Shown: positions 1 through 64,000 of the stretch, in pieces
Numbering within the stretch: the first letter of the stretch is position 1
Layout: every line of letters starts with the position of its first letter
Source of the DNA: Fibrobacter sp. UWP2
Lineage (GTDB): Bacteria > Fibrobacterota > Fibrobacteria > Fibrobacterales > Fibrobacteraceae
Direction of reading: 5' to 3'
NCBI RefSeq assembly: GCF_900141705.1
Contig: NZ_FQYM01000018.1
Location: forward strand, 1 to 64,000
DNA length: 64,000 bases
The notes under the pieces: model-generated
Seen by the model: only the letters and a program-made list of their open reading frames with translations
Databases searched by the model: none
What the model was told of the DNA's origin: nothing
Position numbers and translations under genes: made by a program

Positions 1-285
1 TACGCGCACCTTCGCCTTGCCGCCCGCGATGTACACGGAACCGCCCTGGCTGGACCACTTCTTGAAGCCCTCCCTGGGGTGGTATGCTGCACCGCCGAGC
101 TGTTCCCTTTCGGCCAGGAGTATCGCCTCCACGAGCCTTGCGCCCATCTCCCTCGACAGCGCGTCAAGGCAGCTTTTCCCCTGTTCGGCAAGGTCGGCCA
201 GAACCACCCCGATACTGGTCGAAATGTCGATTTCTTCGCGGCGGACGATTGACAGTTTTGGGGTTCTTTTTGTACTTTTCATCAT
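1..285 (-). CDS. IS256/Mutator-family transposase, N-terminal fragment
   Basis: The reverse strand is open from ATG at 285 (a second ATG is at 282) to the window edge, giving 95 residues. The N-terminus is basic (KSTKRTPKLS). A helical stretch follows, then HPREGFKKWSSQGGSVYIAG and a KAKVRV end. This matches the segment before the catalytic domain in IS256-type transposases, where a G-S-V-x-L/I-G-G element precedes a VPRVR-like motif. The DDE catalytic residues lie outside the window. AGAGGAT upstream of the start could be a ribosome binding site. The family call rests on this short N-terminal pattern only. Confidence 0.55.
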   Translation of the reverse strand, partial: MMKSTKRTPKLSIVRREEIDISTSIGVVLADLAEQGKSCLDALSREMGARLVEAILLAEREQLGGAAYHPREGFKKWSSQGGSVYIAGGKAKVRV

Positions 286-378
286 GGTGGTTATCCTCTT
301 GCTTGGTGTTTTTTTGCTGAACCAAATTTACAAGTTGGAGACCACCTTTTTCTTTTTGGTTGCAGAAATTTCAACTAA
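1..378 (-). mobile_element. Right-hand part of an IS256/Mutator-type insertion sequence (left part outside window)
   Basis: The element is inferred from the transposase start at 1-285 and from the abrupt beginning of an unrelated open frame at about 379. The right boundary is approximate: somewhere between the transposase start (285) and about 395. Bases 345-385 would hold the terminal inverted repeat, but the other end lies outside the window, so neither the repeat nor a target duplication can be verified. A GGTGGT at 286-291 is repeated in inverse at 341-346; whether it matters is unknown. Confidence 0.45.
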
Positions 379-720
379 CTTTGGGGCATCTTCTCGACAG
401 ACGCCGATGACGATGATGACGAAGGCTTGGGCAATGGCGGAGAAACCGATTTTACCTGCAACTTCAAGAAGTCTGACGATACTTGGGTCCTCGAGGACGG
501 CGAAGTGACCATAAAGTGGGACACCGGCAAGGCTGTCGCTATTGTCAAATCCGATATGGGTGATGCAGAATCATGCCAGATGATACTTGGTGTCCTCGCT
601 TTGGATACCGAAAGCGAAGGCTCATCCTCTTGCGATGGCAGTATCCTCCTTATGGAAGATCCCGATTCTTACAAGGATCTCTCCAGAGAGGCCATGTACG
701 ACATGTACTGCGTTGATTAA
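379..720 (+). pseudogene. 3' remnant of a probable secreted/lipoprotein gene interrupted by the insertion sequence
   Basis: The frame is open from 379, just after an in-frame TAA at 376-378, to a TAA at 718-720. It has no ATG start until well inside, and only a TTG at 427. The translation begins with an acidic run (STDADDDDDEGLGNGG) like the linkers behind lipoprotein signal peptides in Fibrobacter. A cysteine-containing domain (CNF, ESCQM, SSSCDG, MYCVD) follows. Signal peptide and promoter are missing, and the insertion sequence lies directly upstream, so I read this as the C-terminal part of a gene cut by transposition. No function is recognised. A terminator hairpin follows at 745-777. 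Confidence 0.5.
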
Positions 721-744
721 TTTACGTAATTGCGGAGTTTTTAT

Positions 745-777
745 GGCGTCGGCTTATTTGCCGGCGTCATTTTTTTT
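745..777 (+). terminator. Rho-independent terminator of the interrupted gene
   Basis: Stem GGCGTCGGC (745-753) and GCCGGCGTC (760-768) pair over 9 bp with two G-T wobbles. The loop is TTATTT, followed by ATTTTTTTT. It overlaps the last codons of the opposing U32 gene. Confidence 0.7.
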
Positions 778-3279
778 GCGGTCGTGCCACACGCTTTCGT
801 TGAAGAGCTGGCCTTCGGAAAGGCCGTATTTCTCCTCGACGCCGGCGAGGCGGATGGCGGTTTCTACAGGGAGGCGCCCGCGGATGGCTTCGGCGTAGGT
901 CTGCACCTTGCGGCGGACTACTTCTGGAGTTTCGTCCAAAAGTTCAATGCGGAAGTGGAATGCGTTCGCGGCGAGCAGTTGCGGGAGCAACTTGAATGCC
1001 GATTGCGGCTTGCCAACGAATAGCGTGTTGCGGCATTCGGCATCGGATTGCAAGAAGTGTCGTTCGCCCTTGTGGTCGAGAATTTCGACCTTGTGCTGGG
1101 TGCAAATCTTGCCGCATTCGGGGAATCGCCTGCCGGTAGTGAGCGCGCGGGCGAACGCGCAGTATTCGGAATGGAATGCGGGCATGTACTGGTGGAGCGA
1201 GAGCTCGAGACGTGCGGGGTCAATGTTGCCCAGCAGGTCGAAAAGCTGCGTGGAGTTCAGGTCCCACGAGGGGTGGAGCGTCTGTAATCCTTGTGACAGG
1301 AGCCAGTCGTAACTCAGGCAGTTTGCGGCGTTCAGGCTGTAGTCGCCCGCGAGCGGGATGCCACTTTCCTTGAGGATGGAGAGTGCGCCGAGGTTACGGA
1401 CCAGCGCAAAGTCGGGGCATAGCCGCAGGATGTTCTTGAGGTAGTGGCTTTCGCCCGGCTTGTGGATGCGGAGCGTGGCCATGCCTGCCCTGAAACCGAG
1501 TTCGCGGATTTGTTCAAGCGGTTCGTCGTATTTTACGCCCCAGTCAAAGTCCATGATGACGTTGTCTATGTCGAGTCCTTCGAGCGCAGGGATTTGTTCG
1601 GGACGGCGGACGAGGACGGAAATGCTTGTTTTGGGCTTTGGAGTTCCCGCGGGTTTGTGCATCGCGGCGCTCAGCAATTCGCGCCCCGAATTCGCGCTGG
1701 GCGAGAGAGGTTTCCACAGGCAGCGTGCTGCGTCCAGCGCGGCGACGGCTTTTTGCCGGAGAGTCCGCAAGACCTTTCCCGGTACAAAGGCGTTTGCGTC
1801 CACTTGCGCGTCCAGCGAATTCAGGCGGTAAGCCGTTGCGCTGAGCGCCGCGAGCTCCTTGCGGGCAAGTTCTTCAATGCGGTTTGTGGCGTTGCGAGCC
1901 GCATCCAATGCGGTTTCGCTTTCCACCTGGACTTTGTGTCCGTCGCCGTCAAAGACGGTCAACTTCAGCGGCTCGCCGATGCGCCCGAATAAAGTCATGT
2001 CGATAGGCACGTGCTTTGCCAATTCACGGTCGGTGAAAGTGCGGCGCAATTCCTTTTCGAGTGCGGGGGAGTCGTTGCGGTAAACCTTCATGCCCAGGGC
2101 GATTTGCCGTGCGTTGAAATCGCGTCCCATGTCGAGGATGAAGTTCTGTGCGCCGCCCTTGCCCTGTGCAGTGCGGATTCCGAATAAACGCCCGCCGACG
2201 CTCACCTCGAATTCCGGATTCTCGAAGAGGATACCGTCTCCAGGGCGCGGCGCGGCACAAACCGGCGAATTTGGCGCAGCATTATCGCCTTCCACAACAA
2301 TCCCGCCGCGGTCCACCTTCAAGACCTTTCCGAGGAATTCTCCGTGATGGTTGCTGAACGAGCCGTCCACCAGCTGCTGGTGGTCAACGCCCTTGAGCCA
2401 GCCCGTTCGGAGCCCACGGCTAAAAAGCACTTCCAGCGGTTCCATGTCGTCGGGGGAGAGCGGAGTGTTTGTAGAACTCTGGTCCAAGGCTTTGCGGTAC
2501 GCCTTTGCCACCGCGGCCACGTACTCCGGGCTTTTCAGGCGCCCTTCGACCTTGAGCGAATCGACTCCGGCTTCACGGAGTTCGTCAATTATGGGCAGGG
2601 CGCACAGGTCGTGAGGGCTGAACAAATACGGAGCCTTCGCCTGCATGTATTCTTTGCCATCCACAAAAATGCGGTAAGGGAGCCTGCAGCTTTGTGCGCA
2701 TTGCCCGCGGTTTGCGCTTCGTCCGCCAAAGTTTTCGCTCGTGAGGCACTGCCCCGAATAACTTACGCACAAAGCCCCGTGTATAAAAACTTCCAGTTCG
2801 AGCGGTGTCGTTTCGCGGATGGTCGCAATCTGCTTCAGCGAAAGCTCGCGCGCGAGTACCGCTCGGTTGAACCCCAGTTGCGAAACCAAGTTCACCGCCT
2901 CGGCGCTTGCAAGCGTCATCTGCGTGCTTGCATGAATTTCTTGGTTGGGTGCTATGGCCCGGATTAGCCGGGCGAGGCCTATGTCTTGGATAATGAAGGC
3001 GTCGGGTTCAAGCGCAATCAACCGCTCCAAAAATTCCGGAAGTCCCTGCAATTCGCGTTCAAAGACCAGCACGTTCATCGCGAGGAATGTGCGCACTCCG
3101 CGTACTCGCGCATACAGGATCATTTCGCGAACGTCGTCAAAGCTAAAGTCCTCGGTGCGGCCGCGCGCGTTCCAGTGCGGAACTCCAAAGTACACGGCGT
3201 CGGCGCCATTCTGGATGGCGGCCTCGAGCATTTCGCGTGTACCTACGGGGAGCAGTAATTCGGGCTTTTTCACATCCAA
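754..3279 (-). CDS. Peptidase U32 family protein (RlhA/YhbU-like, with C-terminal DUF3656-type region)
   Basis: 841 residues. The N-terminal U32 barrel begins KPELLLPVGTREMLEAAI and GADAVYFG. The family signature FIHGALCVSYSGQCLTSE lies near residues 166-182, followed by NRGQCAQSCRLPY. Cys171, 178, 194 and 198 are the usual cysteine set of U32 proteins, which binds an Fe-S cluster in UbiU/UbiV. The length and long C-terminal extension fit the RlhA/DUF3656 branch. E. coli RlhA makes 5-hydroxycytidine in 23S rRNA, and other members modify tRNA or act in ubiquinone synthesis, so the exact substrate is open. It lies 13 bp after the hypothetical gene at 3293-3673 and is probably co-transcribed with it. 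Confidence 0.85.
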   Translation of the reverse strand: MDVKKPELLLPVGTREMLEAAIQNGADAVYFGVPHWNARGRTEDFSFDDVREMILYARVRGVRTFLAMNVLVFERELQGLPEFLERLIALEPDAFIIQDIGLARLIRAIAPNQEIHASTQMTLASAEAVNLVSQLGFNRAVLARELSLKQIATIRETTPLELEVFIHGALCVSYSGQCLTSENFGGRSANRGQCAQSCRLPYRIFVDGKEYMQAKAPYLFSPHDLCALPIIDELREAGVDSLKVEGRLKSPEYVAAVAKAYRKALDQSSTNTPLSPDDMEPLEVLFSRGLRTGWLKGVDHQQLVDGSFSNHHGEFLGKVLKVDRGGIVVEGDNAAPNSPVCAAPRPGDGILFENPEFEVSVGGRLFGIRTAQGKGGAQNFILDMGRDFNARQIALGMKVYRNDSPALEKELRRTFTDRELAKHVPIDMTLFGRIGEPLKLTVFDGDGHKVQVESETALDAARNATNRIEELARKELAALSATAYRLNSLDAQVDANAFVPGKVLRTLRQKAVAALDAARCLWKPLSPSANSGRELLSAAMHKPAGTPKPKTSISVLVRRPEQIPALEGLDIDNVIMDFDWGVKYDEPLEQIRELGFRAGMATLRIHKPGESHYLKNILRLCPDFALVRNLGALSILKESGIPLAGDYSLNAANCLSYDWLLSQGLQTLHPSWDLNSTQLFDLLGNIDPARLELSLHQYMPAFHSEYCAFARALTTGRRFPECGKICTQHKVEILDHKGERHFLQSDAECRNTLFVGKPQSAFKLLPQLLAANAFHFRIELLDETPEVVRRKVQTYAEAIRGRLPVETAIRLAGVEEKYGLSEGQLFNESVWHDRKKNDAGK

Positions 3280-3292
3280 AAGTTAAAAAAAA

Positions 3293-3673
3293 TCAGCCGA
3301 GGGAAAAGTCCTTGTAGCCAAATAGTACGACTGCGCCCGTTTCCCTGAAAAAGAAAGCCTTCTTGTGGCCGAGCCCTTCCAAAATGGCGTTGTCTAGGGC
3401 GTCGGTAATTTTGTCCCGGGGGCAACTTATGACCGGGAACCCGTCAAAAGAACCCTTGTAACCCTTTTTTACGATGCAGACTGCTGTATATTCGGGATCC
3501 ATGTCGTAGATGGCCGCGAAGATGGCGAAGTCGGTCGCAGATTCGTCGGCGTTCTCTGCCGGGTCGCTTTTTAGCAAAAAAGTGGACTGCTTGGAACTGT
3601 CGCTTGTGTTCCGAACCGATACGGAGCCGTAATAGCCCCTTTCTTTGAAGCATGTCCAAAGTTCGTCTAGCAT
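3293..3673 (-). CDS. Hypothetical protein, 126 aa
   Basis: A small soluble protein without signal peptide or membrane segment, and not a family I recognise. It begins MLDELWTCFKERGYYGSV and ends with a hydrophobic strand (GAVVLFGYKDFSLG). A VISCPRDKITDALDNAI segment suggests an alpha/beta fold. The A+T-rich region before the start (about 3674-3730) separates it from the divergent lipoprotein gene and probably holds both promoters. It is the first gene before the U32 gene on the same strand. Confidence 0.6.
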   Translation of the reverse strand: MLDELWTCFKERGYYGSVSVRNTSDSSKQSTFLLKSDPAENADESATDFAIFAAIYDMDPEYTAVCIVKKGYKGSFDGFPVISCPRDKITDALDNAILEGLGHKKAFFFRETGAVVLFGYKDFSLG

Positions 3674-3734
3674 AATAACCTTTTTTTCTAATTAACAATA
3701 ACAAATATAACGATTTTTTCTATTATAGGGATGT

Positions 3735-3944
3735 ATGAAAATGAAATTCATTATTTTGTCAACAATTGTTTGCATTTTTGTCGCCTGCTCCAATCCCGAA
3801 GGCGAGGCGGAGATTGCAAAACTCACGGCGAAGAATGCCGAACTGATTCAACAAGTACAAACCCTCCAAAAAACTCTGGATTCCATCTCGGTACAGGCTG
3901 AAGCCCAGCGCAAAGTCCTTGAAGACCTTGACATGGCAAAATAG
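3735..3944 (+). CDS. Small coiled-coil lipoprotein, 69 aa
   Basis: The signal peptide MKMKFIILSTIVCIFVAC ends in a lipobox (FVAC, Cys18). The mature chain is one acidic heptad-like helix (EIAKLTAKNAELIQQVQTLQ, then KTLDSISVQAEAQRKVLEDL). This resembles murein-lipoprotein-type envelope helices, but it has no C-terminal lysine followed by an aromatic as in Lpp; it ends DMAK. A TATTAT element at 3721-3726 lies 8 bases before the start. The barrel-type gene follows after 14 bp. Confidence 0.65.
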   Translation: MKMKFIILSTIVCIFVACSNPEGEAEIAKLTAKNAELIQQVQTLQKTLDSISVQAEAQRKVLEDLDMAK

Positions 3945-3958
3945 CCAGAATTTGGTGT

Positions 3959-4771
3959 ATGATTCATTTATTGCTAATTGTCGCCTTGCTTGCAGCTTCG
4001 GCTTTTGCGACCGAACCCTTGCGGCCGGCTCTCCCGCCGCAAACAACGGTGGGCGTGGGCGCAATTGCAGAACTTCGTGACGACGTTTACAGCGGGGACA
4101 TTGGGTGGAATGTTGAAATTGCCACTTGTGACTGCTTTAGCTTGTATACGGATCTTTCGTACAGGTTGGTGAGCTACGAATGGGACACCATGTGGCATGA
4201 CCAGCGTCATGAGGCTGTTAACCTGCAAGTGAACGGAATGAATGAATCTTTTGTCGGGGTCAAGTTTTTCCCGATGAGGTGGCTAGGGGTGGTCGCGAAC
4301 TGGCGGTTCCAACCGGGTGAGGGAAGCCGCGTCGAACGCTTTAACCGCCTTGGGGTGGAGCCTACCATTTTATATTGGTTCAGTCGGGGTTTGCTGCTTG
4401 GTTACAGCATGCAATATTACACGTTCGTTGAAAACGAGAACTTTCAACCCGGCGACGAGATTGGCCTCAAGGCTTCTTTTGTGTGGAACTTACTTTGGGA
4501 CTATGCCAAACGAACCGGGTGGCGTATAGGCTATGCATTTCTATATCGCTGGAGAGTAGAGGAAAGCAAAAATTTCAACATGCTTAAAGCATACCAAAAG
4601 ATGGACGATGCCTACCGCGGTTTCCGCATGCGTGGCGATGTTTCTTACTACTTTGGGTGGTTCCCGTTCCCTCTGGGGATGGGCATGGCTTACGAGATGA
4701 ACCGCGGCGAAATGTTCGGTTTCGAGACGGGGCACCGCGTTGAATTGTACTTTAAAGCGCTAATGCCTTAA
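3959..4771 (+). CDS. Predicted outer-membrane beta-barrel protein, 270 aa
   Basis: The signal peptide MIHLLLIVALLAASAFA has an AFA-T cleavage-like end. The mature part alternates hydrophobic and polar residues and is rich in aromatic residues and glycine (LYTDLSYRLVSYEWD, GLLLGYSMQYYTF, GWRIGYAFLYRWRV, DVSYYFGWFPFPLGMGM), as expected for an 8-12-stranded barrel. It finishes with the strand HRVELYFKALMP. No named family is recognised. It sits 14 bp behind the small lipoprotein and is probably co-expressed with it. Confidence 0.6.
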   Translation: MIHLLLIVALLAASAFATEPLRPALPPQTTVGVGAIAELRDDVYSGDIGWNVEIATCDCFSLYTDLSYRLVSYEWDTMWHDQRHEAVNLQVNGMNESFVGVKFFPMRWLGVVANWRFQPGEGSRVERFNRLGVEPTILYWFSRGLLLGYSMQYYTFVENENFQPGDEIGLKASFVWNLLWDYAKRTGWRIGYAFLYRWRVEESKNFNMLKAYQKMDDAYRGFRMRGDVSYYFGWFPFPLGMGMAYEMNRGEMFGFETGHRVELYFKALMP

Positions 4772-4803
4772 AATTTTTATAATTAAGAAAATTGAGGTTC
4801 ATT

Positions 4804-5715
4804 ATGAAGTTTTTTGTTACCGGAGTGGGTGGTCAGTTGGGCCACGATGTGATGAACGAATTGGCTCGTCGAGGCCATACGGGCGTGGGGAGCGACATTG
4901 CTCCCGAATACAGCGGTGTGGCAGACGGCAGTGCGGTGACGACCATGCCGTACGCTCAAATGGACATTACGGATGCGGCTGCGGTGGAACGGGTCATTTC
5001 TGAAGTTAAGCCGGATGCTGTCATCCATTGCGCCGCCTGGACCGCCGTGGACTTGGCGGAAGACGACGACAAAGTGGCCAAGGTGCGAGCCATCAATGCG
5101 GGCGGCACGCAGAACATCGCGAACGTGTGCAAAAAGCTGGGTTGCAAAATGACCTACATCAGCACGGACTATGTTTTTGACGGCCAGGGTACTGAACCAT
5201 GGCTGCCCGATTGCAAGGCGTACAAGCCGCTCAACGTGTACGGCCAGACGAAGCTCGAGGGGGAGCTTGCCGTTTCGGGAACTCTTGACAAGTACTTTAT
5301 TGTCCGCATCGCTTGGGTGTTCGGTCTCAACGGCAAGAACTTCATCAAGACGATGCTGAATGTGGGGAAGACTCACGATACGGTGCGCGTGGTGAACGAC
5401 CAGATTGGAACTCCCACATACACGTTTGATTTGGCACGCCTGCTAATCGACATGAACGAAAGTGAAAAATACGGTTACTACCATGCGACGAACGAAGGCG
5501 GCTACATCAGCTGGTACGATTTTACCTGCGAAATCTACCGCCAGGCTGGACTTGCGACAAAGGTGGTCCCCGTCACGACTGAGGAATACGGGCTTAGCAA
5601 GGCGGCACGCCCGTTCAACAGTCGATTGGACAAGAGCAAGCTTGTGGAGGCCGGGTTCAAACCGCTCCCCACATGGCAGGACGCTTTGTCGCGTTACCTC
5701 AAAGAAATAGGGTAG
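4804..5715 (+). CDS. rmlD: dTDP-4-dehydrorhamnose reductase
   Basis: A short-chain dehydrogenase-type enzyme (303 aa) that reduces dTDP-4-keto-L-rhamnose to dTDP-L-rhamnose with NAD(P)H, for O-antigen or exopolysaccharide. It has the nucleotide-binding motif GVGGQLG near residue 7, the STDYVFDG segment, and the catalytic tyrosine/lysine pair in VYGQTKLEGE. The length fits the family. The start is set at ATG 4804 because TTGAGG lies just upstream; the TTG at 4792 is part of that ribosome binding site. rmlB follows at 7162, but the two are separated by an opposing CotH gene. rmlA and rmlC are not in the window. Confidence 0.93.
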   Translation: MKFFVTGVGGQLGHDVMNELARRGHTGVGSDIAPEYSGVADGSAVTTMPYAQMDITDAAAVERVISEVKPDAVIHCAAWTAVDLAEDDDKVAKVRAINAGGTQNIANVCKKLGCKMTYISTDYVFDGQGTEPWLPDCKAYKPLNVYGQTKLEGELAVSGTLDKYFIVRIAWVFGLNGKNFIKTMLNVGKTHDTVRVVNDQIGTPTYTFDLARLLIDMNESEKYGYYHATNEGGYISWYDFTCEIYRQAGLATKVVPVTTEEYGLSKAARPFNSRLDKSKLVEAGFKPLPTWQDALSRYLKEIG

Positions 5716-7017
5716 TTACTCTAGTTCTTTTTTGATCCAAGCCAGTCTTTTACGGTGCCATGCGATGAGGTCGTCGATGGCTTCGTCGTACGAAGAATAG
5801 CTGCGAATGTGATTCTCGTGCTCGGTGCTATTTAGAATGTTCCACCGCGTGAAGTTGTTTTTAGCCGCATTGCGCAAACGCTTTCGCAAAGACTCGATGG
5901 TGTCTTCTACAGCTTTGAATTCTTGAAGGTGTTCGTCGAAGAAAGAGTATGCCTTTAACCTGAAAGCTGTCTTTTTGAATAGCCTGTGAGTCCAATATGT
6001 TTTTTTTATGTACCATCCCTCGGGAGCGTCGTTAAGGGTGTCGGGGTGACCGCCAAAGGCGAGGTCGAAATCCCATACAGGTCCCATTTTTATTGGACCG
6101 CCTTTTTCCCAGGTGAAGAATACGCTGGTATAAAAGGCTCCATCGAAATTCTTGGAGTATTCTTGAATCCAGTAATATTTGATATAGGAGTCTATGTCTA
6201 TCCAGTTGGCGATTTCTGTTGTGTTCGGAGTCTTTAAGAATTCTTCGAAGCTGTTGATGTGGTTCTGCAGAAGGCTTAAAGAGGCGTAGGATGCGTTTTT
6301 GGGACTTAAAACGTGGAACGGTTTGCCTTGTTCCGATAAGAATACCTGTTCATCTTTTTTGTACTTGGAGTCGACTTCAACTAGGTAAGAGGAATCGTTT
6401 TCTGGAATGTTGACTCTTTTTTTGGCGACTTTGATGGTCTCCGTTAGCAAATAAACGCCCTGGTATTCTTTGTTTAAAAACAGTTCTACGAATTGGCACT
6501 TGGGGGTATATGGCAAGCCGAGGGTGGCGGATAGGTGGTAGGCTAGGTAGTTCTTGATTAGAGTCTTGTCTGCGTAGTTGGCTATGAGTGCCCAGTCACG
6601 GTTTTGGGGCATCCCCAAAAAAGCGTATTTGTCGTTGAACTCTAACTTGTAGCTTTTTTTGGGCATAGTCACCCAAGAAGTGTTGCCGCGTCCTCTTATG
6701 GTCAGGAATTTGATTTCATCTGTAGGGGAGTCTTTCCCATAGACTTGAAGCCTGGCAGGGACTTCGGTTTCACGATCCTTGACCTGGGTGAACTCGTCTG
6801 TTTCAATGACGATTCTGGGAAGTCCTGCGTAGGGGTATTCTGAATCGTCAAGGGCGAGGTAACTTCCTGTGGAATTCTTTAAGTTTGTGGGAATATCAAT
6901 GTTGCTGCAGGCGAGGAGCAATAGCGTAAAAAGAAGCGCGAGTACAGCGCAATACCCCGAAACGAAGAGTTTCGCACTGGATGAACGACAGATCTTTTTA
7001 GCCCACAACATGAACAT
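5716..7017 (-). CDS. CotH-family lipoprotein (spore-coat-kinase-like fold)
   Basis: 433 aa from ATG 7017. The N-terminus is a lipoprotein signal (hydrophobic VLALLFTLLLLACSN; lipid-anchored Cys). The body matches CotH: TIRGRGNTSWVTMPKKSYKL, then NRDWALIANYADKTLIKNYL, GVYLLTETIKV, and the DFDLAFGG metal/ATP-site-like motif preceded by GPVWD. CotH of Bacillus is a protein kinase; homologues in cellulolytic bacteria occur as surface or cellulosome-associated proteins, so kinase activity here is inference. The stop codon is immediately next to that of rmlD on the other strand. The gene is visibly more A+T-rich than rmlD and rmlB around it, which hints at separate ancestry. A TATAGT at 7027-7032 lies 9 bases before the chosen start. 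Confidence 0.85.
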   Translation of the reverse strand: MFMLWAKKICRSSSAKLFVSGYCAVLALLFTLLLLACSNIDIPTNLKNSTGSYLALDDSEYPYAGLPRIVIETDEFTQVKDRETEVPARLQVYGKDSPTDEIKFLTIRGRGNTSWVTMPKKSYKLEFNDKYAFLGMPQNRDWALIANYADKTLIKNYLAYHLSATLGLPYTPKCQFVELFLNKEYQGVYLLTETIKVAKKRVNIPENDSSYLVEVDSKYKKDEQVFLSEQGKPFHVLSPKNASYASLSLLQNHINSFEEFLKTPNTTEIANWIDIDSYIKYYWIQEYSKNFDGAFYTSVFFTWEKGGPIKMGPVWDFDLAFGGHPDTLNDAPEGWYIKKTYWTHRLFKKTAFRLKAYSFFDEHLQEFKAVEDTIESLRKRLRNAAKNNFTRWNILNSTEHENHIRSYSSYDEAIDDLIAWHRKRLAWIKKELE

Positions 7018-7026
7018 ATTTAAAAT

Positions 7027-7032
7027 ACTATA
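7027..7032 (-). promoter_or_regulatory. Candidate -10 element (TATAGT) of the CotH gene
   Basis: TATAGT on the reverse strand ends 9 bases before ATG 7017. No Shine-Dalgarno sequence lies between, so the mRNA leader would be absent or nearly so. Confidence 0.35.
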
Positions 7033-7161
7033 TCCAACCACAAAATTTACCGATTTTTGCTTTATATGGATAATTTTTACTTTCCAAAAAGCGGCGGCGC
7101 TTGGGTTGAAGATTGTTTTTTTTTTTATTTTTTTATTAAAAAGTTACATTGGCAGGAAAAA

Positions 7162-8295
7162 ATGAAGAATATCGTCATCACCGGCGGTGCCGGTTTTATC
7201 GGAAGTCACGTGGTTCGCCTGTTCGTGACCAAGTACCCCGAGTACAATATCATCAACTTGGACAAGCTCACGTACGCTGGTAATCTTGCCAATCTCAAGG
7301 ACATCGAAGGCAAGCCGAACTACAAGTTCGTGAAGATGGATATTTGCGACTTCGACGCGTTCTACAAGCTCATGCAGGACGAGCATGTGGACGGTATCAT
7401 CCACCTTGCTGCGGAGAGCCATGTGGACCGCTCCATCAAGGATCCGTTCACCTTCGCCCGCACGAATGTCATGGGCACACTCAGCCTTTTACAGGCGGCA
7501 AAGCTCTACTGGGAGAGTCTTCCCGAGAAGTTCGAAGGCAAGCGCTTTTACCACATCTCGACCGATGAAGTCTACGGGGCTTTGAAGATGACGCATCCGG
7601 AGGGCATTGAGCCCCCGTTTACGACGACCGCCTCCAGTTCCGAGCACCACCTGGCTTACGGCGAAGACTTCTTCTACGAGACCACGAAGTATACGCCGCA
7701 TAGCCCGTATTCCGCCTCCAAGGCGGGTTCCGATCACTTTGTTCGCGCGTTCCACGACACCTACGGCATGCCGACGATTGTCACGAACTGCTCCAACAAC
7801 TATGGTCCCTACCAGTTCCCCGAAAAGCTTATCCCGCTCTTTATCAACAACATCCGCAAACGAAAGCCTTTGCCGGTGTACGGCAAGGGCGAAAACGTGC
7901 GTGACTGGCTCTTTGTAGAGGACCACGCCCGCGCTATCGACCTGATTTTCCACAAGGGGACCGTCGCCGAGACGTACAACATTGGCGGTTTCAACGAATG
8001 GAAGAACATCGACATCATCAAGGTCGTGATCAAGACTGTAGACCGCCTGCTTGGCCGTGCCGAAGGCGAGGACATGAATCTCATCACCTACGTGACGGAT
8101 CGCCTGGGTCACGACGCCCGCTATGCCATCGATAGCAGCAAACTCCAGAAGGAACTTGGTTGGGAGCCTTCGCTCCAGTTTGAGGAAGGCATCGAGAAGA
8201 CTGTCCGCTGGTACCTGGACAATCAGGAATGGCTCGACAACATCGTGAACGGTGAGTACGAAAAGTACTACGAGAAAATGTACAAGGACCGCTAA
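7162..8295 (+). CDS. rfbB: dTDP-glucose 4,6-dehydratase
   Basis: 377 aa. It converts dTDP-glucose to dTDP-4-keto-6-deoxyglucose, the second step of dTDP-rhamnose synthesis. Visible are the NAD-binding GGAGFIGSHVVRLF at residues 8-21, the substrate-site STDEVYGAL, the catalytic YSASKAGSD (Tyr/Lys), and CSNNYGPYQFPEKLIPL. The start is ATG 7162 after GGCAGG; the frame is open further upstream through an A+T-rich tract (FFFYFFIKK), which is not protein-like. It works with rmlD 1.4 kb upstream. Confidence 0.95.
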   Translation: MKNIVITGGAGFIGSHVVRLFVTKYPEYNIINLDKLTYAGNLANLKDIEGKPNYKFVKMDICDFDAFYKLMQDEHVDGIIHLAAESHVDRSIKDPFTFARTNVMGTLSLLQAAKLYWESLPEKFEGKRFYHISTDEVYGALKMTHPEGIEPPFTTTASSSEHHLAYGEDFFYETTKYTPHSPYSASKAGSDHFVRAFHDTYGMPTIVTNCSNNYGPYQFPEKLIPLFINNIRKRKPLPVYGKGENVRDWLFVEDHARAIDLIFHKGTVAETYNIGGFNEWKNIDIIKVVIKTVDRLLGRAEGEDMNLITYVTDRLGHDARYAIDSSKLQKELGWEPSLQFEEGIEKTVRWYLDNQEWLDNIVNGEYEKYYEKMYKDR

Positions 8296-8331
8296 GGTTC
8301 AGAAAAGGCTCTGTCTAGCCAGTTCGTACGG

Positions 8332-9267
8332 CTACGCCCCCCACCTGCGATACACATTCGCCAAAATCGCGCCGGAGATGTTGTGCCATACAGAGAAGAT
8401 GGCGCCAGGAACCGTCGCCATGGCAAGTCCCGAAAACGCCGTCGCCGCAAGGCTCGTGGCAAGACCGGAATTCTGCATGCCGATTTCCACAGAGAGAGCC
8501 TTTGTCTTGGGTGTCGAAAATTTCAGCAGCTTGCCGAGACCGAAACCGCAACCGTAGCCGAGCAGATTGTGGAGAATCACGACGGCGAACACGATGGCGC
8601 CCGTGGAGAGAATTTTTGCTGCATTGTGTGAGACGACTGCGGCCACAATCATCGCAATCGCAATCACGGAAACGAGCGGCAACACCTTCACGGCACGCGC
8701 AGTCCATTTGCCAAAGAACTTGTTGATGACAAACCCGAGCGCAATCGGCACGATGACGACCTTCACGATAGAAAGGAACATCGCTAGCACATCCACGTTC
8801 ACCGTCGTGCGGAGCAATAGGTACGTAATTGCAGGCGTCAGCACAGGTGCGAGCAATGTATTCACGCTGGTCATGCCTACGGAGAGCGCCACGTCGCCTT
8901 TCGAGAGGTAGGTGATAACGTTGCTCGAGGTCCCGCCGGGGCAGGTGCCTACGAGAACCACGCCCGCCATCAGTGCGGCATCGAGCCCGAAAGCCTTGGA
9001 GAGTAAAAAAGCGAGTGCAGGCATCACGATGAACTGCGCTACACACCCGATGGTGATTTCTTTGGGGCGCGCAAATACAAGCGCAAAGTCGCTGAGCTTT
9101 AGCGTGAGCCCCATGCCAAACATCACCACCATCAAAAGGTAATTTACCCAACTGAGTTCAATCCAGAGCGTCGATTTCGGCAGGAACAGCGAGAGCGCCG
9201 CAATCACAAGTACGACAACAGCCATCCACTTGCCAATGAAATCACTGATTTTTTCAAGAATGTGCAT
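8332..9267 (-). CDS. Bile acid:sodium symporter (BASS) family transporter
   Basis: 311 aa and about nine to ten hydrophobic helices. Typical BASS motifs are FGMGLTLKLSDF after the second helix and VGTCPGGTSSNVITYLSKGD in the core; the latter contains the conserved sodium/substrate site. Bacterial members carry organic anions such as keto acids or pantoate, and the substrate cannot be read from sequence. The start is ATG 9267, with GGAG six bases upstream; the longer open frame to 9705 is an artefact of the divergent phosphatase gene. Confidence 0.88.
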   Translation of the reverse strand: MHILEKISDFIGKWMAVVVLVIAALSLFLPKSTLWIELSWVNYLLMVVMFGMGLTLKLSDFALVFARPKEITIGCVAQFIVMPALAFLLSKAFGLDAALMAGVVLVGTCPGGTSSNVITYLSKGDVALSVGMTSVNTLLAPVLTPAITYLLLRTTVNVDVLAMFLSIVKVVIVPIALGFVINKFFGKWTARAVKVLPLVSVIAIAMIVAAVVSHNAAKILSTGAIVFAVVILHNLLGYGCGFGLGKLLKFSTPKTKALSVEIGMQNSGLATSLAATAFSGLAMATVPGAIFSVWHNISGAILANVYRRWGA

Positions 9268-9309
9268 TTGTAATCTCCAGTTCAACCGCAAAAGATAGTC
9301 TTTTTTATT

Positions 9310-9315
9310 TATATT
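9310..9315 (+). promoter_or_regulatory. -10 element (TATATT) of the acid phosphatase gene; leaderless arrangement
   Basis: TATATT is followed by CAACGC and then ATG 9322, so transcription would be expected to begin at or next to the start codon. No Shine-Dalgarno sequence is present; upstream is a T-run (TTTTTTATT). Confidence 0.5.
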
Positions 9316-9321
9316 CAACGC

Positions 9322-10056
9322 ATGAACAATCTTATCAAGAAGGTATTTATTGTTGTCGCCTTTTGCGGCGCATCGCTTTGCAGTTTCGCTGCAGATGTCA
9401 AACCTTACGTGGAGGCGGATGCTCTCCCGAATGCGCTGAACTTCTACCCGGCGCCACCGGAAACAACTTCGGTGCAGTTCATGTACGATATTTCGCAGTA
9501 CATGTGGGGCAAGGCCATGCGAGCCGACTCCGCACGTGCGGCACTTGCAATTGCGCAAGCGGCAACAGCCATGGACGATATGGTCCGGATGTTCAGCGAG
9601 CCCTTTGGCATGGAGATTTCTGCAAAAAAGACTCCTGCCATCATGAACGTGATTGAACGCGGGATTGCAACACTCCGGCAAGTGGGCAGAGTTCCAAAGA
9701 AACACTACATGAGGCGTCGCCCGTTCGACCGTTTCAACGAACCGACGCTCGTCCCTAAAGACGAAGAAGCCTTAAGGAAGAATGGCTCTTACCCGTCGGG
9801 GCATACGATTCTTGCGTGGTCGATGGCAATGTTGCTTGTGGAAATAAACCCGGCTGCTCAAGACGCTTTGTTGAAGTACGCCTACGAATGGGGGCAAAGT
9901 CGCGTGATTGCTGGGTTCCATTGGCAAAGCGACGTTGATGCCTCCAAGGTGCTTGTCTCGGGAGCTTTTGCAAGTCTGCATAATGACGAAACATTCCTTG
10001 CCGACATGAAAAAGGCTCGCGCCGAATTCAAGAAGCTGTCTTCAAAAAAGAAATAA
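9322..10056 (+). CDS. Class A (PAP2-type) non-specific acid phosphatase, periplasmic
   Basis: 244 aa with signal peptide MNNLIKKVFIVVAFCGASLC and an SFA-A cleavage-like site. The three-part PAP2 signature is complete: KKHYMRRRP (K-x6-R-P), YPSGHT (PSGH), and SRVIAGFHWQSD (S-R-x5-H-x3-D, with the nucleophilic His). This order and the signal peptide fit class A PhoN/PhoC enzymes, which release phosphate from organic monoesters in the periplasm. It is the only gene between its own promoter and radA. Confidence 0.92.
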   Translation: MNNLIKKVFIVVAFCGASLCSFAADVKPYVEADALPNALNFYPAPPETTSVQFMYDISQYMWGKAMRADSARAALAIAQAATAMDDMVRMFSEPFGMEISAKKTPAIMNVIERGIATLRQVGRVPKKHYMRRRPFDRFNEPTLVPKDEEALRKNGSYPSGHTILAWSMAMLLVEINPAAQDALLKYAYEWGQSRVIAGFHWQSDVDASKVLVSGAFASLHNDETFLADMKKARAEFKKLSSKKK

Positions 10057-10113
10057 CCTGCGGAAAAATTCGCAAGCATTAACAACAAAAAAGTTCTACT
10101 TATCCCTGAAAAT

Positions 10114-10173
10114 AGTGAAAATCTGTTCACTATGACACAAAATGTCACTGCACATTTGTTATATTGATGTGCA
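10114..10173 (+). promoter_or_regulatory. Cluster of inverted repeats and -10 element in front of radA
   Basis: Three symmetrical elements lie in 60 bases. AGTGAA (10114-10119) pairs with TTCACT (10126-10131). TGACA (10133-10137) pairs with TGTCA (10143-10147). TGCAC (10149-10153) pairs with GTGCA (10169-10173). The last pair brackets a TATATT at 10160-10165, which is the likely -10 and lies seven bases before ATG 10173. The arrangement suggests repressor binding. The TGCAC/GTGCA half-sites resemble those of the Fibrobacter LexA box, but the spacing (15 instead of 4) does not match. Confidence 0.4.
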
Positions 10174-11552
10174 TGGCGACAAAAGCAAAAAAAGAAATCG
10201 AATTTTTGTGCACGGACTGCGGCAACACCACCCCTAAGTGGGTGGGCAAGTGCCCGTTCTGTGGGGCGTGGAACACATTGAAGGAGCATGCGGCCCCAGT
10301 GGCCGATGTGGCCTCCACCAAGCGAGGGCTCGGAGGTCCGGTCCATAAGGTGGTTCCGCTCAGGGATGTGGCTACCGAGGACACGCGGCGGCTAAGCACC
10401 GCCAATGCGGAGTTCGACCGCGTGCTGGGGGGCGGGCTTGCGCCAGGTTCCCTGGTGCTCATCGGTGGCGACCCCGGCATCGGGAAGTCCACGCTGGTGC
10501 TCACAACGCTCGCCACGATGACCGCCGCCGGCGTCAAGAGCCTGTATGTGAGCGGCGAAGAGAGTGCCTGCCAGGTGAAGCTTCGCAGCGAACGCTTGAA
10601 CGTTTCTGGCAGCGACATGCTGTTGCTTTGTGAGACGAGCCTCGAAAAGATTATTGAACAGGCCAAGGAAATCAAGCCGCAGGTTCTGGTTATCGACTCC
10701 ATCCAAACAGTTTACAAGGGCGACCTGCCGGGGACTCCGGGCAGTGCTTCGCAGTTGCGTGAATGTACGCTCGACCTCATGGTCTTCGCCAAGAATTCTG
10801 GCTGCATCACCATCCTCATCGGGCATGTCACCAAGGACGGGCAAATCGCTGGCCCGCGCATTTTGGAACACATGGTCGATACGGTCGTGTACTTCGAGGG
10901 GGACCGCAACCACCAGTACAGGTTGCTCCGCACCATCAAGAACCGCTTTGGCGCGACTGACGAGATCGGTGTTTTTGAAATGACGAGTCACGGGCTCGAA
11001 TCGGTCGCGAACCCGAGCAAGGTGTTTTTGCAGGAGGGCGTGCCGCCGACTCCCGGGAGTGTGGTGTGTTGTACGCTTGAGGGCTCGCGCGCGCTCTTGT
11101 TCGAGACTCAGGCGCTGGTGAGCCAAACGAATTTTGCCGTGCCGCAGAGGGTGGCCGCAGGGATAGACCCCAAACGGCTCACCATCATTTTGGCTTTGCT
11201 TGAAAAATTCGGCGATGTGACCATCGGTCCTGCCGATGTTTTCGCTAGCATAGCAGGCGGCATGAAGGTGAATGACGCCTCCTCCGACCTTGCCATCGCC
11301 CTCGCCATTGCCAGCAACCATTTGGGCATCCCGCTCGGGCGCCAGACCATCGCCATCGGCGAGCTGGGCCTCTCGGGGGAGGTTCGCAGCGTTTCACTTT
11401 TGGACCAGCGCCTCAAGGAAGCTCGTCGCCTCGGCATGGTCGAGGCTATTGTGCCCGCGTCCGGCAAGCTCCCGGAGAACATCGAGGGGATGCGCGTTGT
11501 CCGCGTGCACAGCCTAGGCGAGGCTGTTGCCTGGCTCATGGACAAAAAGTAA
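10173..11552 (+). CDS. radA: DNA repair protein RadA (Sms)
   Basis: 459 aa. RadA is a hexameric DnaB-like ATPase that promotes branch migration in recombination. In order: the four-cysteine zinc finger CTDCG...CPFCG, Walker A GGDPGIGKSTLVL, the RadA-specific KNRFG motif (IKNRFGATDEIGVFEM), and a C-terminal Lon-protease-like domain without protease function (GGMKVNDASSDLAIALAIAS). Three possible starts lie close together (TTG 10164, ATG 10167, ATG 10173). I choose 10173 because TATATT at 10160-10165 would place the transcript start there and no ribosome binding site serves the others. A bidirectional terminator follows. Confidence 0.95.
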   Translation: MATKAKKEIEFLCTDCGNTTPKWVGKCPFCGAWNTLKEHAAPVADVASTKRGLGGPVHKVVPLRDVATEDTRRLSTANAEFDRVLGGGLAPGSLVLIGGDPGIGKSTLVLTTLATMTAAGVKSLYVSGEESACQVKLRSERLNVSGSDMLLLCETSLEKIIEQAKEIKPQVLVIDSIQTVYKGDLPGTPGSASQLRECTLDLMVFAKNSGCITILIGHVTKDGQIAGPRILEHMVDTVVYFEGDRNHQYRLLRTIKNRFGATDEIGVFEMTSHGLESVANPSKVFLQEGVPPTPGSVVCCTLEGSRALLFETQALVSQTNFAVPQRVAAGIDPKRLTIILALLEKFGDVTIGPADVFASIAGGMKVNDASSDLAIALAIASNHLGIPLGRQTIAIGELGLSGEVRSVSLLDQRLKEARRLGMVEAIVPASGKLPENIEGMRVVRVHSLGEAVAWLMDKK

Positions 11553-11588
11553 TACGCGAATTGCAAGGCTTGCCTTTTTGATGCAGGC

Positions 11589-11620
11589 AAAAAAAAGACG
11601 CTCTTGCGAGCGCCTTTTTT
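11589..11620. terminator. Bidirectional terminator between radA and the pentapeptide gene
   Basis: Stem GACGCTC (11597-11603) and GAGCGCC (11608-11614), one wobble, loop TTGC. It is preceded by A8 and followed by T6, so it can act on both converging transcripts. Confidence 0.8.
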
Positions 11621-11642
11621 AAATCCGTTAGTCAGGGAAGAA

Positions 11643-13076
11643 TTATTCGTCGTCGTCGTCAGAATGTTTTTTCTTCTTCTTTTTCTTGCGCGGCTTCTGG
11701 TCGGTGGAGGTGTCGTCGTCCACGGACTTCTTCTTCTTGCCTTCGACCTTGATGTCGGCAGCCTTCTCACCGCGCTTGGTGAAGCCGTACTGACGCGGAT
11801 CAAAGCCGCTGGGGAACTTGGTCTTGTTGTCGTAGATCACCTTCTTGGCGGTGAACTTCTCGATCTTCGCGTTGCTCAAGTCAGCACCGGAGAAGTCGAC
11901 GTCGTTCATCTTGGTGTCGGCGTCAATTTTGATGCCCTGCATGTTGGCGTTGAGGAAGCTCACCTTTTCGAGCTTGGCACCGGCGAAGCTTGCACCGGAG
12001 AGCTGGGCGAGGTTGAAGTCGGAACGTTCGATGGTGGAGTTCGCGAAGTTGGCCTTGGTGAGGTCAGCCTTGTCGAAGATGTCCTTGAACACGTAAGCGC
12101 CATCGAAGACGGCCTTCATGAGTTCGGCTTCCTTGAACACGTTCTTTTCGACGGCGGCGTCGAAGTAGGAGGTCTTGTTCAGCTTGGCCCTTTCAAACTC
12201 GTTCTTGGAGACGGTGCCCTTGTCGAACACGACGCCAGTGAGGTCCTGACCCTTGAAGTCCATGTTCTTGACCGTGGACTGGGCGAACTTGGCCTTCTGG
12301 AGCTGAGTCTTGGAAAGGTCGACGTCGTTGAAGGTCGTAAGAGAAAGGTCGGCTTCCTGCAGGTTCACGTTCTTGAACTCGGCACCGCCGAACTCGGCCT
12401 GGGAAAGACCGGCCTTGGCGAAGTTCACGTTGATGAGGTCCGTGCCCTTGAAGTTGGCGGCAATCAAGTTACAGGCGGTGAAGTCCGTCTTGACGAGGGT
12501 CGCCTTCTTGAGGTTGCTGTTAGCCATGAGGGAACGGCTGAAGTTCGCGTTGGTGAGGTTCGCCTTGCTGAAGTCTGCACCGGTCAGGTCCACGTCCATC
12601 ACGGAGGCCTGGGTGAGGTCGGCCTTGCTGAAGTCGGCGGCATCGGACACCTTCATGGCGTCGAGTCGTGCATTTTTCAGGTTGGTCTGCGGGAATTCAC
12701 TATCGAGGAGAGTGGCACGGTAGAGGTTGGCCTCTTCCATGTCGGCGCCCTTGAATGTTGTGCCGCGGATGTCGGCGCCACTGATGATGACCTTCTTGAG
12801 GTTGGCGTTCTTGAAACTGGCGTTGTTGATCACCGCGTTCTGGAAAGAAACACCGGCAAGGTCGGCTTCGGTGAAGTTCGGACTGTCACCGGCGGAACGC
12901 TGGAAGTCCGTAACATTTTTGACCGCCTTGGAATTGCTGAAGTCGAATCCGTCGATACGCTTATCACGGAAAGAAACGTTGAGGTTCTTGCCCGCCCAGT
13001 TGTCTTGTGCAACGGCGCTGATGGCGAGAGCTCCCAGGAGGCAGAGTCCAAGTTTAGAAGTTTTCATCATATTCAT
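11643..13076 (-). CDS. Secreted pentapeptide-repeat protein with charged C-terminal tail
   Basis: 477 aa. A Sec signal peptide (MMKTSKLGLCLLGALAISAVA, cleavage near AVA-Q) precedes roughly 350 residues of A(N/D)(L/F)xx pentapeptides (ADFSKADLTQA, ADFSKANLTNANF, ADLTKANFANS), which fold as a right-handed quadrilateral beta-helix. The tail is a low-complexity basic/acidic run, with KKKKKKK followed by DDDD. Most pentapeptide proteins are cytoplasmic, so the signal peptide and tail are notable; a periplasmic or surface scaffold role is inference. AAAGGGA nine bases upstream supports ATG 13076, with 13070 as an alternative. A long open frame on the opposite strand is a by-product of the repeat. 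Confidence 0.85.
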   Translation of the reverse strand: MNMMKTSKLGLCLLGALAISAVAQDNWAGKNLNVSFRDKRIDGFDFSNSKAVKNVTDFQRSAGDSPNFTEADLAGVSFQNAVINNASFKNANLKKVIISGADIRGTTFKGADMEEANLYRATLLDSEFPQTNLKNARLDAMKVSDAADFSKADLTQASVMDVDLTGADFSKANLTNANFSRSLMANSNLKKATLVKTDFTACNLIAANFKGTDLINVNFAKAGLSQAEFGGAEFKNVNLQEADLSLTTFNDVDLSKTQLQKAKFAQSTVKNMDFKGQDLTGVVFDKGTVSKNEFERAKLNKTSYFDAAVEKNVFKEAELMKAVFDGAYVFKDIFDKADLTKANFANSTIERSDFNLAQLSGASFAGAKLEKVSFLNANMQGIKIDADTKMNDVDFSGADLSNAKIEKFTAKKVIYDNKTKFPSGFDPRQYGFTKRGEKAADIKVEGKKKKSVDDDTSTDQKPRKKKKKKKHSDDDDE

Positions 13077-13198
13077 ATATAACATTCCCTTTATGGAAAA
13101 ACCAAAATAACGGATAGCCCTAAAATAACTAAAAATTTTCAAAAAACACGTATATAAGTAAAAAAACTAGATAAATAAATGCTAATTTTGACCTTGAG

Positions 13199-14395
13199 AT
13201 GTCAGATTTCCTTTCAAAAGAGTACGATGCCGTGGTTTGCGGGGCCGGTCCAGCCGGCTTGATGGCCGCTTGCACCCTCGGAAAAATGACGAGAGGGGCT
13301 AGACGGGTGCTCTTGTTGGACAAAAAAGCCCCCTGGAAAGAACCGATTTTTTGTGCCGAAGCTGCCTCGACCAGCAGGCTGGGTGCCTTGTGGCCCATAG
13401 ACCGTAGCTGGGTTCGCGGACCCATTTCGGGCATCTACTTTACTTCTCCCAAGGGGTACAGGGCCGAATTTTATAGCAAGGACTGCGGTTGCTTGTTGGA
13501 CCGCTCCAAATTCCACCATGCCTTGGCCGTCGGCTGCAAGGATGCCGGTGTGGAGTGCCATTTTGATACCGTGGTCAAGAAATTGGAACGCGTGGATAAC
13601 GGCTGGAACATAGTTGTTGGCAATGGCGATTACGATGAGACCTTGTTTTCCAAGGTGGTGGTGGACTCTACGGGTCCGGGATGCCGCCTCACACGCGATA
13701 TAGACTGCCTCAAGGGAATCGAGAGCGGCGATACCGATTTGGAGCCTGCGATTTTTGCGCTTGCCGAGGGAATCGAGCATAGCCGCGAACACATCGAACT
13801 CTTTTTTGGAAGCGATTTCCCCGAGGGCTACGGCTGGATATTCCCGCGCGACGGTGTCGAGGTGAATATCGGCTTTGTACTTGGTAAAAATGCCAAGTCG
13901 GGAATCTCGATGCGGCAAAAGCTCGAAGCATTTGTCGCCCGATACCCGGGTGCAAAAATTAGGGCCGTTTATGGCGGGATGATCGCCTGCGGTCAATCGA
14001 AGAAGCCGATTGCCAAGTGCGGGCTCTTTAAGGCGGGCGATGCCGCCAGCTGCGTGAACCCCATCAGCCGTTCGGGCATTACCGAGTCGCTGTTGTGCGG
14101 CAAGATTGTGGCGGAATGTGCTGTGGAGTGGCTCAAGTCCACAAGCGCCGAGGACCGCGAGCAGATCGAGGCTATGGCCTTCACTCGCTGGATGGATGCG
14201 ATGGGCAAGTCTCACTTGCAGGTGGCTCGAGCCAAGAAGGCGTTCTACTCGGTCAAGGATTCGCAGTTTGACCGCGCCGCCGAGCGCCTCTCCAAGCTCC
14301 CTCGCCAAAAGCAGACTTTGTACAGGATATTCTTTAACGTTCTCTGGGCGTGCCCGTCGTTGATTTGGAAGATGCGCTCGTTCTTCCACTGGTAA
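13199..14395 (+). CDS. FAD-dependent oxidoreductase, geranylgeranyl-reductase family
   Basis: 398 aa. The FAD-binding fold begins at residue 10 (YDAVVCGAGPAGLMAACTLG). Family hallmarks are the VVDSTGPGCRLTRD segment, the PEGYGWIFPRDGVEVNIGF motif of geranylgeranyl reductases, and the second FAD site GLFKAGDAASCVNPIS. Such enzymes saturate isoprenoid chains or act on other hydrophobic substrates. A squalene-synthase-like gene lies 12 kb downstream, so an isoprenoid substrate is plausible but unproven. It is the first gene of the packed run up to thiD; sufE starts six bases after its stop. A TAATTTTG element lies just upstream. Confidence 0.8.
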   Translation: MSDFLSKEYDAVVCGAGPAGLMAACTLGKMTRGARRVLLLDKKAPWKEPIFCAEAASTSRLGALWPIDRSWVRGPISGIYFTSPKGYRAEFYSKDCGCLLDRSKFHHALAVGCKDAGVECHFDTVVKKLERVDNGWNIVVGNGDYDETLFSKVVVDSTGPGCRLTRDIDCLKGIESGDTDLEPAIFALAEGIEHSREHIELFFGSDFPEGYGWIFPRDGVEVNIGFVLGKNAKSGISMRQKLEAFVARYPGAKIRAVYGGMIACGQSKKPIAKCGLFKAGDAASCVNPISRSGITESLLCGKIVAECAVEWLKSTSAEDREQIEAMAFTRWMDAMGKSHLQVARAKKAFYSVKDSQFDRAAERLSKLPRQKQTLYRIFFNVLWACPSLIWKMRSFFHW

Positions 14396-14401
14396 TGCGC
14401 T

Positions 14402-14842
14402 ATGTCGATTACGGAACGTCAAGAAGAAGTCAGGCAGAAGTTCGCGTCGTTTACCGATCCGGACGACAAGTGGAAGTTCCTTTTGGACTTGGCAAAGGCG
14501 CACCCGGGCATGGACGCCTCCCTCAAGGCCGAGAAATTCATTATCCAGGGCTGCGCCGCTACGATGTACTTGGTACCGCAGTTCAACGGCTCGGTTCTCC
14601 ATTTTGAGATGGACGTGGAAGGCGGGACGACGAACCCGCTCATTAGCCGTGGACTAGGCGCCCTCGCCTTGAAAATTTACAACGACATGGCTCCGGCCGA
14701 TATTTTGAGTGTGGATCCTGTGTTCTTCCAGGAGATTGGCCTGAACGTAGGGCTCTCTCCGACGAGGTCCAACGGGTTTGCTAGCTTGGTGAAGCAAATT
14801 TATTTGTATGCACGCGTCTTTGACGCCATTTCAAAAAAATAA
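14402..14842 (+). CDS. sufE: SufE family Fe-S cluster assembly sulfur acceptor
   Basis: 146 aa, the normal SufE length. SufE accepts persulfide sulfur from the cysteine desulfurase SufS and passes it to the scaffold. The acceptor is Cys51 in IIQGCAATMYLV, the same position as in E. coli. The RGLGALALKIYN and LGLSP-like segments (NVGLSPTRSNGFASLVKQI) are also conserved. SufS and SufBCD are not in the window. The gene starts six bases after the flavoprotein stop. Confidence 0.9.
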   Translation: MSITERQEEVRQKFASFTDPDDKWKFLLDLAKAHPGMDASLKAEKFIIQGCAATMYLVPQFNGSVLHFEMDVEGGTTNPLISRGLGALALKIYNDMAPADILSVDPVFFQEIGLNVGLSPTRSNGFASLVKQIYLYARVFDAISKK

Positions 14843-14851
14843 GGAATAATT

Positions 14852-15376
14852 ATGGGTCTTAGTTTCTTGAACGGAAAGAGTCCTTTTGACGAGGCCGAAG
14901 AAAAACTTGAAGCCGGCGAAACCGTCAACGGTCGCCCCAAACTTCCCTCCGCCCCGGTGATGGGTTGGCAGGATGGCGTGTTCCTCCTGCTGTTGATCGG
15001 CCTGATTGTGGGCGGTTACCAGTACTATAAATATGTGAAAAAGAACTGTGCCGAGACTTTTGCCCGCTGCGACGCCTTGTACGTGGCCGCCGAAACCGAC
15101 ATGGTGAGCTTGCCCGCTGCCGAGGCCTGCTACGACAGTACGTGGGAACTGGGCTTTGTGAGCGATAGCCTGGAAGTGCTCCGCCAGGAGCGCCTGGGTG
15201 CCATTGCCGACAAGCGTACACTCCAAAAAGACGTACTCGAAGATATGAAGGACGCTGTGGCCGCGGGCGATACCGCCAAGGCTGCCGAAATTCTCTCGGG
15301 TTACAAGGGTGCCATGCTCCTGAACGGTTACGATCAGGAAGAATGGAACTCTATCGCGAAAAATATTGTACATTGA
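14852..15376 (+). CDS. Hypothetical single-pass membrane protein, 174 aa
   Basis: An acidic cytoplasmic N-terminus (about 40 residues) precedes one hydrophobic helix (GVFLLLLIGLIVGGYQYY, about 42-59). An outer domain of about 110 residues with four cysteines follows (NCAETFARCDALY, AEACYD). Helical repeats of the type AAETDMVSLPAAEACYDS suggest a TPR-like or coiled helical domain. No family is recognised. It is embedded between sufE and the carbonic-anhydrase gene with gaps of 9 and 4 bases, so it is very likely expressed. Confidence 0.7.
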   Translation: MGLSFLNGKSPFDEAEEKLEAGETVNGRPKLPSAPVMGWQDGVFLLLLIGLIVGGYQYYKYVKKNCAETFARCDALYVAAETDMVSLPAAEACYDSTWELGFVSDSLEVLRQERLGAIADKRTLQKDVLEDMKDAVAAGDTAKAAEILSGYKGAMLLNGYDQEEWNSIAKNIVH

Positions 15377-15380
15377 GGTT

Positions 15381-15896
15381 ATGGCCTCAATCATTGAATA
15401 CAAGGGCAAAAAGCCCGAAGTGGGTGAAGGCGTCTTTTTGGCGGAAGGCGCCCGCCTTATAGGTGACGTCAAAATCGGCAAGGATTCCTCGGTGTTCTAC
15501 AACGCCGTGTTGCGTGCCGACCTCGCCCCGATTGTGGTGGGCGAGCGTACCAACATTCAAGACAACGTGACCATCCATTTGTCGACGGGCGTGGGAGTGA
15601 CTATTGGTAACGAAGTCACCATAGGCCACAACGCCGTTGTTCACGCCTGCACCATCGACGACAACGTGCTCATTGGCATGGGCGCCATTGTGATGGACGG
15701 GGCGCACATCAAAAAGAATTGCATCGTTGCTGCGGGAGCCGTGGTGACGCAGGGCAAGGAGTTCCCCGAGGGGTCGCTCGTCGTCGGGACGCCGGCGCAC
15801 ATTTCGCGCCCGCTTAACGAAGAAGAAATCCGCGGTGTGCACGAGGGCGTGCAGCACTACATTGACGCGAAGAACGAGTTGCTGAAGCATGTATAA
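15381..15896 (+). CDS. Gamma-class carbonic anhydrase / PaaY-YrdA-type left-handed beta-helix protein
   Basis: 171 aa of hexapeptide repeats. The gamma-carbonic-anhydrase signature is visible: VFYNAVLRADLAPIVVG, NIQDNVTIHLS, and the metal ligands in TIHLS, IGHNAVVHAC. The end APAVV-VGTPA (SLVVGTPAHISRPL) is typical of the YrdA/CaiE/PaaY branch. It may hydrate CO2 or be a related acyltransferase-like protein. The start is ATG 15381, preceded by TTGAGG; the more upstream start would overlap the previous gene. Its end overlaps the lipid kinase gene by 8 bases. Confidence 0.88.
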   Translation: MASIIEYKGKKPEVGEGVFLAEGARLIGDVKIGKDSSVFYNAVLRADLAPIVVGERTNIQDNVTIHLSTGVGVTIGNEVTIGHNAVVHACTIDDNVLIGMGAIVMDGAHIKKNCIVAAGAVVTQGKEFPEGSLVVGTPAHISRPLNEEEIRGVHEGVQHYIDAKNELLKHV

Positions 15897-16851
15897 GTTC
15901 GTATTCCTCATTAACCCCATTAGCGGCGGCGGCCAAGGCAAGCTCATCCACGAGTTCCTGCCCGAGATCATGAAGTCCATGGAGTTTGCCGACAGCGAAT
16001 GGAAGGCGGAATTCACCAAGAGTGAGGGGATGAGGGAACAGATTTGCGAGGCGCTCTCGAATACGGAAACGCTCATTGCCGTGGGTGGCGACGGGACTGT
16101 CTCGGCGGTGCTTTCGGCGATGCTTACGGGCGATTACGCCAGCAGGGTAAAGATTGGCTTGATTCCCCTTGGCACGGGCAACGACCTGGCGCGCGTTTTG
16201 AACTTGTACAAGCCGTTTGTGGACCGCGGCTTGCTGTTTTTGGTGCGCCGCCTGTTGCGTGCGCGAGCCACTCCTTTTGACATTTGGAAGGTCAACGGCA
16301 AGTTTGCGATGGCGAACTACTTCTCTGCCGGAATCGATGCGCGAATAGCCCATGACTTTAACCAGGATCGCGCAAACGGTGTGATTTCGAGTTCTTCGGT
16401 CGTTGCCAACAAGCTACACTATGTGCGCCGCTTTTTTGCCGATCGCAATTATATGCTCAAGAAGGCGACACTCGGTTATCGCGATGTTGACGGTAACTGC
16501 GAATCCGCTGACATCACGGGGCACCGCACTGTGATTGTGGGCAACATCCCGAGTTTTGCGAGCGGCGCGAATCCGTTTTACAAGTCGAATATGGCCGACG
16601 GTTGTTTGGAAGTGGTGGACGTGCCGAACATGTTCAATTTTATGATGGCGATTGCCATCGGGAATATCCCGCTTTTGGGCTTTATCTACAAAAAGTACTT
16701 CTTGAAATCGAGGAAGGTGCGCTCTTTAAAGCTGGTTGTGGCTGCCGATGAATTTTTGCAGCTCGACGGCGAGGATTTGAGCGGTAAGGTCCAGGGCGAC
16801 ATCACTATTGAGTTTGCCAGCCAAGTGCAAATGCTGGCATTGGGGGATTGA
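15889..16851 (+). CDS. Diacylglycerol-kinase-family lipid kinase
   Basis: 320 aa. The DAGK catalytic domain is shown by FLINPISGGGQG at residues 5-16, the GGDGT ATP-binding motif (LIAVGGDGTVSAVL), and IPLGTGNDLARVL. The C-terminal sandwich domain contains the NIPSFASGANPF segment. Such enzymes phosphorylate diacylglycerol, sphingoid bases or undecaprenol-like lipids. The lpxD-lpxC-fabZ genes follow directly, so an envelope lipid is likely. The TGA stop and the ATG of lpxD share a base. Confidence 0.9.
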   Translation: MYKFVFLINPISGGGQGKLIHEFLPEIMKSMEFADSEWKAEFTKSEGMREQICEALSNTETLIAVGGDGTVSAVLSAMLTGDYASRVKIGLIPLGTGNDLARVLNLYKPFVDRGLLFLVRRLLRARATPFDIWKVNGKFAMANYFSAGIDARIAHDFNQDRANGVISSSSVVANKLHYVRRFFADRNYMLKKATLGYRDVDGNCESADITGHRTVIVGNIPSFASGANPFYKSNMADGCLEVVDVPNMFNFMMAIAIGNIPLLGFIYKKYFLKSRKVRSLKLVVAADEFLQLDGEDLSGKVQGDITIEFASQVQMLALGD

Positions 16852-17858
16852 TGACTCCGGTTGCGCTCTCTGCTGTTTTAGAATGGCTCGGCAATTCAGG
16901 CTTTGTTAAGGACGGCGACTCGGCAGCTATGGACGGCGCCGATTTTTTGTTGACCGGGTTTGCCGCCATAGAAAAGGCGTGCGAAACGGATGTCTCGTTT
17001 TGGTTGGGGAATCTATCGAAGAACGAGACGAATGCGAACGGTGTTTCGGAATCGGTTTTGGCGAACGTGAAGGCGGGCATTGTGTTTGTGCCGACAGACG
17101 TTTCGAAAGCGCAAGTGCCTGGAGCGCGTTGCGTGGTTCCCGTCAAGAACCCCTACCATGTGATGGTCGAATTCCTGAACCGTTTTGTGACCGATACAAT
17201 GGGCCAAGTTACGGGGTGTGCGGCGACGGCCGAAGTTCACCCGTCGGCCGTGGTGGAAGGCTTTGTGGGCGAGGGGACCAGGGTTGGTCCCAATTGCGTT
17301 GTGATGCGTGGAGCCCGCGTGGGGGCAAACTGCGTGCTCGAGGCGAACGTGACCATTTACCCGAACGTGGTGGTGGGCGAGGACTGCGTTTTCCAGGCGG
17401 GCTCGGTCATAGGTTCCCGTGGTTTTGGTTTTTATGAGAACGAGGGCAAACGTCTACCGGTGCCCCATTTGGCAGGCGTTGTCATTGGCGACCGCTGCAG
17501 TTTTGGTGCCAACATGGTAGTGGCCGCGGGCTTTGTTTCGCCCACAACAATTGGCAACGACAGCCATTTTGATTCGTTTGTCCAAATTGGGCACAACAGC
17601 CAGGTGGGCAACAATGTGTACATGGCTTCGCAGTCGGGCATTGCCGGCACGGTCACCGTGGAAGATGACGTGGAGTTTGCCGGGGGAGTGCAGTCGGCGG
17701 GGCATTTGACCATTGGCAAGGGCGCCCGTGTTGCCGCCAAGGCAGGAGTCACCAAGAGCATTCCCGCAGGGAAGGTGGTCGCTGGTTTCCCCGCCGAGGA
17801 CATCAATTTGTGGCGCAAGTCCGTTGTGAGTCTTCGCGTGCTCGCCAAGAAAAAGTAA
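16851..17858 (+). CDS. lpxD: UDP-3-O-(3-hydroxyacyl)glucosamine N-acyltransferase
   Basis: 335 aa, third step of lipid A synthesis. The N-terminal uridine-binding domain is divergent. The C-terminal hexapeptide beta-helix carries the family motif GSRGFGFYENEGKRLPVPH and the catalytic histidine in FVQIGHNSQVGNN. The start is ATG 16851, overlapping the preceding stop by one base (TGATG). lpxC follows after 28 bases, an order different from the enterobacterial lpxD-fabZ-lpxA cluster. lpxA is not in the window. Confidence 0.92.
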   Translation: MTPVALSAVLEWLGNSGFVKDGDSAAMDGADFLLTGFAAIEKACETDVSFWLGNLSKNETNANGVSESVLANVKAGIVFVPTDVSKAQVPGARCVVPVKNPYHVMVEFLNRFVTDTMGQVTGCAATAEVHPSAVVEGFVGEGTRVGPNCVVMRGARVGANCVLEANVTIYPNVVVGEDCVFQAGSVIGSRGFGFYENEGKRLPVPHLAGVVIGDRCSFGANMVVAAGFVSPTTIGNDSHFDSFVQIGHNSQVGNNVYMASQSGIAGTVTVEDDVEFAGGVQSAGHLTIGKGARVAAKAGVTKSIPAGKVVAGFPAEDINLWRKSVVSLRVLAKKK

Positions 17859-17886
17859 AGCCATATTTTTTTATCTTTAAAGTACT

Positions 17887-18765
17887 ATGCCGGCGACCCG
17901 TACTGTGAAATTTGAATCCAGGTCCCTTTCGTATGAGAGGGCCTGTGTGCAGGTCGATATTTGCGAACGCAATTCGCAATTGGAACCGCGAGTGATGTGG
18001 AGTGTGAACGGCAAGCCTTTTTACGGGACCGATGCCGCGAAGTGTTTTGACGAATTGAAGTACAGTACTGCGCGGACCTCCGTATACGCTAACGGGGAAG
18101 CTTCCTTTGACGGTGCGCCTGCACGCTTGGCGTCACCCGAGCACTTGGCGCCAGTTTTTTTGATGTGGCCGCGCCGCCGATTTAACGTGGATGCTTGCGC
18201 CGAAGGTGCCGCACCCTGCTCAGCGGAGTTGCCCATGCTCGACGGGAGCGCTCTCCCTTTTTTCCATGCGGTGCGCAAGCAGGCGGGCACGCCCGAGGAA
18301 CTCGTTTTTTACGACGCTCCTGTGACCGACAGCTGGGAATGGAGTACGGGGGCGGTTCGCATTTACCCGAGTGAAACTTTTGAAGTGGAGTATGTGCTCG
18401 GCTTTGGTTCGGCGGCGAGTGTCGCTGTTTACTCGGCTGAGGACCTGTACAATATTTTTGAAGCTCGGACGTTTATTTTTGAAAGCGAATACGAAAAGGC
18501 CCGCCAAGCGGGGCTTTTGGCCGGAGTTGACGAAACTTGCGGCCTGTTGCTTAAAGATGGAGATGCCGCTTTGAACGCGACAAAGTACCGTGTTGCCGAA
18601 GAGCCCGCGTTCCACAAGATTCTTGACTTGCTTGGGGACTTGACATTTGTGAAGCCCGCCCTCCCCAAGATTCATATTGAAATCCTCAACGGCGGGCATT
18701 TTCACCACCACAAAATCATGGAGAAGGTATTGCCCTATGCTATACGATGCAGAATTTGTCCATAA
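17887..18765 (+). CDS. lpxC: UDP-3-O-acyl-N-acetylglucosamine deacetylase (divergent LpxC)
   Basis: 292 aa, the zinc-dependent committed step of lipid A synthesis. Despite low overall similarity the metal and catalytic residues can be placed: Glu85-His86 (SPEHL), PMLDGSALPF at 116-125, His243 and Asp247 in FHKILDLLGDL, and the C-terminal histidine cluster NGGHFHHHKI near 269-276. ARTFIFESEYEKARQAGLLAG also matches the family. It is slightly shorter than the typical 300-305. TATCTT lies nine bases before the ATG and no ribosome binding site is evident. The last 29 bases overlap fabZ. Confidence 0.85.
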   Translation: MPATRTVKFESRSLSYERACVQVDICERNSQLEPRVMWSVNGKPFYGTDAAKCFDELKYSTARTSVYANGEASFDGAPARLASPEHLAPVFLMWPRRRFNVDACAEGAAPCSAELPMLDGSALPFFHAVRKQAGTPEELVFYDAPVTDSWEWSTGAVRIYPSETFEVEYVLGFGSAASVAVYSAEDLYNIFEARTFIFESEYEKARQAGLLAGVDETCGLLLKDGDAALNATKYRVAEEPAFHKILDLLGDLTFVKPALPKIHIEILNGGHFHHHKIMEKVLPYAIRCRICP

Positions 18766-19204
18766 TCTTTTGCCGCAAAAGGCCCCGTTTGCCTTTGTCG
18801 ACGAAATCCTCGAACTGCAGAAGGGAGACCCCGAATCCCCAGACGAATCCCTGCGCATGCCGAAGATTAAGGCTGTTTGGCATTTGAGTGGCGAAGAAAA
18901 GTTCTTTGGCGGTCATTTCCCGGGCAACCCGGTTTTGCCGGGAGTTCTCCAGGTGGAATCGATGGCGCAGGCAGCGACCATCATGACGCAAATCGCCCGT
19001 CCAGAAGTGGTCGAGGGCAAGCGCCCGGCCTTTATTGGTGTGGACAACTGCCGTTTCCGCGCGGCCGTGATTCCCCCTGCCGACTTGACTTTGATCGTCG
19101 AGATGACCATGGCGCGTCGTACTCTATTCAAGTACCATGGAAAAATCATGCAGGGCGAGACCCTGGTTTGCGAAGCCGACTTTAGCGCGGCCATGGTAAA
19201 ATGA
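18737..19204 (+). CDS. fabZ: 3-hydroxyacyl-ACP dehydratase
   Basis: 155 aa hot-dog-fold enzyme of fatty acid elongation. The active site is complete: His60 in GGHFPGNPVLPG and Glu74 in LQVESMAQA. The start ATG 18737 lies inside the 3' end of lpxC, preceded by GGAGAAGG nine bases upstream, so translation is probably coupled. The ending ATGA overlaps the next gene by four bases. Its place behind lpxC fits the shared use of 3-hydroxyacyl-ACP by lipid A and phospholipid synthesis. The insert KGDPESPDESLRMPK in the first third is longer than usual. Confidence 0.93.
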   Translation: MLYDAEFVHNLLPQKAPFAFVDEILELQKGDPESPDESLRMPKIKAVWHLSGEEKFFGGHFPGNPVLPGVLQVESMAQAATIMTQIARPEVVEGKRPAFIGVDNCRFRAAVIPPADLTLIVEMTMARRTLFKYHGKIMQGETLVCEADFSAAMVK

Positions 19205-20085
19205 CCGAAAAACTGAACGTCCTGATACTTGCTGCCGGGCTGGGTACGCGCCTTCGCCCGTTGACGAACGACGTCCCGAAACCGCTTGTGCCCGTGGTGG
19301 ACGCGAGCATTTTGGAGCAGCAGGCAATCAAGGCCCGTGCCATTGGGGACGTTCGTTTGCACGCCAATGCCCACTACCTGGCAAACCAGGTGGTGGCCGA
19401 AGGCGAACGCCTGGGCTTTGAGAAGGTCTGGGTCGAACATCCCGAAATCCTCGGGACGGCAGGGCCGTTGCGCCGTATTTATGCGGCTGGCTACCGTGGC
19501 GGTCTCTTGATTATGAACGGCGATGCCTATTGCGATTTTGACTTGAAGGCCTTTGTTGAAAATGCGCGGGCATTGGCCGCTCAGCCGAATGGGCCGCAGG
19601 TGGCGCTCTTGGCGGTGGACTTTGCGAAGGTGAATACCTTTCGTGTAGGTGCAGACGGTCGCTTGGCTGGCGTGGTCGGCCGTTTTGGTGCTACAGAAGG
19701 TGAGCCCGCGACATTCTCCGGCGTTTCGTGGTACAGCGATGCAGCCCTCTCTCGAATTAAACCGGGGGAGTTCGACATCCGCGAATTCTGGAAGCAGGAA
19801 ATTGCGGCCGGCCGTGCCCCCTTTGTGGACATGACGCAACTGTATGCCCAGTGGATAGACATGGGTTCCCCCGAGGGTCTCATGGCGGCGGTGGAGGCCC
19901 GCCTCAAGGAACTGGGCCGCGACGTGAACGAAGCCGTCATCGAACCCGGCGCCGAAATTCCTGCCGGCGTGACCCTCAAGCATTCTGTGATTTATAAGGG
20001 GGCCGAAATTCAACCCGGCGAAACGGTTGAAAACGAAATCCGCGGCAAGGGTTTCAAGTGGAACGTTAGCGCGGCGTCATCCTGA
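19201..20085 (+). CDS. Sugar-1-phosphate nucleotidyltransferase (MurU/GMPP-like)
   Basis: 294 aa. The nucleotide-binding signature LAAGLGTRLRPLTNDVPKPL is at residues 11-30, and the metal-site aspartate lies in LIMNGDAYCDF. WIDMGSPEGL closes the catalytic domain, and a short C-terminal beta-helix-like part follows. It transfers NMP to a sugar-1-phosphate; the overall layout resembles MurU or mannose-1-phosphate guanylyltransferase, and the sugar cannot be decided. The last two codons and the stop (TCA TCC TGA) lie inside the dispersed repeat at 20076-20110, so the C-terminus appears to have been reset by that insertion. Confidence 0.85.
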   Translation: MTEKLNVLILAAGLGTRLRPLTNDVPKPLVPVVDASILEQQAIKARAIGDVRLHANAHYLANQVVAEGERLGFEKVWVEHPEILGTAGPLRRIYAAGYRGGLLIMNGDAYCDFDLKAFVENARALAAQPNGPQVALLAVDFAKVNTFRVGADGRLAGVVGRFGATEGEPATFSGVSWYSDAALSRIKPGEFDIREFWKQEIAAGRAPFVDMTQLYAQWIDMGSPEGLMAAVEARLKELGRDVNEAVIEPGAEIPAGVTLKHSVIYKGAEIQPGETVENEIRGKGFKWNVSAASS

Positions 20086-20110
20086 ACAAGCGTAGCGCAG
20101 TGAAGGATCC
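20076..20110 (+). repeat. Dispersed GTCATCCTGA...GAAGGATC repeat, copy 1
   Basis: GTCATCCTGAA opens and GTGAAGGATCC closes a 35-base element. Related copies are at 28613-28699 and 44098-44138. This copy supplies the stop codon of the preceding nucleotidyltransferase and lies ahead of trmJ. Confidence 0.7.
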
Positions 20111-20138
20111 AGGAAGAATTTTTTGAAGAGTTTTGATT

Positions 20139-20912
20139 ATGCGTAAATTCAGAGTCGTACTTGTTGAACCGGAACATCCCCATAACGTGGGCTTTGTCGC
20201 TCGCGCCATGCACTGCTACGCCTTGCCCGAGCTCTACATCGTTTACCCCAAGCGCGAGAAGGTCATCGAGAATTCGTACCACACGGCGGCCAACAGCCAC
20301 GACATTTTGGACAACGCGAAAATTGTCCACACCTTTGAAGAGGCTATTGGAGATTGCGCTTGTGCGGTCGCCTACAGTCGCCGCATTTTCGGGAGCGCTA
20401 TCAAGCACACGATGGTGCAGAACCTTTCGGACATGCTTCCGGAAGACGGTACTGTGGCGCTCGTGTTCGGTCGCGAGTCCTGCGGGCTTGCCCTTGAGGA
20501 GGTGAACGCCTGCACGTACCAGTGCGAAATCCCGGTGCCCGGCCTCATGAGCTTGAACCTCGGGCAGGCGGTGGCGGTTTCGCTCTATGAACTTTGCCGC
20601 TCCGGCGCCCTTGCCAACGGCGAGGGACGTGCTAAGCGCACCACCAGGGGTGTTGCGGAGACCGGCCCCGCCACCATCCAGCAAATCGAGAGCTTCAAGG
20701 CGTTCTTGGACCGCTACCTGACGGGGCAGTACCACGACCAGGCATGGCGCGACAACTTCCTCAACACGATGGTGCAGCGCCTGCACCCCACACGCAACGA
20801 ACTTTCGGCTTTGTTCGGGCTCATCCGTAATCTCGCGAAAAAGCCTGCCCGCCTGGAACGTGCGTTAGATAAGGTAGCCAAGCAAGCGGCACAGCAAGCC
20901 GATGATAAATGA
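20139..20912 (+). CDS. trmJ: SPOUT-class tRNA/rRNA methyltransferase, TrmJ type
   Basis: 257 aa. The N-terminal SPOUT domain begins VVLVEPEHPHNVGFVARAM. The knot motifs are ALVFGRESCGLALEE and VPGLMSLNLGQAVAVSLYEL, and the C-terminal helical extension contains FLNTMVQRLHPTRNEL, all characteristic of TrmJ. TrmJ methylates the 2'-OH of tRNA position 32. The start is ATG 20139 (TTG 20133 is an alternative). The end overlaps dut by four bases (ATGA). Confidence 0.88.
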   Translation: MRKFRVVLVEPEHPHNVGFVARAMHCYALPELYIVYPKREKVIENSYHTAANSHDILDNAKIVHTFEEAIGDCACAVAYSRRIFGSAIKHTMVQNLSDMLPEDGTVALVFGRESCGLALEEVNACTYQCEIPVPGLMSLNLGQAVAVSLYELCRSGALANGEGRAKRTTRGVAETGPATIQQIESFKAFLDRYLTGQYHDQAWRDNFLNTMVQRLHPTRNELSALFGLIRNLAKKPARLERALDKVAKQAAQQADDK

Positions 20913-21349
20913 ACATGACCACGAAGACGATTAAAATTCAATATCTTGACGATTCTATCACGCGCCTCACGTATGTGGGCGGCAAGTCCGACTGGATTGA
21001 CCTTGCGGCGGCGGAGACCGTGACGCTCAAGGCGGGGGAGTTCAGGCTCATTCACCTAGGGGTCGCGATGAAGTTGCCCGAGGGTTACGAGGCGCATATC
21101 GCCCCGCGCAGTTCCACGTTCAAGAACTTCGGCATCTTGCAGGCGAATTCGGTGGGCGTGGTGGATTCCAGCTACTGCGGCGCGAACGACTGGTGGAAAA
21201 TGCCTGTTTATGCCACTCGCGATGTGACCATCGAGAAGGGGAGCCGCATCGCTCAGTTCCGCATCATGGAAATCCAGCCGACCCTCACCTTCGAAGAAGG
21301 TTCTCTCGACGGCGCCGACCGCGGCGGATTTGGAAGTACGGGAATATAA
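20909..21349 (+). CDS. dut: dUTP diphosphatase
   Basis: 146 aa, the normal length of the trimeric enzyme, which hydrolyses dUTP to dUMP. The conserved motifs are present: IHLGVAMKLPEGYEAHIAPR, SSTFKNFGI, VVDSSYCGAND with the catalytic Asp, RIAQFRIMEI, and the terminal GGFGSTGI that closes over the active site. The start overlaps the trmJ stop; a second ATG at 20915 is possible. Confidence 0.94.
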   Translation: MNMTTKTIKIQYLDDSITRLTYVGGKSDWIDLAAAETVTLKAGEFRLIHLGVAMKLPEGYEAHIAPRSSTFKNFGILQANSVGVVDSSYCGANDWWKMPVYATRDVTIEKGSRIAQFRIMEIQPTLTFEEGSLDGADRGGFGSTGI

Positions 21350-21395
21350 AGTTTTTTATATTATTTCCGCAAAAATTTTTAACAAGGATATTGTT

Positions 21396-22379
21396 ATGGC
21401 AAAGATTGCTATTCTCGGTTACGGTAACCTCGGTCGCGGTGTGGAATGCGCCGTGAAGCAGGCTCCGGATATGGAACTCGTCGCCGTTTTCACCCGTCGT
21501 GACCCCGCTACGGTCAAGATCCAGACGGCGGGCGTTCCGGTGCTGAACGTTTCTGAAATGGAAGCCTGGAAGGATAAGGTGGACCTGCTCATCATTTGTG
21601 GCGGTTCCGCTACCGACCTGCCGGTGCTCACCCCGAAGTACGCTGCTATGTTCAACGTGATCGACTCCTTCGACACGCACGCCAAGATTCCGCAGCACTT
21701 CGCCGCTGTTGACGCTGCCGCCAAGGCCGCCGGCAAGATCGCGATGATTTCCGTCGGTTGGGACCCGGGCATGTTCAGCCTGAACCGCGTGTACGCCCAG
21801 TCCATTCTCCCGGAAGGCAAGGACTACACGTTCTGGGGCAAGGGTGTTAGCCAGGGCCACAGCGACGCTGTCCGCCGCATCAAGGGCGTGAAGAACGCCA
21901 AGCAGTACACCTGCCCGGTGGAAGCGGCTCTCGAAGCCGTGCGTAGCGGTTCCATGCCGGAACTCACCACTCGCCAGAAGCACACCCGTCTCGTTTACGT
22001 GGTTGCCGAAGAAGGTGCCGACAAGGCTTACATCGAAAACGCCATCAAGACGATGCCGAACTACTTCGATGAATACGACACCACGGTAAACTTCATCAGC
22101 GAAGAAGAATTCAACAAGAACCACAGCGGGCTCGCTCACGGCGGTTTCGTGATTCGTACCGGCAAGACCGGCATGAATAAGGAACACACTCACGTGATCG
22201 AATATAGCCTCAAGCTCGATTCCAATCCGGAATTCACGACCAGCGTCCTCGTGGCCTACGCCCGCGCCGCTCTCCGCATGAAGGCTAACGGCGTGACCGG
22301 TTGCAAGACTGTTCTCGACGTGCCGCCTGCATACCTCAGCACGCTCAGCGACGAAGAATTAAGGGCTCATTGCCTGTAA
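21396..22379 (+). CDS. ddh: meso-Diaminopimelate dehydrogenase
   Basis: 327 aa. It makes meso-DAP directly from tetrahydrodipicolinate with NADPH and ammonia, the one-step variant of the lysine/peptidoglycan pathway. It has the nucleotide-binding motif AILGYGNLGRGVECAV at residues 4-19, FTRRDPATV, and the substrate-site segments SVGWDPGMFSLNRV and WGKGVSQGHSDAVRRIKGV, which are diagnostic for Ddh. The start ATG 21396 follows AAGGA; the open frame upstream is not used. thiD begins eight bases after the stop. Confidence 0.95.
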   Translation: MAKIAILGYGNLGRGVECAVKQAPDMELVAVFTRRDPATVKIQTAGVPVLNVSEMEAWKDKVDLLIICGGSATDLPVLTPKYAAMFNVIDSFDTHAKIPQHFAAVDAAAKAAGKIAMISVGWDPGMFSLNRVYAQSILPEGKDYTFWGKGVSQGHSDAVRRIKGVKNAKQYTCPVEAALEAVRSGSMPELTTRQKHTRLVYVVAEEGADKAYIENAIKTMPNYFDEYDTTVNFISEEEFNKNHSGLAHGGFVIRTGKTGMNKEHTHVIEYSLKLDSNPEFTTSVLVAYARAALRMKANGVTGCKTVLDVPPAYLSTLSDEELRAHCL

Positions 22380-22386
22380 TAGCAGA

Positions 22387-23190
22387 ATGGATTCCATGAA
22401 GACTGCACTCACGATTGCAGGTTCTGATTCCAGCGGTGGTGCCGGCATCCAGGCTGACATCAAGACGATGACAGTTCATGGCGTTTTTGCCATGAGCGCC
22501 GTTACCGCTTTGACGGCGCAGAATACACTCGGCGTCACCGACATCATGGAGGCTTCTCCTGATTTTCTCTCGCACGAACTGGATGCCGTTTTTACGGACA
22601 TCTTTCCGGATGCGGTCAAGACGGGCATGGTCTCTAGCAGTGGTCTCATCCATGTAATTGCGGACAAGTTAAAGCAGTACAAGGCAAGGAACATTGTGGT
22701 GGACCCGGTGATGGTCGCGACGAACGGGGCGAAGCTTATTTGCGACGAGGCGATAGAAACGCTCAAGTCCGAGCTTTTGCCCCTTGCTACAGTCATTACG
22801 CCGAACCGCCCCGAAGCCGAAGTGCTCACGGGAAACAAGATCAATTCGGAATCCGGCATGGAAGCCGCCGCCCAAAAGATCTACGAGGCGTTTGGTTGTG
22901 CCGTGCTGATGAAGGGCGGCCACGACTTGAACGATGCCAATGATTTGCTGTGGACCGCCAAAGGCCCGCAGTGGTTCTACGGCAAAAAGATTGACAACCC
23001 CAATACCCACGGTACTGGCTGCACGTTGAGCAGCGCCATTGCCTCGAACCTCGCGCTGGGAAACGACCTTTCTGTTTCCGTGAAAAATGCGAAGGATTAC
23101 ATTTCGGCGGCGCTTGGCTCCATGCTCGACCTGGGCCACGGCAAGGGCCCCATGAACCACGCCTTTGCGTTCAGTTCCAAACTGCGCTGA
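22387..23190 (+). CDS. thiD: Hydroxymethylpyrimidine / phosphomethylpyrimidine kinase
   Basis: 267 aa ribokinase-fold enzyme that phosphorylates HMP and HMP-P for thiamine synthesis. It has the substrate motif AGSDSSGGAGIQADIKTM near residues 11-28, VVDPVMVATNGAKL, TPNRPEAEVL, and the catalytic anion-hole motif NTHGTGCTLSSAIASNLA. An alternative start is ATG 22396. It is the last gene of the forward run and converges on dnaA across a terminator. Confidence 0.94.
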   Translation: MDSMKTALTIAGSDSSGGAGIQADIKTMTVHGVFAMSAVTALTAQNTLGVTDIMEASPDFLSHELDAVFTDIFPDAVKTGMVSSSGLIHVIADKLKQYKARNIVVDPVMVATNGAKLICDEAIETLKSELLPLATVITPNRPEAEVLTGNKINSESGMEAAAQKIYEAFGCAVLMKGGHDLNDANDLLWTAKGPQWFYGKKIDNPNTHGTGCTLSSAIASNLALGNDLSVSVKNAKDYISAALGSMLDLGHGKGPMNHAFAFSSKLR

Positions 23191-23216
23191 ATCGTCTGGA
23201 ATCTTTGCAAAACAAT

Positions 23217-23244
23217 AAAGGCCGTCGGTTTCCCGGCGGCTTTT
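23217..23244. terminator. Bidirectional terminator between thiD and dnaA
   Basis: Stem GCCGTCGG (23221-23228) and CCGGCGGC (23233-23240), one wobble, loop TTTC, flanked by AAAG and TTTT. Confidence 0.7.
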
Positions 23245-23264
23245 GCTGTATAGTGAACAAAGTA

Positions 23265-24593
23265 TTAGTCGTGGATCGAGTTCTTGAGCGTCTCGATGAG
23301 GCGTGCAAAACTGGAGTCCGTTTCCATCTCTTTTTTGACGCTCTTGATGGCGTGTACCACGGTGGAGTGGTCCTTGCCGCCAAAGCGGGAGCCGATGCTC
23401 TGCAGGCTGATAGAAGAGCATTCGCGCATCAGGTACATGGCGACCTGGCGGGCCTTCGAGATTTCCTTGGTGCCGCGACCCGGCTCGGTGAGTTTGGATT
23501 CGGGTACTTCGTAGTGCTGCGATACAGCATGGAGCACGGCGTCGAGGCTTACGCGGCGGCGGAGCGTCGGGGCAATTTCGGCGACGACCTTTTGGGCGAT
23601 TCCCATGTCGATGTCGTGATTCATGAGGCTCGACTGGAGCGTGAGCTTGATGATGGCGCTCTCGAGGCAGCGCACGTTGCTCGCGATTTTCTCGGCGAGG
23701 AAGTGGAGGACTTCGTCGCTGATTTCCAAATGGCGTTCCTCGGCCTTTTTGTGGAGGATCGCTTCGCGGGTCTCGACGTCGGGCGGCTGGATGTCGACCG
23801 TGAGGCCCCAGGCAAAGCGGCTGACCAGGCGGTCCGAAAGGTTCTTGACTTCGACTGCCGGAGCGTCGGAGGTAAGCACGATCTGCTTGCCTGCCTGGTG
23901 CAGGGCGTTGAAGATGAGGAAGAACTCGTTTTGAGTCTCGTACTTGCCGGTCCAGTTCTGGATGTCGTCGATGAGGAGGATGTCCACTTCGTTGCGGTAG
24001 AAGTCGCTCATCTCGGTCACGCGGCTCTCGCGCAGGCACTTGAGGTACTGCTGCGAAAAGTCCTCGCTGGTGAGGTAGCATACGCGCTTGTTCGGGTCTT
24101 CTTCGAGAATGTAGTTGCCAATAGCCTGCAGCAAGTGCGTTTTGCCGAGGCCCGAGGAACCATAAATAAAGAGCGGGTTGTACTGCGTGCCGTCGGGGTT
24201 TCTTGCGACTGCGAGGGCGGCGTTGAAGGCGAGCTGCGCTTTGTCTCCAGGCACAAAGTTCTCGAAGCGGAAACTGCCGGAGAGCGGCACACTCGGCTTC
24301 ACAAAGTCTTTGAATACGTGATCGCCCGGAGGCGTAACTTGTTGACTAACAGTCTCTTGCGACTGGAATTCAAATTCCATCGGGGCGTCGCTGTGCGTGG
24401 TTTCGCGCCAGGCGAGGCGGATGAGTTCCTTGTAGGCGGAGTAGACGGAAGTGTCCAGTCCGGGCGGGACCGAGATGACGGCGTGGCCCACGGTCTGACT
24501 GCTGAGCTTGGTCGAGGCAAAATAGGTCTTGTACACGGAATCGGAGAGCATTCCGCGAAGGTAGTTCAAACATCTTTCCCATTCGACTTGCAT
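23265..24593 (-). CDS. dnaA: Chromosomal replication initiator DnaA
   Basis: 442 aa. N-terminal DnaB-interaction domain I (VEWERCLNYLRGML), a variable linker, then the AAA+ domain with Walker A GSSGLGKTHLLQAIGNYI and Walker B ILLIDDIQNW. The C-terminal DNA-binding domain contains the DnaA-box recognition signature GGKDHSTVVHAIKSVKKEM. The start is ATG 24593, because AAGGA lies ten bases upstream and the GTG at 24602 would sit on top of it. The usual neighbours dnaN and recF are absent; the gene stands alone between thiD and a membrane protein gene. Confidence 0.96.
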   Translation of the reverse strand: MQVEWERCLNYLRGMLSDSVYKTYFASTKLSSQTVGHAVISVPPGLDTSVYSAYKELIRLAWRETTHSDAPMEFEFQSQETVSQQVTPPGDHVFKDFVKPSVPLSGSFRFENFVPGDKAQLAFNAALAVARNPDGTQYNPLFIYGSSGLGKTHLLQAIGNYILEEDPNKRVCYLTSEDFSQQYLKCLRESRVTEMSDFYRNEVDILLIDDIQNWTGKYETQNEFFLIFNALHQAGKQIVLTSDAPAVEVKNLSDRLVSRFAWGLTVDIQPPDVETREAILHKKAEERHLEISDEVLHFLAEKIASNVRCLESAIIKLTLQSSLMNHDIDMGIAQKVVAEIAPTLRRRVSLDAVLHAVSQHYEVPESKLTEPGRGTKEISKARQVAMYLMRECSSISLQSIGSRFGGKDHSTVVHAIKSVKKEMETDSSFARLIETLKNSIHD

Positions 24594-24706
24594 CACAAAC
24601 ACATCCTTCTCAAAAGCAAAATAAAATCTATCAACAACTAGGTGATTAAATCTAATAATTTAAAGGCCGGTTGTTGATAAGTTTGGGCGGATAAATGGAA
24701 AAAAAA

Positions 24707-24732
24707 CGTTTGTAAACCTGAATTTACAAACG
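24707..24732. promoter_or_regulatory. Perfect 10-bp inverted repeat between dnaA and the divergent gene
   Basis: CGTTTGTAAA (24707-24716) and TTTACAAACG (24723-24732) are exact inverse copies around CCTGAA. On the dnaA strand the hairpin is followed by T8. It may be an operator or an attenuator/terminator in the dnaA leader. Two near-matches to the DnaA box lie nearby: TTATCAACA (reverse strand of 24672-24680) and CTATCAACA (24628-24636). Confidence 0.45.
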
Positions 24733-24832
24733 GAGGGCGCTTTTCGTTACGGAGCCCGTATCGTTTTTTTTCGCCAATTGGGCGAAGAGGCGTTGTTTTG
24801 GCGATGTAAAGCTTTACTAAATTTGAGGTATT

Positions 24833-25414
24833 ATGGAATCTTTAGAGTGGTATGGATATATCGTTTGGCTCCCCCTTGTTTTTTGGGTCGGCTTGTTTTT
24901 TTGGTTTTGGCGCTATTCCGGCACCCTGTATTTGAAGAAGATGATAAAGAAAGGAAAAAAATGGGCGGTAATCCCCGAGGCGTTCTCCAAGAATCCCTCG
25001 AGTTTTACGCGTTTGCGCCTAAAGAACTTCCTTTTATCGCTGCTGGTGTCGGCGCTTTCGGCGCTTTCGGTGGCATGGTGCCTGAGTGCTTTCGCGGGGA
25101 TCGACTCCGCCCTGGTGCTTTTGGCTGTAGTGCCGTTCCTTTTGGTTGCCGTTTTCCTCTACAAGGTGGCCATGGCGAAGGTTTCGACCACTTATCAGGC
25201 CGCCTACTTTTTGGAATACTGCCGTGCCCGTTACGAGAGTGACAAGAAGGGCGCGCTGAGGAACGAGGCCGATATCCACAACAGGGCCATTTGGAGCTTT
25301 GCCAAAAAGCTGAAGAACGCCGAGGCGCACAAACGCCTATGGAAGTACGTGAACGCGATGGCGAATACAAAGAAAATCCCACCCGACGTAATGGCGGAGA
25401 CCATGTATGGCTAA
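24833..25414 (+). CDS. Hypothetical membrane protein, 193 aa
   Basis: Three hydrophobic helices: GYIVWLPLVFWVGLFFWFW (about 8-26), LLSLLVSALSALSVAWCLSA (about 67-86) and ALVLLAVVPFLLVAVFLYKV (about 93-112). They are followed by a charged cytoplasmic helical tail (AKKLKNAEAHKRLWKYV). No family is recognised. Its stop overlaps the start of the squalene-synthase-like gene by eight bases, which suggests coupled expression. TAAATTTG and a GAGG ribosome binding site precede the ATG. Confidence 0.65.
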   Translation: MESLEWYGYIVWLPLVFWVGLFFWFWRYSGTLYLKKMIKKGKKWAVIPEAFSKNPSSFTRLRLKNFLLSLLVSALSALSVAWCLSAFAGIDSALVLLAVVPFLLVAVFLYKVAMAKVSTTYQAAYFLEYCRARYESDKKGALRNEADIHNRAIWSFAKKLKNAEAHKRLWKYVNAMANTKKIPPDVMAETMYG

Positions 25415-26513
25415 TATCCTTGAACAAGTTGGTATGGGCGAGTCCGTGCTCACGGGCAAGAAAGCGTGGACCTATGCAGAGGAAATCCTTTTGCAGGTGT
25501 CAAGAACTTTCGCCTTGAATATCAACGTGCTCAAGGGAAAACTGCACAAAAGCATTTTGCTCGCTTACCTGTTTTTGCGCATTGCCGACACGGTCGAGGA
25601 CGACCCGGTGATGGATGCCGACGAAAAGGAACACCTGCTCTCGCTTTTTGCCGACATCTTCAGGACGGCTGATCTTGCCGAGGAGGCAGTGGAGGCGTTT
25701 GAAAATGCGCTCCCTGATGAGTGGCGCAGGTCGGAACACCCGTACATGAACCTTTGCCTGCACACACATGTGGTGGTGCCGCTGTTGAAGGAGTTGCCTG
25801 AGGTCTATGCATCACCTGTGCGCGATGTGACCATCGAGATGTGTGGCGGCATGGCGCAGTTTGCAAAGCGGCAGGAGGAGGCGCTGAGCCAGGGCTGGTT
25901 CACGCTGGAAACGGTTGCCGATTTGGACGAGTACTGCTATTATGTGGCGGGAATCGTGGGACGGCTGCTTTCGCATTTGTTTGCCGCGGACACGTGCTTT
26001 ATTGGCAATGCCCGCAAGGCCGAGATGCAAAAGCTGGACGTGAGTTTTGGTCTTGCGCTCCAGGTGGCAAACATCGTGAAGGACTGCCGCGAAGATGCGG
26101 AACGCCGTGTGTGCTTTATCCCCGAGGAGATTTGCCGTAAGCACGGCTTCAAGCATTCGTACGAGATGTTCGAGGATGTTGCGAATGTCGAGGACCGCGC
26201 GGATTTTGACCGTCGTCGCTCCGCAGTGATGGCTGAACTGGTGCAAAAGACATGGAAGCACCTAGACGATGCCATCGCCTACACAAAGCTCATCCCGAAC
26301 ATCAAAATGCGCACGAGGCTGTTTTGCCTGTGGCCGCTCTTTATGGCGGCGGAGAATATGAAGATTATCGGGGACGGTTCGCCCATTTTTGCAAACGACA
26401 AAAAGATGAAAATCACCCGCGACACGGTGAAGCGCATCGTGAAGTCGACGTCGCTCCATTTCTATTCGGATAATTGGATAGACAAGGCGTACAAGGCGGT
26501 AAAAGGAAAATAG
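25407..26513 (+). CDS. Squalene/phytoene synthase family protein (squalene-synthase-like)
   Basis: 368 aa. Both aspartate-rich, Mg-diphosphate-binding motifs are intact: DTVED at 61-65 and KDCREDAER at 226-234. SRTFALNI (about 32-39) and the YVAGIVGRLLSHLF helix are typical of squalene synthase. The segment LQVANIVKDCREDAERRVCF is closer to the true farnesyl-diphosphate farnesyltransferase type than to HpnC/HpnD. It should join two C15 prenyl diphosphates to squalene or dehydrosqualene. No hopene cyclase is seen in the window. lspA follows after eight bases. Confidence 0.87.
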   Translation: MANILEQVGMGESVLTGKKAWTYAEEILLQVSRTFALNINVLKGKLHKSILLAYLFLRIADTVEDDPVMDADEKEHLLSLFADIFRTADLAEEAVEAFENALPDEWRRSEHPYMNLCLHTHVVVPLLKELPEVYASPVRDVTIEMCGGMAQFAKRQEEALSQGWFTLETVADLDEYCYYVAGIVGRLLSHLFAADTCFIGNARKAEMQKLDVSFGLALQVANIVKDCREDAERRVCFIPEEICRKHGFKHSYEMFEDVANVEDRADFDRRRSAVMAELVQKTWKHLDDAIAYTKLIPNIKMRTRLFCLWPLFMAAENMKIIGDGSPIFANDKKMKITRDTVKRIVKSTSLHFYSDNWIDKAYKAVKGK

Positions 26514-26521
26514 AGGTTCTT

Positions 26522-27121
26522 TTGAAGTTTTTTAACAAATTACCATTCCACATTGGTGTCATTGTATTCAGCATCGTCGCGGACCAGTTGACTAAGCTTT
26601 GGGCGTTGGCTCGCTTTACGAACGAGACCGGTGCGCCGAACCACGAGTACGTCAATGTGATTGGCGACCTTTTGCGCTTTTGCCTGGTGTTTAACAAGGG
26701 TGCCGCCTTCAGCAGCCGCCCGCAAGACTTCTTGCCGTTTTTGCCGCCCTGGCTGTTCTTTTTGCTGATATCGATTGTAGCCGCGGTGGTGCTATTCTGG
26801 TTCTACAAGAACATCGACAAGCGCGATTACCTTACCCGCCTGGGTGTGGTGATGATCATTGGAGGTGCCATAGGCAACTTTATTGACCGCATGCGCCTCG
26901 AGATGGTCGTGGACTTTATTGACTGCGATTTCCCTGACTTTATCATGACGCGCTGGCCCACCTTTAACGTGGCGGACTGCTTTGTGACAGTAGGTGTCGC
27001 CATCGTAATCCTTTCGCCGTTTATCTTGAAAGGGATTCACAAACAAATTAAGGAAGAAAAGGAGCAGGCGAAGGAACAGCCTAAATCCAAAGACGAACCT
27101 TCTGAAGACCGCACATTTTAG
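26522..27121 (+). CDS. lspA: Lipoprotein signal peptidase (signal peptidase II)
   Basis: 199 aa. A four-helix inner-membrane aspartyl protease that cleaves prolipoproteins before the lipidated cysteine. It has the conserved VADQLTK (about 19-25), FNKGAAFS, the first catalytic Asp122 in GNFIDR and the second Asp152 in FNVADCF. A Lys/Glu-rich tail of about 25 residues follows the last helix. The start is taken as TTG 26522, with GAGG five bases upstream; upstream codons in frame are shared with the preceding gene. Many lipoproteins in the window are its expected substrates. Confidence 0.93.
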   Translation: MKFFNKLPFHIGVIVFSIVADQLTKLWALARFTNETGAPNHEYVNVIGDLLRFCLVFNKGAAFSSRPQDFLPFLPPWLFFLLISIVAAVVLFWFYKNIDKRDYLTRLGVVMIIGGAIGNFIDRMRLEMVVDFIDCDFPDFIMTRWPTFNVADCFVTVGVAIVILSPFILKGIHKQIKEEKEQAKEQPKSKDEPSEDRTF

Positions 27122-27304
27122 ACGGCTAACATTTTGGGGCGAAAGCAGGTAGACCAGGTTCGTGTTCCATTCCCTGCTGAGCTGGCCGTTGCGGCAAGGA
27201 GCAGTGTGCAGATGGCGAGAATGCGAATAAATCTCTGTAACGAAGTCATGCTTGAAAGATACGGAAAAAACGGAGGGCGGTCCTCGCGGGCGTGCTTTTT
27301 TTTG

Positions 27305-27310
27305 TAAGTT
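27305..27310 (+). promoter_or_regulatory. Candidate -10 (TAAGTT) of the RluA-type gene; leaderless arrangement
   Basis: TAAGTT is followed by seven bases and ATG 27318, with a T9 run just upstream and no Shine-Dalgarno sequence. Confidence 0.4.
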
Positions 27311-27317
27311 TGACATC

Positions 27318-28601
27318 ATGAATTTTCCTGTAAAAGATGAACACTCCGGCGAACGCATCGACAAGTTCCTTGTGGGCGTGATGGAAAACGTGTCGCGTAC
27401 CGACATACAGAAACTTATAGTTGCAGGCGAAGTGAAGGTCGGTGGCGCTGCCGTTTCCAAGAATTTTCGCGTGGAGACCGGTATGGTCGTGGTGGTGGAG
27501 AAGGTTCCCGAGAAGCAAGCGAGTTCGCTTGAGCCCGAGGAAATCCCGCTCGACATCGTGTACGAGGACGACGATATCGTGGTCCTGAACAAGCCGCGCA
27601 ATCTGGTGGTGCATCCGGGTAACGGCGTACGCACGGGAACGCTTGCTGCAGGCTTGCTTCACCATTTCAAGGATAATCTTTCGGCGGTCAACGGCCCGCT
27701 TCGCCCGGGTATCGTGCACAGGCTCGACAAGGATACGCCGGGCCTCATGGTGGTGGCGAAAAACGATGCGGCGCACAGGCACCTGGCGCACCAGCTGGAA
27801 ACCCGCACGTTACACCGCACGTACCAAGCGCTTGTGTGGGGTTGCCCGCGTGACCTTACGGGCGTGATTGACGCCCCTATTGGCAGGAACCCCAAGAACC
27901 GCCTCAAGATGGCGGTGGTGAAGGGCGGCAAGGAGAGCCGCACGCATTTTGAGGCAAAACAGTTCTTTGCGATTGCTACTTTGCTTGAACTCCAGCTCGA
28001 ATCGGGACGTACGCACCAGATTCGCGTGCATAGCCGCTATACGGGCCACCCGGTGGTGGGCGACCCGCTTTACGATGGCCGAGAGGACAGCCTGAACCGC
28101 GTGCCGCCCTTGATGCGCCCGATTGCCGAGAAGGTTTTGGAAATTGCCCCGGCGCAGTTATTGCAGGCAGTGAAGATTGAACTTATCCACCCGACGACGG
28201 GCAAGAAGATGAAGTTCAAGGTCCCACTGGAAGAACCGTTCGCGAAGGTGCTGAAACTCCTGAAGAAGGAATGCCCGGCAGATGCCCCGGTGTTTGACGA
28301 GGAAGAAGGCTTCCGCGACTTTGATGCGGACATCCGTTTTGACGACGGCTATGACGCTGATGAAATTGACGACGAAGGCCTAGATGTGTTCGAGGATGGC
28401 GTTTTTCCGGAACTGAAGGAGCGCAAGACCCGTGCCCAGCGCCATGCCGAGAAGGCGGCGACGGCCGCGCAGCGCAAGGCGAAGGCTGCCGAACGCAAGC
28501 TCATCAAGCAGTTGAAGGCGGCGCGCAAGCGCGGGATTGCTCCTGAGGACTTCGTGGAACCCGGTTACGAGCCGACCATCGATCCAGATTTGCTTGGATA
28601 G
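27318..28601 (+). CDS. RluA-family 23S rRNA pseudouridine synthase with long charged tail
   Basis: 427 aa. N-terminal S4 RNA-binding domain (about 10-65; ERIDKFLVGVM, EVKVGGAAVSKNFRV). The catalytic domain has the RluA motif GIVHRLDKDTPGLMVVAKND with nucleophile Asp137, and the RTHQIRVH motif (ESGRTHQIRVHSRY). This arrangement is that of RluD/RluC. About 110 residues beyond the usual end form first an acidic (DADEIDDEGLDVFEDG) and then a Lys/Arg/Ala-rich helix (AEKAATAAQRKAKAAERKL), which is not typical. The start is ATG 27318. The exact uridine target is unknown. Confidence 0.9.
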   Translation: MNFPVKDEHSGERIDKFLVGVMENVSRTDIQKLIVAGEVKVGGAAVSKNFRVETGMVVVVEKVPEKQASSLEPEEIPLDIVYEDDDIVVLNKPRNLVVHPGNGVRTGTLAAGLLHHFKDNLSAVNGPLRPGIVHRLDKDTPGLMVVAKNDAAHRHLAHQLETRTLHRTYQALVWGCPRDLTGVIDAPIGRNPKNRLKMAVVKGGKESRTHFEAKQFFAIATLLELQLESGRTHQIRVHSRYTGHPVVGDPLYDGREDSLNRVPPLMRPIAEKVLEIAPAQLLQAVKIELIHPTTGKKMKFKVPLEEPFAKVLKLLKKECPADAPVFDEEEGFRDFDADIRFDDGYDADEIDDEGLDVFEDGVFPELKERKTRAQRHAEKAATAAQRKAKAAERKLIKQLKAARKRGIAPEDFVEPGYEPTIDPDLLG

Positions 28602-28612
28602 ATGAAAGAGGT

Positions 28613-28699
28613 GTCATTCTGAGCTATACGAAACTAAGAACTTCAGTTCTCAAGTTGAGTTATCCTCTTAGGGGAGAACGCAGCGGAGTCGAAGAATCT
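28613..28699 (+). repeat. Dispersed GTCATTCTGAGC...GGAGTCGAAGAATCT repeat, copy 2 (long form)
   Basis: The ends match copy 3 closely (GTCAT-CTGAGC and GGAGTCGAAG-ATCT). The 87-base version has an interior containing AAGAACTTCAGTTCTCAAGTT, which can form a hairpin (AGAACT with AGTTCT). It lies in the leader of the Mur ligase gene, so transcription of that gene must pass through or start within it. Confidence 0.7.
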
Positions 28700-28723
28700 A
28701 AATCATTTAAAAGAATTGAAAAT

Positions 28724-30148
28724 ATGGAATCTTACTTCTTTATCGGTGTTGCGGGCGTGGGCATGAGTGCCATCGCGCAGTATCTGGCGGGCAAGGGCGT
28801 TGCGGTGAGCGGGTCCGACCGTCAGTTTGGTGAATTCCTCTCGGGCAAGTGCGAAAAGCCGCTCGTGATGGGCCAACTCGAGGATTGCGGAATCAAGTGC
28901 TTTGCGCAGGATGGCTCGGGCATTGTCGCGGGCCTCTCTGCCGTGGTGGTGAGTACCGCCATCGAGGACACGAACCCCGATTTGAAGCGTGCGAAGGAAC
29001 TCGGCGTCCCCGTGATGCACCGTAGTGAAATGCTCGCGAAGATTTCGAAGGAAGCCCGCACGATTGCGGTGAGCGGAACGAGCGGTAAAAGCACCGTGAC
29101 CGCGATGATTTACCACATTCTGGAATACGCAGGGCTTCAGCCTTCCGTGATGACGGGGGCGGGCCTCGTGAACTTGCAGAAGCAGGGCAAGATCGGCAAT
29201 GCCGTGAGCGGCAAGGGCGAGTGGCTCGTTGTGGAAGCCGACGAAAGCGACGGAACCCTCGTGCGCTACGAGCCGGAAATCGGCCTGATTCTCAATGTGG
29301 ACAAGGACCACAAGGAGATGGACGAACTGCAGGAAATCTTCCTCAAGTTCAGCCACAACATTCTTGACAACGGCAAGATTCTTATCGTGAACGACGCGCA
29401 CCCGCTGGCAAAGAAGTTCAGCGCGGGCCGCGAATTCGATTTCGGGTTCGAGAACTACGTGGGCGTGCAGGGCACGGACTTCAAGACGGCCGGTACGCAT
29501 ATCAAGTTCCGCGTGCGCCACAAGGCGGAACTCGTGAATTTCGAGGTGCCGCTCCCGGGCAAGCACAACATGGAAAACGCCCTCGCGGCAACAGCGGCGG
29601 CGCTGCGCGCCGGAGTGTCGCTCCACACCTGTGCCGATGCGCTGGCGACATTCCCGGGCGTTTTCCGCCGCCACCAGATTCTGGGAACGTTCAATGGCGT
29701 CACCCTCGTAGACGACTTCGCGCATAATCCGGCAAAGATTGCCGCAAGCATCAAAAGCGCGCAGGACTTCACCGAGGGCCGCGTAATCGCCTGGTTCCAG
29801 CCGCATGGCTTTGGGCCCACGCGCTTCTTGCGGCATGACCTCGTGGAATTCATTGCGAACACGCTCCGCCCGAAGGATTTCGATTTTGACCGTGAAAACG
29901 ACGTGATGTTCTTCAGCGAGATTTACTATGCGGGCGGCACCGTTACACGCGACATCAGTGCGGGCGACCTTGCCGATGACCTCTTGCTGAAGGGCTGCGA
30001 GGCCATCTACATCGAGAACCGCGACGAATGCGCGAAGAAGATGGTGGAATACGCGCAGCCCGGCGATACAATCTTGCTGATGGGCGCGCGAGACCCGAGT
30101 CTCGAAAAGTACGCACAAAGCGTGCAGAAATTGCTGGAAGCGAAGTAG
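28724..30148 (+). CDS. Mur ligase family protein (MurC/Mpl-like, UDP-MurNAc-peptide ligase)
   Basis: 474 aa. The three Mur ligase domains are visible: N-terminal UDP-binding YFFIGVAGVGMSAIAQYLAG, central ATPase with the P-loop SGTSGKSTVTAMI and EADESDGTLVRYEP, and C-terminal GVTLVDDFAHNPAKIAASI. The N-terminus and EADESD are MurC-like, while DDFAHNP replaces the DDYGHHP common in MurC, so it could be MurC or the recycling ligase Mpl. No other cell-wall ligase gene is near. The start is ATG 28724; the codons before it come from the repeat. A strong terminator follows. Confidence 0.8.
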   Translation: MESYFFIGVAGVGMSAIAQYLAGKGVAVSGSDRQFGEFLSGKCEKPLVMGQLEDCGIKCFAQDGSGIVAGLSAVVVSTAIEDTNPDLKRAKELGVPVMHRSEMLAKISKEARTIAVSGTSGKSTVTAMIYHILEYAGLQPSVMTGAGLVNLQKQGKIGNAVSGKGEWLVVEADESDGTLVRYEPEIGLILNVDKDHKEMDELQEIFLKFSHNILDNGKILIVNDAHPLAKKFSAGREFDFGFENYVGVQGTDFKTAGTHIKFRVRHKAELVNFEVPLPGKHNMENALAATAAALRAGVSLHTCADALATFPGVFRRHQILGTFNGVTLVDDFAHNPAKIAASIKSAQDFTEGRVIAWFQPHGFGPTRFLRHDLVEFIANTLRPKDFDFDRENDVMFFSEIYYAGGTVTRDISAGDLADDLLLKGCEAIYIENRDECAKKMVEYAQPGDTILLMGARDPSLEKYAQSVQKLLEAK

Positions 30149-30161
30149 AGCGCCCAAACAA

Positions 30162-30192
30162 ACGCCTCGTATTAACGAGGCGTGTTTTTTTT
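30162..30192 (+). terminator. Terminator of the Mur ligase gene
   Basis: Perfect 8-bp stem ACGCCTCG (30162-30169) and CGAGGCGT (30176-30183), loop TATTAA, then GTTTTTTTT. Confidence 0.85.
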
Positions 30193-30197
30193 ACCCG

Positions 30198-31199
30198 CTA
30201 AAATAGCACCATCCCGCCGTCGTTTTCACCCAGGTTCATGCAACAGCGGTTCCTGCCGTTCTGCTTGGCGTGGTAGAGCGCTTGGTCGGCCCTTTGGATG
30301 AGGCTTGCCACAGTATCGCCCGCGATGCGTTCGGCAAAGCCGATGCTTACGGTCACCTGTAGGAACGTGCCGTCAGAGAGCACGATGCTCATGTTCTCCA
30401 TGTTGCTGCGGATGCGTTCCGCGATAATGCGGGCGTTCTCGGTCGAAGTCCCCGGTAAAAATACCGAGAATTCCTCACCACCGTAACGTACCGGCATGTC
30501 GGAGGGACGCAGGCTCTTGGTGAGTGTCTGCGCGACGGAGATGAGCACCTGGTCGCCGGCGAGGTGGCCGTAGGTATCGTTCACGTTCTTGAAGTGGTCT
30601 ATGTCGAGCATGAACGCCATGAGCTGGAAGTTTCCCATGTTGCTGCGGCTGATTTCACGCGTGTACATTTCCTCGAGCCAGCGGCGGTTATGGAGCCCGG
30701 TCATCGGGTCCACCTTGGCGGATTCTTCCATGCGGCGTAGGTGGAACTGTTCTTCGCAAACAATCCTGTTGTTGTTACGAACGCGTTGGCTCAAAATCTG
30801 CAAAAAGTTAAGGCACAGTTCGTGCGAGGCCCTAATCATGGACATGGCCACGTCGTGCGGGATCATCAGGAGTCGGCTTTTTTCTTTGGCGGAGACGAGT
30901 GCACTGGGCTCAATATCGTCAAATACCGACATTTCGCCAACACAATGCCCCGGACTGATGGTGTCAGTAAAACTTCCACCTCGGGATTCCATGCGCACTT
31001 CGAGCAGGCCATCTAAAAGAATATAGACCTGTCGTACAGGGTTCTGCGGGTCAATAAGACGAGTGCCCGGGTCGGCGACAAAAGTCTTGCAGCCAAGCAA
31101 AAAACCTGCCAGCTTTTCGAATTGTACATTCTTGAAGATTTCCAAGTTCGAGAACTCGTTTCTGGAGATTGGTAGTGTTTCGCGGTCGTCGTAATTCAT
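30198..31199 (-). CDS. Cyclic-nucleotide-binding-domain diguanylate cyclase (GGDEF)
   Basis: 333 aa. The N-terminal cNMP-binding-like beta-roll (about 25-140) includes ISPGHCVGEMSVFDDIEPSA. A short helical linker joins it to a GGDEF domain (about 165-325) with DPMTGLHNRRWLEEMY, MLDIDHFKNVNDTYGH and the active-site VRYGGEEFSVF. An RPSD inhibitory-site motif stands exactly five residues before GGEEF, so product inhibition by c-di-GMP is expected. No membrane segment is seen. It should make c-di-GMP in response to a small ligand. TATACT lies six bases before the ATG with no ribosome binding site. Confidence 0.92.
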   Translation of the reverse strand: MNYDDRETLPISRNEFSNLEIFKNVQFEKLAGFLLGCKTFVADPGTRLIDPQNPVRQVYILLDGLLEVRMESRGGSFTDTISPGHCVGEMSVFDDIEPSALVSAKEKSRLLMIPHDVAMSMIRASHELCLNFLQILSQRVRNNNRIVCEEQFHLRRMEESAKVDPMTGLHNRRWLEEMYTREISRSNMGNFQLMAFMLDIDHFKNVNDTYGHLAGDQVLISVAQTLTKSLRPSDMPVRYGGEEFSVFLPGTSTENARIIAERIRSNMENMSIVLSDGTFLQVTVSIGFAERIAGDTVASLIQRADQALYHAKQNGRNRCCMNLGENDGGMVLF

Positions 31200-31205
31200 G
31201 CTATT

Positions 31206-31211
31206 AGTATA
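31206..31211 (-). promoter_or_regulatory. -10 element (TATACT) of the GGDEF gene; leaderless arrangement
   Basis: On the reverse strand TATACT is followed by AATAGC and then ATG 31199. There is no Shine-Dalgarno sequence. Confidence 0.45.
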
Positions 31212-31301
31212 TATTTAAAACGAAAAATGCGAATGGAAGAAAAGCCCAAATAGGCGTAAAAATGTACTATTTTGGAAAAAAGCAAAAAAATGGGACTATT
31301 T

Positions 31302-32573
31302 ATGGGAAAAAAAGTACTAAAATCGGTTGTTTTAAAGACAGGGGACGGATTGACACGAACCCAGGATGTTTTGATTGAAGGAAATCTTTTTTCTAAAATA
31401 GCCGATTCCTTGGCCCCGGAGGACATGTACAATGCCGAAGTAATCCAATGCGAGGGCTTTGCCTTGCTACCCGCCTTTTATAACGGCCATACGCATGCGG
31501 CCATGTCGCTTTTGCGAGGTTACGCCGACGATATGGAACTGGACAAGTGGCTGCGCGAGTACATTTGGCCCTTCGAGGCTAAACTGGGTGACAAGGATAT
31601 TGAGGTTGGTAGCCGTTTGGCGGTCCTCGAAATGATCAAGTCGGGTACGGTCTTTTTTGCCGACATGTACTGGCATCGTGAACAGACCATGAAGGTGGTC
31701 GAGGAAATGGGTGTCCGCGCTTCCATTGGGGTGACGATTGCCGAGCAGTTGACGTCCCCTGAGAATATGAAAAAGAACATGGAGTTCCTCAAGGCGCATG
31801 TGGGCGAGAGCGACCGAGTAAAACTGTGCGTGATGCCGCACTCTATGTACACCAATGGCGAAGGCATGCTTCGCCGCTGCGTTGAAATCGCGAAGGCAGA
31901 AAACTACCGCATCCACACGCATTTGTCAGAGACCTTAAGCGAAGTGGAACAGTGCCAAAGACAGTTCGGATGTACCCCGGTAGAGCTGTTTGAACGCGTG
32001 GGTGCCATTGACGAACGTTTTTCGGCAGCCCACTGCGTACACTTTACCGAAGATGACCGCAAGCGTTTTGCCGATGCCGGGGCGACAGCGGTGATGTGCC
32101 CGTGCTCGAATCTTAAGTTGAGCAGCGGCATGCCCCAGGTGACACCGATGATCCGTGACGGAGTGAATCTCGCCCTGGGTACGGACGGAGCCTCTTCCAA
32201 CAATAGCCTGGACATGCATCAGGAAATGAAACTGGCGACACTTCTTGCAAAGGTGAACGGCTCCGCCGACTCGCTCCCGGCAGAGGCGGCACTCAAGATG
32301 GCGACTGTCAACGTGGCGCGTGCATTCGGCTTGGCCAACGTGGGCGAGATCCGCGAAGGCTTTGTTGCCGACGGTCTCTTGGTGGATTTGAACAACGAAC
32401 GCATGACTCCTTGTCACGACCTGGTGAGCAATTGGGTGTATGCGGCCGATAACAGCAGCATTGATTCTGTTATCTGCAACGGCAATTTTGTGATGCGAGG
32501 TCGCCATGTGGATGGCGAAGAGGATATAAAAGAAGCCGCTCGGGCTTGCGCCAAGCGGCTTGCAAACGCTTGA
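31302..32573 (+). CDS. Amidohydrolase, S-adenosylhomocysteine / methylthioadenosine deaminase type
   Basis: 423 aa. Metal-dependent hydrolase with GHTHAAMSLLRGYADDMEL (first His pair), the HLSETLSEVEQC segment, SAAHCVHFTEDD, CPCSNLKLSSGM, and the terminal metal Asp in LGTDGASSNNSLDMHQEM. These are the marks of the MtaD/ATZ-TRZ subfamily that deaminates SAH, MTA or related adenosines. The substrate is predicted only from family resemblance. The start is uncertain: ATG 31302 (GGGA six bases upstream), ATG 31290 or TTG 31272. Confidence 0.87.
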   Translation: MGKKVLKSVVLKTGDGLTRTQDVLIEGNLFSKIADSLAPEDMYNAEVIQCEGFALLPAFYNGHTHAAMSLLRGYADDMELDKWLREYIWPFEAKLGDKDIEVGSRLAVLEMIKSGTVFFADMYWHREQTMKVVEEMGVRASIGVTIAEQLTSPENMKKNMEFLKAHVGESDRVKLCVMPHSMYTNGEGMLRRCVEIAKAENYRIHTHLSETLSEVEQCQRQFGCTPVELFERVGAIDERFSAAHCVHFTEDDRKRFADAGATAVMCPCSNLKLSSGMPQVTPMIRDGVNLALGTDGASSNNSLDMHQEMKLATLLAKVNGSADSLPAEAALKMATVNVARAFGLANVGEIREGFVADGLLVDLNNERMTPCHDLVSNWVYAADNSSIDSVICNGNFVMRGRHVDGEEDIKEAARACAKRLANA

Positions 32574-32576
32574 GTC

Positions 32577-32594
32577 GGCGGGGGAGTTCCCGCC
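32577..32594. terminator. Possible terminator hairpin between converging genes
   Basis: GGCGGG (32577-32582) and CCCGCC (32589-32594) form a perfect stem. A second perfect stem, AAGCCGCT / AGCGGCTT, lies at 32533-32561 inside the end of the amidohydrolase gene. No T-run follows, so function as a terminator is uncertain. Confidence 0.35.
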
Positions 32595-33337
32595 TATTCG
32601 TCTATCGGGATGTCGTCCTCGTCATCGTATTCGATTTTGTCGCCTTCTTCGTCGATGGCGCGCTTTGCTTTTTTGCGGACTTTCTTGGCTGCTTTTTGGG
32701 ACGCCTTTTTGACGCTGTCCGCAGCTGTCTTCGCTGCGTCGACGATGGAATCCTTGACGGCCTCGGCGGCTTGGGTTGCTTCTTCCTTGGCTTTTTCGAC
32801 TGCCTTTTCCGTAATTTCTTTGCTCAGTTCAGTCGCCTTTTTTTCGGCAATTCCGACGAGGTCGACTTCTTCAGAAGAGAATCCCATGGTCTCGAGCGTG
32901 ACTTTGTAGACGGCGTAACTCACCGAGTTGTCTCGGGCTTCCTTGAGGTTGCCGCTCACAGGTAAAATGTGCAGGATGGTGAGAAGTACGCAGCAGAGGA
33001 GGTAGGCCTTGATGAATCCCAAGAAGGCTCCCAGAATGCGGTTCACCTTGCTCACGGCGGTTCCCGAAACGGCCTTGTTGGTGAGGTGGCCGACGAGGAT
33101 GAAACCGAGGAATGGGACAATGAAGCCAATGCAAATGCATACGAGCCTCACGGTGAATCCGCTCAGTTCGAGGTTTGCGGCGATTGTATTGGCAAGGAGT
33201 CCTTGTGAAACATAGGCGCCCACAATGCCTCCCACCCAGGCGCACAAACGGAAAATGCTCTTGAGCATCCCGCGCCAAAGCCCAATCAAGATGAAAACGA
33301 GGAGGCAAACCAGGCAAACGATGTCGATCCAGATCAT
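32594..33337 (-). CDS. cvpA: CvpA family membrane protein with long charged helical tail
   Basis: 247 aa. Four hydrophobic helices in the first 140 residues with the CvpA signature GLWRGMLKSIFRLCAWVGG and VNRILGAFLGFIKAYLL. CvpA proteins are needed for colicin V export in E. coli and for envelope stress tolerance. The last 90 residues are an Ala/Lys/Glu helix (EKATELSKEITEKAVEKAKE) followed by a basic and then acidic end, not usual in the family. It is 26 bases behind a Ser/Thr kinase gene on the same strand. Confidence 0.82.
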   Translation of the reverse strand: MIWIDIVCLVCLLVFILIGLWRGMLKSIFRLCAWVGGIVGAYVSQGLLANTIAANLELSGFTVRLVCICIGFIVPFLGFILVGHLTNKAVSGTAVSKVNRILGAFLGFIKAYLLCCVLLTILHILPVSGNLKEARDNSVSYAVYKVTLETMGFSSEEVDLVGIAEKKATELSKEITEKAVEKAKEEATQAAEAVKDSIVDAAKTAADSVKKASQKAAKKVRKKAKRAIDEEGDKIEYDDEDDIPIDE

Positions 33338-33363
33338 CCCTAACGCACCTTTAAACTAACAAC

Positions 33364-34380
33364 CTAAACAAAATGGATGGCGATCGCCGCTGCCGCGGCA
33401 ACCACCGCTCCGACAATCAATCCTGCCTTAAAAGATAGTTTCTTTTTTTCGGAGTATTCTGCCGGGATGAACGCGGTCTCCTGTTCATTGAGAGCCGCGT
33501 TAGCCCATTCGACCATGTAGGGCCGCAAATCCCTGGGGTAGTGGCGCATGGACTTGGAGAAAAACTCGGCAACGTCGGTTGCCATGGGGCGCTTGCGCGG
33601 GTCCTTTTGGAGCATGCGCATAATAAAGTTTACCATGTCCTTGGGAATTTCTTTGCCGAATGCCTTGGCAGGGATCTTCTTTTTGTTGATGTTGTTGAAT
33701 GTCTCGGCGATGCTCGCTCCGCGGAACGGGTTCTCGCCCAAAAGCATTTCGCTTGCAATGATGCCGAGGGCGAAAACGTCGGAGGCGGGAGTAATGTTCT
33801 TGGAGTCGTGGATTTGTTCGGGGCTCATGTAAGAGGCCGTGCCCAGCTGGGCGAAGTCCTCGGTCAGTTCCTGGTCGTTTTCGTCGTGGGCGACCCCGAA
33901 GTCCAAAAGGCGGACGCGGCCGTCCTTGTCGAGCATGATGTTCGCGGGCTTCACGTCACGGTGGGTGACACTATAGCGATGCGCTTCAGCAAGGCCGGAG
34001 GCGATTTGGAAAAGGAATTCCATCACAGCCCAAAGGGGAGGCTTGGGCCACTTGTCCAAAAGCTGGCGCAGGCTTTTGCCGTACACGAATTCCATGGCGA
34101 GCGAGTACTGCCCGTTGGTCTCTTGCCACAGGGCGTAGGGGAGCACGATGGTAGGATGGTTCAGCTTCGCCAAAATCTTGGCCTCGCGCTCGAAACGCTC
34201 CACAAAGGCACCCTGGTCGTAAAGGCTAGGGACCATCTGCTTGACGACCACCATGCGGTTGAGCGATTCGTCGTGGCAGAGGTAGACGTTGCCCATGGCG
34301 CCATGGCCCAAGAACTGCGTCGGCTTGTATACGCCTATCTTATTCGGCAGGGCATCCTTTGTCTGTTTTTTCGTCGCCAT
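33364..34380 (-). CDS. Tail-anchored Ser/Thr protein kinase (Hanks type)
   Basis: 338 aa. Complete kinase domain (about 18-280): glycine loop FLGHGAMGNVYLC, VVVKQM lysine, catalytic HRDVKPANIML, LLDFGVA, and activation-segment GTASYMSPEQ. One membrane helix stands at the very C-terminus (AGLIVGAVVAAAAAIAIHFV), leaving almost no outer domain, so it senses cytoplasmic or membrane-partner signals rather than external ligands. It lies between nadB and cvpA on the same strand. Substrates are unknown. Confidence 0.93.
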   Translation of the reverse strand: MATKKQTKDALPNKIGVYKPTQFLGHGAMGNVYLCHDESLNRMVVVKQMVPSLYDQGAFVERFEREAKILAKLNHPTIVLPYALWQETNGQYSLAMEFVYGKSLRQLLDKWPKPPLWAVMEFLFQIASGLAEAHRYSVTHRDVKPANIMLDKDGRVRLLDFGVAHDENDQELTEDFAQLGTASYMSPEQIHDSKNITPASDVFALGIIASEMLLGENPFRGASIAETFNNINKKKIPAKAFGKEIPKDMVNFIMRMLQKDPRKRPMATDVAEFFSKSMRHYPRDLRPYMVEWANAALNEQETAFIPAEYSEKKKLSFKAGLIVGAVVAAAAAIAIHFV

Positions 34381-34436
34381 TGTTAAACTATCCCTCGATA
34401 AACCTCTTATAATCTTAATAATCTAATAACTAATAA

Positions 34437-36026
34437 CTAGTTACTCCCTTTCTCGTTCAGATAAATAGTGTGGTGCTTGGTCTTGGGGTCCAGATTCGGG
34501 TAGTCCAAAATGTAGTGGAGCCCACGGGATTCCTTGCGGCGGAGTGCCGCGATGAGGATCATCTTGGAGACCTGGAGGGCATTGAGGAATTCGAGGAAGT
34601 GGAAGTTCTCGGTTTCCTTGTTCTTGATGGCTGTGGCGACGTCGGCTTCGAGCCCCTCGACAACCTTGAGCCCCTGGTTGAGCCCGGCGACCGTACGCAC
34701 GATGGCGCAGTTTGACCACATCATGTCTTGCAGTATTTTTTTGCGTTTTCTCCAGTAGGCGGCTTTGGTGAAACTGACCACTTCTTTTTTGGTCGGCTTC
34801 GAAACGGAAATCTTTTCTTTGAGGAGCCCGTTCTTGGCGATGTCGTCTACGGCGCGGAGTGCGTAGACCACGCTCTCGAGGAGGGAGTTTGACGCCAAGC
34901 GGTTAGCCCCGTGGACGCCGGTCGCGGCGACTTCGCCGCAGGCGTAAAGGCCCTTGATTTCGGTGCGGCTCCAGGTGTCGACCAGGACGCCTCCGCACAT
35001 GTAGTGGGCGGCGGGCACCACGGGAATCCATTCCTTGGTGATGTCGACGCCGACTTCGAGGCACTTGGCGTAAATGTGTGGGAAATGGCTTTTGATGTCT
35101 TTGGGGGTGCGCCCGGTGAGGTCGATAAACATGTTGGTCTTGCCGAGCCTCTGCATTTCGCTGTGGATTGCCCTTGCCACAATGTCGCGCGGGGCGAGCG
35201 AGTGCAACGGGTGCACTTGGTTCATGAACTCTTCGCCCTTCTCGTTTTTGAGAATGCCGCCGAACCCGCGTACAGCCTCCGAGATGAGGAAGGGCTTTTT
35301 GAGCTGCGGTGCGTACAAACTAGTGGGGTGGAACTGCATGAACTCAATATCTTGGAGCGCGGCCCCTGCGCGGGCGGCAATGGCCATGCCGTCGCCGCAA
35401 CTGTCGGGCGGGCATACGGTGTACTGCCAAATGCGACCTGCGCCACCGGTAGAGAGAATGGTCGCCTTGGCACAGATGTTCTCGACGACGCCCGTCTTTT
35501 GGTGGATGATCTTGGCGCCCACGCAACGTTTTGCCTTGCCTTCGCCCTTGCAAATCAAGTCCTTGATGTAGCAGTTCTCGAGGTAGTCGATGTTTTTTTG
35601 CTTGTGGAGCTCGGCGAGGAGCGCTCGCATGATTTCTTTGCCGGTGAGGTCGGCGGCGTGCAGAATGCGGTGGTGGCTGTGTCCGCCTTCTAGGTGGAGG
35701 TCGAATTCTGCCTTGTTCGTGGGGGACGGTGTAAAGAGAACTCCCCACTTGACGAGTTGCTGGATTGTTTTGGGACCGTTTTCCACAAGAATCTTTACGG
35801 AGTTCTTTTTGCAGAGGCCGGCTCCCGCTTCGAGGGTATCGGCGACGTGGAATTCGAATTTGTCTGTTTTTTCGGTGACGGAGCAAATCCCGCCTTGGGC
35901 GTAGTTCGAGGATCCGTCGGGCTTGGCCCCCTTGGTGAGAATGACTACAGAAAGTCCCTTTTCGGCCGCATGGAGGGCGGCGCTTAATCCAGAAATACCT
36001 GCTCCGAGAACCAAAATGTCGTACAT
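34437..36026 (-). CDS. nadB: L-aspartate oxidase
   Basis: 529 aa. FAD enzyme that makes iminoaspartate, the first step of de novo NAD synthesis; under anaerobiosis fumarate is the electron acceptor. N-terminal FAD fold ILVLGAGISGLSAALHAAEK, then SSNYAQGGI, LEGGHSHHRILHAAD with active-site histidines, MQFHPTSLYAP, and TGVHGANRLASNSLLE. The start is ATG 36026, which has GGAG seven bases upstream; an earlier in-frame start (36053) lacks this. nadA and nadC are not in the window. A GGCGGC...GCCGCC inverted repeat lies upstream at about 36059-36082. Confidence 0.92.
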   Translation of the reverse strand: MYDILVLGAGISGLSAALHAAEKGLSVVILTKGAKPDGSSNYAQGGICSVTEKTDKFEFHVADTLEAGAGLCKKNSVKILVENGPKTIQQLVKWGVLFTPSPTNKAEFDLHLEGGHSHHRILHAADLTGKEIMRALLAELHKQKNIDYLENCYIKDLICKGEGKAKRCVGAKIIHQKTGVVENICAKATILSTGGAGRIWQYTVCPPDSCGDGMAIAARAGAALQDIEFMQFHPTSLYAPQLKKPFLISEAVRGFGGILKNEKGEEFMNQVHPLHSLAPRDIVARAIHSEMQRLGKTNMFIDLTGRTPKDIKSHFPHIYAKCLEVGVDITKEWIPVVPAAHYMCGGVLVDTWSRTEIKGLYACGEVAATGVHGANRLASNSLLESVVYALRAVDDIAKNGLLKEKISVSKPTKKEVVSFTKAAYWRKRKKILQDMMWSNCAIVRTVAGLNQGLKVVEGLEADVATAIKNKETENFHFLEFLNALQVSKMILIAALRRKESRGLHYILDYPNLDPKTKHHTIYLNEKGSN

Positions 36027-36196
36027 GGTGCAGCTCCGTTTCATTTGATGCACTTGATGGCGGCAGGGCGAATCACCGCCGCCGATACCTAAACGATAGA
36101 AAAAATAGGCTTGTACGGCTATATTTTCGCAATTTTTACTTTTAACCCGTGTTTTTTTACTAACTTTGACCCGACAATTTTAATGGAGTCTCCTCT

Positions 36197-38146
36197 ATGT
36201 TAACGTGGATTAATGAAAAGGCCAAGTGGGTTATTGTGATTTTCGCGGCGGGTATTGTCGTGGGCCTCTTGGCAATGGACCGTGTACCGAATATCGCCCA
36301 GAACTACCCGGTGGGTGTTGTGAACGACAAGAAGATTTCTTACGCCGAATTTGATTCCCGCGTCAAGATGATTGTCCAAAACCAGTACCAGGGACAGCAC
36401 CTGGAGGACGAACAGTACACCCGCCTCCGTTCGGACGTCTTCCGCTCCTTTGTCCGCCAGATTCTCATGAACGAACAGTTCGAGAAGGCCGGACTGGCAG
36501 CCTCGGTCGCCGAACTCAAGAGTGATTTCAAGCGCAATCCCGATGCCATCCGCGGCCGTCTGGTTCAAGAAGCCCAGGCCCGTCTCTATGCCATCCAGCA
36601 GCAGGCGACCTCCCAAGAGGATATGATCCAGCGTTCGCAGGCCTACATCGCCAGCCTCCCGAAGTTCCTTGTGGACTCGACCTTCAATAAGGATGAATTC
36701 GACGCCTGGCTCGAGACTCCCGAAGCCTTCCGTTGGAACATGATGCTCCGCTACGAAGAGGAACTCAAGACTTCAATCATCCCGTCCCGCCAGCTGCAGG
36801 CCTTGGTTGGCGCCTCGGTGCACCCGACTTCCCTCGAAGCCGAATGGAACGTGAACCGCCGCTTGACCGACTTTGACTTCGATGTCGCCTACGTTTCGAA
36901 CTCGGAATTTCCTCAGGACGACAAGGCTGTTGACGAAGCCATGATGAAGGGTTACTTCAATGCCCACCAGGACAGCTTCTTTGTTGAGAAGGACATGGCG
37001 AAGTTCCAGTACGTGATGCTCCCGGTCGAGGCTACCACGGGTGACGATGAACGTATCCGTGAATATGCAATGACGCTTTTCTACCAGCTTTCCGACACTT
37101 CTTCGACTGCCAACTTCGAAGACATGGCCCGTATTTCTTCCGAAGATCCGGGTAGCGCCGAAAAGGGTGGCATGCTTGATCAAGAAGCCGGTAAGGGTGC
37201 CTTTGTGGAGGAATTCGAAAAGGCCGCCCTTGCTCTCGATTCCGGTGCCATCTCTGAACCGGTCAAGAGCCGCTTTGGTTATCACATCATCAAGAGCTAC
37301 GGCAAGTCCACCGATTCTACTGGCGCTGTGACTGCCAAGGTGGGCCACATCCTCCTCACGGTGACCGCCTCCTCCGAGACCATCGACAGCCTCGAGCAGA
37401 TTCTCTCCGGAATCAAGTCCGAAGTGGACGCCGGCATCAAGGATTTTGCCACCGCTGCCAAGGAACGCAACCTCGAAGTGAAGGAATCCAACTGGGTCGG
37501 CCGCAACGAGAATATCAACGAAGTTGGCTACCTCAAGGGCCTTTCCAGCTTCGCCTGGCCCAACGAGAACCTCCCGGATGACGAAAGCATCGTGTCCCCG
37601 GTTCTCAGGAACAGCAAGTGGGTCGTTGCCGCCGTCAAGACCGCCGATATCAAGGCCGGTGACCGCGAATTCAGCCTGTATGCCGAACAGATTAAGGGGA
37701 CTTTGGTATCTAGGAAGTCTTCTGCCGCCGCAGCCGCCTACCTCAACTCCGTTGTGGACAAGGTCAAGGCTTACGTCCCGGTCGATTCCGCTGACTCTGC
37801 CGCCGTGGCCGCTGCCGCCATCGACAAGGTCAATATTGAGTCCAAGAGCGCCTCTGTCGAGGGCTATGTGCCTGGCTTTGGTTACGCCAATGAGAAGATC
37901 GCCAAGGTCTTGAACGGCCAGAAGATTGGTGAATGGGGCCCGGTTGTTGAAACCGACATGGGCGCCGCCATGGTCAAGGTCAAGGCAAAGAAGACTCCAG
38001 AAGCCGAAGCGGTGAAGACCTCCACCAAGGAAGACGTTGAAAATACGGCTCGCTTTGCTTCCATGACGATCTTCAACGACTACATTTCGAAGATCGAGAA
38101 CGGAACTCTTGTAGAAAATAACTTGGACCTCTTCTATAAGGACTAA
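36197..38146 (+). CDS. PpiD-like periplasmic foldase (SurA_N / parvulin peptidyl-prolyl isomerase)
   Basis: 649 aa. One N-terminal membrane anchor (WVIVIFAAGIVVGLLAM, about 11-27), a SurA-N-like helical chaperone region starting GVVNDKKISYAEFDSRVKM, and a parvulin domain around 270-375 (SSEDPGSAEKGGMLDQEAGK, VKSRFGYHIIKSYG). A second, weaker parvulin-like segment begins at AKVGHILLTV. This is the PpiD layout, a membrane-bound chaperone that receives proteins leaving the Sec translocon. GGAG about eight bases before ATG 36197 sets the start. tRNA-Glu follows 34 bases after its stop. Confidence 0.87.
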   Translation: MLTWINEKAKWVIVIFAAGIVVGLLAMDRVPNIAQNYPVGVVNDKKISYAEFDSRVKMIVQNQYQGQHLEDEQYTRLRSDVFRSFVRQILMNEQFEKAGLAASVAELKSDFKRNPDAIRGRLVQEAQARLYAIQQQATSQEDMIQRSQAYIASLPKFLVDSTFNKDEFDAWLETPEAFRWNMMLRYEEELKTSIIPSRQLQALVGASVHPTSLEAEWNVNRRLTDFDFDVAYVSNSEFPQDDKAVDEAMMKGYFNAHQDSFFVEKDMAKFQYVMLPVEATTGDDERIREYAMTLFYQLSDTSSTANFEDMARISSEDPGSAEKGGMLDQEAGKGAFVEEFEKAALALDSGAISEPVKSRFGYHIIKSYGKSTDSTGAVTAKVGHILLTVTASSETIDSLEQILSGIKSEVDAGIKDFATAAKERNLEVKESNWVGRNENINEVGYLKGLSSFAWPNENLPDDESIVSPVLRNSKWVVAAVKTADIKAGDREFSLYAEQIKGTLVSRKSSAAAAAYLNSVVDKVKAYVPVDSADSAAVAAAAIDKVNIESKSASVEGYVPGFGYANEKIAKVLNGQKIGEWGPVVETDMGAAMVKVKAKKTPEAEAVKTSTKEDVENTARFASMTIFNDYISKIENGTLVENNLDLFYKD

Positions 38147-38154
38147 TTTTTTAC

Positions 38155-38160
38155 TATATT
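38155..38160 (+). promoter_or_regulatory. Candidate -10 element (TATATT) of the tRNA-Glu gene
   Basis: TATATT lies 20 bases before the tRNA 5' end, behind TTTTTTAC. A GCGTC-GC-GCAGACGC hairpin-like sequence separates it from the tRNA. No good -35 is visible. Confidence 0.3.
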
Positions 38161-38180
38161 GCGTCGCGCAGACGCAAAAT

Positions 38181-38253
38181 GCCCCTATCGTCTAGTGGCC
38201 TAGGACTCGGGATTCTCATTCCCGCAACAGCGGTTCGAGTCCGCTTGGGGGTA
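38181..38253 (+). tRNA. tRNA-Glu (anticodon CTC)
   Basis: 73 bases folding as a full cloverleaf. The acceptor stem GCCCCTA pairs with TGGGGGT (two G-T pairs), and the anticodon stem CGGGA/TCCCG holds loop TTCTCAT with anticodon CTC. The T stem AGCGG/CCGCT holds TTCGAGT. The D-loop region CGTCTAGTGGCCTAGGAC is typical of tRNA-Glu. The 3' CCA is not encoded. Confidence 0.95.
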
Positions 38254-38255
38254 CT

Positions 38256-38291
38256 AAGGAAGCTCACCAAAAGGTTGGCTTCCTTTTTTTT
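38256..38291 (+). terminator. Terminator after tRNA-Glu
   Basis: AAGGAAGCTCACC and GGTTGGCTTCCTT pair around AAAA (two internal mismatches), followed by a T-run. Confidence 0.85.
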
Positions 38292-38380
38292 GTATACGGG
38301 CAGAACCATAAATACGGAGAGTCTTGTTGACTTTGAGAATTAAAAACATATTTTTGAATTGGACAAACAATGAGGTTCAA

Positions 38381-40279
38381 ATGAAATTTTTTAAATCCTT
38401 TGGAAAGCTGGCGTTGGCTGGCGTTGTGGCTTCGGCCTTTTTCGCGTGTTCCGAAGATTCTTCTTCGGGTGCGGCAGATCCCGTCAATGCCGAAGAGGGC
38501 GTGACTCCGGCCGATACGTCGTCCTCCACGCCGGTGGCGAAGAACCGCGCCTGGAAGATTGTGGAGAACATGGGCGCGGGTATTAACTTGGGCAACGTGT
38601 TCGAGGCTCCTGACTTTTCGTTCGATGGCTTTAATCCGGCGAGCTACACAAGCGCCTGGAACGAGACGATTGTGCCCGAGAACTTTGTGGCCTTGGGTGA
38701 TTCCGGCTTTAACCACATGCGTATCCCGGTGAGCTGGGAAGAACATGTGACGGGTGCGGGAGCCGAGTGCGTAGTGGACGAGGGATGGATGAACCAGGTG
38801 TTCTGGGCGGTCGACAATGCCATTGCAAACGGCATGGTGGTGGTCCTCAATGCGCATCACTGGGACGCCCTGTACGACGACCCCGATACGGAGTCGCCTT
38901 GCTTGCTGAGCGTTTACCGCCAGATGATGCAACGCGTGGTGAATTACTCCTTGGATTCTCTTGTAGTGGAAACCTTGAACGAGCCGCGCGGCAAGCTCAC
39001 TTCGGCCAAGTGGAACGTGCTTGTGGATTCCATTATCTCGGTGGTGCGCGCCGCGGACCCCGAACGAGTGGTGATGGTTGGCACATACAACTATAACTCG
39101 TATAGTTCCATTTCCCAGTTGAAATTGCCCGCGGGTGTAGACAACCTGATCGTGACGTTCCACTATTACGACCCGTTCGCCTTTACGCACCAGGGAGCGA
39201 CATTCGTGGATCCGGTGTACGATACCGGTACACTTTGGACGGCTTCGATTGCAGAGACCCGTGCCGTGAAAAAGGCTTTTGGCGTGATGAAGGCTTGGTC
39301 CGACGAGCACAACATCCCGATTTACCTGGGTGAGTACGGCGCCTACGAAATGGCCGACGATGTTTCGCGCGAAACCTGGACCACGTTTATCTCGACGTTG
39401 GCCTCGAGCCTTGGCTTTGGCCGTGCCTACTGGGAATTCTGCAGCGGTTTTGGCGTGTACGATGACCAAACGGGTGAATGGAAGGATTACCTGATGCGTG
39501 CCCTGTTGCACCCGACCATGACTTTTGAAGATGCCATTTACCCGAATCTCGACACGCTTGTGTTCACCCAGCTCGACAACTTTGACGGCAACGAAGGGGA
39601 ATCCATCAACGTGACGACCCTCTCGGCGAACATTCAAAAGGCAAAGGGAGAACCGGTGGAAGAAGCTCCTGGCCGTTGGTACGCGTATGCCATCAACACC
39701 ACGACAATCACCTTCGAGAATGGCGATACGCTTGTGACGGGCGACATGGTGAACGACACCAACCTCTCTTACACGGCGACGAACTTTGAACGTCTGGTGA
39801 CCGAGAACGGTCATGAGGGGCGCGGTCTTTACGCCCACTTTAACCTGAACGGGGAGAACTACCCGTGGGTGGGCATTGGCACCAACTTTGATGGCGACAA
39901 GCGCATTAATTTTGCGAACCTCAAGGCTCTCACGTTCTGGGCCAAGGGGCAGGGTACGTTCAAGGTCTCGTGGAAGACGGACTTTGCCGACACCTGCTGC
40001 GTGGAGAACTGGGGTACCTTCAGTACCGAGATCACGCTGACCAGCGAGTGGAAACAGTACGTGATTTGGTGGGATGAATGGGCACCGAGTCCGTGGTCTG
40101 AACTGGAATCCATTGGTGCCGAATGGAAGGACCACAACGACGACGTGGTGAATCTTCAGTTTAGCAATGGCGCCGATTATGGCGAAACGGTCCTCAACGA
40201 ACCGATGGACATTTGGCTGGACGATATCCGCTTTTATGGCATGGACGGCTCCGAATTTGGGTTGACCAAGGCCGAATAA
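38381..40279 (+). CDS. Glycoside hydrolase family 5 cellulase lipoprotein with C-terminal carbohydrate-binding domain
   Basis: 632 aa. Lipoprotein signal with lipobox FFAC (Cys23), an acidic Ser/Thr linker, then a GH5 barrel (about 55-400): GINLGNVFE, VVLNAHHW, acid/base Glu201 in ETLNEPRG, VTFHYYDPFAFTHQG, and nucleophile Glu318 in IYLGEYGAYE. The last 200 residues form a beta-sandwich resembling CBM11-type domains (INFANLKALTFWAKG, MDIWLDDIRFYG). It should cleave beta-1,4-glucans at the cell surface. The start is ATG 38381, preceded by GAGG. No cohesin or dockerin is seen. Confidence 0.9.
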   Translation: MKFFKSFGKLALAGVVASAFFACSEDSSSGAADPVNAEEGVTPADTSSSTPVAKNRAWKIVENMGAGINLGNVFEAPDFSFDGFNPASYTSAWNETIVPENFVALGDSGFNHMRIPVSWEEHVTGAGAECVVDEGWMNQVFWAVDNAIANGMVVVLNAHHWDALYDDPDTESPCLLSVYRQMMQRVVNYSLDSLVVETLNEPRGKLTSAKWNVLVDSIISVVRAADPERVVMVGTYNYNSYSSISQLKLPAGVDNLIVTFHYYDPFAFTHQGATFVDPVYDTGTLWTASIAETRAVKKAFGVMKAWSDEHNIPIYLGEYGAYEMADDVSRETWTTFISTLASSLGFGRAYWEFCSGFGVYDDQTGEWKDYLMRALLHPTMTFEDAIYPNLDTLVFTQLDNFDGNEGESINVTTLSANIQKAKGEPVEEAPGRWYAYAINTTTITFENGDTLVTGDMVNDTNLSYTATNFERLVTENGHEGRGLYAHFNLNGENYPWVGIGTNFDGDKRINFANLKALTFWAKGQGTFKVSWKTDFADTCCVENWGTFSTEITLTSEWKQYVIWWDEWAPSPWSELESIGAEWKDHNDDVVNLQFSNGADYGETVLNEPMDIWLDDIRFYGMDGSEFGLTKAE

Positions 40280-40310
40280 AGCCTGAATAAGGCGTTTTGA
40301 ACAAATTTTT

Positions 40311-40349
40311 AGACTAGAATCGATGGTTCTAGTCTTTTTTGTTTTTTTT
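40311..40349 (+). terminator. Terminator of the GH5 gene
   Basis: Perfect 9-bp stem AGACTAGAA (40311-40319) and TTCTAGTCT (40327-40335) followed by TTTTTGTTTTTTTT. Confidence 0.85.
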
Positions 40350-40354
40350 GAGTG

Positions 40355-40360
40355 TATTTT
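40355..40360 (+). promoter_or_regulatory. Candidate -10 (TATTTT) of the FISUMP gene; leaderless arrangement
   Basis: TATTTT is followed by ATTCGT and ATG 40367, just after the GH5 terminator. No Shine-Dalgarno sequence is present. Confidence 0.4.
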
Positions 40361-40366
40361 ATTCGT

Positions 40367-42313
40367 ATGTTCAAACGAAATCTTCTTGTTATCCTTTTTT
40401 GCTTCACCGCAGCTATGGCTGAGGTGATCAAAATGGGTGACTTCATGGATCCGCGAGATGGTCAAAAGTACAAGACCGTGCAGATTGGGGACCAACGTTG
40501 GTTTGCCGAGAATCTTCGCTTTAAGCTCAAGGGCACGCAGTGCTACGACAACAACGAGGCGAATTGTTGGCGTTACGGACGCCTGTATACTTGGGCTGCG
40601 GCGATGCGTCTGGTGGACTGGTTTAACACCAATGAAGCATCTAAAGCCCGTAAAAATGTTCATGATGTGTGCCCGCAGGGTTGGCGCGTACCTACGAACA
40701 AGGACTGGAAAAAACTGAGGCATTTTGTAGGTAAAAGAGGCAAGAGCGATGGTGTTGGCATCAGCCTTAAATCTCAACACGGTTGGGATGTGGAACTTAG
40801 GATCCCTGCCGGTAGCGACGAGTTCGGCTTTAATGCTACGGCGGCGGGCGAACGGCATTACATTGGCTCGTTCGTTGATTTGGGGGCGTCGACGGAGTTT
40901 TGGTCTTCGAACGAGTACGATGCCTACGGGGCCTACTATTGGCGCTTGGCGTACGATTCGCGTACTTTTGACAATGTTTACGAGAGCAAGGAGTTGGCGA
41001 TTTCTGTCCGTTGCGTTGAGGAAAAGCTCTACAAAATCAAGGAACCGCCTCCGCCTCCTGTGGTGATTGTTCCCGAGGTGGTCAAGGTCCAAAACAAGGA
41101 ACTCATGACAATCCATGTGGGCGACCAGGTTTGGATGGCGAAAAACTTGGATGTGGATGTTCCGGGCAGTTTCTGTTACGGGGATGACAAGGGCAAGTGC
41201 GAAAAGTATGGTCGCCTTTACACATGGACGGCGGCGATGAACTTGCCAGATGAATATTCTCAGAAGTTTGCCCGCGATACAGTGCGGCGAATCCACCGGG
41301 GAGTTTGCCCGCTGGGCTGGCATATCCCGAGTATTTACGATTTTGAACGGTTGAACGCCTTCATACAAGATGTGGACGATGCTGTTGGCGTCGGTACGAA
41401 CCTCAAGGCGCGCGATGTTTGGCCCGAGGCGGAGAACGCCTTGCCTGGCGAAAATGGCTGGGGCTTTAGCGCCCTCCCGAGTGGCTACCGGTTGGACTTG
41501 ATGAGTTTTGTGGGCGAGGATTCCATTACGGGTTTTTGGAGTTCTTCGGAAAAGGATTCGGTGTCGAGCCTCATGTGGTCATTGTTTTACGACAGCGATG
41601 AATTGCGTAGGGACAGTTCCAACAAGGTGGGCGCCTTCCCGGTGCGCTGCGTGATGGACCCGCCTGGGGTCGACGAGATATACGACAGTACCGCCATTTA
41701 TGACGTTCGTGACGAGAACCGCTACAAGACTGTCCGCATTGGCGACCGGAACTGGATGGCGGAGAATCTGCGCTATGCGGCTCCCGGGAGCTATTGCTAC
41801 GAGGACAAGGATATCCGTTGTCGTAGTTATGGCAGGCTTTACCCGTGGCACGTGGCCATGAGGCTTCCCGAAGATTACATTGAGAACGCGACCGAAAATG
41901 CGATTTTGCCTGTACACCAAGGCATTTGCCCCGAGGGTTGGCACATGCCCAAACGCGAAGACTGGATGGCGCTGGGGCAGGCGGTTGCCAATTTGCGAAA
42001 GGGGAGTGTCGCCGCTGCGCTTAAAATGCGCGAGGGCTGGACTCGCGGAGGTGCGCCCATTACCGAGGCTTCCGGCTTCAATGCAATTCCGGCGGGTGCC
42101 CGTTACAATGACGGCGAATTCGCGGAACTTGGGTCCAGCGCCTATTTTTGGGAAGCGAGCGGTGGCGATGGCGCCGGTGCCGGCTACTGGAACTTGCTCA
42201 ACAGCAGGGATGAATACGCCCAAATGGAGGACTTCGAAAATACGGCGTTCTCTGTGAGATGCGTGCAGGATTCACTTGCCGGCGTCAAGATTGTAAAACC
42301 GGCAAAGAAGTAG
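40367..42313 (+). CDS. Secreted protein with three FISUMP (Fibrobacter major paralogous) domains
   Basis: 648 aa. The signal peptide MFKRNLLVILFCFTAAMA is followed by three tandem domains of about 200 residues. Each has the order IGDQRWFAENLR, CY, YGRLYTWAAAMRL, CPQGWRVPTNKDWKKL, a GF-A-G segment, FWSSxE and a final SVRCV (repeats near 20-220, 240-440 and 455-640). A short proline-rich linker (EPPPPPPVVIVPE) separates the first two. FISUMP domains are C-type-lectin-like and expanded in Fibrobacter; their function is unknown, with fibre or surface binding often assumed. Confidence 0.88.
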   Translation: MFKRNLLVILFCFTAAMAEVIKMGDFMDPRDGQKYKTVQIGDQRWFAENLRFKLKGTQCYDNNEANCWRYGRLYTWAAAMRLVDWFNTNEASKARKNVHDVCPQGWRVPTNKDWKKLRHFVGKRGKSDGVGISLKSQHGWDVELRIPAGSDEFGFNATAAGERHYIGSFVDLGASTEFWSSNEYDAYGAYYWRLAYDSRTFDNVYESKELAISVRCVEEKLYKIKEPPPPPVVIVPEVVKVQNKELMTIHVGDQVWMAKNLDVDVPGSFCYGDDKGKCEKYGRLYTWTAAMNLPDEYSQKFARDTVRRIHRGVCPLGWHIPSIYDFERLNAFIQDVDDAVGVGTNLKARDVWPEAENALPGENGWGFSALPSGYRLDLMSFVGEDSITGFWSSSEKDSVSSLMWSLFYDSDELRRDSSNKVGAFPVRCVMDPPGVDEIYDSTAIYDVRDENRYKTVRIGDRNWMAENLRYAAPGSYCYEDKDIRCRSYGRLYPWHVAMRLPEDYIENATENAILPVHQGICPEGWHMPKREDWMALGQAVANLRKGSVAAALKMREGWTRGGAPITEASGFNAIPAGARYNDGEFAELGSSAYFWEASGGDGAGAGYWNLLNSRDEYAQMEDFENTAFSVRCVQDSLAGVKIVKPAKK

Positions 42314-42317
42314 GGCT

Positions 42318-44486
<2,169 letters not shown>

Positions 44487-45050
44487 TTAGAACAGCATTT
44501 TCACGCCGATTCCAATCAGGATTACACCTGCGACGATTTCAGGAATCTTTGTTTTGAAACGCTTGGCGGCGTGACGGCCGATTTCATAGCCGATAACGCC
44601 CATGATAAAGCTTGCAAGCGCAATGGCGCTAGTGGCAAGAAGCATGTTCGCGTTCAGGAATGCAAACGAAATCCCGACAGCGAATGCGTCAATACTTGTC
44701 GCGACTGAAAGCAGCAGGATGTTTGCAATCGTCAAGTTTTTCGCGGCAATCTGTTCGCCTTCTTCTTCGCCAGAGTCACCACGAACGGCGCCCCAGATCA
44801 TGCGCCCGCCCAGAATGCAGAGAATGGTGCAGGCGATAGGCGTGCCCACTGCATTGAACCAGCGTTCCGCAAAGCCTCCCAGGAAAAATCCGAGCAATGT
44901 CATGCCGCCCTGGAATACGCCGAAACTCACAGCCTGCATAAAGGCGCGGCTGTAGCGGATTCCCGACTTGGCAAGACCTGTAGAAACGGCGACGGCGAAG
45001 CAATCCATGGCTTCTACAATCGCGATAATGATGATTTCAACAATGCCCAT
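44487..45050 (-). CDS. mntP: Manganese efflux pump MntP
   Basis: 187 aa with six hydrophobic helices. The two-fold MntP pattern is seen as EAMDCFAVAVSTGLAKSG in the first half and SIDAFAVGISFAF in the second, each with the membrane-buried aspartate, plus GGRMIWGAV and FIMGVIGYEIGRHAAKR. It exports Mn2+. The start is ATG 45050, directly after the stop of the upstream gene; earlier in-frame starts would lie inside that gene. Confidence 0.92.
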   Translation of the reverse strand: MGIVEIIIIAIVEAMDCFAVAVSTGLAKSGIRYSRAFMQAVSFGVFQGGMTLLGFFLGGFAERWFNAVGTPIACTILCILGGRMIWGAVRGDSGEEEGEQIAAKNLTIANILLLSVATSIDAFAVGISFAFLNANMLLATSAIALASFIMGVIGYEIGRHAAKRFKTKIPEIVAGVILIGIGVKMLF

Positions 45051-45051
45051 T

Positions 45052-45819
45052 TTACTTCGTGAACTTGTAGCGGCCCAACAGATCAAAGTAGCGAGCCTTG
45101 GGCGAAATCTTTACTGGAGCGCGACGCTTGTGGATGGCAGTGGTGCCGGTGGGGTAAATCATGAAATATTCGCGGGAATATTTTTCGTTGTGTCTCTTAA
45201 TGGCATAACCGTTGTCATTTTTGATATATTCCAAACTAAAATTTTTGATTTCTTTTTCTCCATATTCTTTACATTTAAAGTCATCTTGTTCATCGCTGAC
45301 AATGATTGTTTTATGTACTTCAGCGGAATCTGTTCCATAGTTGTAAGTAATGGACTTGACGAGCGAATCATTTTGAAAATAAATCTTCTCGAAAGCAATC
45401 TCGCCGTTTGGTCCATCAGGATATTGAGCGTCTAATGTTTTATTTGTGATTTTTGCGGTCTGCTGTTCGTGGACCACTCCATCATGATAATTCGTGAGGG
45501 TAATGAATAGAGTGTCTTCTGAATACTTTATTATTCCGAAATATTCAGTACCTTTTTTCGATAATACACTTTCATCGGAATTCCAATAAAAATTTATAGT
45601 ATGAATTTCTCCACCTTCTTTTGTAATAAGATAATCAAGATGTTCTTTGTTATAAATATATTTCTCTGTTGATTCATCATTGTAATAAGCGGAATCTAAG
45701 TGTGCATGGTCTTTAGTGTATATATAGTTATAAGCGTTAATTTCAAACCATGCTTCGGTGCAAGTATTCGCTGCGGCAAAACCCGCCAAAAGCATTAGGC
45801 AGAATAAGAAATTTTTCAT
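45052..45819 (-). CDS. Hypothetical secreted protein, 255 aa
   Basis: The signal peptide MKNFLFCLMLLAGFAAA precedes a mature part of beta-rich, Tyr/Asn/Lys-rich sequence with no recognised domain (INAYNYIYTKDHAHLDSAYY, EYFGIIKYSEDTLFITLTNY). The C-terminus SPKARYFDLLGRYKFTK resembles the end of type-A C-terminal sorting domains of type IX secretion (YDLLGR-like). Base composition is clearly more A+T-rich than its neighbours. It abuts mntP on the same strand and faces the cytochrome operon across a short A+T-rich promoter region (45820-45906). Confidence 0.65.
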   Translation of the reverse strand: MKNFLFCLMLLAGFAAANTCTEAWFEINAYNYIYTKDHAHLDSAYYNDESTEKYIYNKEHLDYLITKEGGEIHTINFYWNSDESVLSKKGTEYFGIIKYSEDTLFITLTNYHDGVVHEQQTAKITNKTLDAQYPDGPNGEIAFEKIYFQNDSLVKSITYNYGTDSAEVHKTIIVSDEQDDFKCKEYGEKEIKNFSLEYIKNDNGYAIKRHNEKYSREYFMIYPTGTTAIHKRRAPVKISPKARYFDLLGRYKFTK

Positions 45820-45906
45820 TTGTGTCTCCTAAACCTAAAAATAGGAATATATTTGAAAAAAAATGTTTATATTTAAGACGAATCTTGTATTCAAAAGGAT
45901 GGTGTT

Positions 45907-46272
45907 TTGAAACTGCGGGTTGCGGTCATAGTCTTTGTTTCGGTATGTGCACTTTTTGCGGTAGAGGCTTTTATGCTTCCGCCGGTTACGCCCGAACTCA
46001 AAACACAAGCCCACGAATATTTTGAAAACGAATGTCGCGGTTGCCACCGCTGGGCGCGCAAGTTTGCTGCACCCCCGATGCGCGACAATGTAGCGCAGTA
46101 TGCCGAAAAGCCGGAAGAAATGGTCAAGTACCTGATGCATCCGACTCCGCAGCACCCCGATGAATGGCCCGCCATGGAAATCACTCCGCTTACCGAAGAA
46201 CAGGCGAAAATGATGACGGCGTGGCTCCTGTACATCCTCAAGAATCCGGATGACCCGGGGAGGCCGAAGTAG
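45907..46272 (+). CDS. Monoheme c-type cytochrome (membrane-anchored or periplasmic), 121 aa
   Basis: N-terminal signal/anchor (KLRVAVIVFVSVCALFAVEA), one heme site CRGCH near residue 43, a helical body, and a likely distal Met in PAMEITPLTEEQAKMM. This is a small class I cytochrome c. The start is TTG 45907 after AAAGGATGG. It is the first of five genes with gaps of 20 and 8 bases or overlaps, encoding an electron-transfer complex. No cytochrome c maturation genes are in the window. Confidence 0.85.
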   Translation: MKLRVAVIVFVSVCALFAVEAFMLPPVTPELKTQAHEYFENECRGCHRWARKFAAPPMRDNVAQYAEKPEEMVKYLMHPTPQHPDEWPAMEITPLTEEQAKMMTAWLLYILKNPDDPGRPK

Positions 46273-46292
46273 GGGAGTTTGGTTTAAAGCCT

Positions 46293-46829
46293 ATGAAGTA
46301 CGTCGCCATCGCCATACTCGGGATGATATCCGCTTTTTTGCTTGCGGATTTCTTGTTCGGGCAGCCCCCTGCTCCTGTGCATTCGGCTTCGTTCATCCCG
46401 TTCAAGCATGCACTCCACGGCGATTCCATAGGTCTTGACTGTTCGCAGTGCCATACGGGGGCGCGTTCTGCGGCCCATGCCTTTATGCCGGCGAAGTCCG
46501 ATTGCATGGACTGCCACCGTTTGCCGCTCACCGAGAATCCTGGCATCGTGATTCTGGATTCTGCCTTGGCGCAGGCGCCCTCCGAGCCGTGGGTGTACAA
46601 GTCCCGCTTGCCCGACCACGTGGTGTTCCACCATGGGGTCCACGCCGCTGCGGGTGTCGAGTGCGCTGATTGCCATGGCCGCGGTACAAATACCCCCGGT
46701 TTCCGTAACGATGTGTACGGCGGCGAGAAGTTTAACATGAGCATGTGCCTTGCCTGCCACAGGGGCGAGACGTTCAAAGAAAAGAAGTTCAAGCCGGCCG
46801 CCACTTATTGCGGGGCCTGTCACAGGTAG
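46293..46829 (+). CDS. Pentaheme c-type cytochrome (cytochrome c3/c7-like, ActA-like), 178 aa
   Basis: N-terminal membrane anchor MKYVAIAILGMISAFLLADF followed by five CxxCH heme sites: CSQCH, CMDCH, CADCH, CLACH and CGACH. Additional histidines (FKHALHG, VFHHGVHAA) fit bis-His coordination. The number of hemes and the anchor match ActA of alternative complex III and related quinone-linked multiheme subunits. It is followed after eight bases by the Fe-S subunit gene. Confidence 0.88.
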   Translation: MKYVAIAILGMISAFLLADFLFGQPPAPVHSASFIPFKHALHGDSIGLDCSQCHTGARSAAHAFMPAKSDCMDCHRLPLTENPGIVILDSALAQAPSEPWVYKSRLPDHVVFHHGVHAAAGVECADCHGRGTNTPGFRNDVYGGEKFNMSMCLACHRGETFKEKKFKPAATYCGACHR

Positions 46830-46837
46830 GTGTTGTT

Positions 46838-47725
46838 ATGGACAGGCGTGAATTTTTAAAGTGGTGTGCGGTCATGGCGGCGGGCTATACGCTCATTGGC
46901 TGCAGGGACGCGGCTTCGGTCGGAACGCTCGGCAAAAAAATTCCGTCCATTGCCGACTTTGAGGCGGAAGTCCGCAGGGCCGTGGCGCAGGGAAGTAAAG
47001 CCTTTGAATTGGTATTGGTCCCCATGCCCGGTAAAAATTCTTTGAACGGCAACCGCTTTGGCATGGCAATAGACCTGGACGCCTGCGATGCGTGCGGCAA
47101 GTGCATTCTCGCTTGCAACATGGAGAACAACGTGCCGCTGGTGACCGAGGAGGAGGCCGCGAAGAACCGCTTTATGCACTGGATTCGCATGTGCGGCGGC
47201 ATCCCCCTCATGTGCGCCCATTGCGGCAACGCCCCGTGCGAAAAAGTTTGCCCCACGGGTGCCGCGAACCATACTCCCGACGGTTTGAGCGCCATGATGT
47301 ACAAGCGTTGTGCCGGCAGCCGTTTTTGCGGGGCGAACTGCCCCCTGCATGCCCGAAAGTTCAATTACAACGATGCCGAATCCCTCGGGCTTTTGCGCAA
47401 GTTCAACGACGAGGTCCCGGTGCGTGGCAAGGGCGTGATGGAAAAGTGCTCCCTGTGCATCCAGCGTTTGCAAAACGACCGCTTGCGCTTTAAAACGGAA
47501 GTCGCCGCCGAAGCGGTGGTTGCGGGGAAACCGCCCGCGGAATGGCGGGGACGTGGTGTCAAGACTGCCTGCGCCGAGGCGTGCCCCAAGAATGCCATTG
47601 TTTTTGGAAACTGGCTTGACGACAATAGCGAGTTGGTCCGCGCGGCCAAGGGACGCGGACTCTATGCGCCTGCTGTCGTGGCAGGGCTCGATCCCTCGGT
47701 GGTCTATATGCGGGGACGTCGCTGA
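46838..47725 (+). CDS. Tat-type four-cluster ferredoxin subunit (NrfC/ActB2-like)
   Basis: 295 aa. The N-terminus has a twin-arginine motif (DRREFLKW) and ends in a lipobox-like LIGC, suggesting Tat export of the folded protein and possible lipidation. Four Fe-S sites can be assigned from CDACGKCILAC, CAHCGNAPCEKVCP, CAGSRFCGANCP and CSLCIQRL with CAEACP, as in NrfC, DmsB and the C-terminal half of ActB. No molybdopterin-type subunit gene accompanies it. The start is ATG 46838; its TGA stop shares a base with the next ATG (TGATG). Confidence 0.88.
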   Translation: MDRREFLKWCAVMAAGYTLIGCRDAASVGTLGKKIPSIADFEAEVRRAVAQGSKAFELVLVPMPGKNSLNGNRFGMAIDLDACDACGKCILACNMENNVPLVTEEEAAKNRFMHWIRMCGGIPLMCAHCGNAPCEKVCPTGAANHTPDGLSAMMYKRCAGSRFCGANCPLHARKFNYNDAESLGLLRKFNDEVPVRGKGVMEKCSLCIQRLQNDRLRFKTEVAAEAVVAGKPPAEWRGRGVKTACAEACPKNAIVFGNWLDDNSELVRAAKGRGLYAPAVVAGLDPSVVYMRGRR

Positions 47726-49509
47726 TGTTCTTGCTGTTGGAATTGGTTGGATTGACTCTGGTTTTGCCGGGCCTTGCCGCGGTGGGCTATGCCGTATGGC
47801 AGGGGCCTGTGGCGTGGGATGCGGACTTGCGTACCTTTTGGGGGACTCCAATTAGTTTGTTTGTATTCTGGATTGGTCTTGCCCATGCGGGGACGCTCCT
47901 CTCGGCTGTTTTTTTGGCGTTGAACGTAAAGCTGGACCGCCGCACGGCGCTGCTCGCGGAACTTTCGACCTTGGTGAGCCTTTTGATTGCGATGCTTTTC
48001 CCGCTGGTGCACCTAGGGATTATCGGCAACTTTTACATGGTAGCCCCTTTACTGGATGCCCGCGGCGTTTTTGCCAACATGCGTTCGCCTTTGGTGTGGG
48101 ATCTTTGCTGCATCTTGATTTATGGAATCCTTTCGCTGTTGTTTTTCGCCATACATTTGGCGGCGCGTCCTTCTCAGGATTTAGAAAATCCTTCGGGGTG
48201 TGCCGACGCGGTTTCGGCGGCGCGGGACGTGTTGACTAAAATTCGCAGGCCCATGGCGTGGTTGCTCTTCCCGCTGGTGCTTTGGGTGCATACCATCGTG
48301 AGTCTTGATTTTGCGACGACGTTTGTGCCCGAGTGGCGCGGGTCGTTTTTCCCGTTGTACTTTATTGCCGGGGCGATTTTCTCGGGACTCTCGCTGGTGA
48401 ATCTGCTTCTTTCGGCCGAAAACTACCGGGTTCGTCTGCTTGAAAAGCTGATGCTTGCGTGCAGCTGGATTATGATCGCCTTCTGGCTTTGGAATTTTGC
48501 GCTGAAGGGTGATTTTTGTGTTTCGTCCTTCATTTTTGCAGGCATCCTTCCGCAACTCTTTTTTGTGGAGGCAGTTCGTGAATCCAAAATAGGCTGGAGG
48601 ATGATTTGCGGTTCGGTGCTGGTGGGGATGCTCTTGGAACGCGTCTTTTTGGTGGCTCCATCCGAGAGCCAGTCAAAGCTCGCAAACGGCTTTGGATGGG
48701 TGGACTACGGATTGCTTGCATTTGGCGTAGGACTCTTCCTCTTGGTGTTTTTTGCCATTCGCAGAAGGTTTTCCGGGATAATCGAGAATGACGAACTTAT
48801 GATGGGCGATGTGGACGAGAGCAAAACTACGGACGATTTGGACTCTGCCGAAGTGGCTCCCAACGAGTATTTCCCGCCTCTTACGACCCCGGAATTCAGG
48901 ACCTTGCGGCTTCCGCTTCTTTGCGGCATTTTGGTGGCGCTCCTGTTTTGCATTTGGGCGGCACAGAATTGTGTGCAAAATAGTATTGACCTCGCACTCA
49001 TTTCGCTAATCCCTGTGACGTTCCCGATTGTCGCCTTTTTTGCGGGAATCATGCTGTGCGTGATACCCCTGTGGCAAGTGTGCCCCTCATGGTTGCGTTG
49101 GGCATTGTCTGCGGCTTTGATTGCCCTGGGGGGAGGTCTCGGGTTCGTTTACGCCGGAGGCTCCTCGGTTCCGGCCAAAGAGATTATGCGCGAAACTCGT
49201 GCGGAGCACTCGACGACTTTTGATTCCCGTGCACACGCCTCGCTTGTATGGGCGTCCCGTTGCGCTGCCTGCCATGGTGTTGACGGCAAGTTCAACGAAA
49301 AGTTCGTTCGTGAATTTTACCCTGTGCCTCAAAAGTTGACGCTCCAGCGTCTTGATTCGCTGGGCGAGGATTCGCTGGTGCAGGTGATTTTGAATGGCCG
49401 CGTGAACATGAACCCCTATGGGGACCGCTTGAGTGAGGACGAGGCTCGCGGCTTGGTGCGTTACATGCGCGCGCTTGCTACGGCAGATTCGGTGGAGGCG
49501 GCTCCATGA
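47725..49509 (+). CDS. NrfD/ActC-like quinone-interacting membrane subunit fused to a monoheme cytochrome c domain
   Basis: 594 aa. The first 350 residues carry ten helices with ActC-like motifs: FVFWIGLAHAGTLLSAVFLA, MLFPLVHLG and VSLDFATTFVPEWRGSFFPL. A linker (ENDELMMGDVDESKTTDD) leads to three more helices (about 393-478) and then a periplasmic cytochrome c domain with heme site RCAACHG and a likely axial Met in NMNPYG. It would pass quinol electrons to the attached hemes or the pentaheme subunit. The fusion of NrfD-type, three-helix and cytochrome parts in one chain is unusual. Confidence 0.85.
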   Translation: MFLLLELVGLTLVLPGLAAVGYAVWQGPVAWDADLRTFWGTPISLFVFWIGLAHAGTLLSAVFLALNVKLDRRTALLAELSTLVSLLIAMLFPLVHLGIIGNFYMVAPLLDARGVFANMRSPLVWDLCCILIYGILSLLFFAIHLAARPSQDLENPSGCADAVSAARDVLTKIRRPMAWLLFPLVLWVHTIVSLDFATTFVPEWRGSFFPLYFIAGAIFSGLSLVNLLLSAENYRVRLLEKLMLACSWIMIAFWLWNFALKGDFCVSSFIFAGILPQLFFVEAVRESKIGWRMICGSVLVGMLLERVFLVAPSESQSKLANGFGWVDYGLLAFGVGLFLLVFFAIRRRFSGIIENDELMMGDVDESKTTDDLDSAEVAPNEYFPPLTTPEFRTLRLPLLCGILVALLFCIWAAQNCVQNSIDLALISLIPVTFPIVAFFAGIMLCVIPLWQVCPSWLRWALSAALIALGGGLGFVYAGGSSVPAKEIMRETRAEHSTTFDSRAHASLVWASRCAACHGVDGKFNEKFVREFYPVPQKLTLQRLDSLGEDSLVQVILNGRVNMNPYGDRLSEDEARGLVRYMRALATADSVEAAP

Positions 49510-49952
49510 CGCTTTTGTTCCATGCGCTTGCCTGCCTTATGGCCCTTGGACTTGCCGGTTTCTTGTGGCGAGGGCGTATTTCCCTGTTCAAGGAGTCCCT
49601 CCTCATGATTGGCTTTTTGCTGGTCTTTGGTGTGTATACTTTTTTGGCGGGGGATGTGGCCGACCCCACGATGGAGCACTACCCGTTCCGCATGTTGGCG
49701 CTTTGCCTCTGTTTTTCGACGACGGCGCTCCCGCACAAACGCAGGCGTTACCTGGTGCTTGCCCAGGCGATGTGGCTTTGGGTCGAGTTCTTTGGGGCGC
49801 TTGTATTGTTTTATCGCGGGTTCGACGTACCCTGGGTTCGAATCGCCTCGATTTTTGTGGTCGGCTTTGGCAGCTGTTTTCTCTCTAGAATCAACCGCGA
49901 AATGGAATTCTGCCTGATGGTGTTTTGGATTGCCATCTGGGTGTTCTTCTAG
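49506..49952 (+). CDS. Small integral membrane protein of the cytochrome operon, 148 aa
   Basis: About five hydrophobic helices (HALACLMALGLAGFLW, LLMIGFLLVFGVYTFLAG, RMLALCLCFSTTAL, MWLWVEFFGALVLFY, FCLMVFWIAIWVFF) and no cofactor motif. The start overlaps the previous stop by four bases (ATGA), so it is translated together with the NrfD-cytochrome fusion and is probably an accessory subunit of the complex. No family is recognised. Confidence 0.7.
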   Translation: MTLLFHALACLMALGLAGFLWRGRISLFKESLLMIGFLLVFGVYTFLAGDVADPTMEHYPFRMLALCLCFSTTALPHKRRRYLVLAQAMWLWVEFFGALVLFYRGFDVPWVRIASIFVVGFGSCFLSRINREMEFCLMVFWIAIWVFF

Positions 49953-50006
49953 AACGCAAAATCGAGAAAAAACTTATATTTTGGAAAAAGTTAGGAGGCT
50001 ATTGTT

Positions 50007-51389
50007 GTGAACTTGAAGGGGTTTGTTGTTTTTGGAGCGTACGTTTTGATGCTTTGTTCCTGCGGCGATAGTGGTTCAGGGACAAACGCCGACGAAGCTG
50101 GCAACGGTTCAAACAAGGGTGGATCGTCGAATACCGTCAATCCTTCAAATGACAATGGATCCTCGATGGCGACATTTATCGAGGACCCGCGCGACGGCAA
50201 TGTTTATGCGGTCAAAAAAATCGGTGACGCCCTTTGGATGACCGAGAACCTGCGAATCAAGGACACGCTCGCTTACCCCATGGACGCGGACTCCACCAAG
50301 TGCCCGGGTGACTCGACCGAGGCCTCTTGCCAAAAAATGGGTCGCCTTTACAAGTGGATGACGGCCGTGAACAATAATCAAAGTACCGACACCAACAGCG
50401 GAATTTGCCCACCGGGCTGGAGACTCCCTAACGATAAGGATTTTTCGGCAATGGTGAGCTCCCTGGGTTCAAACGACACGTTGCTCTACAAGAAGTTCCA
50501 AAAAAACGGTTGGCTCAATGAGGAGGATAGCTCCAGCATTTACTGGAGTACCTACTATAGCGACTACATGTCGCAACCCGGGGGCTTTATAAGGCGACGT
50601 GGCCTGCATGCCATAACCGTTTTGAAAATGATTAAGGGGTATAGAAGTGTAGTCTACATGGACTATGGTTTTTTGGATGATTACGGCTATGTGCGTTGCC
50701 TGCAAAACCCTGAGGCGGACTCCATCAAGGATTACGACGACTTTCTTGCGAACAAGGCCAAAAGAACGGAATATATTAGGAGTACACTAGAGGGCGCAAA
50801 ACGCTACATGAACAAGGAATTGAAATACGGTTCCTTTGTGGATGAACGCGACGGGAACGAATACTACACCATAAAAATCGGGGAACAAAAGTGGATGGCG
50901 GAGAACCTGAGGTATTTTCCCGGGGATGAATATTATAAGACCTACTGGGATTACGTTTGCTATTCGCAGTGCTCCCATGAGGATTCGGTGGACTATTACA
51001 CGAATGGAGTCGCGTACGAGTCCAGTTGGGCATTCCCGCAGTCCGACACGGTCGGGCCTGTGTGCCCTTCTGGCTGGAGGATCCCCTCCAAGGACGACTG
51101 GGATGAACTGCGTATGAACGCCGATACGGACCAGGCGCTGCTGGCAACGGGGAGTCTCTGGGAATCGGCTTTGAATACGACAGGTTTTACGGCGATGCCC
51201 ACTTCGAGCGACAAAACCTCCGGTGTTGACCCCTTTGCCGAAACGAGGTTCTTCACTTCGGAGCTGAGCGCTGGAGAGAACGTGGACGACGAAAATCCCA
51301 AATACAAGACGCTGTATTACTACTGGTTCGATGACGGTTTCACATACTCGGACGCCAACGCCGCCTATATCCGCTGTATCCAGGAATAA
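50007..51389 (+). CDS. Lipoprotein with two FISUMP domains
   Basis: 460 aa. Signal peptide with lipobox (LMLCSCGD), a Gly/Ser/Asn-rich linker of about 35 residues, and two FISUMP domains (about 50-235 and 270-460). The domains show IGDALWMTENLRI and IGEQKWMAENLRY, MGRLYKWMTAV, CPPGWRLPNDKDF and CPSGWRIPSKDDW, and end in YVRCLQ and YIRCIQE. The start is GTG 50007, eight bases after a strong AGGAGG. It stands alone, with an A+T-rich promoter-like region (TTATATTTTGG) before it and a converging gene behind it. Confidence 0.87.
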   Translation: MNLKGFVVFGAYVLMLCSCGDSGSGTNADEAGNGSNKGGSSNTVNPSNDNGSSMATFIEDPRDGNVYAVKKIGDALWMTENLRIKDTLAYPMDADSTKCPGDSTEASCQKMGRLYKWMTAVNNNQSTDTNSGICPPGWRLPNDKDFSAMVSSLGSNDTLLYKKFQKNGWLNEEDSSSIYWSTYYSDYMSQPGGFIRRRGLHAITVLKMIKGYRSVVYMDYGFLDDYGYVRCLQNPEADSIKDYDDFLANKAKRTEYIRSTLEGAKRYMNKELKYGSFVDERDGNEYYTIKIGEQKWMAENLRYFPGDEYYKTYWDYVCYSQCSHEDSVDYYTNGVAYESSWAFPQSDTVGPVCPSGWRIPSKDDWDELRMNADTDQALLATGSLWESALNTTGFTAMPTSSDKTSGVDPFAETRFFTSELSAGENVDDENPKYKTLYYYWFDDGFTYSDANAAYIRCIQE

Positions 51390-51399
51390 AAAGGAAGAC

Positions 51400-51993
51400 T
51401 TAGGGCTCCAGGAGCTCGCCACGTATTATGTCGATGGATCCGCCCACGAGGCTCACAATGTTCGTCGGGTTGATTTCTATTGGCCCGCAGTCCACCATCA
51501 TGTCCACTGAGTGCTGGAATGTTTTCCAGAGCTCATCGGTGTCGTAGATGTCCTCTTCGCTGAGCTTTGCCGCCGTGCTGAGGATTGGTTTGTCGAAGTG
51601 CTGGAACAGTTCCTTGAAAAAGGGATGCGTCGGCATACGGATGCCAATCTCGGGGCGTTTGACGTCAAGTTGACGGGCGATGTGCGGCACCGCGGGCAAA
51701 ATGAACGTGTAGGGCCCCGGCACACGGGGCTTCATGATGTTGAAGGCGAAATTGTCGATGCGGGCGTAGGCCGTTGCCGAGCGGATGTCGGGGACAATCA
51801 AGGCCATGAAGAACTTTTTCATGGGTTTCTTGAGAGCGTAAAGCTTGTGGATCGCCTTGGGCGACTCGGCGTTGCATCCAATGGCGTAACCCGATTCGGT
51901 GGGGTAGAGGACCAGGGCGTCGTCTTCGAGGGCCGCGGCGGCGAGCTTGACGATGCGCGCCTGGGGATTTTCTGGATGGGCTTCAAAACGCAT
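51400..51993 (-). CDS. Sua5/YciO/YrdC-type protein (threonylcarbamoyl-AMP synthase family)
   Basis: 197 aa. The YrdC fold is shown by LVLYPTESGYAIGCNA (nucleotide site), LYALKKPMKKFFMALI, KPRVPGPYTFILPA and the IGIRMPTHPFFKEL motif. The family makes threonylcarbamoyl-AMP for tRNA t6A; the short length, and serine or cysteine substitutions at the PTDT site (here PTES), fit the YciO branch. It starts immediately after the yraN stop and ends the six-gene reverse run. Confidence 0.87.
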   Translation of the reverse strand: MRFEAHPENPQARIVKLAAAALEDDALVLYPTESGYAIGCNAESPKAIHKLYALKKPMKKFFMALIVPDIRSATAYARIDNFAFNIMKPRVPGPYTFILPAVPHIARQLDVKRPEIGIRMPTHPFFKELFQHFDKPILSTAAKLSEEDIYDTDELWKTFQHSVDMMVDCGPIEINPTNIVSLVGGSIDIIRGELLEP

Positions 51994-52386
51994 TTAGCAC
52001 TCCGGGATGACCTGGCCGCCTTCAAAGGCGTTCTTGTAGTGGGCGAAGGCGAGCGGTTGCTCGTAGGCCCTTACGGCAAGTACGTCAAAACGGCTTTTTT
52101 TGTCTAGGTTCTTGATTTGCGTACAAAGGAAGTGACAGGCGGTATTCCATACCTTGCGCTGTTTTTGAGCATTCACGCGGGCGGCAGGGTTTCCTTCGCC
52201 TCTGCTCCAGACCGACTTGACTTCGACGAATACCGTGGTGTCGCCGTGCTCGGCGATTATGTCCAGTTCCCCTCCGCGGTAGGCGTAGTTGCGGGAGAGA
52301 ATTTGGTAACCATTCCGCATAAGGTAGGCGGTGGCGTGGTTTTCGATGAAGTTGCCCTTGATTCTGTTTTTGCTTTTTGAAAACAT
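51994..52386 (-). CDS. yraN: YraN family (UPF0102) nuclease-fold protein
   Basis: 130 aa. The conserved pattern is present: GNFIENHATAYLMRNGYQIL, NYAYRGGELDIIAEHGDTTV, FVEVKSVWSR and the final RFDVLAV. These residues (E, D, E-x-K) are those of a restriction-endonuclease-like fold. The function is not established. Its ATG overlaps the kinase stop by one base (TAATG), so it is coupled to the kinase gene. Confidence 0.88.
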   Translation of the reverse strand: MFSKSKNRIKGNFIENHATAYLMRNGYQILSRNYAYRGGELDIIAEHGDTTVFVEVKSVWSRGEGNPAARVNAQKQRKVWNTACHFLCTQIKNLDKKSRFDVLAVRAYEQPLAFAHYKNAFEGGQVIPEC

Positions 52387-53891
52387 TAAAGTTCCATGCC
52401 CAGTAGGCGGATTTCCGATATAGCGAAGTCCTTGTTCTCGGCTTCAAAAACGTCATCAAGGTAAATCTTGATTTCGGTAGTTTCCATGGCCTGGATGGTC
52501 GGGTACTGCATGCCCTTGATGTTCTCCAGCTTGACCCTTTGCTTGAAACCATCCTTGGTTTCGAGCGTGAGGCTCTTTGGCTTTTTAAAAATGCGGAAGC
52601 GGTCGCCAAACGGGTCGTCTACCGACTTTTGGTAACCGACTGCAAAACCGATGTTCGTCACGAGCGTATTGTTTTCGAAGTAAAGCGTGAGTACCGGATT
52701 TTGCGGCTTGGCGGGCATGGCGTTGAGCCACGCGGTCTTGAGGTCGCCATCGGTCAGGTTGTCGATGGGGTAGCCGTCGCTCTCGTCGGCCTCGATGGCG
52801 GTTGTCTCGTAGTTGCCGAGGGCTTCGCTCCATTCGATTTCGCGGACGGTGCTCTCGGGCTTGTGCGTGAGCATCAAAAGGATGAGCAACAAAATTAAAA
52901 GAGGGAACAGCGAAATGGCAAGCGCCGTAAGGCGACGGCGGATGACGCGCACATGCGAGGGCAGGCGAGTGGCTGCCTCGGCAATGGATGTGGTGCCGTG
53001 GCGCAAAAGGGAGTGGCGTTTGCCGGTAAGGCGCGGCCCCCCGTGCGTTTCGCGTTGCGGGAACACCTGATCGCAGGCGTCCAAAAACTCCTGCATGTCG
53101 TGGAAGCGTTCATTGAGTTTTTTGCGCAGGCACTTGAGGATGAGTTCCGAGAGGCCGGCGGGCATGTCGGGGCGGAACTGCTTGGGGTCGGGAGGCGGCT
53201 CCTGCACGTGCTTGAGGGCGATTTCTACGGGTCGGTTGCCATTGAAGGGGAGGCGTCCGCAGGTCATCTCGTACAGAATGACGCCCATGCTGTAGATGTC
53301 GGATTGGAAGGTCACCTCGTCGCCATGGCACTGCTCCGGGCTCATGTATTCGGGCGTGCCCATGGTCATGCCGGTCTTGGTCAGGCGATCCTTTTCCATT
53401 TCCTGGATGTACGAGATGCCAAAGTCCATGATGTACACGCGGTTGTCGCGGGTGAGCATGATGTTGGAGGGCTTGACGTCGCGGTGTACAATGCCCTTGC
53501 TGTGAGCGTAAAGAAGGCCGCGGGCGATTTGGCGGATAATGACCTCGATAGCGTCAAACGGGAGTTTGCTCCGCTTTTGCAGAACGCCCGAGAGGGTGTA
53601 GCCCTGCACGTAGGTCATGGCGATAAAAAGCTGGTTATCTTGCTTACCGAAGTCAAAAACGTGTACAATGTTTTGGTGGTCCAGTTCCTTCATGGCCTGG
53701 GCTTCCATGTAGAATCTCTGGATGGCCTCTTCGTCGGCGGCGGCATCCAAAATTTTGAACGCCACTTCGCGCTTGAGTTTTTTGTCGAGAGCCTTGTAGA
53801 CATTGCCCATGCCGCCCTTTCCCAAAGGACCAATCAGTTCGTAGTTGTCGTTAAAGGAACGGGGGAATGTGTTATTTGCTTGAACTGTCAT
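52386..53891 (-). CDS. Transmembrane Ser/Thr protein kinase with periplasmic galactose-binding-like domain
   Basis: 501 aa. The kinase domain (about 17-275) is complete: LGKGGMGNVYKAL, VAFKIL, HRDVKPSNIML, IMDFGIS, GTPEYMSPEQ. A juxtamembrane region follows, one helix (about 320-345, LAISLFPLLILLLILLML), and an outer domain of about 150 residues with DGYPIDNLTDGDLKTAWLNA and IGFAVGYQKS. This pattern resembles discoidin/NADase-type glycan-binding sandwiches, so a carbohydrate ligand is possible. The start overlaps the stop of the FHA-ABC gene (ATGA), which makes a functional pairing likely. Confidence 0.9.
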   Translation of the reverse strand: MTVQANNTFPRSFNDNYELIGPLGKGGMGNVYKALDKKLKREVAFKILDAAADEEAIQRFYMEAQAMKELDHQNIVHVFDFGKQDNQLFIAMTYVQGYTLSGVLQKRSKLPFDAIEVIIRQIARGLLYAHSKGIVHRDVKPSNIMLTRDNRVYIMDFGISYIQEMEKDRLTKTGMTMGTPEYMSPEQCHGDEVTFQSDIYSMGVILYEMTCGRLPFNGNRPVEIALKHVQEPPPDPKQFRPDMPAGLSELILKCLRKKLNERFHDMQEFLDACDQVFPQRETHGGPRLTGKRHSLLRHGTTSIAEAATRLPSHVRVIRRRLTALAISLFPLLILLLILLMLTHKPESTVREIEWSEALGNYETTAIEADESDGYPIDNLTDGDLKTAWLNAMPAKPQNPVLTLYFENNTLVTNIGFAVGYQKSVDDPFGDRFRIFKKPKSLTLETKDGFKQRVKLENIKGMQYPTIQAMETTEIKIYLDDVFEAENKDFAISEIRLLGMEL

Positions 53892-55912
53892 TTTGCTTTT
53901 TTAGACCGGTATAGAATTATTGCAGTGATAATATAAAAACCTAGGGCGAGGGCGGCTGCGATTGGTTTGTTGTAGATGTCGTCTGGGCGCTCCAAAAACA
54001 GGTTCAAAAGAGAGTTATGATTGTACCGCGACCAAATGACGGTCGAGAGCGCCTTGCCCACGGGGAGCATTTGGTCGAGCGGCACGAGGGCGCCTGCCAA
54101 AGCCACCTGCGGAATGATGAGGAGAGGCAAAAAGGCGTTTGCCTGGCCTGCATTTTTGCTGAGTGAGCTGACCAGGAGACCGATGCTCACGGCGGGGAGT
54201 ACGGTACAGGCGAATACGGCACAGAGCATGGCGATGTCGGGATTGATGTTGAGCCGGTAGGCGACAAAGGCGTAAACGACGGCGGTTTGCAGGAATGCGG
54301 CGATGGAGGGGAGAAGCACTTTGCCGAGGAGAACCGGCGTGATTTTTTGCCCCTTGCGGAACTCGTTCCTGAATATTTCTTTTTCTTGGACGATTTCGCG
54401 TATCGAAAGCGAGAGGGCGAACCAGTTCGCGCACAGGATGAGCGCAAAGGCGACTGTCCACAGGGAACTCTGCGCACTAAAGATTTGCGAGAAGAGGAAC
54501 CCGATGACGAGGGGTTGCAAAAAGAGGGCGGCGATTTTCCCTTTGTCGCGGAACCATTGCTTTAGGGTAATGCCCATGCTGTAAAAGAAGGAGCCTTTGC
54601 GGCAGACCTTGGGGAACAGGACTTCGGAGTAGACCTTGCCAAGCCCGATGTCGCTTGTGTCGGCGGATTCTTTCCAGCGGGTGGCGGTTTCGTCATTGAG
54701 TCCCGAGAGGATTGCCTCGGGGTCGGTCGTTTTAAAGTAGCGGTAGGCGCCTTGCGGGCTCCCGTAATAACCTTGGTGGCCCTGGTGCAGCACCAGCACC
54801 TTGTTTGCGATGCGGAGGGCTTCGTAGCTGTGGGTGGTGAGTATCACCGTGTGCCCGAGGAAGGCCAACTGTTTTAAGTGCGTGCAGAGGATTTTGGAGT
54901 TGTATGGGTCCAAACCCGAGAGCGGTTCGTCCAGCACGATGAGGCCGGGGGAACCCATGAGCTCTTGCGCCAGGGCGGTTCGGCGGAGCTCGCCGCCGCT
55001 GAGTGTGCAAATGCGGTTGTGGATGCGCTCGCTCAGCCCGAAAAGTTCCGTGAACTTTTCGAACCGCTCGGTCGCGGTCGCGGCGAACTCCGTGCGGTCC
55101 ATCGCAATGCGGGCACCATGCAAAATGGTCTCCTGTACAGTCAGGTCCTTGCGGAGTGCCGGGTCCTGTGCCAAGAAGGCGATGCGTTCGCGAATCTCCT
55201 TTTTGCGGTAGTCGAGCCCGCCAATAATCACATCGCTGTTCTCGTTCTTGGTGTAAAGCCCTTCGAGTAGTTTTAGCAGGGTGGACTTGCCTTGCCCGGA
55301 GCGCCCGATAATCGCGAGAATCTCGCCCGCGGGGAGTTCAAAGTTGATGTCTTGCAGCAGGCGTTTTTTGCCGGCGTAAACGTCGAGATTCTTGATGCTC
55401 ACGTTGAACCCGGCGGCAATTTTTGCCACGAGCAGGTTCCCGTCGCGGAAGGTGACTTCGCTTTCGCTGACGCGGACCGTTTCTCCGTTGTTCAGGTAAA
55501 TCTTTTTGCCGCAAAGGATCTCGGCGCAATTGGGCTTGTCTCCGTCTTCTACAACAAGCCTTGCCTTCATGGCGCCTGCGGTTGTGTAGTCGCTTGTGAG
55601 CGTGTAGGTGTCCACATCCTGGTTCTGGTCCAGAATCAAGAGGGAAAGCTCCCCTTCGTTGAGTGTCACGCGGAGCCTGCGCACGCCAATGACGATGATG
55701 TCGCCGTCCGAGAGTTTCTTTTCGTCGATGTCCTCGTCGTTTACCTTGGTGACGCTATTGCTCGTGAGGTTCTTCAAGAACCAATCATTCCCGCGTTTTT
55801 CGAGAGTCGCGTGGTCCCTCGAGACGAACAGGTCGTTGAACCGGAGATCGCTCGATTCCCTTCGCCCAATCGAAAATGGCTTGCTGGCATCTGGGGTGAT
55901 TAAGTGGAACAT
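53888..55912 (-). CDS. FHA-domain ABC transporter, ATPase and permease in one chain (ABCG-like)
   Basis: 674 aa. An N-terminal FHA domain (about 8-85) has FSIGRRESSDLRF, VSRDHATLEKRG and LSDGDIIVIG, the residues that bind phosphothreonine. A second beta-rich segment follows, then an ABC ATPase (about 170-400): Walker A IIGRSGQGKSTLLKLLEG, signature LSGGELRRTALAQELMG, Walker B LIVLDEPLSGLDP. The C-terminal 220 residues form a six-helix ABC2 permease. The layout is that of half-size ABCG-like exporters. Substrate unknown. It overlaps the kinase gene by four bases and starts one base after the aminotransferase stop. Confidence 0.92.
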   Translation of the reverse strand: MFHLITPDASKPFSIGRRESSDLRFNDLFVSRDHATLEKRGNDWFLKNLTSNSVTKVNDEDIDEKKLSDGDIIVIGVRRLRVTLNEGELSLLILDQNQDVDTYTLTSDYTTAGAMKARLVVEDGDKPNCAEILCGKKIYLNNGETVRVSESEVTFRDGNLLVAKIAAGFNVSIKNLDVYAGKKRLLQDINFELPAGEILAIIGRSGQGKSTLLKLLEGLYTKNENSDVIIGGLDYRKKEIRERIAFLAQDPALRKDLTVQETILHGARIAMDRTEFAATATERFEKFTELFGLSERIHNRICTLSGGELRRTALAQELMGSPGLIVLDEPLSGLDPYNSKILCTHLKQLAFLGHTVILTTHSYEALRIANKVLVLHQGHQGYYGSPQGAYRYFKTTDPEAILSGLNDETATRWKESADTSDIGLGKVYSEVLFPKVCRKGSFFYSMGITLKQWFRDKGKIAALFLQPLVIGFLFSQIFSAQSSLWTVAFALILCANWFALSLSIREIVQEKEIFRNEFRKGQKITPVLLGKVLLPSIAAFLQTAVVYAFVAYRLNINPDIAMLCAVFACTVLPAVSIGLLVSSLSKNAGQANAFLPLLIIPQVALAGALVPLDQMLPVGKALSTVIWSRYNHNSLLNLFLERPDDIYNKPIAAALALGFYIITAIILYRSKKAK

Positions 55913-55913
55913 A

Positions 55914-57110
55914 CTAGACCAGGTTCTTCAAGCCTCTTTTAAAGCGGTCGCATGCCTTTTGGAGCATCTCGTCGCTAGCGGCGTACGAGAAACGTACGCA
56001 GCTGTCGTCGCCAAAGGCGGCTCCCGGGACAATGGCGAGGCCCTCGCTCTCGAGCAGGTATTGGCACAGTTCAACGGACCCCCCGATGGTTTTGCCGGAG
56101 GGCGTTTTTGTACCATAAAAATCACTAACGGGGGCGAACAAGTAGAATGCCCCTTGCGGTGCGTTTGCGGGCGTCTTGAGAATCTTGGAGGCGCGTTCCA
56201 GCATGTAGTCGCGGCGTTTTTTAAAGGCGGCCCGCATGGCGTTGACGCTTTCCATGCCCATCGAAAGCGCCCCGAGGGCGGCGTACTGCGCGATGTTGCT
56301 CGGGTGGTGAGTCGCCTGCCCCTGGATTTTGCCGATGATTTTGGCGATGGGGGCGGGGGCCGCGTTGTAGCCGATTCTCCAGCCGGTCATGCAGTGCGAT
56401 TTAGAAAAGCCGTTGATGACAATGGTGCGTTCTTCCATGCCTTCGAAGGCGGCGGCGCTCGTGAACTCGGTATCGTATACAAAGTATTCGTAGACTTCGT
56501 CCGAAATGCAGTAGATGTCTTCGGCGACAATGACCCGAGCGAGGGCGGCAAGTTCCTGCTTGCTGTAGACGGAACCGGTGGGGTTGCAGGGATTGTTCAG
56601 CAAAATGGCCTTGGTACGTTCGTTGCAGGCGGCCTTGAGTTGCTCGGCGGTAATCTTGAAGTCGTTCTCGCGCTTGCCCTGCACAAATACGGGCTTGCCG
56701 CCCAGCCACTTGACGAGTTCGGGGTAGGTGACCCAGTAGGGGGCGGGCACAATCACTTCGTCGCCCGGGTTCACCAGGGCCGCGAGGGAGTTGAACACGG
56801 CGTGCTTGGCACCGCTAGTCATGATGATTTGTTCGGGCTTGTAGTGGAGCCCGTTTTCGCGGGCGAGTTTTTCGCTCACAGCCTTGCGGACTTCCAGAAT
56901 GCCGACGGGGGGCGTGTAGCGGGTCTTGCCTTCGTGAATCGCCTTGCAGGCGGCCTCGCAAATGGGCTTGGGCGTCGCGAAATCGGGTTCGCCCGCGCCA
57001 AGGCTCACCACGTCCTTGCCCTCGGCAATCATCTGCTTGGCGAGGGTGTCGATGGCGACCGTGAGGGAGGCTGCGATATTTTGGGTTCTTTCAGAGAGGG
57101 GGCGTGTCAT
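55914..57110 (-). CDS. Pyridoxal-phosphate aminotransferase, aspartate aminotransferase type (class I, subgroup gamma)
   Basis: 398 aa. SLGAGEPDFATPKPICEAA at the N-terminus, IIMTSGAKHAVFNSL, LLNNPCNPTGSVYS, and the PLP-lysine in INGFSKSHCMTGWRIGY. The C-terminal arginine motif is DSCVRFSYAAS. The pattern is that of bacterial Ib-type aspartate aminotransferases (some also use prephenate or alanine). The start overlaps the MMPL gene by four bases, an odd metabolic partner for transport genes. Confidence 0.92.
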   Translation of the reverse strand: MTRPLSERTQNIAASLTVAIDTLAKQMIAEGKDVVSLGAGEPDFATPKPICEAACKAIHEGKTRYTPPVGILEVRKAVSEKLARENGLHYKPEQIIMTSGAKHAVFNSLAALVNPGDEVIVPAPYWVTYPELVKWLGGKPVFVQGKRENDFKITAEQLKAACNERTKAILLNNPCNPTGSVYSKQELAALARVIVAEDIYCISDEVYEYFVYDTEFTSAAAFEGMEERTIVINGFSKSHCMTGWRIGYNAAPAPIAKIIGKIQGQATHHPSNIAQYAALGALSMGMESVNAMRAAFKKRRDYMLERASKILKTPANAPQGAFYLFAPVSDFYGTKTPSGKTIGGSVELCQYLLESEGLAIVPGAAFGDDSCVRFSYAASDEMLQKACDRFKRGLKNLV

Positions 57111-59509
57111 TTTCTTTTTTTCTGTCTAAGTAAACGGTAATTGTCCAAGGAGCCTGCGATAAGCGGAAAAATCAGCATTTGCGATACAAAAATGCAAACG
57201 AGTCCGAGAAGGCAGATTTGTCCTATGCTGCGGAGCCCCGGGTGCGAAGAAATCAAAAGCCCATAGGTGCCAATGAGCGATGCGGTTTGGCTTACGCTCA
57301 CGGTGAAAAACTTACGTTGCAATATGGTAAGCGCCGTCCCGCCCTGCTTTTCGTAGAAGGCGGTCCACAGTTGGAGGGAACCGTCGACGCTGAAGGCGAA
57401 CAAGATTACAAAGGCGAGGGAGCTGTAGGCAGAGAGCCCGATTCCCATAATGCGGAGCAGGAATATGAGCCAGCCCATGGCGAACAAGGACGGCAACAAG
57501 GTGAATATGGATCGGCTGAAACGGTTGTAATACAACAGCAAAAAGAACCAGATCAAGATAAATCCCAAGGCGAGGGATTTGTCGAGGTTCTTGAGGACCA
57601 GGTCTAGGAACGAGGCTCGCAAAACCGGTGTCCCGGCGAACTTGAACGTGTGATTCTCGAATCCTTCAATTTTCATGAGGTCGCTTTGCAGGTGCCTGCA
57701 GGCAAGACCGTCGTCGGGGTCGATGTTGCTGAATATGAAGGCGAAAATGCCGGCATTGCCGCGGTTGTCGCTGAACTTGAACTTGAGATCTTCGGGAGCG
57801 TCCTCTTCGTCAAGGTCCATGTTGTAGAGGATTTCGTTAACCTTTGAAACAGAACGCAGGTTGGTGGAGTCCAGACTCTGTAAAAATTCAGGAGTGAACA
57901 TTTTTTGGATGCGTTTGAGCGTCTGCTTTTTTTCGGTCTGGTTCCTGGGCGAGAACTGCGCCAGCGTGTAGATGCGGTCCAGCGTGGGGAGCTTCCCTTT
58001 GTCGTGGAATTTTTGGAAGTTTTCGAGCAAATCCTCGCCGGCAGCCTTGTCGGGGAGCATCACGATGATGGGGTCGTACTGCGGGAACCCGGTCTGGGCA
58101 ATGAGGGCGTCCGCAGTGTTGCGTTCGTGCTGGATCTCGGTCTCGCTGAAGTCATAGAGGAACTTGAGGTCATACCCGCCGTATATGAAACCGACAAAGC
58201 TCACTACCGAGACGATGGCGATAAAAATCTTGTTGATGCGGTACGAGAGCAGCTTGAAGCTGTACTCCCTCTGGAAGCGGAACGAGTTGACCGTGAAAGG
58301 CTTTTTGCGCTGGAACAGCTGCAGCAGGGCGGTGGTCAGCAAAATGCCGAGGCTCCAGTTGAGGAAACTCCCTATGGCGCCCAGGATGCTCAGTTCCTGC
58401 AGGCCCTGGATGGGCACCAAATAGAGCGCGAGGTAAAGTCCCGTCATTATACAGGCGCTCGCCGCCGTGGAGGGGCCAATGCCGAGGACGGCGCTCTCGA
58501 TGCTCAACTGCGGTCCCAGTTGGTTGTTGCGCTCGATAAAGTAGCGGTTCAGCACATGCGTGATGATTTGGCAGGCTTGCCCAGGCAAGAAAAGCGCCAA
58601 CAGCAATGTGAAAAGGTTGATTCTCCCGTAAAGGATCCCCGCCAAGGCCAGCGTGTAGAGAATGGGGAGGGTCGCCGGCAAGGCAGAAACCAGAATGAGC
58701 TGGGGCTGCCTGTAAAAATGCACGATGAAGAGAATCAAAATGAAAAGCGCCGTCATTTTGCCTGCGAACTTCGCCTCGGGCAAAAGGGTCCTGCCGGTGA
58801 GAATGGTGTCGTAGACTTTGCCGGTATAGTAAACGCTAATGTCCTTTCGGTTTTCGAGGAATGCGTCTACGTTGGCGAGCATTTTTCGTGAGGCGTTCAG
58901 GTCAGAGAGTGGTTTACGGGGGTAGATGTCTACCACGCGAATCGTGCCGTCGGCGTTGGCGTGGCTTCGCGATATGATGCCGATGTACTTGGCTTCCAGC
59001 TTTTCAATGTCCATTTTGGTGGCGTCTGTGGTTGCCTTGGAGGGAGATCCATCCTCCTCGTCCACGTCCACAAATAGCGGGTTGTGCCGCATGGTCATAT
59101 CGTGTTTGAGGTCGGTCAGGAGATCTTCGAGGGAATCCAGGTCTTCTTGCTCAATGTATAGCAGGCTGTGCTTGCGGTAAAAGTCTACATCGGTCTGGTA
59201 TTCCAAAAAGTGGACCAGAGTGTCTCCTTGCAAATGGTTTGCCAGGTCCCTCGCCGTGTTGTAGTTCTTGAGGCTGTCGGGGGACTGCAGTACGACGGTA
59301 AGGCTCCCGAGTCCTCCGAAGTATTTTTCGATTTCATGGTAGTCTACAGAATTGCTTTCGTTTGCCGAAATTGCATCTTGCAGTTGCAAATCCCAATGAA
59401 GTTTGCTGATGGGAAATGCCGATAAAACCGCCAGCACGAGGCTCGTTACCAAAATGGGTAACGGGTATCGGGATAGTTTTTTGATAATTTTTGTCGCTAG
59501 CGAAAACAT
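57107..59509 (-). CDS. MMPL/RND-superfamily exporter
   Basis: 800 aa with twelve predicted helices in the 1+5+1+5 RND pattern. The first helix is near the N-terminus (LPILVTSLVLAVLSAFPI); a periplasmic loop of about 200 residues, five helices, a helix at about 435-455, a second loop and five further helices follow (LALGFILIWFFLLLYYNRFS, SLAFVILFAFSVDGSLQLW). MMPL proteins move lipids, glycolipids or hopanoids; the cargo here is unknown. The start is ATG 59509. An Omp85-like barrel gene is divergently transcribed 55 bases away and could be an outer-membrane partner. Confidence 0.85.
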   Translation of the reverse strand: MFSLATKIIKKLSRYPLPILVTSLVLAVLSAFPISKLHWDLQLQDAISANESNSVDYHEIEKYFGGLGSLTVVLQSPDSLKNYNTARDLANHLQGDTLVHFLEYQTDVDFYRKHSLLYIEQEDLDSLEDLLTDLKHDMTMRHNPLFVDVDEEDGSPSKATTDATKMDIEKLEAKYIGIISRSHANADGTIRVVDIYPRKPLSDLNASRKMLANVDAFLENRKDISVYYTGKVYDTILTGRTLLPEAKFAGKMTALFILILFIVHFYRQPQLILVSALPATLPILYTLALAGILYGRINLFTLLLALFLPGQACQIITHVLNRYFIERNNQLGPQLSIESAVLGIGPSTAASACIMTGLYLALYLVPIQGLQELSILGAIGSFLNWSLGILLTTALLQLFQRKKPFTVNSFRFQREYSFKLLSYRINKIFIAIVSVVSFVGFIYGGYDLKFLYDFSETEIQHERNTADALIAQTGFPQYDPIIVMLPDKAAGEDLLENFQKFHDKGKLPTLDRIYTLAQFSPRNQTEKKQTLKRIQKMFTPEFLQSLDSTNLRSVSKVNEILYNMDLDEEDAPEDLKFKFSDNRGNAGIFAFIFSNIDPDDGLACRHLQSDLMKIEGFENHTFKFAGTPVLRASFLDLVLKNLDKSLALGFILIWFFLLLYYNRFSRSIFTLLPSLFAMGWLIFLLRIMGIGLSAYSSLAFVILFAFSVDGSLQLWTAFYEKQGGTALTILQRKFFTVSVSQTASLIGTYGLLISSHPGLRSIGQICLLGLVCIFVSQMLIFPLIAGSLDNYRLLRQKKRK

Positions 59510-59564
59510 CAAGAACAATATAACATTAAATTTAATAGTAAATTAGGTGTGATGGCGGAATTGT

Positions 59565-61055
59565 ATGGATCGGTTCTGTAAATTCGTTTTGGTTTTCCTC
59601 TTTGCTTTTTCGGCGGCGCTCGCCGAAGAGGTTCCCGTGGATACGACCAAGGCGGACGGGGACGCGACCGGGGCGGTAAACGAGGATGAAACAGCCTCGT
59701 CCATTGGCTGGCGTGATGTTTTGGCCTGGCCGTTTGTCCATGTGGTTCAACCGGTGTTCGGCGTTCTGGTTTACCCTGTGGCGCAGCCAATCCACTATGC
59801 ATTCGACAATGGCGTCATAGAGAAGTCGGTGGACCTCATCACTTTTGGCGAGAACCGCAACATTTTGATTTACCCGGTGATGAACCTCAAACCCGGTTCA
59901 TCGACGATGCTCGGTGCGAATTACCGCCATCGCAGTCTTTTGCTCTCTAGGGACTACCTGGTTTTGGAGCCGCAGTTTTTTGCCAATGGCGACTGGTATT
60001 TTTCCTTCCGCTACACCAAGCAGGGAATTCTGGGGCTTCCGCTTTACGGAGCCTTCCGTTACCAGCAATACTGGGATAGCGACGCGGTATTTGTGGTTCC
60101 CGGAACCAAAAATGCGTATGTACAGCCGGATTCCTCAATCAACCTGAGTTGGCGATTGAGTGCCCCATTGACGAGTTCCAGACACTTGAATTTGACGGGT
60201 TCCATTGGTTACCGCTTTAATGATGCCAGCTTGCCCACCAAATCGGCTGATTCCATTTTGGTAAGCGAAGAATTCCCTATTACGGCAAGGGGCCTGTACC
60301 AGCACGAATACCAGGTTCCCTTGGAACTTTCGCTTTTGTTCGACAACCTGGATTACCCGTTTGCTCCCACAAAGGGCAGTCGAATCAGTTTGAGTGGGCG
60401 CTATGTCATGGTTGGTGCGTATAGCGGCATGGACTACGATGAATACGAGTTTACGGGTGTCCATAAGAACAACATCTATGACGACGATGGGGCGAATCAC
60501 AACTTCTTTAGGACGGAATTTGTTTACCAGCAGTACATTTACTTGGGCAAGGCGGGGAATTTTCACATGAGCCCAAAAGAAGCTCGTGAAAATAGACGAT
60601 TTTATACGGATTTCAACTGGGATGACGCCCTCCGTATTTGGCACCCCGATAATGTGAAGACAACGTTGTTTGAAAGGCGCGTTCTGGCGTTCCAGTTCCG
60701 TATGATCAATGTTTGGGAAGTAGAGAAAGGCGAGGCTCCGTTCAATGCGTTCCCCTACGTGAATAACCGGTTCCCCATGCGTGGCTACAGCAACCAGTTC
60801 TCGAATTACCATGTGATGGGATTCAGCATGGAGTATCGTTGGCCAGTGGACCGCTTTGTGGATGGCGTGCTGTTCGATGAATACGCCTTGCATGCCCCTG
60901 AGATTGACGATTGGTCTTTTGAACGTTACTACAATTCCTGGGGCTTTGGTGTGCGCGTGCGCCGGCCTGACATGTTTTGGTTCCGCGTGCAGTTTGGCTT
61001 CCACGGTTTGCACGGCGTCAATCTTGTCATGACGATTGCCCCGGAATACCGCTAA
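59565..61055 (+). CDS. Outer-membrane protein, Omp85/BamA-like surface-antigen barrel
   Basis: 496 aa. Signal peptide (FVLVFLFAFSAALA), a short acidic segment, and a long Tyr/Trp/Phe-rich region of alternating strands. The segment LDYPFAPTKGSRISLSGRYV corresponds to the D-x-P-x-x-P-T-x-G element of Omp85 barrels. No clear POTRA repeats are present, so it is a barrel-only member. It ends with a membrane-strand-like segment (GVNLVMTIAPEYR). It is divergent from the MMPL exporter gene and may work with it. Confidence 0.75.
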   Translation: MDRFCKFVLVFLFAFSAALAEEVPVDTTKADGDATGAVNEDETASSIGWRDVLAWPFVHVVQPVFGVLVYPVAQPIHYAFDNGVIEKSVDLITFGENRNILIYPVMNLKPGSSTMLGANYRHRSLLLSRDYLVLEPQFFANGDWYFSFRYTKQGILGLPLYGAFRYQQYWDSDAVFVVPGTKNAYVQPDSSINLSWRLSAPLTSSRHLNLTGSIGYRFNDASLPTKSADSILVSEEFPITARGLYQHEYQVPLELSLLFDNLDYPFAPTKGSRISLSGRYVMVGAYSGMDYDEYEFTGVHKNNIYDDDGANHNFFRTEFVYQQYIYLGKAGNFHMSPKEARENRRFYTDFNWDDALRIWHPDNVKTTLFERRVLAFQFRMINVWEVEKGEAPFNAFPYVNNRFPMRGYSNQFSNYHVMGFSMEYRWPVDRFVDGVLFDEYALHAPEIDDWSFERYYNSWGFGVRVRRPDMFWFRVQFGFHGLHGVNLVMTIAPEYR

Positions 61056-61072
61056 AGCTTTTGGCGATTCCT

Positions 61073-62116
61073 TTAAAACAGTTCGATTTGGTCGCTCGGG
61101 TTGCCGGCGTAGTTGCGCGGGATTTCTTTGTGCAGCATGCGGTAGGCGTTTTGCGTGGCAATGCGCCCGCGTGGGGTGCGGCTCAGCAGACCCTTTTGAA
61201 TCAGGTAGGGTTCATAGACTTCTTCGAGGGTGTCGGATTCTTCGCCCATGGCGGCACCGATGGTGCCGATGCCCACAGGCCCTCCGTTGAACTTGTCGAT
61301 GATCATCGAGAGGATTTTGCGGTCGGTGGGGTCGAGCCCCTCGCTGTCGATGCCGAGCATGTCGAGTGTTTTGCTTGCCGCCTGGATGTCGATGACGCCC
61401 GTGCCACGGACCTGTGCCACGTCCCTGCAGCGACGTAGCACGCGATTCGCCACGCGTGGCGTACCGCGGCAGCGGCCTCCGAGAATCTTGGCGGCATCTT
61501 CGGTCAGTTCGATTCCAAGAATTTTGGCGCTGCGCATTAAAATTTTCACGATGTCGCTTTCGCCGTAAAGTTCCAGTCTGTACTGCAGTCCAAAGCGGTC
61601 ACGCAGCGGTCCAGTGAGGAGGCCGCTCCTGGTCGTGGCACCGACGAGCGTAAAATGCTTTAGCGGGAGGTTCACGCTCCTGGCGGCTGGACCGGAGTCT
61701 AGCATAATGTCGAGCCTGAAGTCTTCCATGGCAGGGTAGAGGTATTCTTCGACTACGCGGTTCAAGCGGTGGATTTCGTCGATGAACAGCACATCGTTTT
61801 CTTGGAGGCTAGTGAGGAGCCCTGCCAGGTCGCTCGCCTTTTCGAGAACGGGACCACTTGTGATATGGATGTTGACGCCCATCTCCTTGGCGATAATCCC
61901 TGCGAGAGTTGTTTTGCCGAGCCCCGGAGGGCCTGCGAACAGGCAATGGTCCAGGGCGTCGCCGCGGTGGCGGGCGGCCTCGATGGCAATGGAAAGACTT
62001 TCTTTGATGTCGGCTTGGCCTGTGAACTCGCTCAGGCTGGGCGGGCGCAGGTTCTTGTCGGCGTCGTTGTCGTCAAAGGCGGTCTTTTGCGGGGATATGA
62101 TTCTCTGTTCGTCCAT
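61073..62116 (-). CDS. ruvB: Holliday junction branch migration ATPase RuvB
   Basis: 347 aa. AAA+ motor with Walker [17 protein letters not shown], Walker [12 protein letters not shown], sensor [11 protein letters not shown], arginine-finger region [15 protein letters not shown], and a C-terminal winged helix ([17 protein letters not shown]). Full length. It follows ruvA after three bases in one operon under the ruvA promoter. RuvB drives branch migration with RuvA; ruvC is not in the window. Confidence 0.97.
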
Positions 62117-62119
62117 GGT

Positions 62120-62728
62120 TTAAAGATACTTAAGTGCTTCGGGGATAAGTGTGGCCGCGTCGGCGGAATCACCCAGCGTTTCGGCGGCCTTTACAACGGC
62201 CTTTTCGGCGGCGGGATCCTTGACTCCCAAAGTGTGCAGGGCCAAAACAGCCTCGAGCTTTGCCCCGGTAAGCGCCCCGATGGAGGTGATGCCGCTCCCT
62301 TCGACGTTGCCGAGCCCCTGCAGCATGGTGCCCGCCTTTTCTTTAAGGGTGAGGGTCATCTGCTCGCAGGTCTTTTTGCCGAGGCCCTTGATTTTGCCGA
62401 GAGCCGCCTTGTTGTCGCTGGCAATCATGTTCAGTAAGTCTGCTGGAGTCACGCCGCTCAAAATACGCTGTGCCATTTTGGGACCGACTCCGTTCACGTC
62501 GAGGAGCATCAGGAATATGCTTTTTTCGGTGGTGTCGGCAAAGCCGAAGAGCGTCATGGAGTCTTCGCGTACCACGAGGTTGGTGTAGAGCGTGACCTCG
62601 GTTCCGGTTTCGGGCAGTTTGCCTGCAGTGTAGGCGGAAATGTTGATGCCGTAACCGACGCCACCGCATTCCACGACCACGAACGTGGGTGTTTTTTCTA
62701 TTAATATTCCGCGAATCCGCTCGATCAT
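62120..62728 (-). CDS. ruvA: Holliday junction DNA-binding protein RuvA
   Basis: 202 aa. Domain I OB fold (MIERIRGILIEKTPTFVVVE, GVGYGINIS), domain II with the helix-hairpin-helix LMLLDVNGVGPKMAQRIL and KIKGLGKKTCEQM, and domain III (ALHTLGVKDPAAEKAV), which contacts RuvB. The start is ATG 62728 with GGAG upstream; the open frame before it runs into the operator. Regulated by the promoter and LexA-like site at 62749-62799. Confidence 0.96.
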   Translation of the reverse strand: MIERIRGILIEKTPTFVVVECGGVGYGINISAYTAGKLPETGTEVTLYTNLVVREDSMTLFGFADTTEKSIFLMLLDVNGVGPKMAQRILSGVTPADLLNMIASDNKAALGKIKGLGKKTCEQMTLTLKEKAGTMLQGLGNVEGSGITSIGALTGAKLEAVLALHTLGVKDPAAEKAVVKAAETLGDSADAATLIPEALKYL

Positions 62729-62748
62729 TTGAACTCCATTAAAAAGCG

Positions 62749-62762
62749 TGCACTCTTGTGCT
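62749..62762 (-). promoter_or_regulatory. LexA-like operator of ruvAB
   Basis: TGCAC-TCTT-GTGCT matches TGCNC-N4-GTGCA, the LexA box I recall for Fibrobacter succinogenes, at all but the last base. It lies directly downstream of the -10 element, where a bound repressor would block transcription start. An overlapping GTGC-TACT-GCAC palindrome is at 62758-62769. Confidence 0.65.
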
Positions 62763-62770
62763 ACTGCACA

Positions 62771-62799
62771 AATATACACTCTTTATGGGCCAATGTCAA
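62771..62799 (-). promoter_or_regulatory. Sigma-70-type promoter of ruvAB
   Basis: Reverse strand: TTGACA (62799-62794), 17-base spacer, TATATT (62776-62771). This is a near-consensus promoter. The predicted start lies about seven bases on, next to the LexA-like site, giving a leader of about 35 bases with GGAG before ATG 62728. Confidence 0.75.
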
Positions 62800-62902
62800 G
62801 TCATTTTATACGGTTCCGTTGCCATAGCAAAAAATGTCGGTTTCGTAAGCCCCTCCGAAGCTGTTTATTCACTACGGAATTGCAGAATTTAGGCTATTTT
62901 GG

Positions 62903-63214
62903 TCATTTTTGGTTTCCGCAGCGTTCTTGCAACCATACAGTCTGGTGTGACAGAGCCGAGGTCAAAACCGCAGCAGAACCGCAGTTTTTCGGAAATAACC
63001 ACGCAGCTATATAAAAAGGCTTGACAGAGCCACTGATGGTGATTCGGCTACTATAGGTAACCGAGCCATCCCCCGCAAAGATGACCGTGACATCTTCCCA
63101 AGTTGTAGCATCGCTAATGGTCTGATTTTCGGCATCAATAATTACCGTCCTAGCCCACGCACTCGACGCAAGTGCGGCAAAGAGTAATATCGCAAGAAAT
63201 TTGAAACTTTTCAT
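62903..63214 (-). CDS. Short secreted protein, probably truncated, 103 aa
   Basis: Signal peptide MKSFKFLAILLFAALASSAWA (cleavage after AWA), then a beta-strand-rich start (TVIIDAENQTISDATTWEDV, VIFAGDGSVTYSSRITISGS) like the first turns of a parallel beta-helix or autotransporter-type repeat. From about residue 68 the sequence changes character (YIAAWLFPKNCGSAAVLTS) and soon ends, which suggests that a deletion or recombination joined the 5' end of a larger gene to unrelated DNA. GAGATGAT precedes the ATG. Confidence 0.45.
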   Translation of the reverse strand: MKSFKFLAILLFAALASSAWARTVIIDAENQTISDATTWEDVTVIFAGDGSVTYSSRITISGSVKPFYIAAWLFPKNCGSAAVLTSALSHQTVWLQERCGNQK

Positions 63215-63268
63215 ATCATCTCTAATTTAGGAAAAAAACATACATCGATTTCTTTTGGACGGGAGGCA

Positions 63269-64000
63269 TTACCCCACCCATTCTGCAATATTCTCCGGCG
63301 TAATAGTTTCCACCTCGGCTTCAGGGTATCGATTGGTAAACGCCTTGGTGACGCGGCTTTTCTTTTTGGGGTTCCACTTGAATTCGAACGCCTTGATTTT
63401 TGAGCCGCAGACTTCGAGGTAATCGACTTCCATCTGGTCGGTTGTCCGCCAAAAATAAGGGAGTCCATCTGCGCGGTTGTAGGCGTTCCTTTTCATGCGT
63501 TCACTGATGGCGTAGTTTTCCCAAAGTGCCCCGATATCGTTCCTTTGCGGCACGGGCGTAAAATCGTTCAGTACGGCATTGCGGATTCCGTTATCCCAGA
63601 AGTAATACTTTACGCCTTTCTTGATTTCGTTGCGCAAGTTGTTCGAATACGATGTCAGCGGGAAAATGATAAACGCCTGCTCCAATATTTTCAGATACGA
63701 TTCCACAAGAGTTCGTGATACACCGATGAGTCCGGCCAATTCGTTGTAAGAGACTTCGCTGCCCACCTGCAGGGCCACCGCTCGCAGCAATTTTTCAAGC
63801 ACCGCTGGTTTTCGAATTCCTTCGTACTGCATCAAATCTCGATACAGGTAGCTGTCCGCAAGCATCTTGAGCGTTTCTTTGACGCCGTCCTCATTTGTCA
63901 CGACTTCAGGGTAGCTCCCGTAAACAAGGCGCAGCTCCAATTTTTTTGATTCTTCCAAAAATCCAAAGTGCTTAGCAAGTTCCGCATAACTCAACGGAAA
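63269..64000 (-). CDS. DUF4143-containing AAA ATPase, C-terminal part (5' end outside window)
   Basis: The reverse frame is open to the window edge (FPLSYAELAKHFG...), so about 244 residues of a roughly 380-450 aa protein are seen. The visible part follows the AAA_14 ATPase module. It contains the region with YGSYPEVV, YRDLMQYEGIRKP and a winged-helix-like VSYNELAGLIGVSRTLVESYL. Next comes the DUF4143 nuclease-like end with KYYFWDNGIRNAVL, ALWENYAISERMKR, and EVDYLEVCGSKIKAFEFKW. Such proteins are common mobile or accessory genes of unknown role. The Walker motifs are outside the window. Confidence 0.85.
   Translation of the reverse strand, partial: FPLSYAELAKHFGFLEESKKLELRLVYGSYPEVVTNEDGVKETLKMLADSYLYRDLMQYEGIRKPAVLEKLLRAVALQVGSEVSYNELAGLIGVSRTLVESYLKILEQAFIIFPLTSYSNNLRNEIKKGVKYYFWDNGIRNAVLNDFTPVPQRNDIGALWENYAISERMKRNAYNRADGLPYFWRTTDQMEVDYLEVCGSKIKAFEFKWNPKKKSRVTKAFTNRYPEAEVETITPENIAEWVG

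What the first reader, a model, noticed from the sequence alone, without database searches (positions are those of the whole stretch)
45907..49952. Compact five-gene redox complex resembling a stripped-down alternative complex III
Seen: monoheme cytochrome, pentaheme cytochrome with membrane anchor, Tat-exported four-cluster Fe-S protein, NrfD-type ten-helix protein and a small membrane protein, all within 4 kb with overlaps or gaps of 20 bases or less. Known: ActA (five hemes), ActB (Fe-S half) and ActC (NrfD-like) are core parts of alternative complex III, and Qrc and Nrf complexes use similar modules. Inferred: a quinone-linked electron-transfer complex that lacks the molybdopterin-like ActB1 and a separate ActF. 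Such a set is unexpected in an anaerobic fermenter that is thought to rely on fumarate reduction.
Basis: partly seen in the sequence, partly recalled or inferred. Interest (0 to 1): 0.75.

Follow-up and report, generated by a model that had tools for sequence, protein, structure and literature searches.

The report
Stripped-down respiratory complex in Fibrobacter
The five genes encode a cut-down relative of alternative complex III, a membrane machine known mainly from oxygen-breathing bacteria, conserved in most species of a gut genus said to lack a respiratory chain, with no recognised enzyme to take its electrons.

Summary
The NrfD-like protein is a fusion: an ActC domain, three extra membrane helices and a C-terminal ActE-like monohaem cytochrome c. 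The Fe-S protein carries a lipobox as well as a twin-arginine motif. Sequence searches, a tree and fold matches place the set with alternative complex III (ACIII), not Nrf, Tmc, Psr or Qrc. ActA, the Fe-S half of ActB, ActC and an ActE domain are present. No ActB1-type (molybdopterin-fold) gene was found in the genome, and no ActD or ActF relative in the operon; instead there is a six-helix protein with no detectable relative. The quinol-site residues and the central Glu-Arg pair are invariant in 32 homologues.

The set was found only in Fibrobacteraceae (60 of 80 species of the genus, plus F. intestinalis ATCC 43854). It is inherited and lost together with the Ccs maturation protein and an unlinked monohaem cytochrome c. 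Haem-copper oxidase, bd oxidase, NrfA and CCP/MauG were sought and not found, so the electron acceptor is unknown. In 17 species only an altered ActC plus the six-helix gene remain, under purifying selection. A 2016 study stated that Fibrobacteraceae lack major respiratory-chain components. Best reading: a reduced menaquinol:cytochrome c oxidoreductase. No biochemistry supports this yet.

The parts
45907..46272 (+). P1: exported monohaem class I cytochrome c (121 aa, TTG start), c551/c555-like; likely soluble electron carrier
   Evidence: CxxCH at aa 43-47; profile of five homologues hits cytochromes c555, c551 and Rhodothermus cytochrome c in the PDB; same start in relatives; missing from the operon in the F. 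intestinalis group
46293..46829 (+). P2: pentahaem cytochrome c with N-terminal membrane anchor, ActA-type
   Evidence: five CxxCH; PDB 8k9e_A, 6f0k_A, 6lod_A at E 1e-20 to 1e-19; haem ligands invariant with canonical Fibrobacterota ActA
46838..47725 (+). P3: four-cluster Fe-S protein with RR motif and lipobox, equivalent to the B2 half of ActB; no B1 half
   Evidence: PDB 6f0k_B residues 795-1021, E 4e-45; 15 cluster Cys plus lipobox Cys invariant in A3; 295 aa against about 1050-1110 aa for canonical ActB
47725..49509 (+). P4: ActC-type NrfD subunit fused to three further membrane helices and a C-terminal ActE-like monohaem cytochrome c
   Evidence: PDB 6btm_C E 2e-54 and 6f0k_C E 5e-51 with profile A9; fold match to ActC of four ACIII structures; hhalign to ActE 97.4%, E 1e-11
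47725..48780 (+). ActC domain (about aa 1-352): quinol site W39, H96, S121, D126, D195; gate pair E305-R306; H54, E79, H189
   Evidence: invariant in 32 homologues; mapped on R. marinus ActC numbering from the direct alignment and the published residues
48889..49158 (+). three-helix segment (about aa 389-478), no detectable relative; sits where ActD would be but no similarity to ActD was found
   Evidence: AF2 helices 389-418, 425-452, 455-477; hhalign to ActD 0.1%
49192..49506 (+). ActE-like monohaem cytochrome c domain (about aa 490-594); CxxCH at 49261-49275, invariant Met562
   Evidence: Pfam CBB3 and Cytochrom_C above cut-off; hhalign to ActE; invariant C513, C516, H517, M562
49506..49952 (+). 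P5: six-helix membrane protein of 148 aa, no known family or fold
   Evidence: no Pfam or NCBIfam match; AF2 pLDDT 90, no PDB fold match with E under 1; not ActF or ActD by hhalign

Best explanation
A reduced ACIII. The ActC domain of P4 oxidises menaquinol at a periplasm-facing site. Electrons pass to the 3Fe-4S cluster of the ActB2-type lipoprotein P3, then through the five haems of the ActA-type protein P2 to the ActE-type haem fused to P4, and from there to small monohaem cytochromes c (P1 and an unlinked one at G000:C3:96248-96691). Ccs matures all these cytochromes. P5 and the three extra helices of P4 stand where ActF and ActD would be. Shown by sequence: homology, cofactor ligands, quinol-site residues, co-inheritance. 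Inferred: assembly as one complex, the direction of electron flow, charge separation through ActC. Unknown: what finally oxidises the cytochromes; no haem-copper oxidase, bd oxidase, NrfA or CCP/MauG peroxidase was found. The proposed coupling triad of canonical ACIII (ActD Glu122, ActC Ser245, ActF Tyr284) is missing, so proton pumping, if any, would have to use ActC alone.
For: Sequence and profile matches to all four solved ACIII structures; fold match of P4 to ActC at E 3e-10 to 1e-8, ahead of ActF and PsrC; ML tree places P4 inside ActC, away from ActF (100/100); quinol-site His96, Ser121, Asp126, Asp195 and gate Glu305-Arg306 invariant in 32 sequences; 15 cluster cysteines kept; C-terminal domain matches ActE. 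Co-inheritance within the genus: CcsA in 58 of 60 compact genomes and 0 of 17 remnant ones; unlinked cytochrome c in 59 of 60 and 0 of 17. P1 resembles c551/c555 carriers and R. marinus cytochrome c.
Against: No acceptor enzyme found: haem-copper oxidase 0 of 80 in the genus, no real NrfA, no CCP/MauG in 111 family genomes, no real bd oxidase in the genus. Without an acceptor, quinol oxidation is a dead end unless something unknown is present. ActB1, ActD and ActF, standard ACIII parts, are absent. No experiment or expression data. All genes downstream of the quinone pool other than those searched remain unexamined.
Confidence: 0.62

Rival explanations
1. It runs the other way, like Qrc: periplasmic cytochromes c, reduced by a donor enzyme, feed electrons through P2 and P3 to menaquinone, supporting fumarate reduction.
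For: Fits an anaerobe thought to use fumarate (knowledge). P2's best NCBIfam model is QrcA, and QrcC is second for P3 (both below cut-off). Qrc also has NrfD, Fe-S and multihaem modules and works toward quinone (PMC6303296). No oxidising acceptor was found.
Against: The subunit matches are to ACIII, not Qrc. The ActE-type haem and class I monohaem cytochromes are the kind that accept electrons from quinol complexes (general knowledge). No molybdopterin-type formate dehydrogenase exists in the genome to act as donor. Periplasmic hydrogenase was not searched for.
Confidence: 0.23
2. It is a quinol-linked oxygen or peroxide scavenging path in a strict anaerobe, with an acceptor that is a non-haem or otherwise unrecognised enzyme, not an energy-conserving chain.
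For: Gut anaerobes meet oxygen; ACIII is otherwise tied to aerobic respiration (PMC10100899). Loss with Ccs and the soluble cytochrome as one unit in 17 species suggests a dispensable, conditional function.
Against: No gene for such an acceptor has been pointed out; no genetic linkage to oxidative-stress genes near the operon or the unlinked cytochrome, whose neighbours are a carbohydrate esterase and a GGDEF protein.
Confidence: 0.1
3. It belongs to another NrfD family such as Nrf, Tmc/Hmc, Psr, Dsr or Nhc, and the ACIII likeness is superficial.
For: NCBIfam gives DsrO and QrcC for P3 below their cut-offs.
Against: P4 matches ActC of all four ACIII structures and PsrC only at fold E 0.01; the tree nests it in ActC with Fibrobacterota canonical ActC; a pentahaem ActA-type protein and an ActE-type domain accompany it. 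The tree lacked Nrf, Qrc and Dsr sequences.
Confidence: 0.04

Closest known systems
Alternative complex III (ACIII, ActABCDEF), Rhodothermus, Flavobacterium, Chloroflexus
   Same: ActA pentahaem cytochrome, four-cluster ActB2 half, ActC with its quinol site and Glu-Arg gate, ActE-type monohaem; nested in the ActC tree
   Different: no ActB1 domain, no recognisable ActD or ActF, ActE fused to ActC through three new helices, extra six-helix P5, extra carrier P1, coupling residue Ser245 of ActC replaced by Trp187, no oxidase in the genome
Canonical ACIII of other Fibrobacterota families (loci L047, L048, L050)
   Same: nearest canonical relatives within the phylum; same subunit order A-B-C
   Different: full-length ActB (about 1050-1110 aa in L047, L048), separate ActD, ActE and ActF, followed by caa3-type oxidase genes in L047 and L048
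Qrc (QrcABCD) of sulfate reducers
   Same: membrane-anchored multihaem cytochrome, Fe-S subunit and NrfD-type subunit; weak model hits
   Different: Qrc reduces quinone, has the QrcB molybdopterin-fold subunit, no fused monohaem cytochrome; hits below curated cut-offs

Membership tests
Alternative complex III | ActA pentahaem cytochrome c with membrane anchor | tested here: met
   five CxxCH, N-terminal helix, PDB ActA at E 1e-20
Alternative complex III | ActB with cofactor-free molybdopterin-fold half B1 | tested here: not met
   P3 is 295 aa; no PF00384 match in the whole genome
Alternative complex III | ActB2 half with one 3Fe-4S and three 4Fe-4S clusters | tested here: met
   15 cluster cysteines conserved with canonical ActB
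Alternative complex III | ActC, ten-helix NrfD type with periplasm-side quinol site | tested here: met
   profile, fold and tree agree; site residues invariant
Alternative complex III | ActE monohaem cytochrome c | tested here: met
   present as a domain fused to ActC, not as a separate lipoprotein
Alternative complex III | ActD with coupling glutamate | tested here: not met
   three helices in its place show no similarity to ActD; profiles were shallow
Alternative complex III | ActF, second NrfD-type subunit | tested here: not met
   P5 is 148 aa, no similarity to ActF by profile or fold; no second ActC-like match in the genome
Alternative complex III | quinol:cytochrome c (or HiPIP) oxidoreductase activity | not testable with these tools
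   needs enzyme assays
Qrc complex | QrcA, QrcC, QrcD models above curated cut-offs, with QrcB | tested here: not met
   QrcA 71 of 180 bits, QrcC 133 of 400 bits; QrcB-type fold absent
Nrf (NrfABCD) | NrfA nitrite reductase and NrfC/NrfD equivalogs | tested here: not met
   no NrfA in the genome; NrfC 73 of 378 bits

The most novel reading that the evidence does not exclude
Most Fibrobacter species, described as lacking major respiratory-chain components, keep a working cytochrome c-based electron-transport chain built on a minimal ACIII that needs neither ActB1 nor ActF, and pass its electrons to an acceptor enzyme that is not yet known. In one sub-lineage the ActC/P5 pair outlived the loss of all its redox partners and took on a new, non-redox membrane function.
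Probability: 0.4. Interest if true: 0.78.

Novelty: new variant of a known kind. Interest (0 to 1): 0.64.

Why it matters
ACIII has been discussed as an aerobic-respiration complex (PMC10100899) and Fibrobacteraceae as lacking major electron-transport components (PMC4704652). A conserved, co-inherited ACIII-like module in 60 of 80 Fibrobacter species, including a cultured type strain, questions both and makes a physiological question testable in a major gut cellulose degrader: what does it respire? The compact form is a natural deletion experiment, suggesting that ActB1, ActD and ActF are not needed for the redox core. The remnant form, with purifying selection on ActC and P5 after loss of quinol-site and gate residues, goes against the statement that NrfD-type proteins always pair with an Fe-S subunit (PMC6303296).

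Tried and rejected
P4 helices 11-13 as ActD: suggested by a short motif, rejected by hhalign (0.1%). P5 as a shortened ActF or as ActD: no support, no PDB fold match. P1 as the ActE equivalent: weak (63%); the fused P4 domain is the better match, and P1 looks like a diffusible carrier. ActB1 encoded elsewhere: not found. Misassembly or MAG artefact: rejected, since the operon is in about 60 genomes, a one-contig genome (G144) and the isolate F. intestinalis ATCC 43854. Further c-type cytochromes: Pfam searches found only P2, P4 and one unlinked protein (P1 falls below the threshold). Of 212 CxxCH DNA hits genome-wide the first 100 were listed; 93 pattern occurrences in the stretches taken around most of them were checked for coding frame, and gave only zinc-finger or radical-SAM-like motifs and one lipoprotein of unclear nature. 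The stretches taken were not analysed, and the unlisted hits were not seen.
Full report
Anatomy. Five ORFs form a tight + strand operon: P1 45907-46272, P2 46293-46829, P3 46838-47725, P4 47725-49509, P5 49506-49952. P1 is an exported monohaem cytochrome c. P2 has five CxxCH motifs and one N-terminal hydrophobic helix. P3 has an RR motif, a lipobox and the cysteines for four Fe-S clusters. P4 has ten NrfD-type helices, three further helices and a C-terminal cytochrome c domain (AF2 helices; hydropathy). P5 has six predicted helices. The operon encodes seven c-type haem sites.

Identity. P3 matches the C-terminal Fe-S half of ActB in solved ACIII (6f0k_B 795-1021, E 4e-45). P2 matches ActA (E 1e-20). 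P4 matches ActC (E 3e-31 alone; E 2e-54 with a 32-row profile). The predicted P4 fold finds ActC of all four ACIII structures first, then ActF, then PsrC. A maximum-likelihood tree puts P4 and its relatives in one clade (100/100) inside ActC, near canonical ActC of other Fibrobacterota families and one Kapabacteria sequence, with ActF separate at 100/100. That tree had no Nrf, Qrc or Dsr sequences, so exclusion of those rests on the searches. The P4 cytochrome domain matches ActE (97.4%, E 1e-11).

What is missing. No ActB1: P3 has 295 residues where canonical ActB has about 1000, and no molybdopterin-fold match exists in the genome. No ActD or ActF similarity was found in P4's extra helices or in P5, and P5 has no fold match in the PDB. 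The ActD and ActF profiles had two and three sequences, so distant homology is not strictly excluded.

Active-site residues. Using the direct alignment to R. marinus ActC and the published residues (PMC5928083; PMC8076601), the quinol-site residues Trp82, His139, Ser164, Asp169 and Asp253 correspond to W39, H96, S121, D126 and D195 of P4. The central Glu394-Arg395 pair corresponds to E305-R306, and His97, Glu122 and His247 to H54, E79 and H189. All are invariant in 32 compact sequences. Arg114 and Arg119 of the cytoplasmic half-channel are not conserved at the same positions. Ser245, one of three residues proposed to couple quinol oxidation to proton transfer, is Trp187 here, and the other two lie in ActD and ActF, which are not found. 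Electron transfer therefore looks intact, while the published coupling idea cannot apply as it stands.

Distribution. In the phylum sample 101 of 168 genomes have a P4 match. Within the window's genus 60 of 80 have the compact fused form, 17 a short form and 3 none (all three incomplete at 62-71%). Related genera of the family (g5, g6, g10) have the compact form; g6 includes F. intestinalis ATCC 43854, whose operon lacks P1. In 29 of 29 genus loci the order A-B2-CE-P5 holds. Hits in other phyla (Acidobacteria, Myxococcales, Armatimonadota, Bacteroidota and others) have a long ActB and separate ActC and ActE wherever the locus was complete enough to tell, so the compact form appears confined to Fibrobacteraceae. 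Other Fibrobacterota families have canonical ACIII, in two loci followed by caa3 oxidase genes.

Co-inheritance. The Ccs maturation protein (ResB-CcsA-like, 706 aa, C1) is present in 58 of 60 compact genomes and 0 of 17 short-form genomes. An unlinked monohaem cytochrome c (C3:96248-96691) is present in 59 of 60 and 0 of 17, and also in every g5, g6 and g10 genome that carries the operon. Fisher p is 3e-15 and 4e-16; the genomes are related and the tree suggests a single loss, so these p-values overstate independence. The three compact genomes that lack one item are 71-85% complete.

No known acceptor. In the genus, haem-copper oxidase 0 of 80, NrfA none above cut-off, CCP/MauG 0 of 111 in the family, bd oxidase none above cut-off (present in genus g4, which lacks the operon). 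The window genome also has no further cytochrome of the CBB3 or C7 type. Not searched for want of calls: N2O reductase, copper nitrite reductase, multicopper oxidases, [NiFe] hydrogenases.

The remnant. In 17 genus genomes only a 414-426 aa ActC-like protein remains; in the five examined P5 follows it, at the same locus beside MntP and LigA. In those five His54 is Gln, His96 and the Ser121 loop are lost, His189 is Val and Glu305-Arg306 is Lys-Cys. No Fe-S or cytochrome gene is adjacent, and Ccs is absent. Yet dN/dS is about 0.07-0.12 for ActC and 0.04-0.10 for P5 (dS 0.9-1.7, near saturation, so approximate). The tree nests it within the compact forms (95/86). This is not a decaying pseudogene; ActC and P5 appear to keep a shared function that no longer needs redox chemistry. 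It also supports P5 as a true partner of ActC.

Mechanism. Most likely menaquinol is oxidised at ActC, electrons pass through the P3 clusters and P2 haems to the fused ActE-type haem and then to P1 or the unlinked cytochrome. Homology, ligands and co-inheritance are shown; complex assembly, direction and energy coupling are inferred; the acceptor is unknown. The chief rival is the reverse, Qrc-like direction, feeding menaquinone and fumarate reduction. I favour oxidation because the subunits are ACIII-type and the carriers are class I monohaem cytochromes, but the missing acceptor keeps this at about 0.6.

Compared with the literature. A 2016 phylogenomic study states that Fibrobacteraceae lack major electron-transport components and are incapable of growth by respiration (PMC4704652). 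A 2023 study treats ActB as exclusively aerobic (PMC10100899). The 2021 survey of NrfD-type subunits does not list Fibrobacteres among phyla with ActC (PMC8076601). Four held papers mention both ACIII and Fibrobacter, but their titles concern other organisms and I did not read them for this. Subscription papers could not be searched, so prior notice cannot be excluded.

Verdict. A real, conserved, reduced ACIII variant; not a canonical member, because B1, D and F fail the test. Its interest lies in the organism, the missing acceptor and the remnant form.

Noticed in passing
loci L036-L040 (G060, G105, G101, G104, G067): Remnant form: ActC-like protein plus P5 only, quinol-site and gate residues lost, no cytochrome or Fe-S gene adjacent, still under purifying selection.
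   Followed up: partly
window 44487-46272 against 46290-49952: Against sister genomes (e.g. L100) the upstream flank and P1 are 88-97% identical in DNA while most of P2-P5 is about 71-77%, with a sharp change after the P1 stop and 81-83% in much of the downstream flank: looks like within-genus replacement of the P2-P5 block.
   Followed up: partly
L057:8248-8691 (G000:C3:96248-96691, - strand): Unlinked monohaem cytochrome c that tracks the operon across the family; it lies divergent from a GDSL/CE2-type esterase gene in 10 of 10 genomes compared.
   Followed up: yes
L001:1396-3516 (G000:C1): A 706-aa ResB-CcsA-like fused cytochrome c maturation protein; some relatives have a shorter open frame (about 515-555 aa).
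   Followed up: partly
L076 and L079: Two contigs of one MAG labelled Kiritimatiellae (RGIG6720) carry Fibrobacter-type compact operons at 52-53% identity; probably mis-binned contigs.
   Followed up: no
window 40352-42313 and 50007-51389: FISUMP-type (Fib_succ_major) proteins flank the region; the second was confirmed by Pfam, the first judged by eye from its sequence.
   Followed up: partly
L133: Deltaproteobacterial locus with a 407-aa ActB2-type ORF, suggesting a split ActB; the B1 half upstream was not checked.
   Followed up: no
L103, L105, L106, L112 and L041-L043, L045: P1 is missing from the operon in the F. intestinalis group while P2-P5 and the unlinked cytochrome are kept, so P1 is not essential to the core.
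   Followed up: partly
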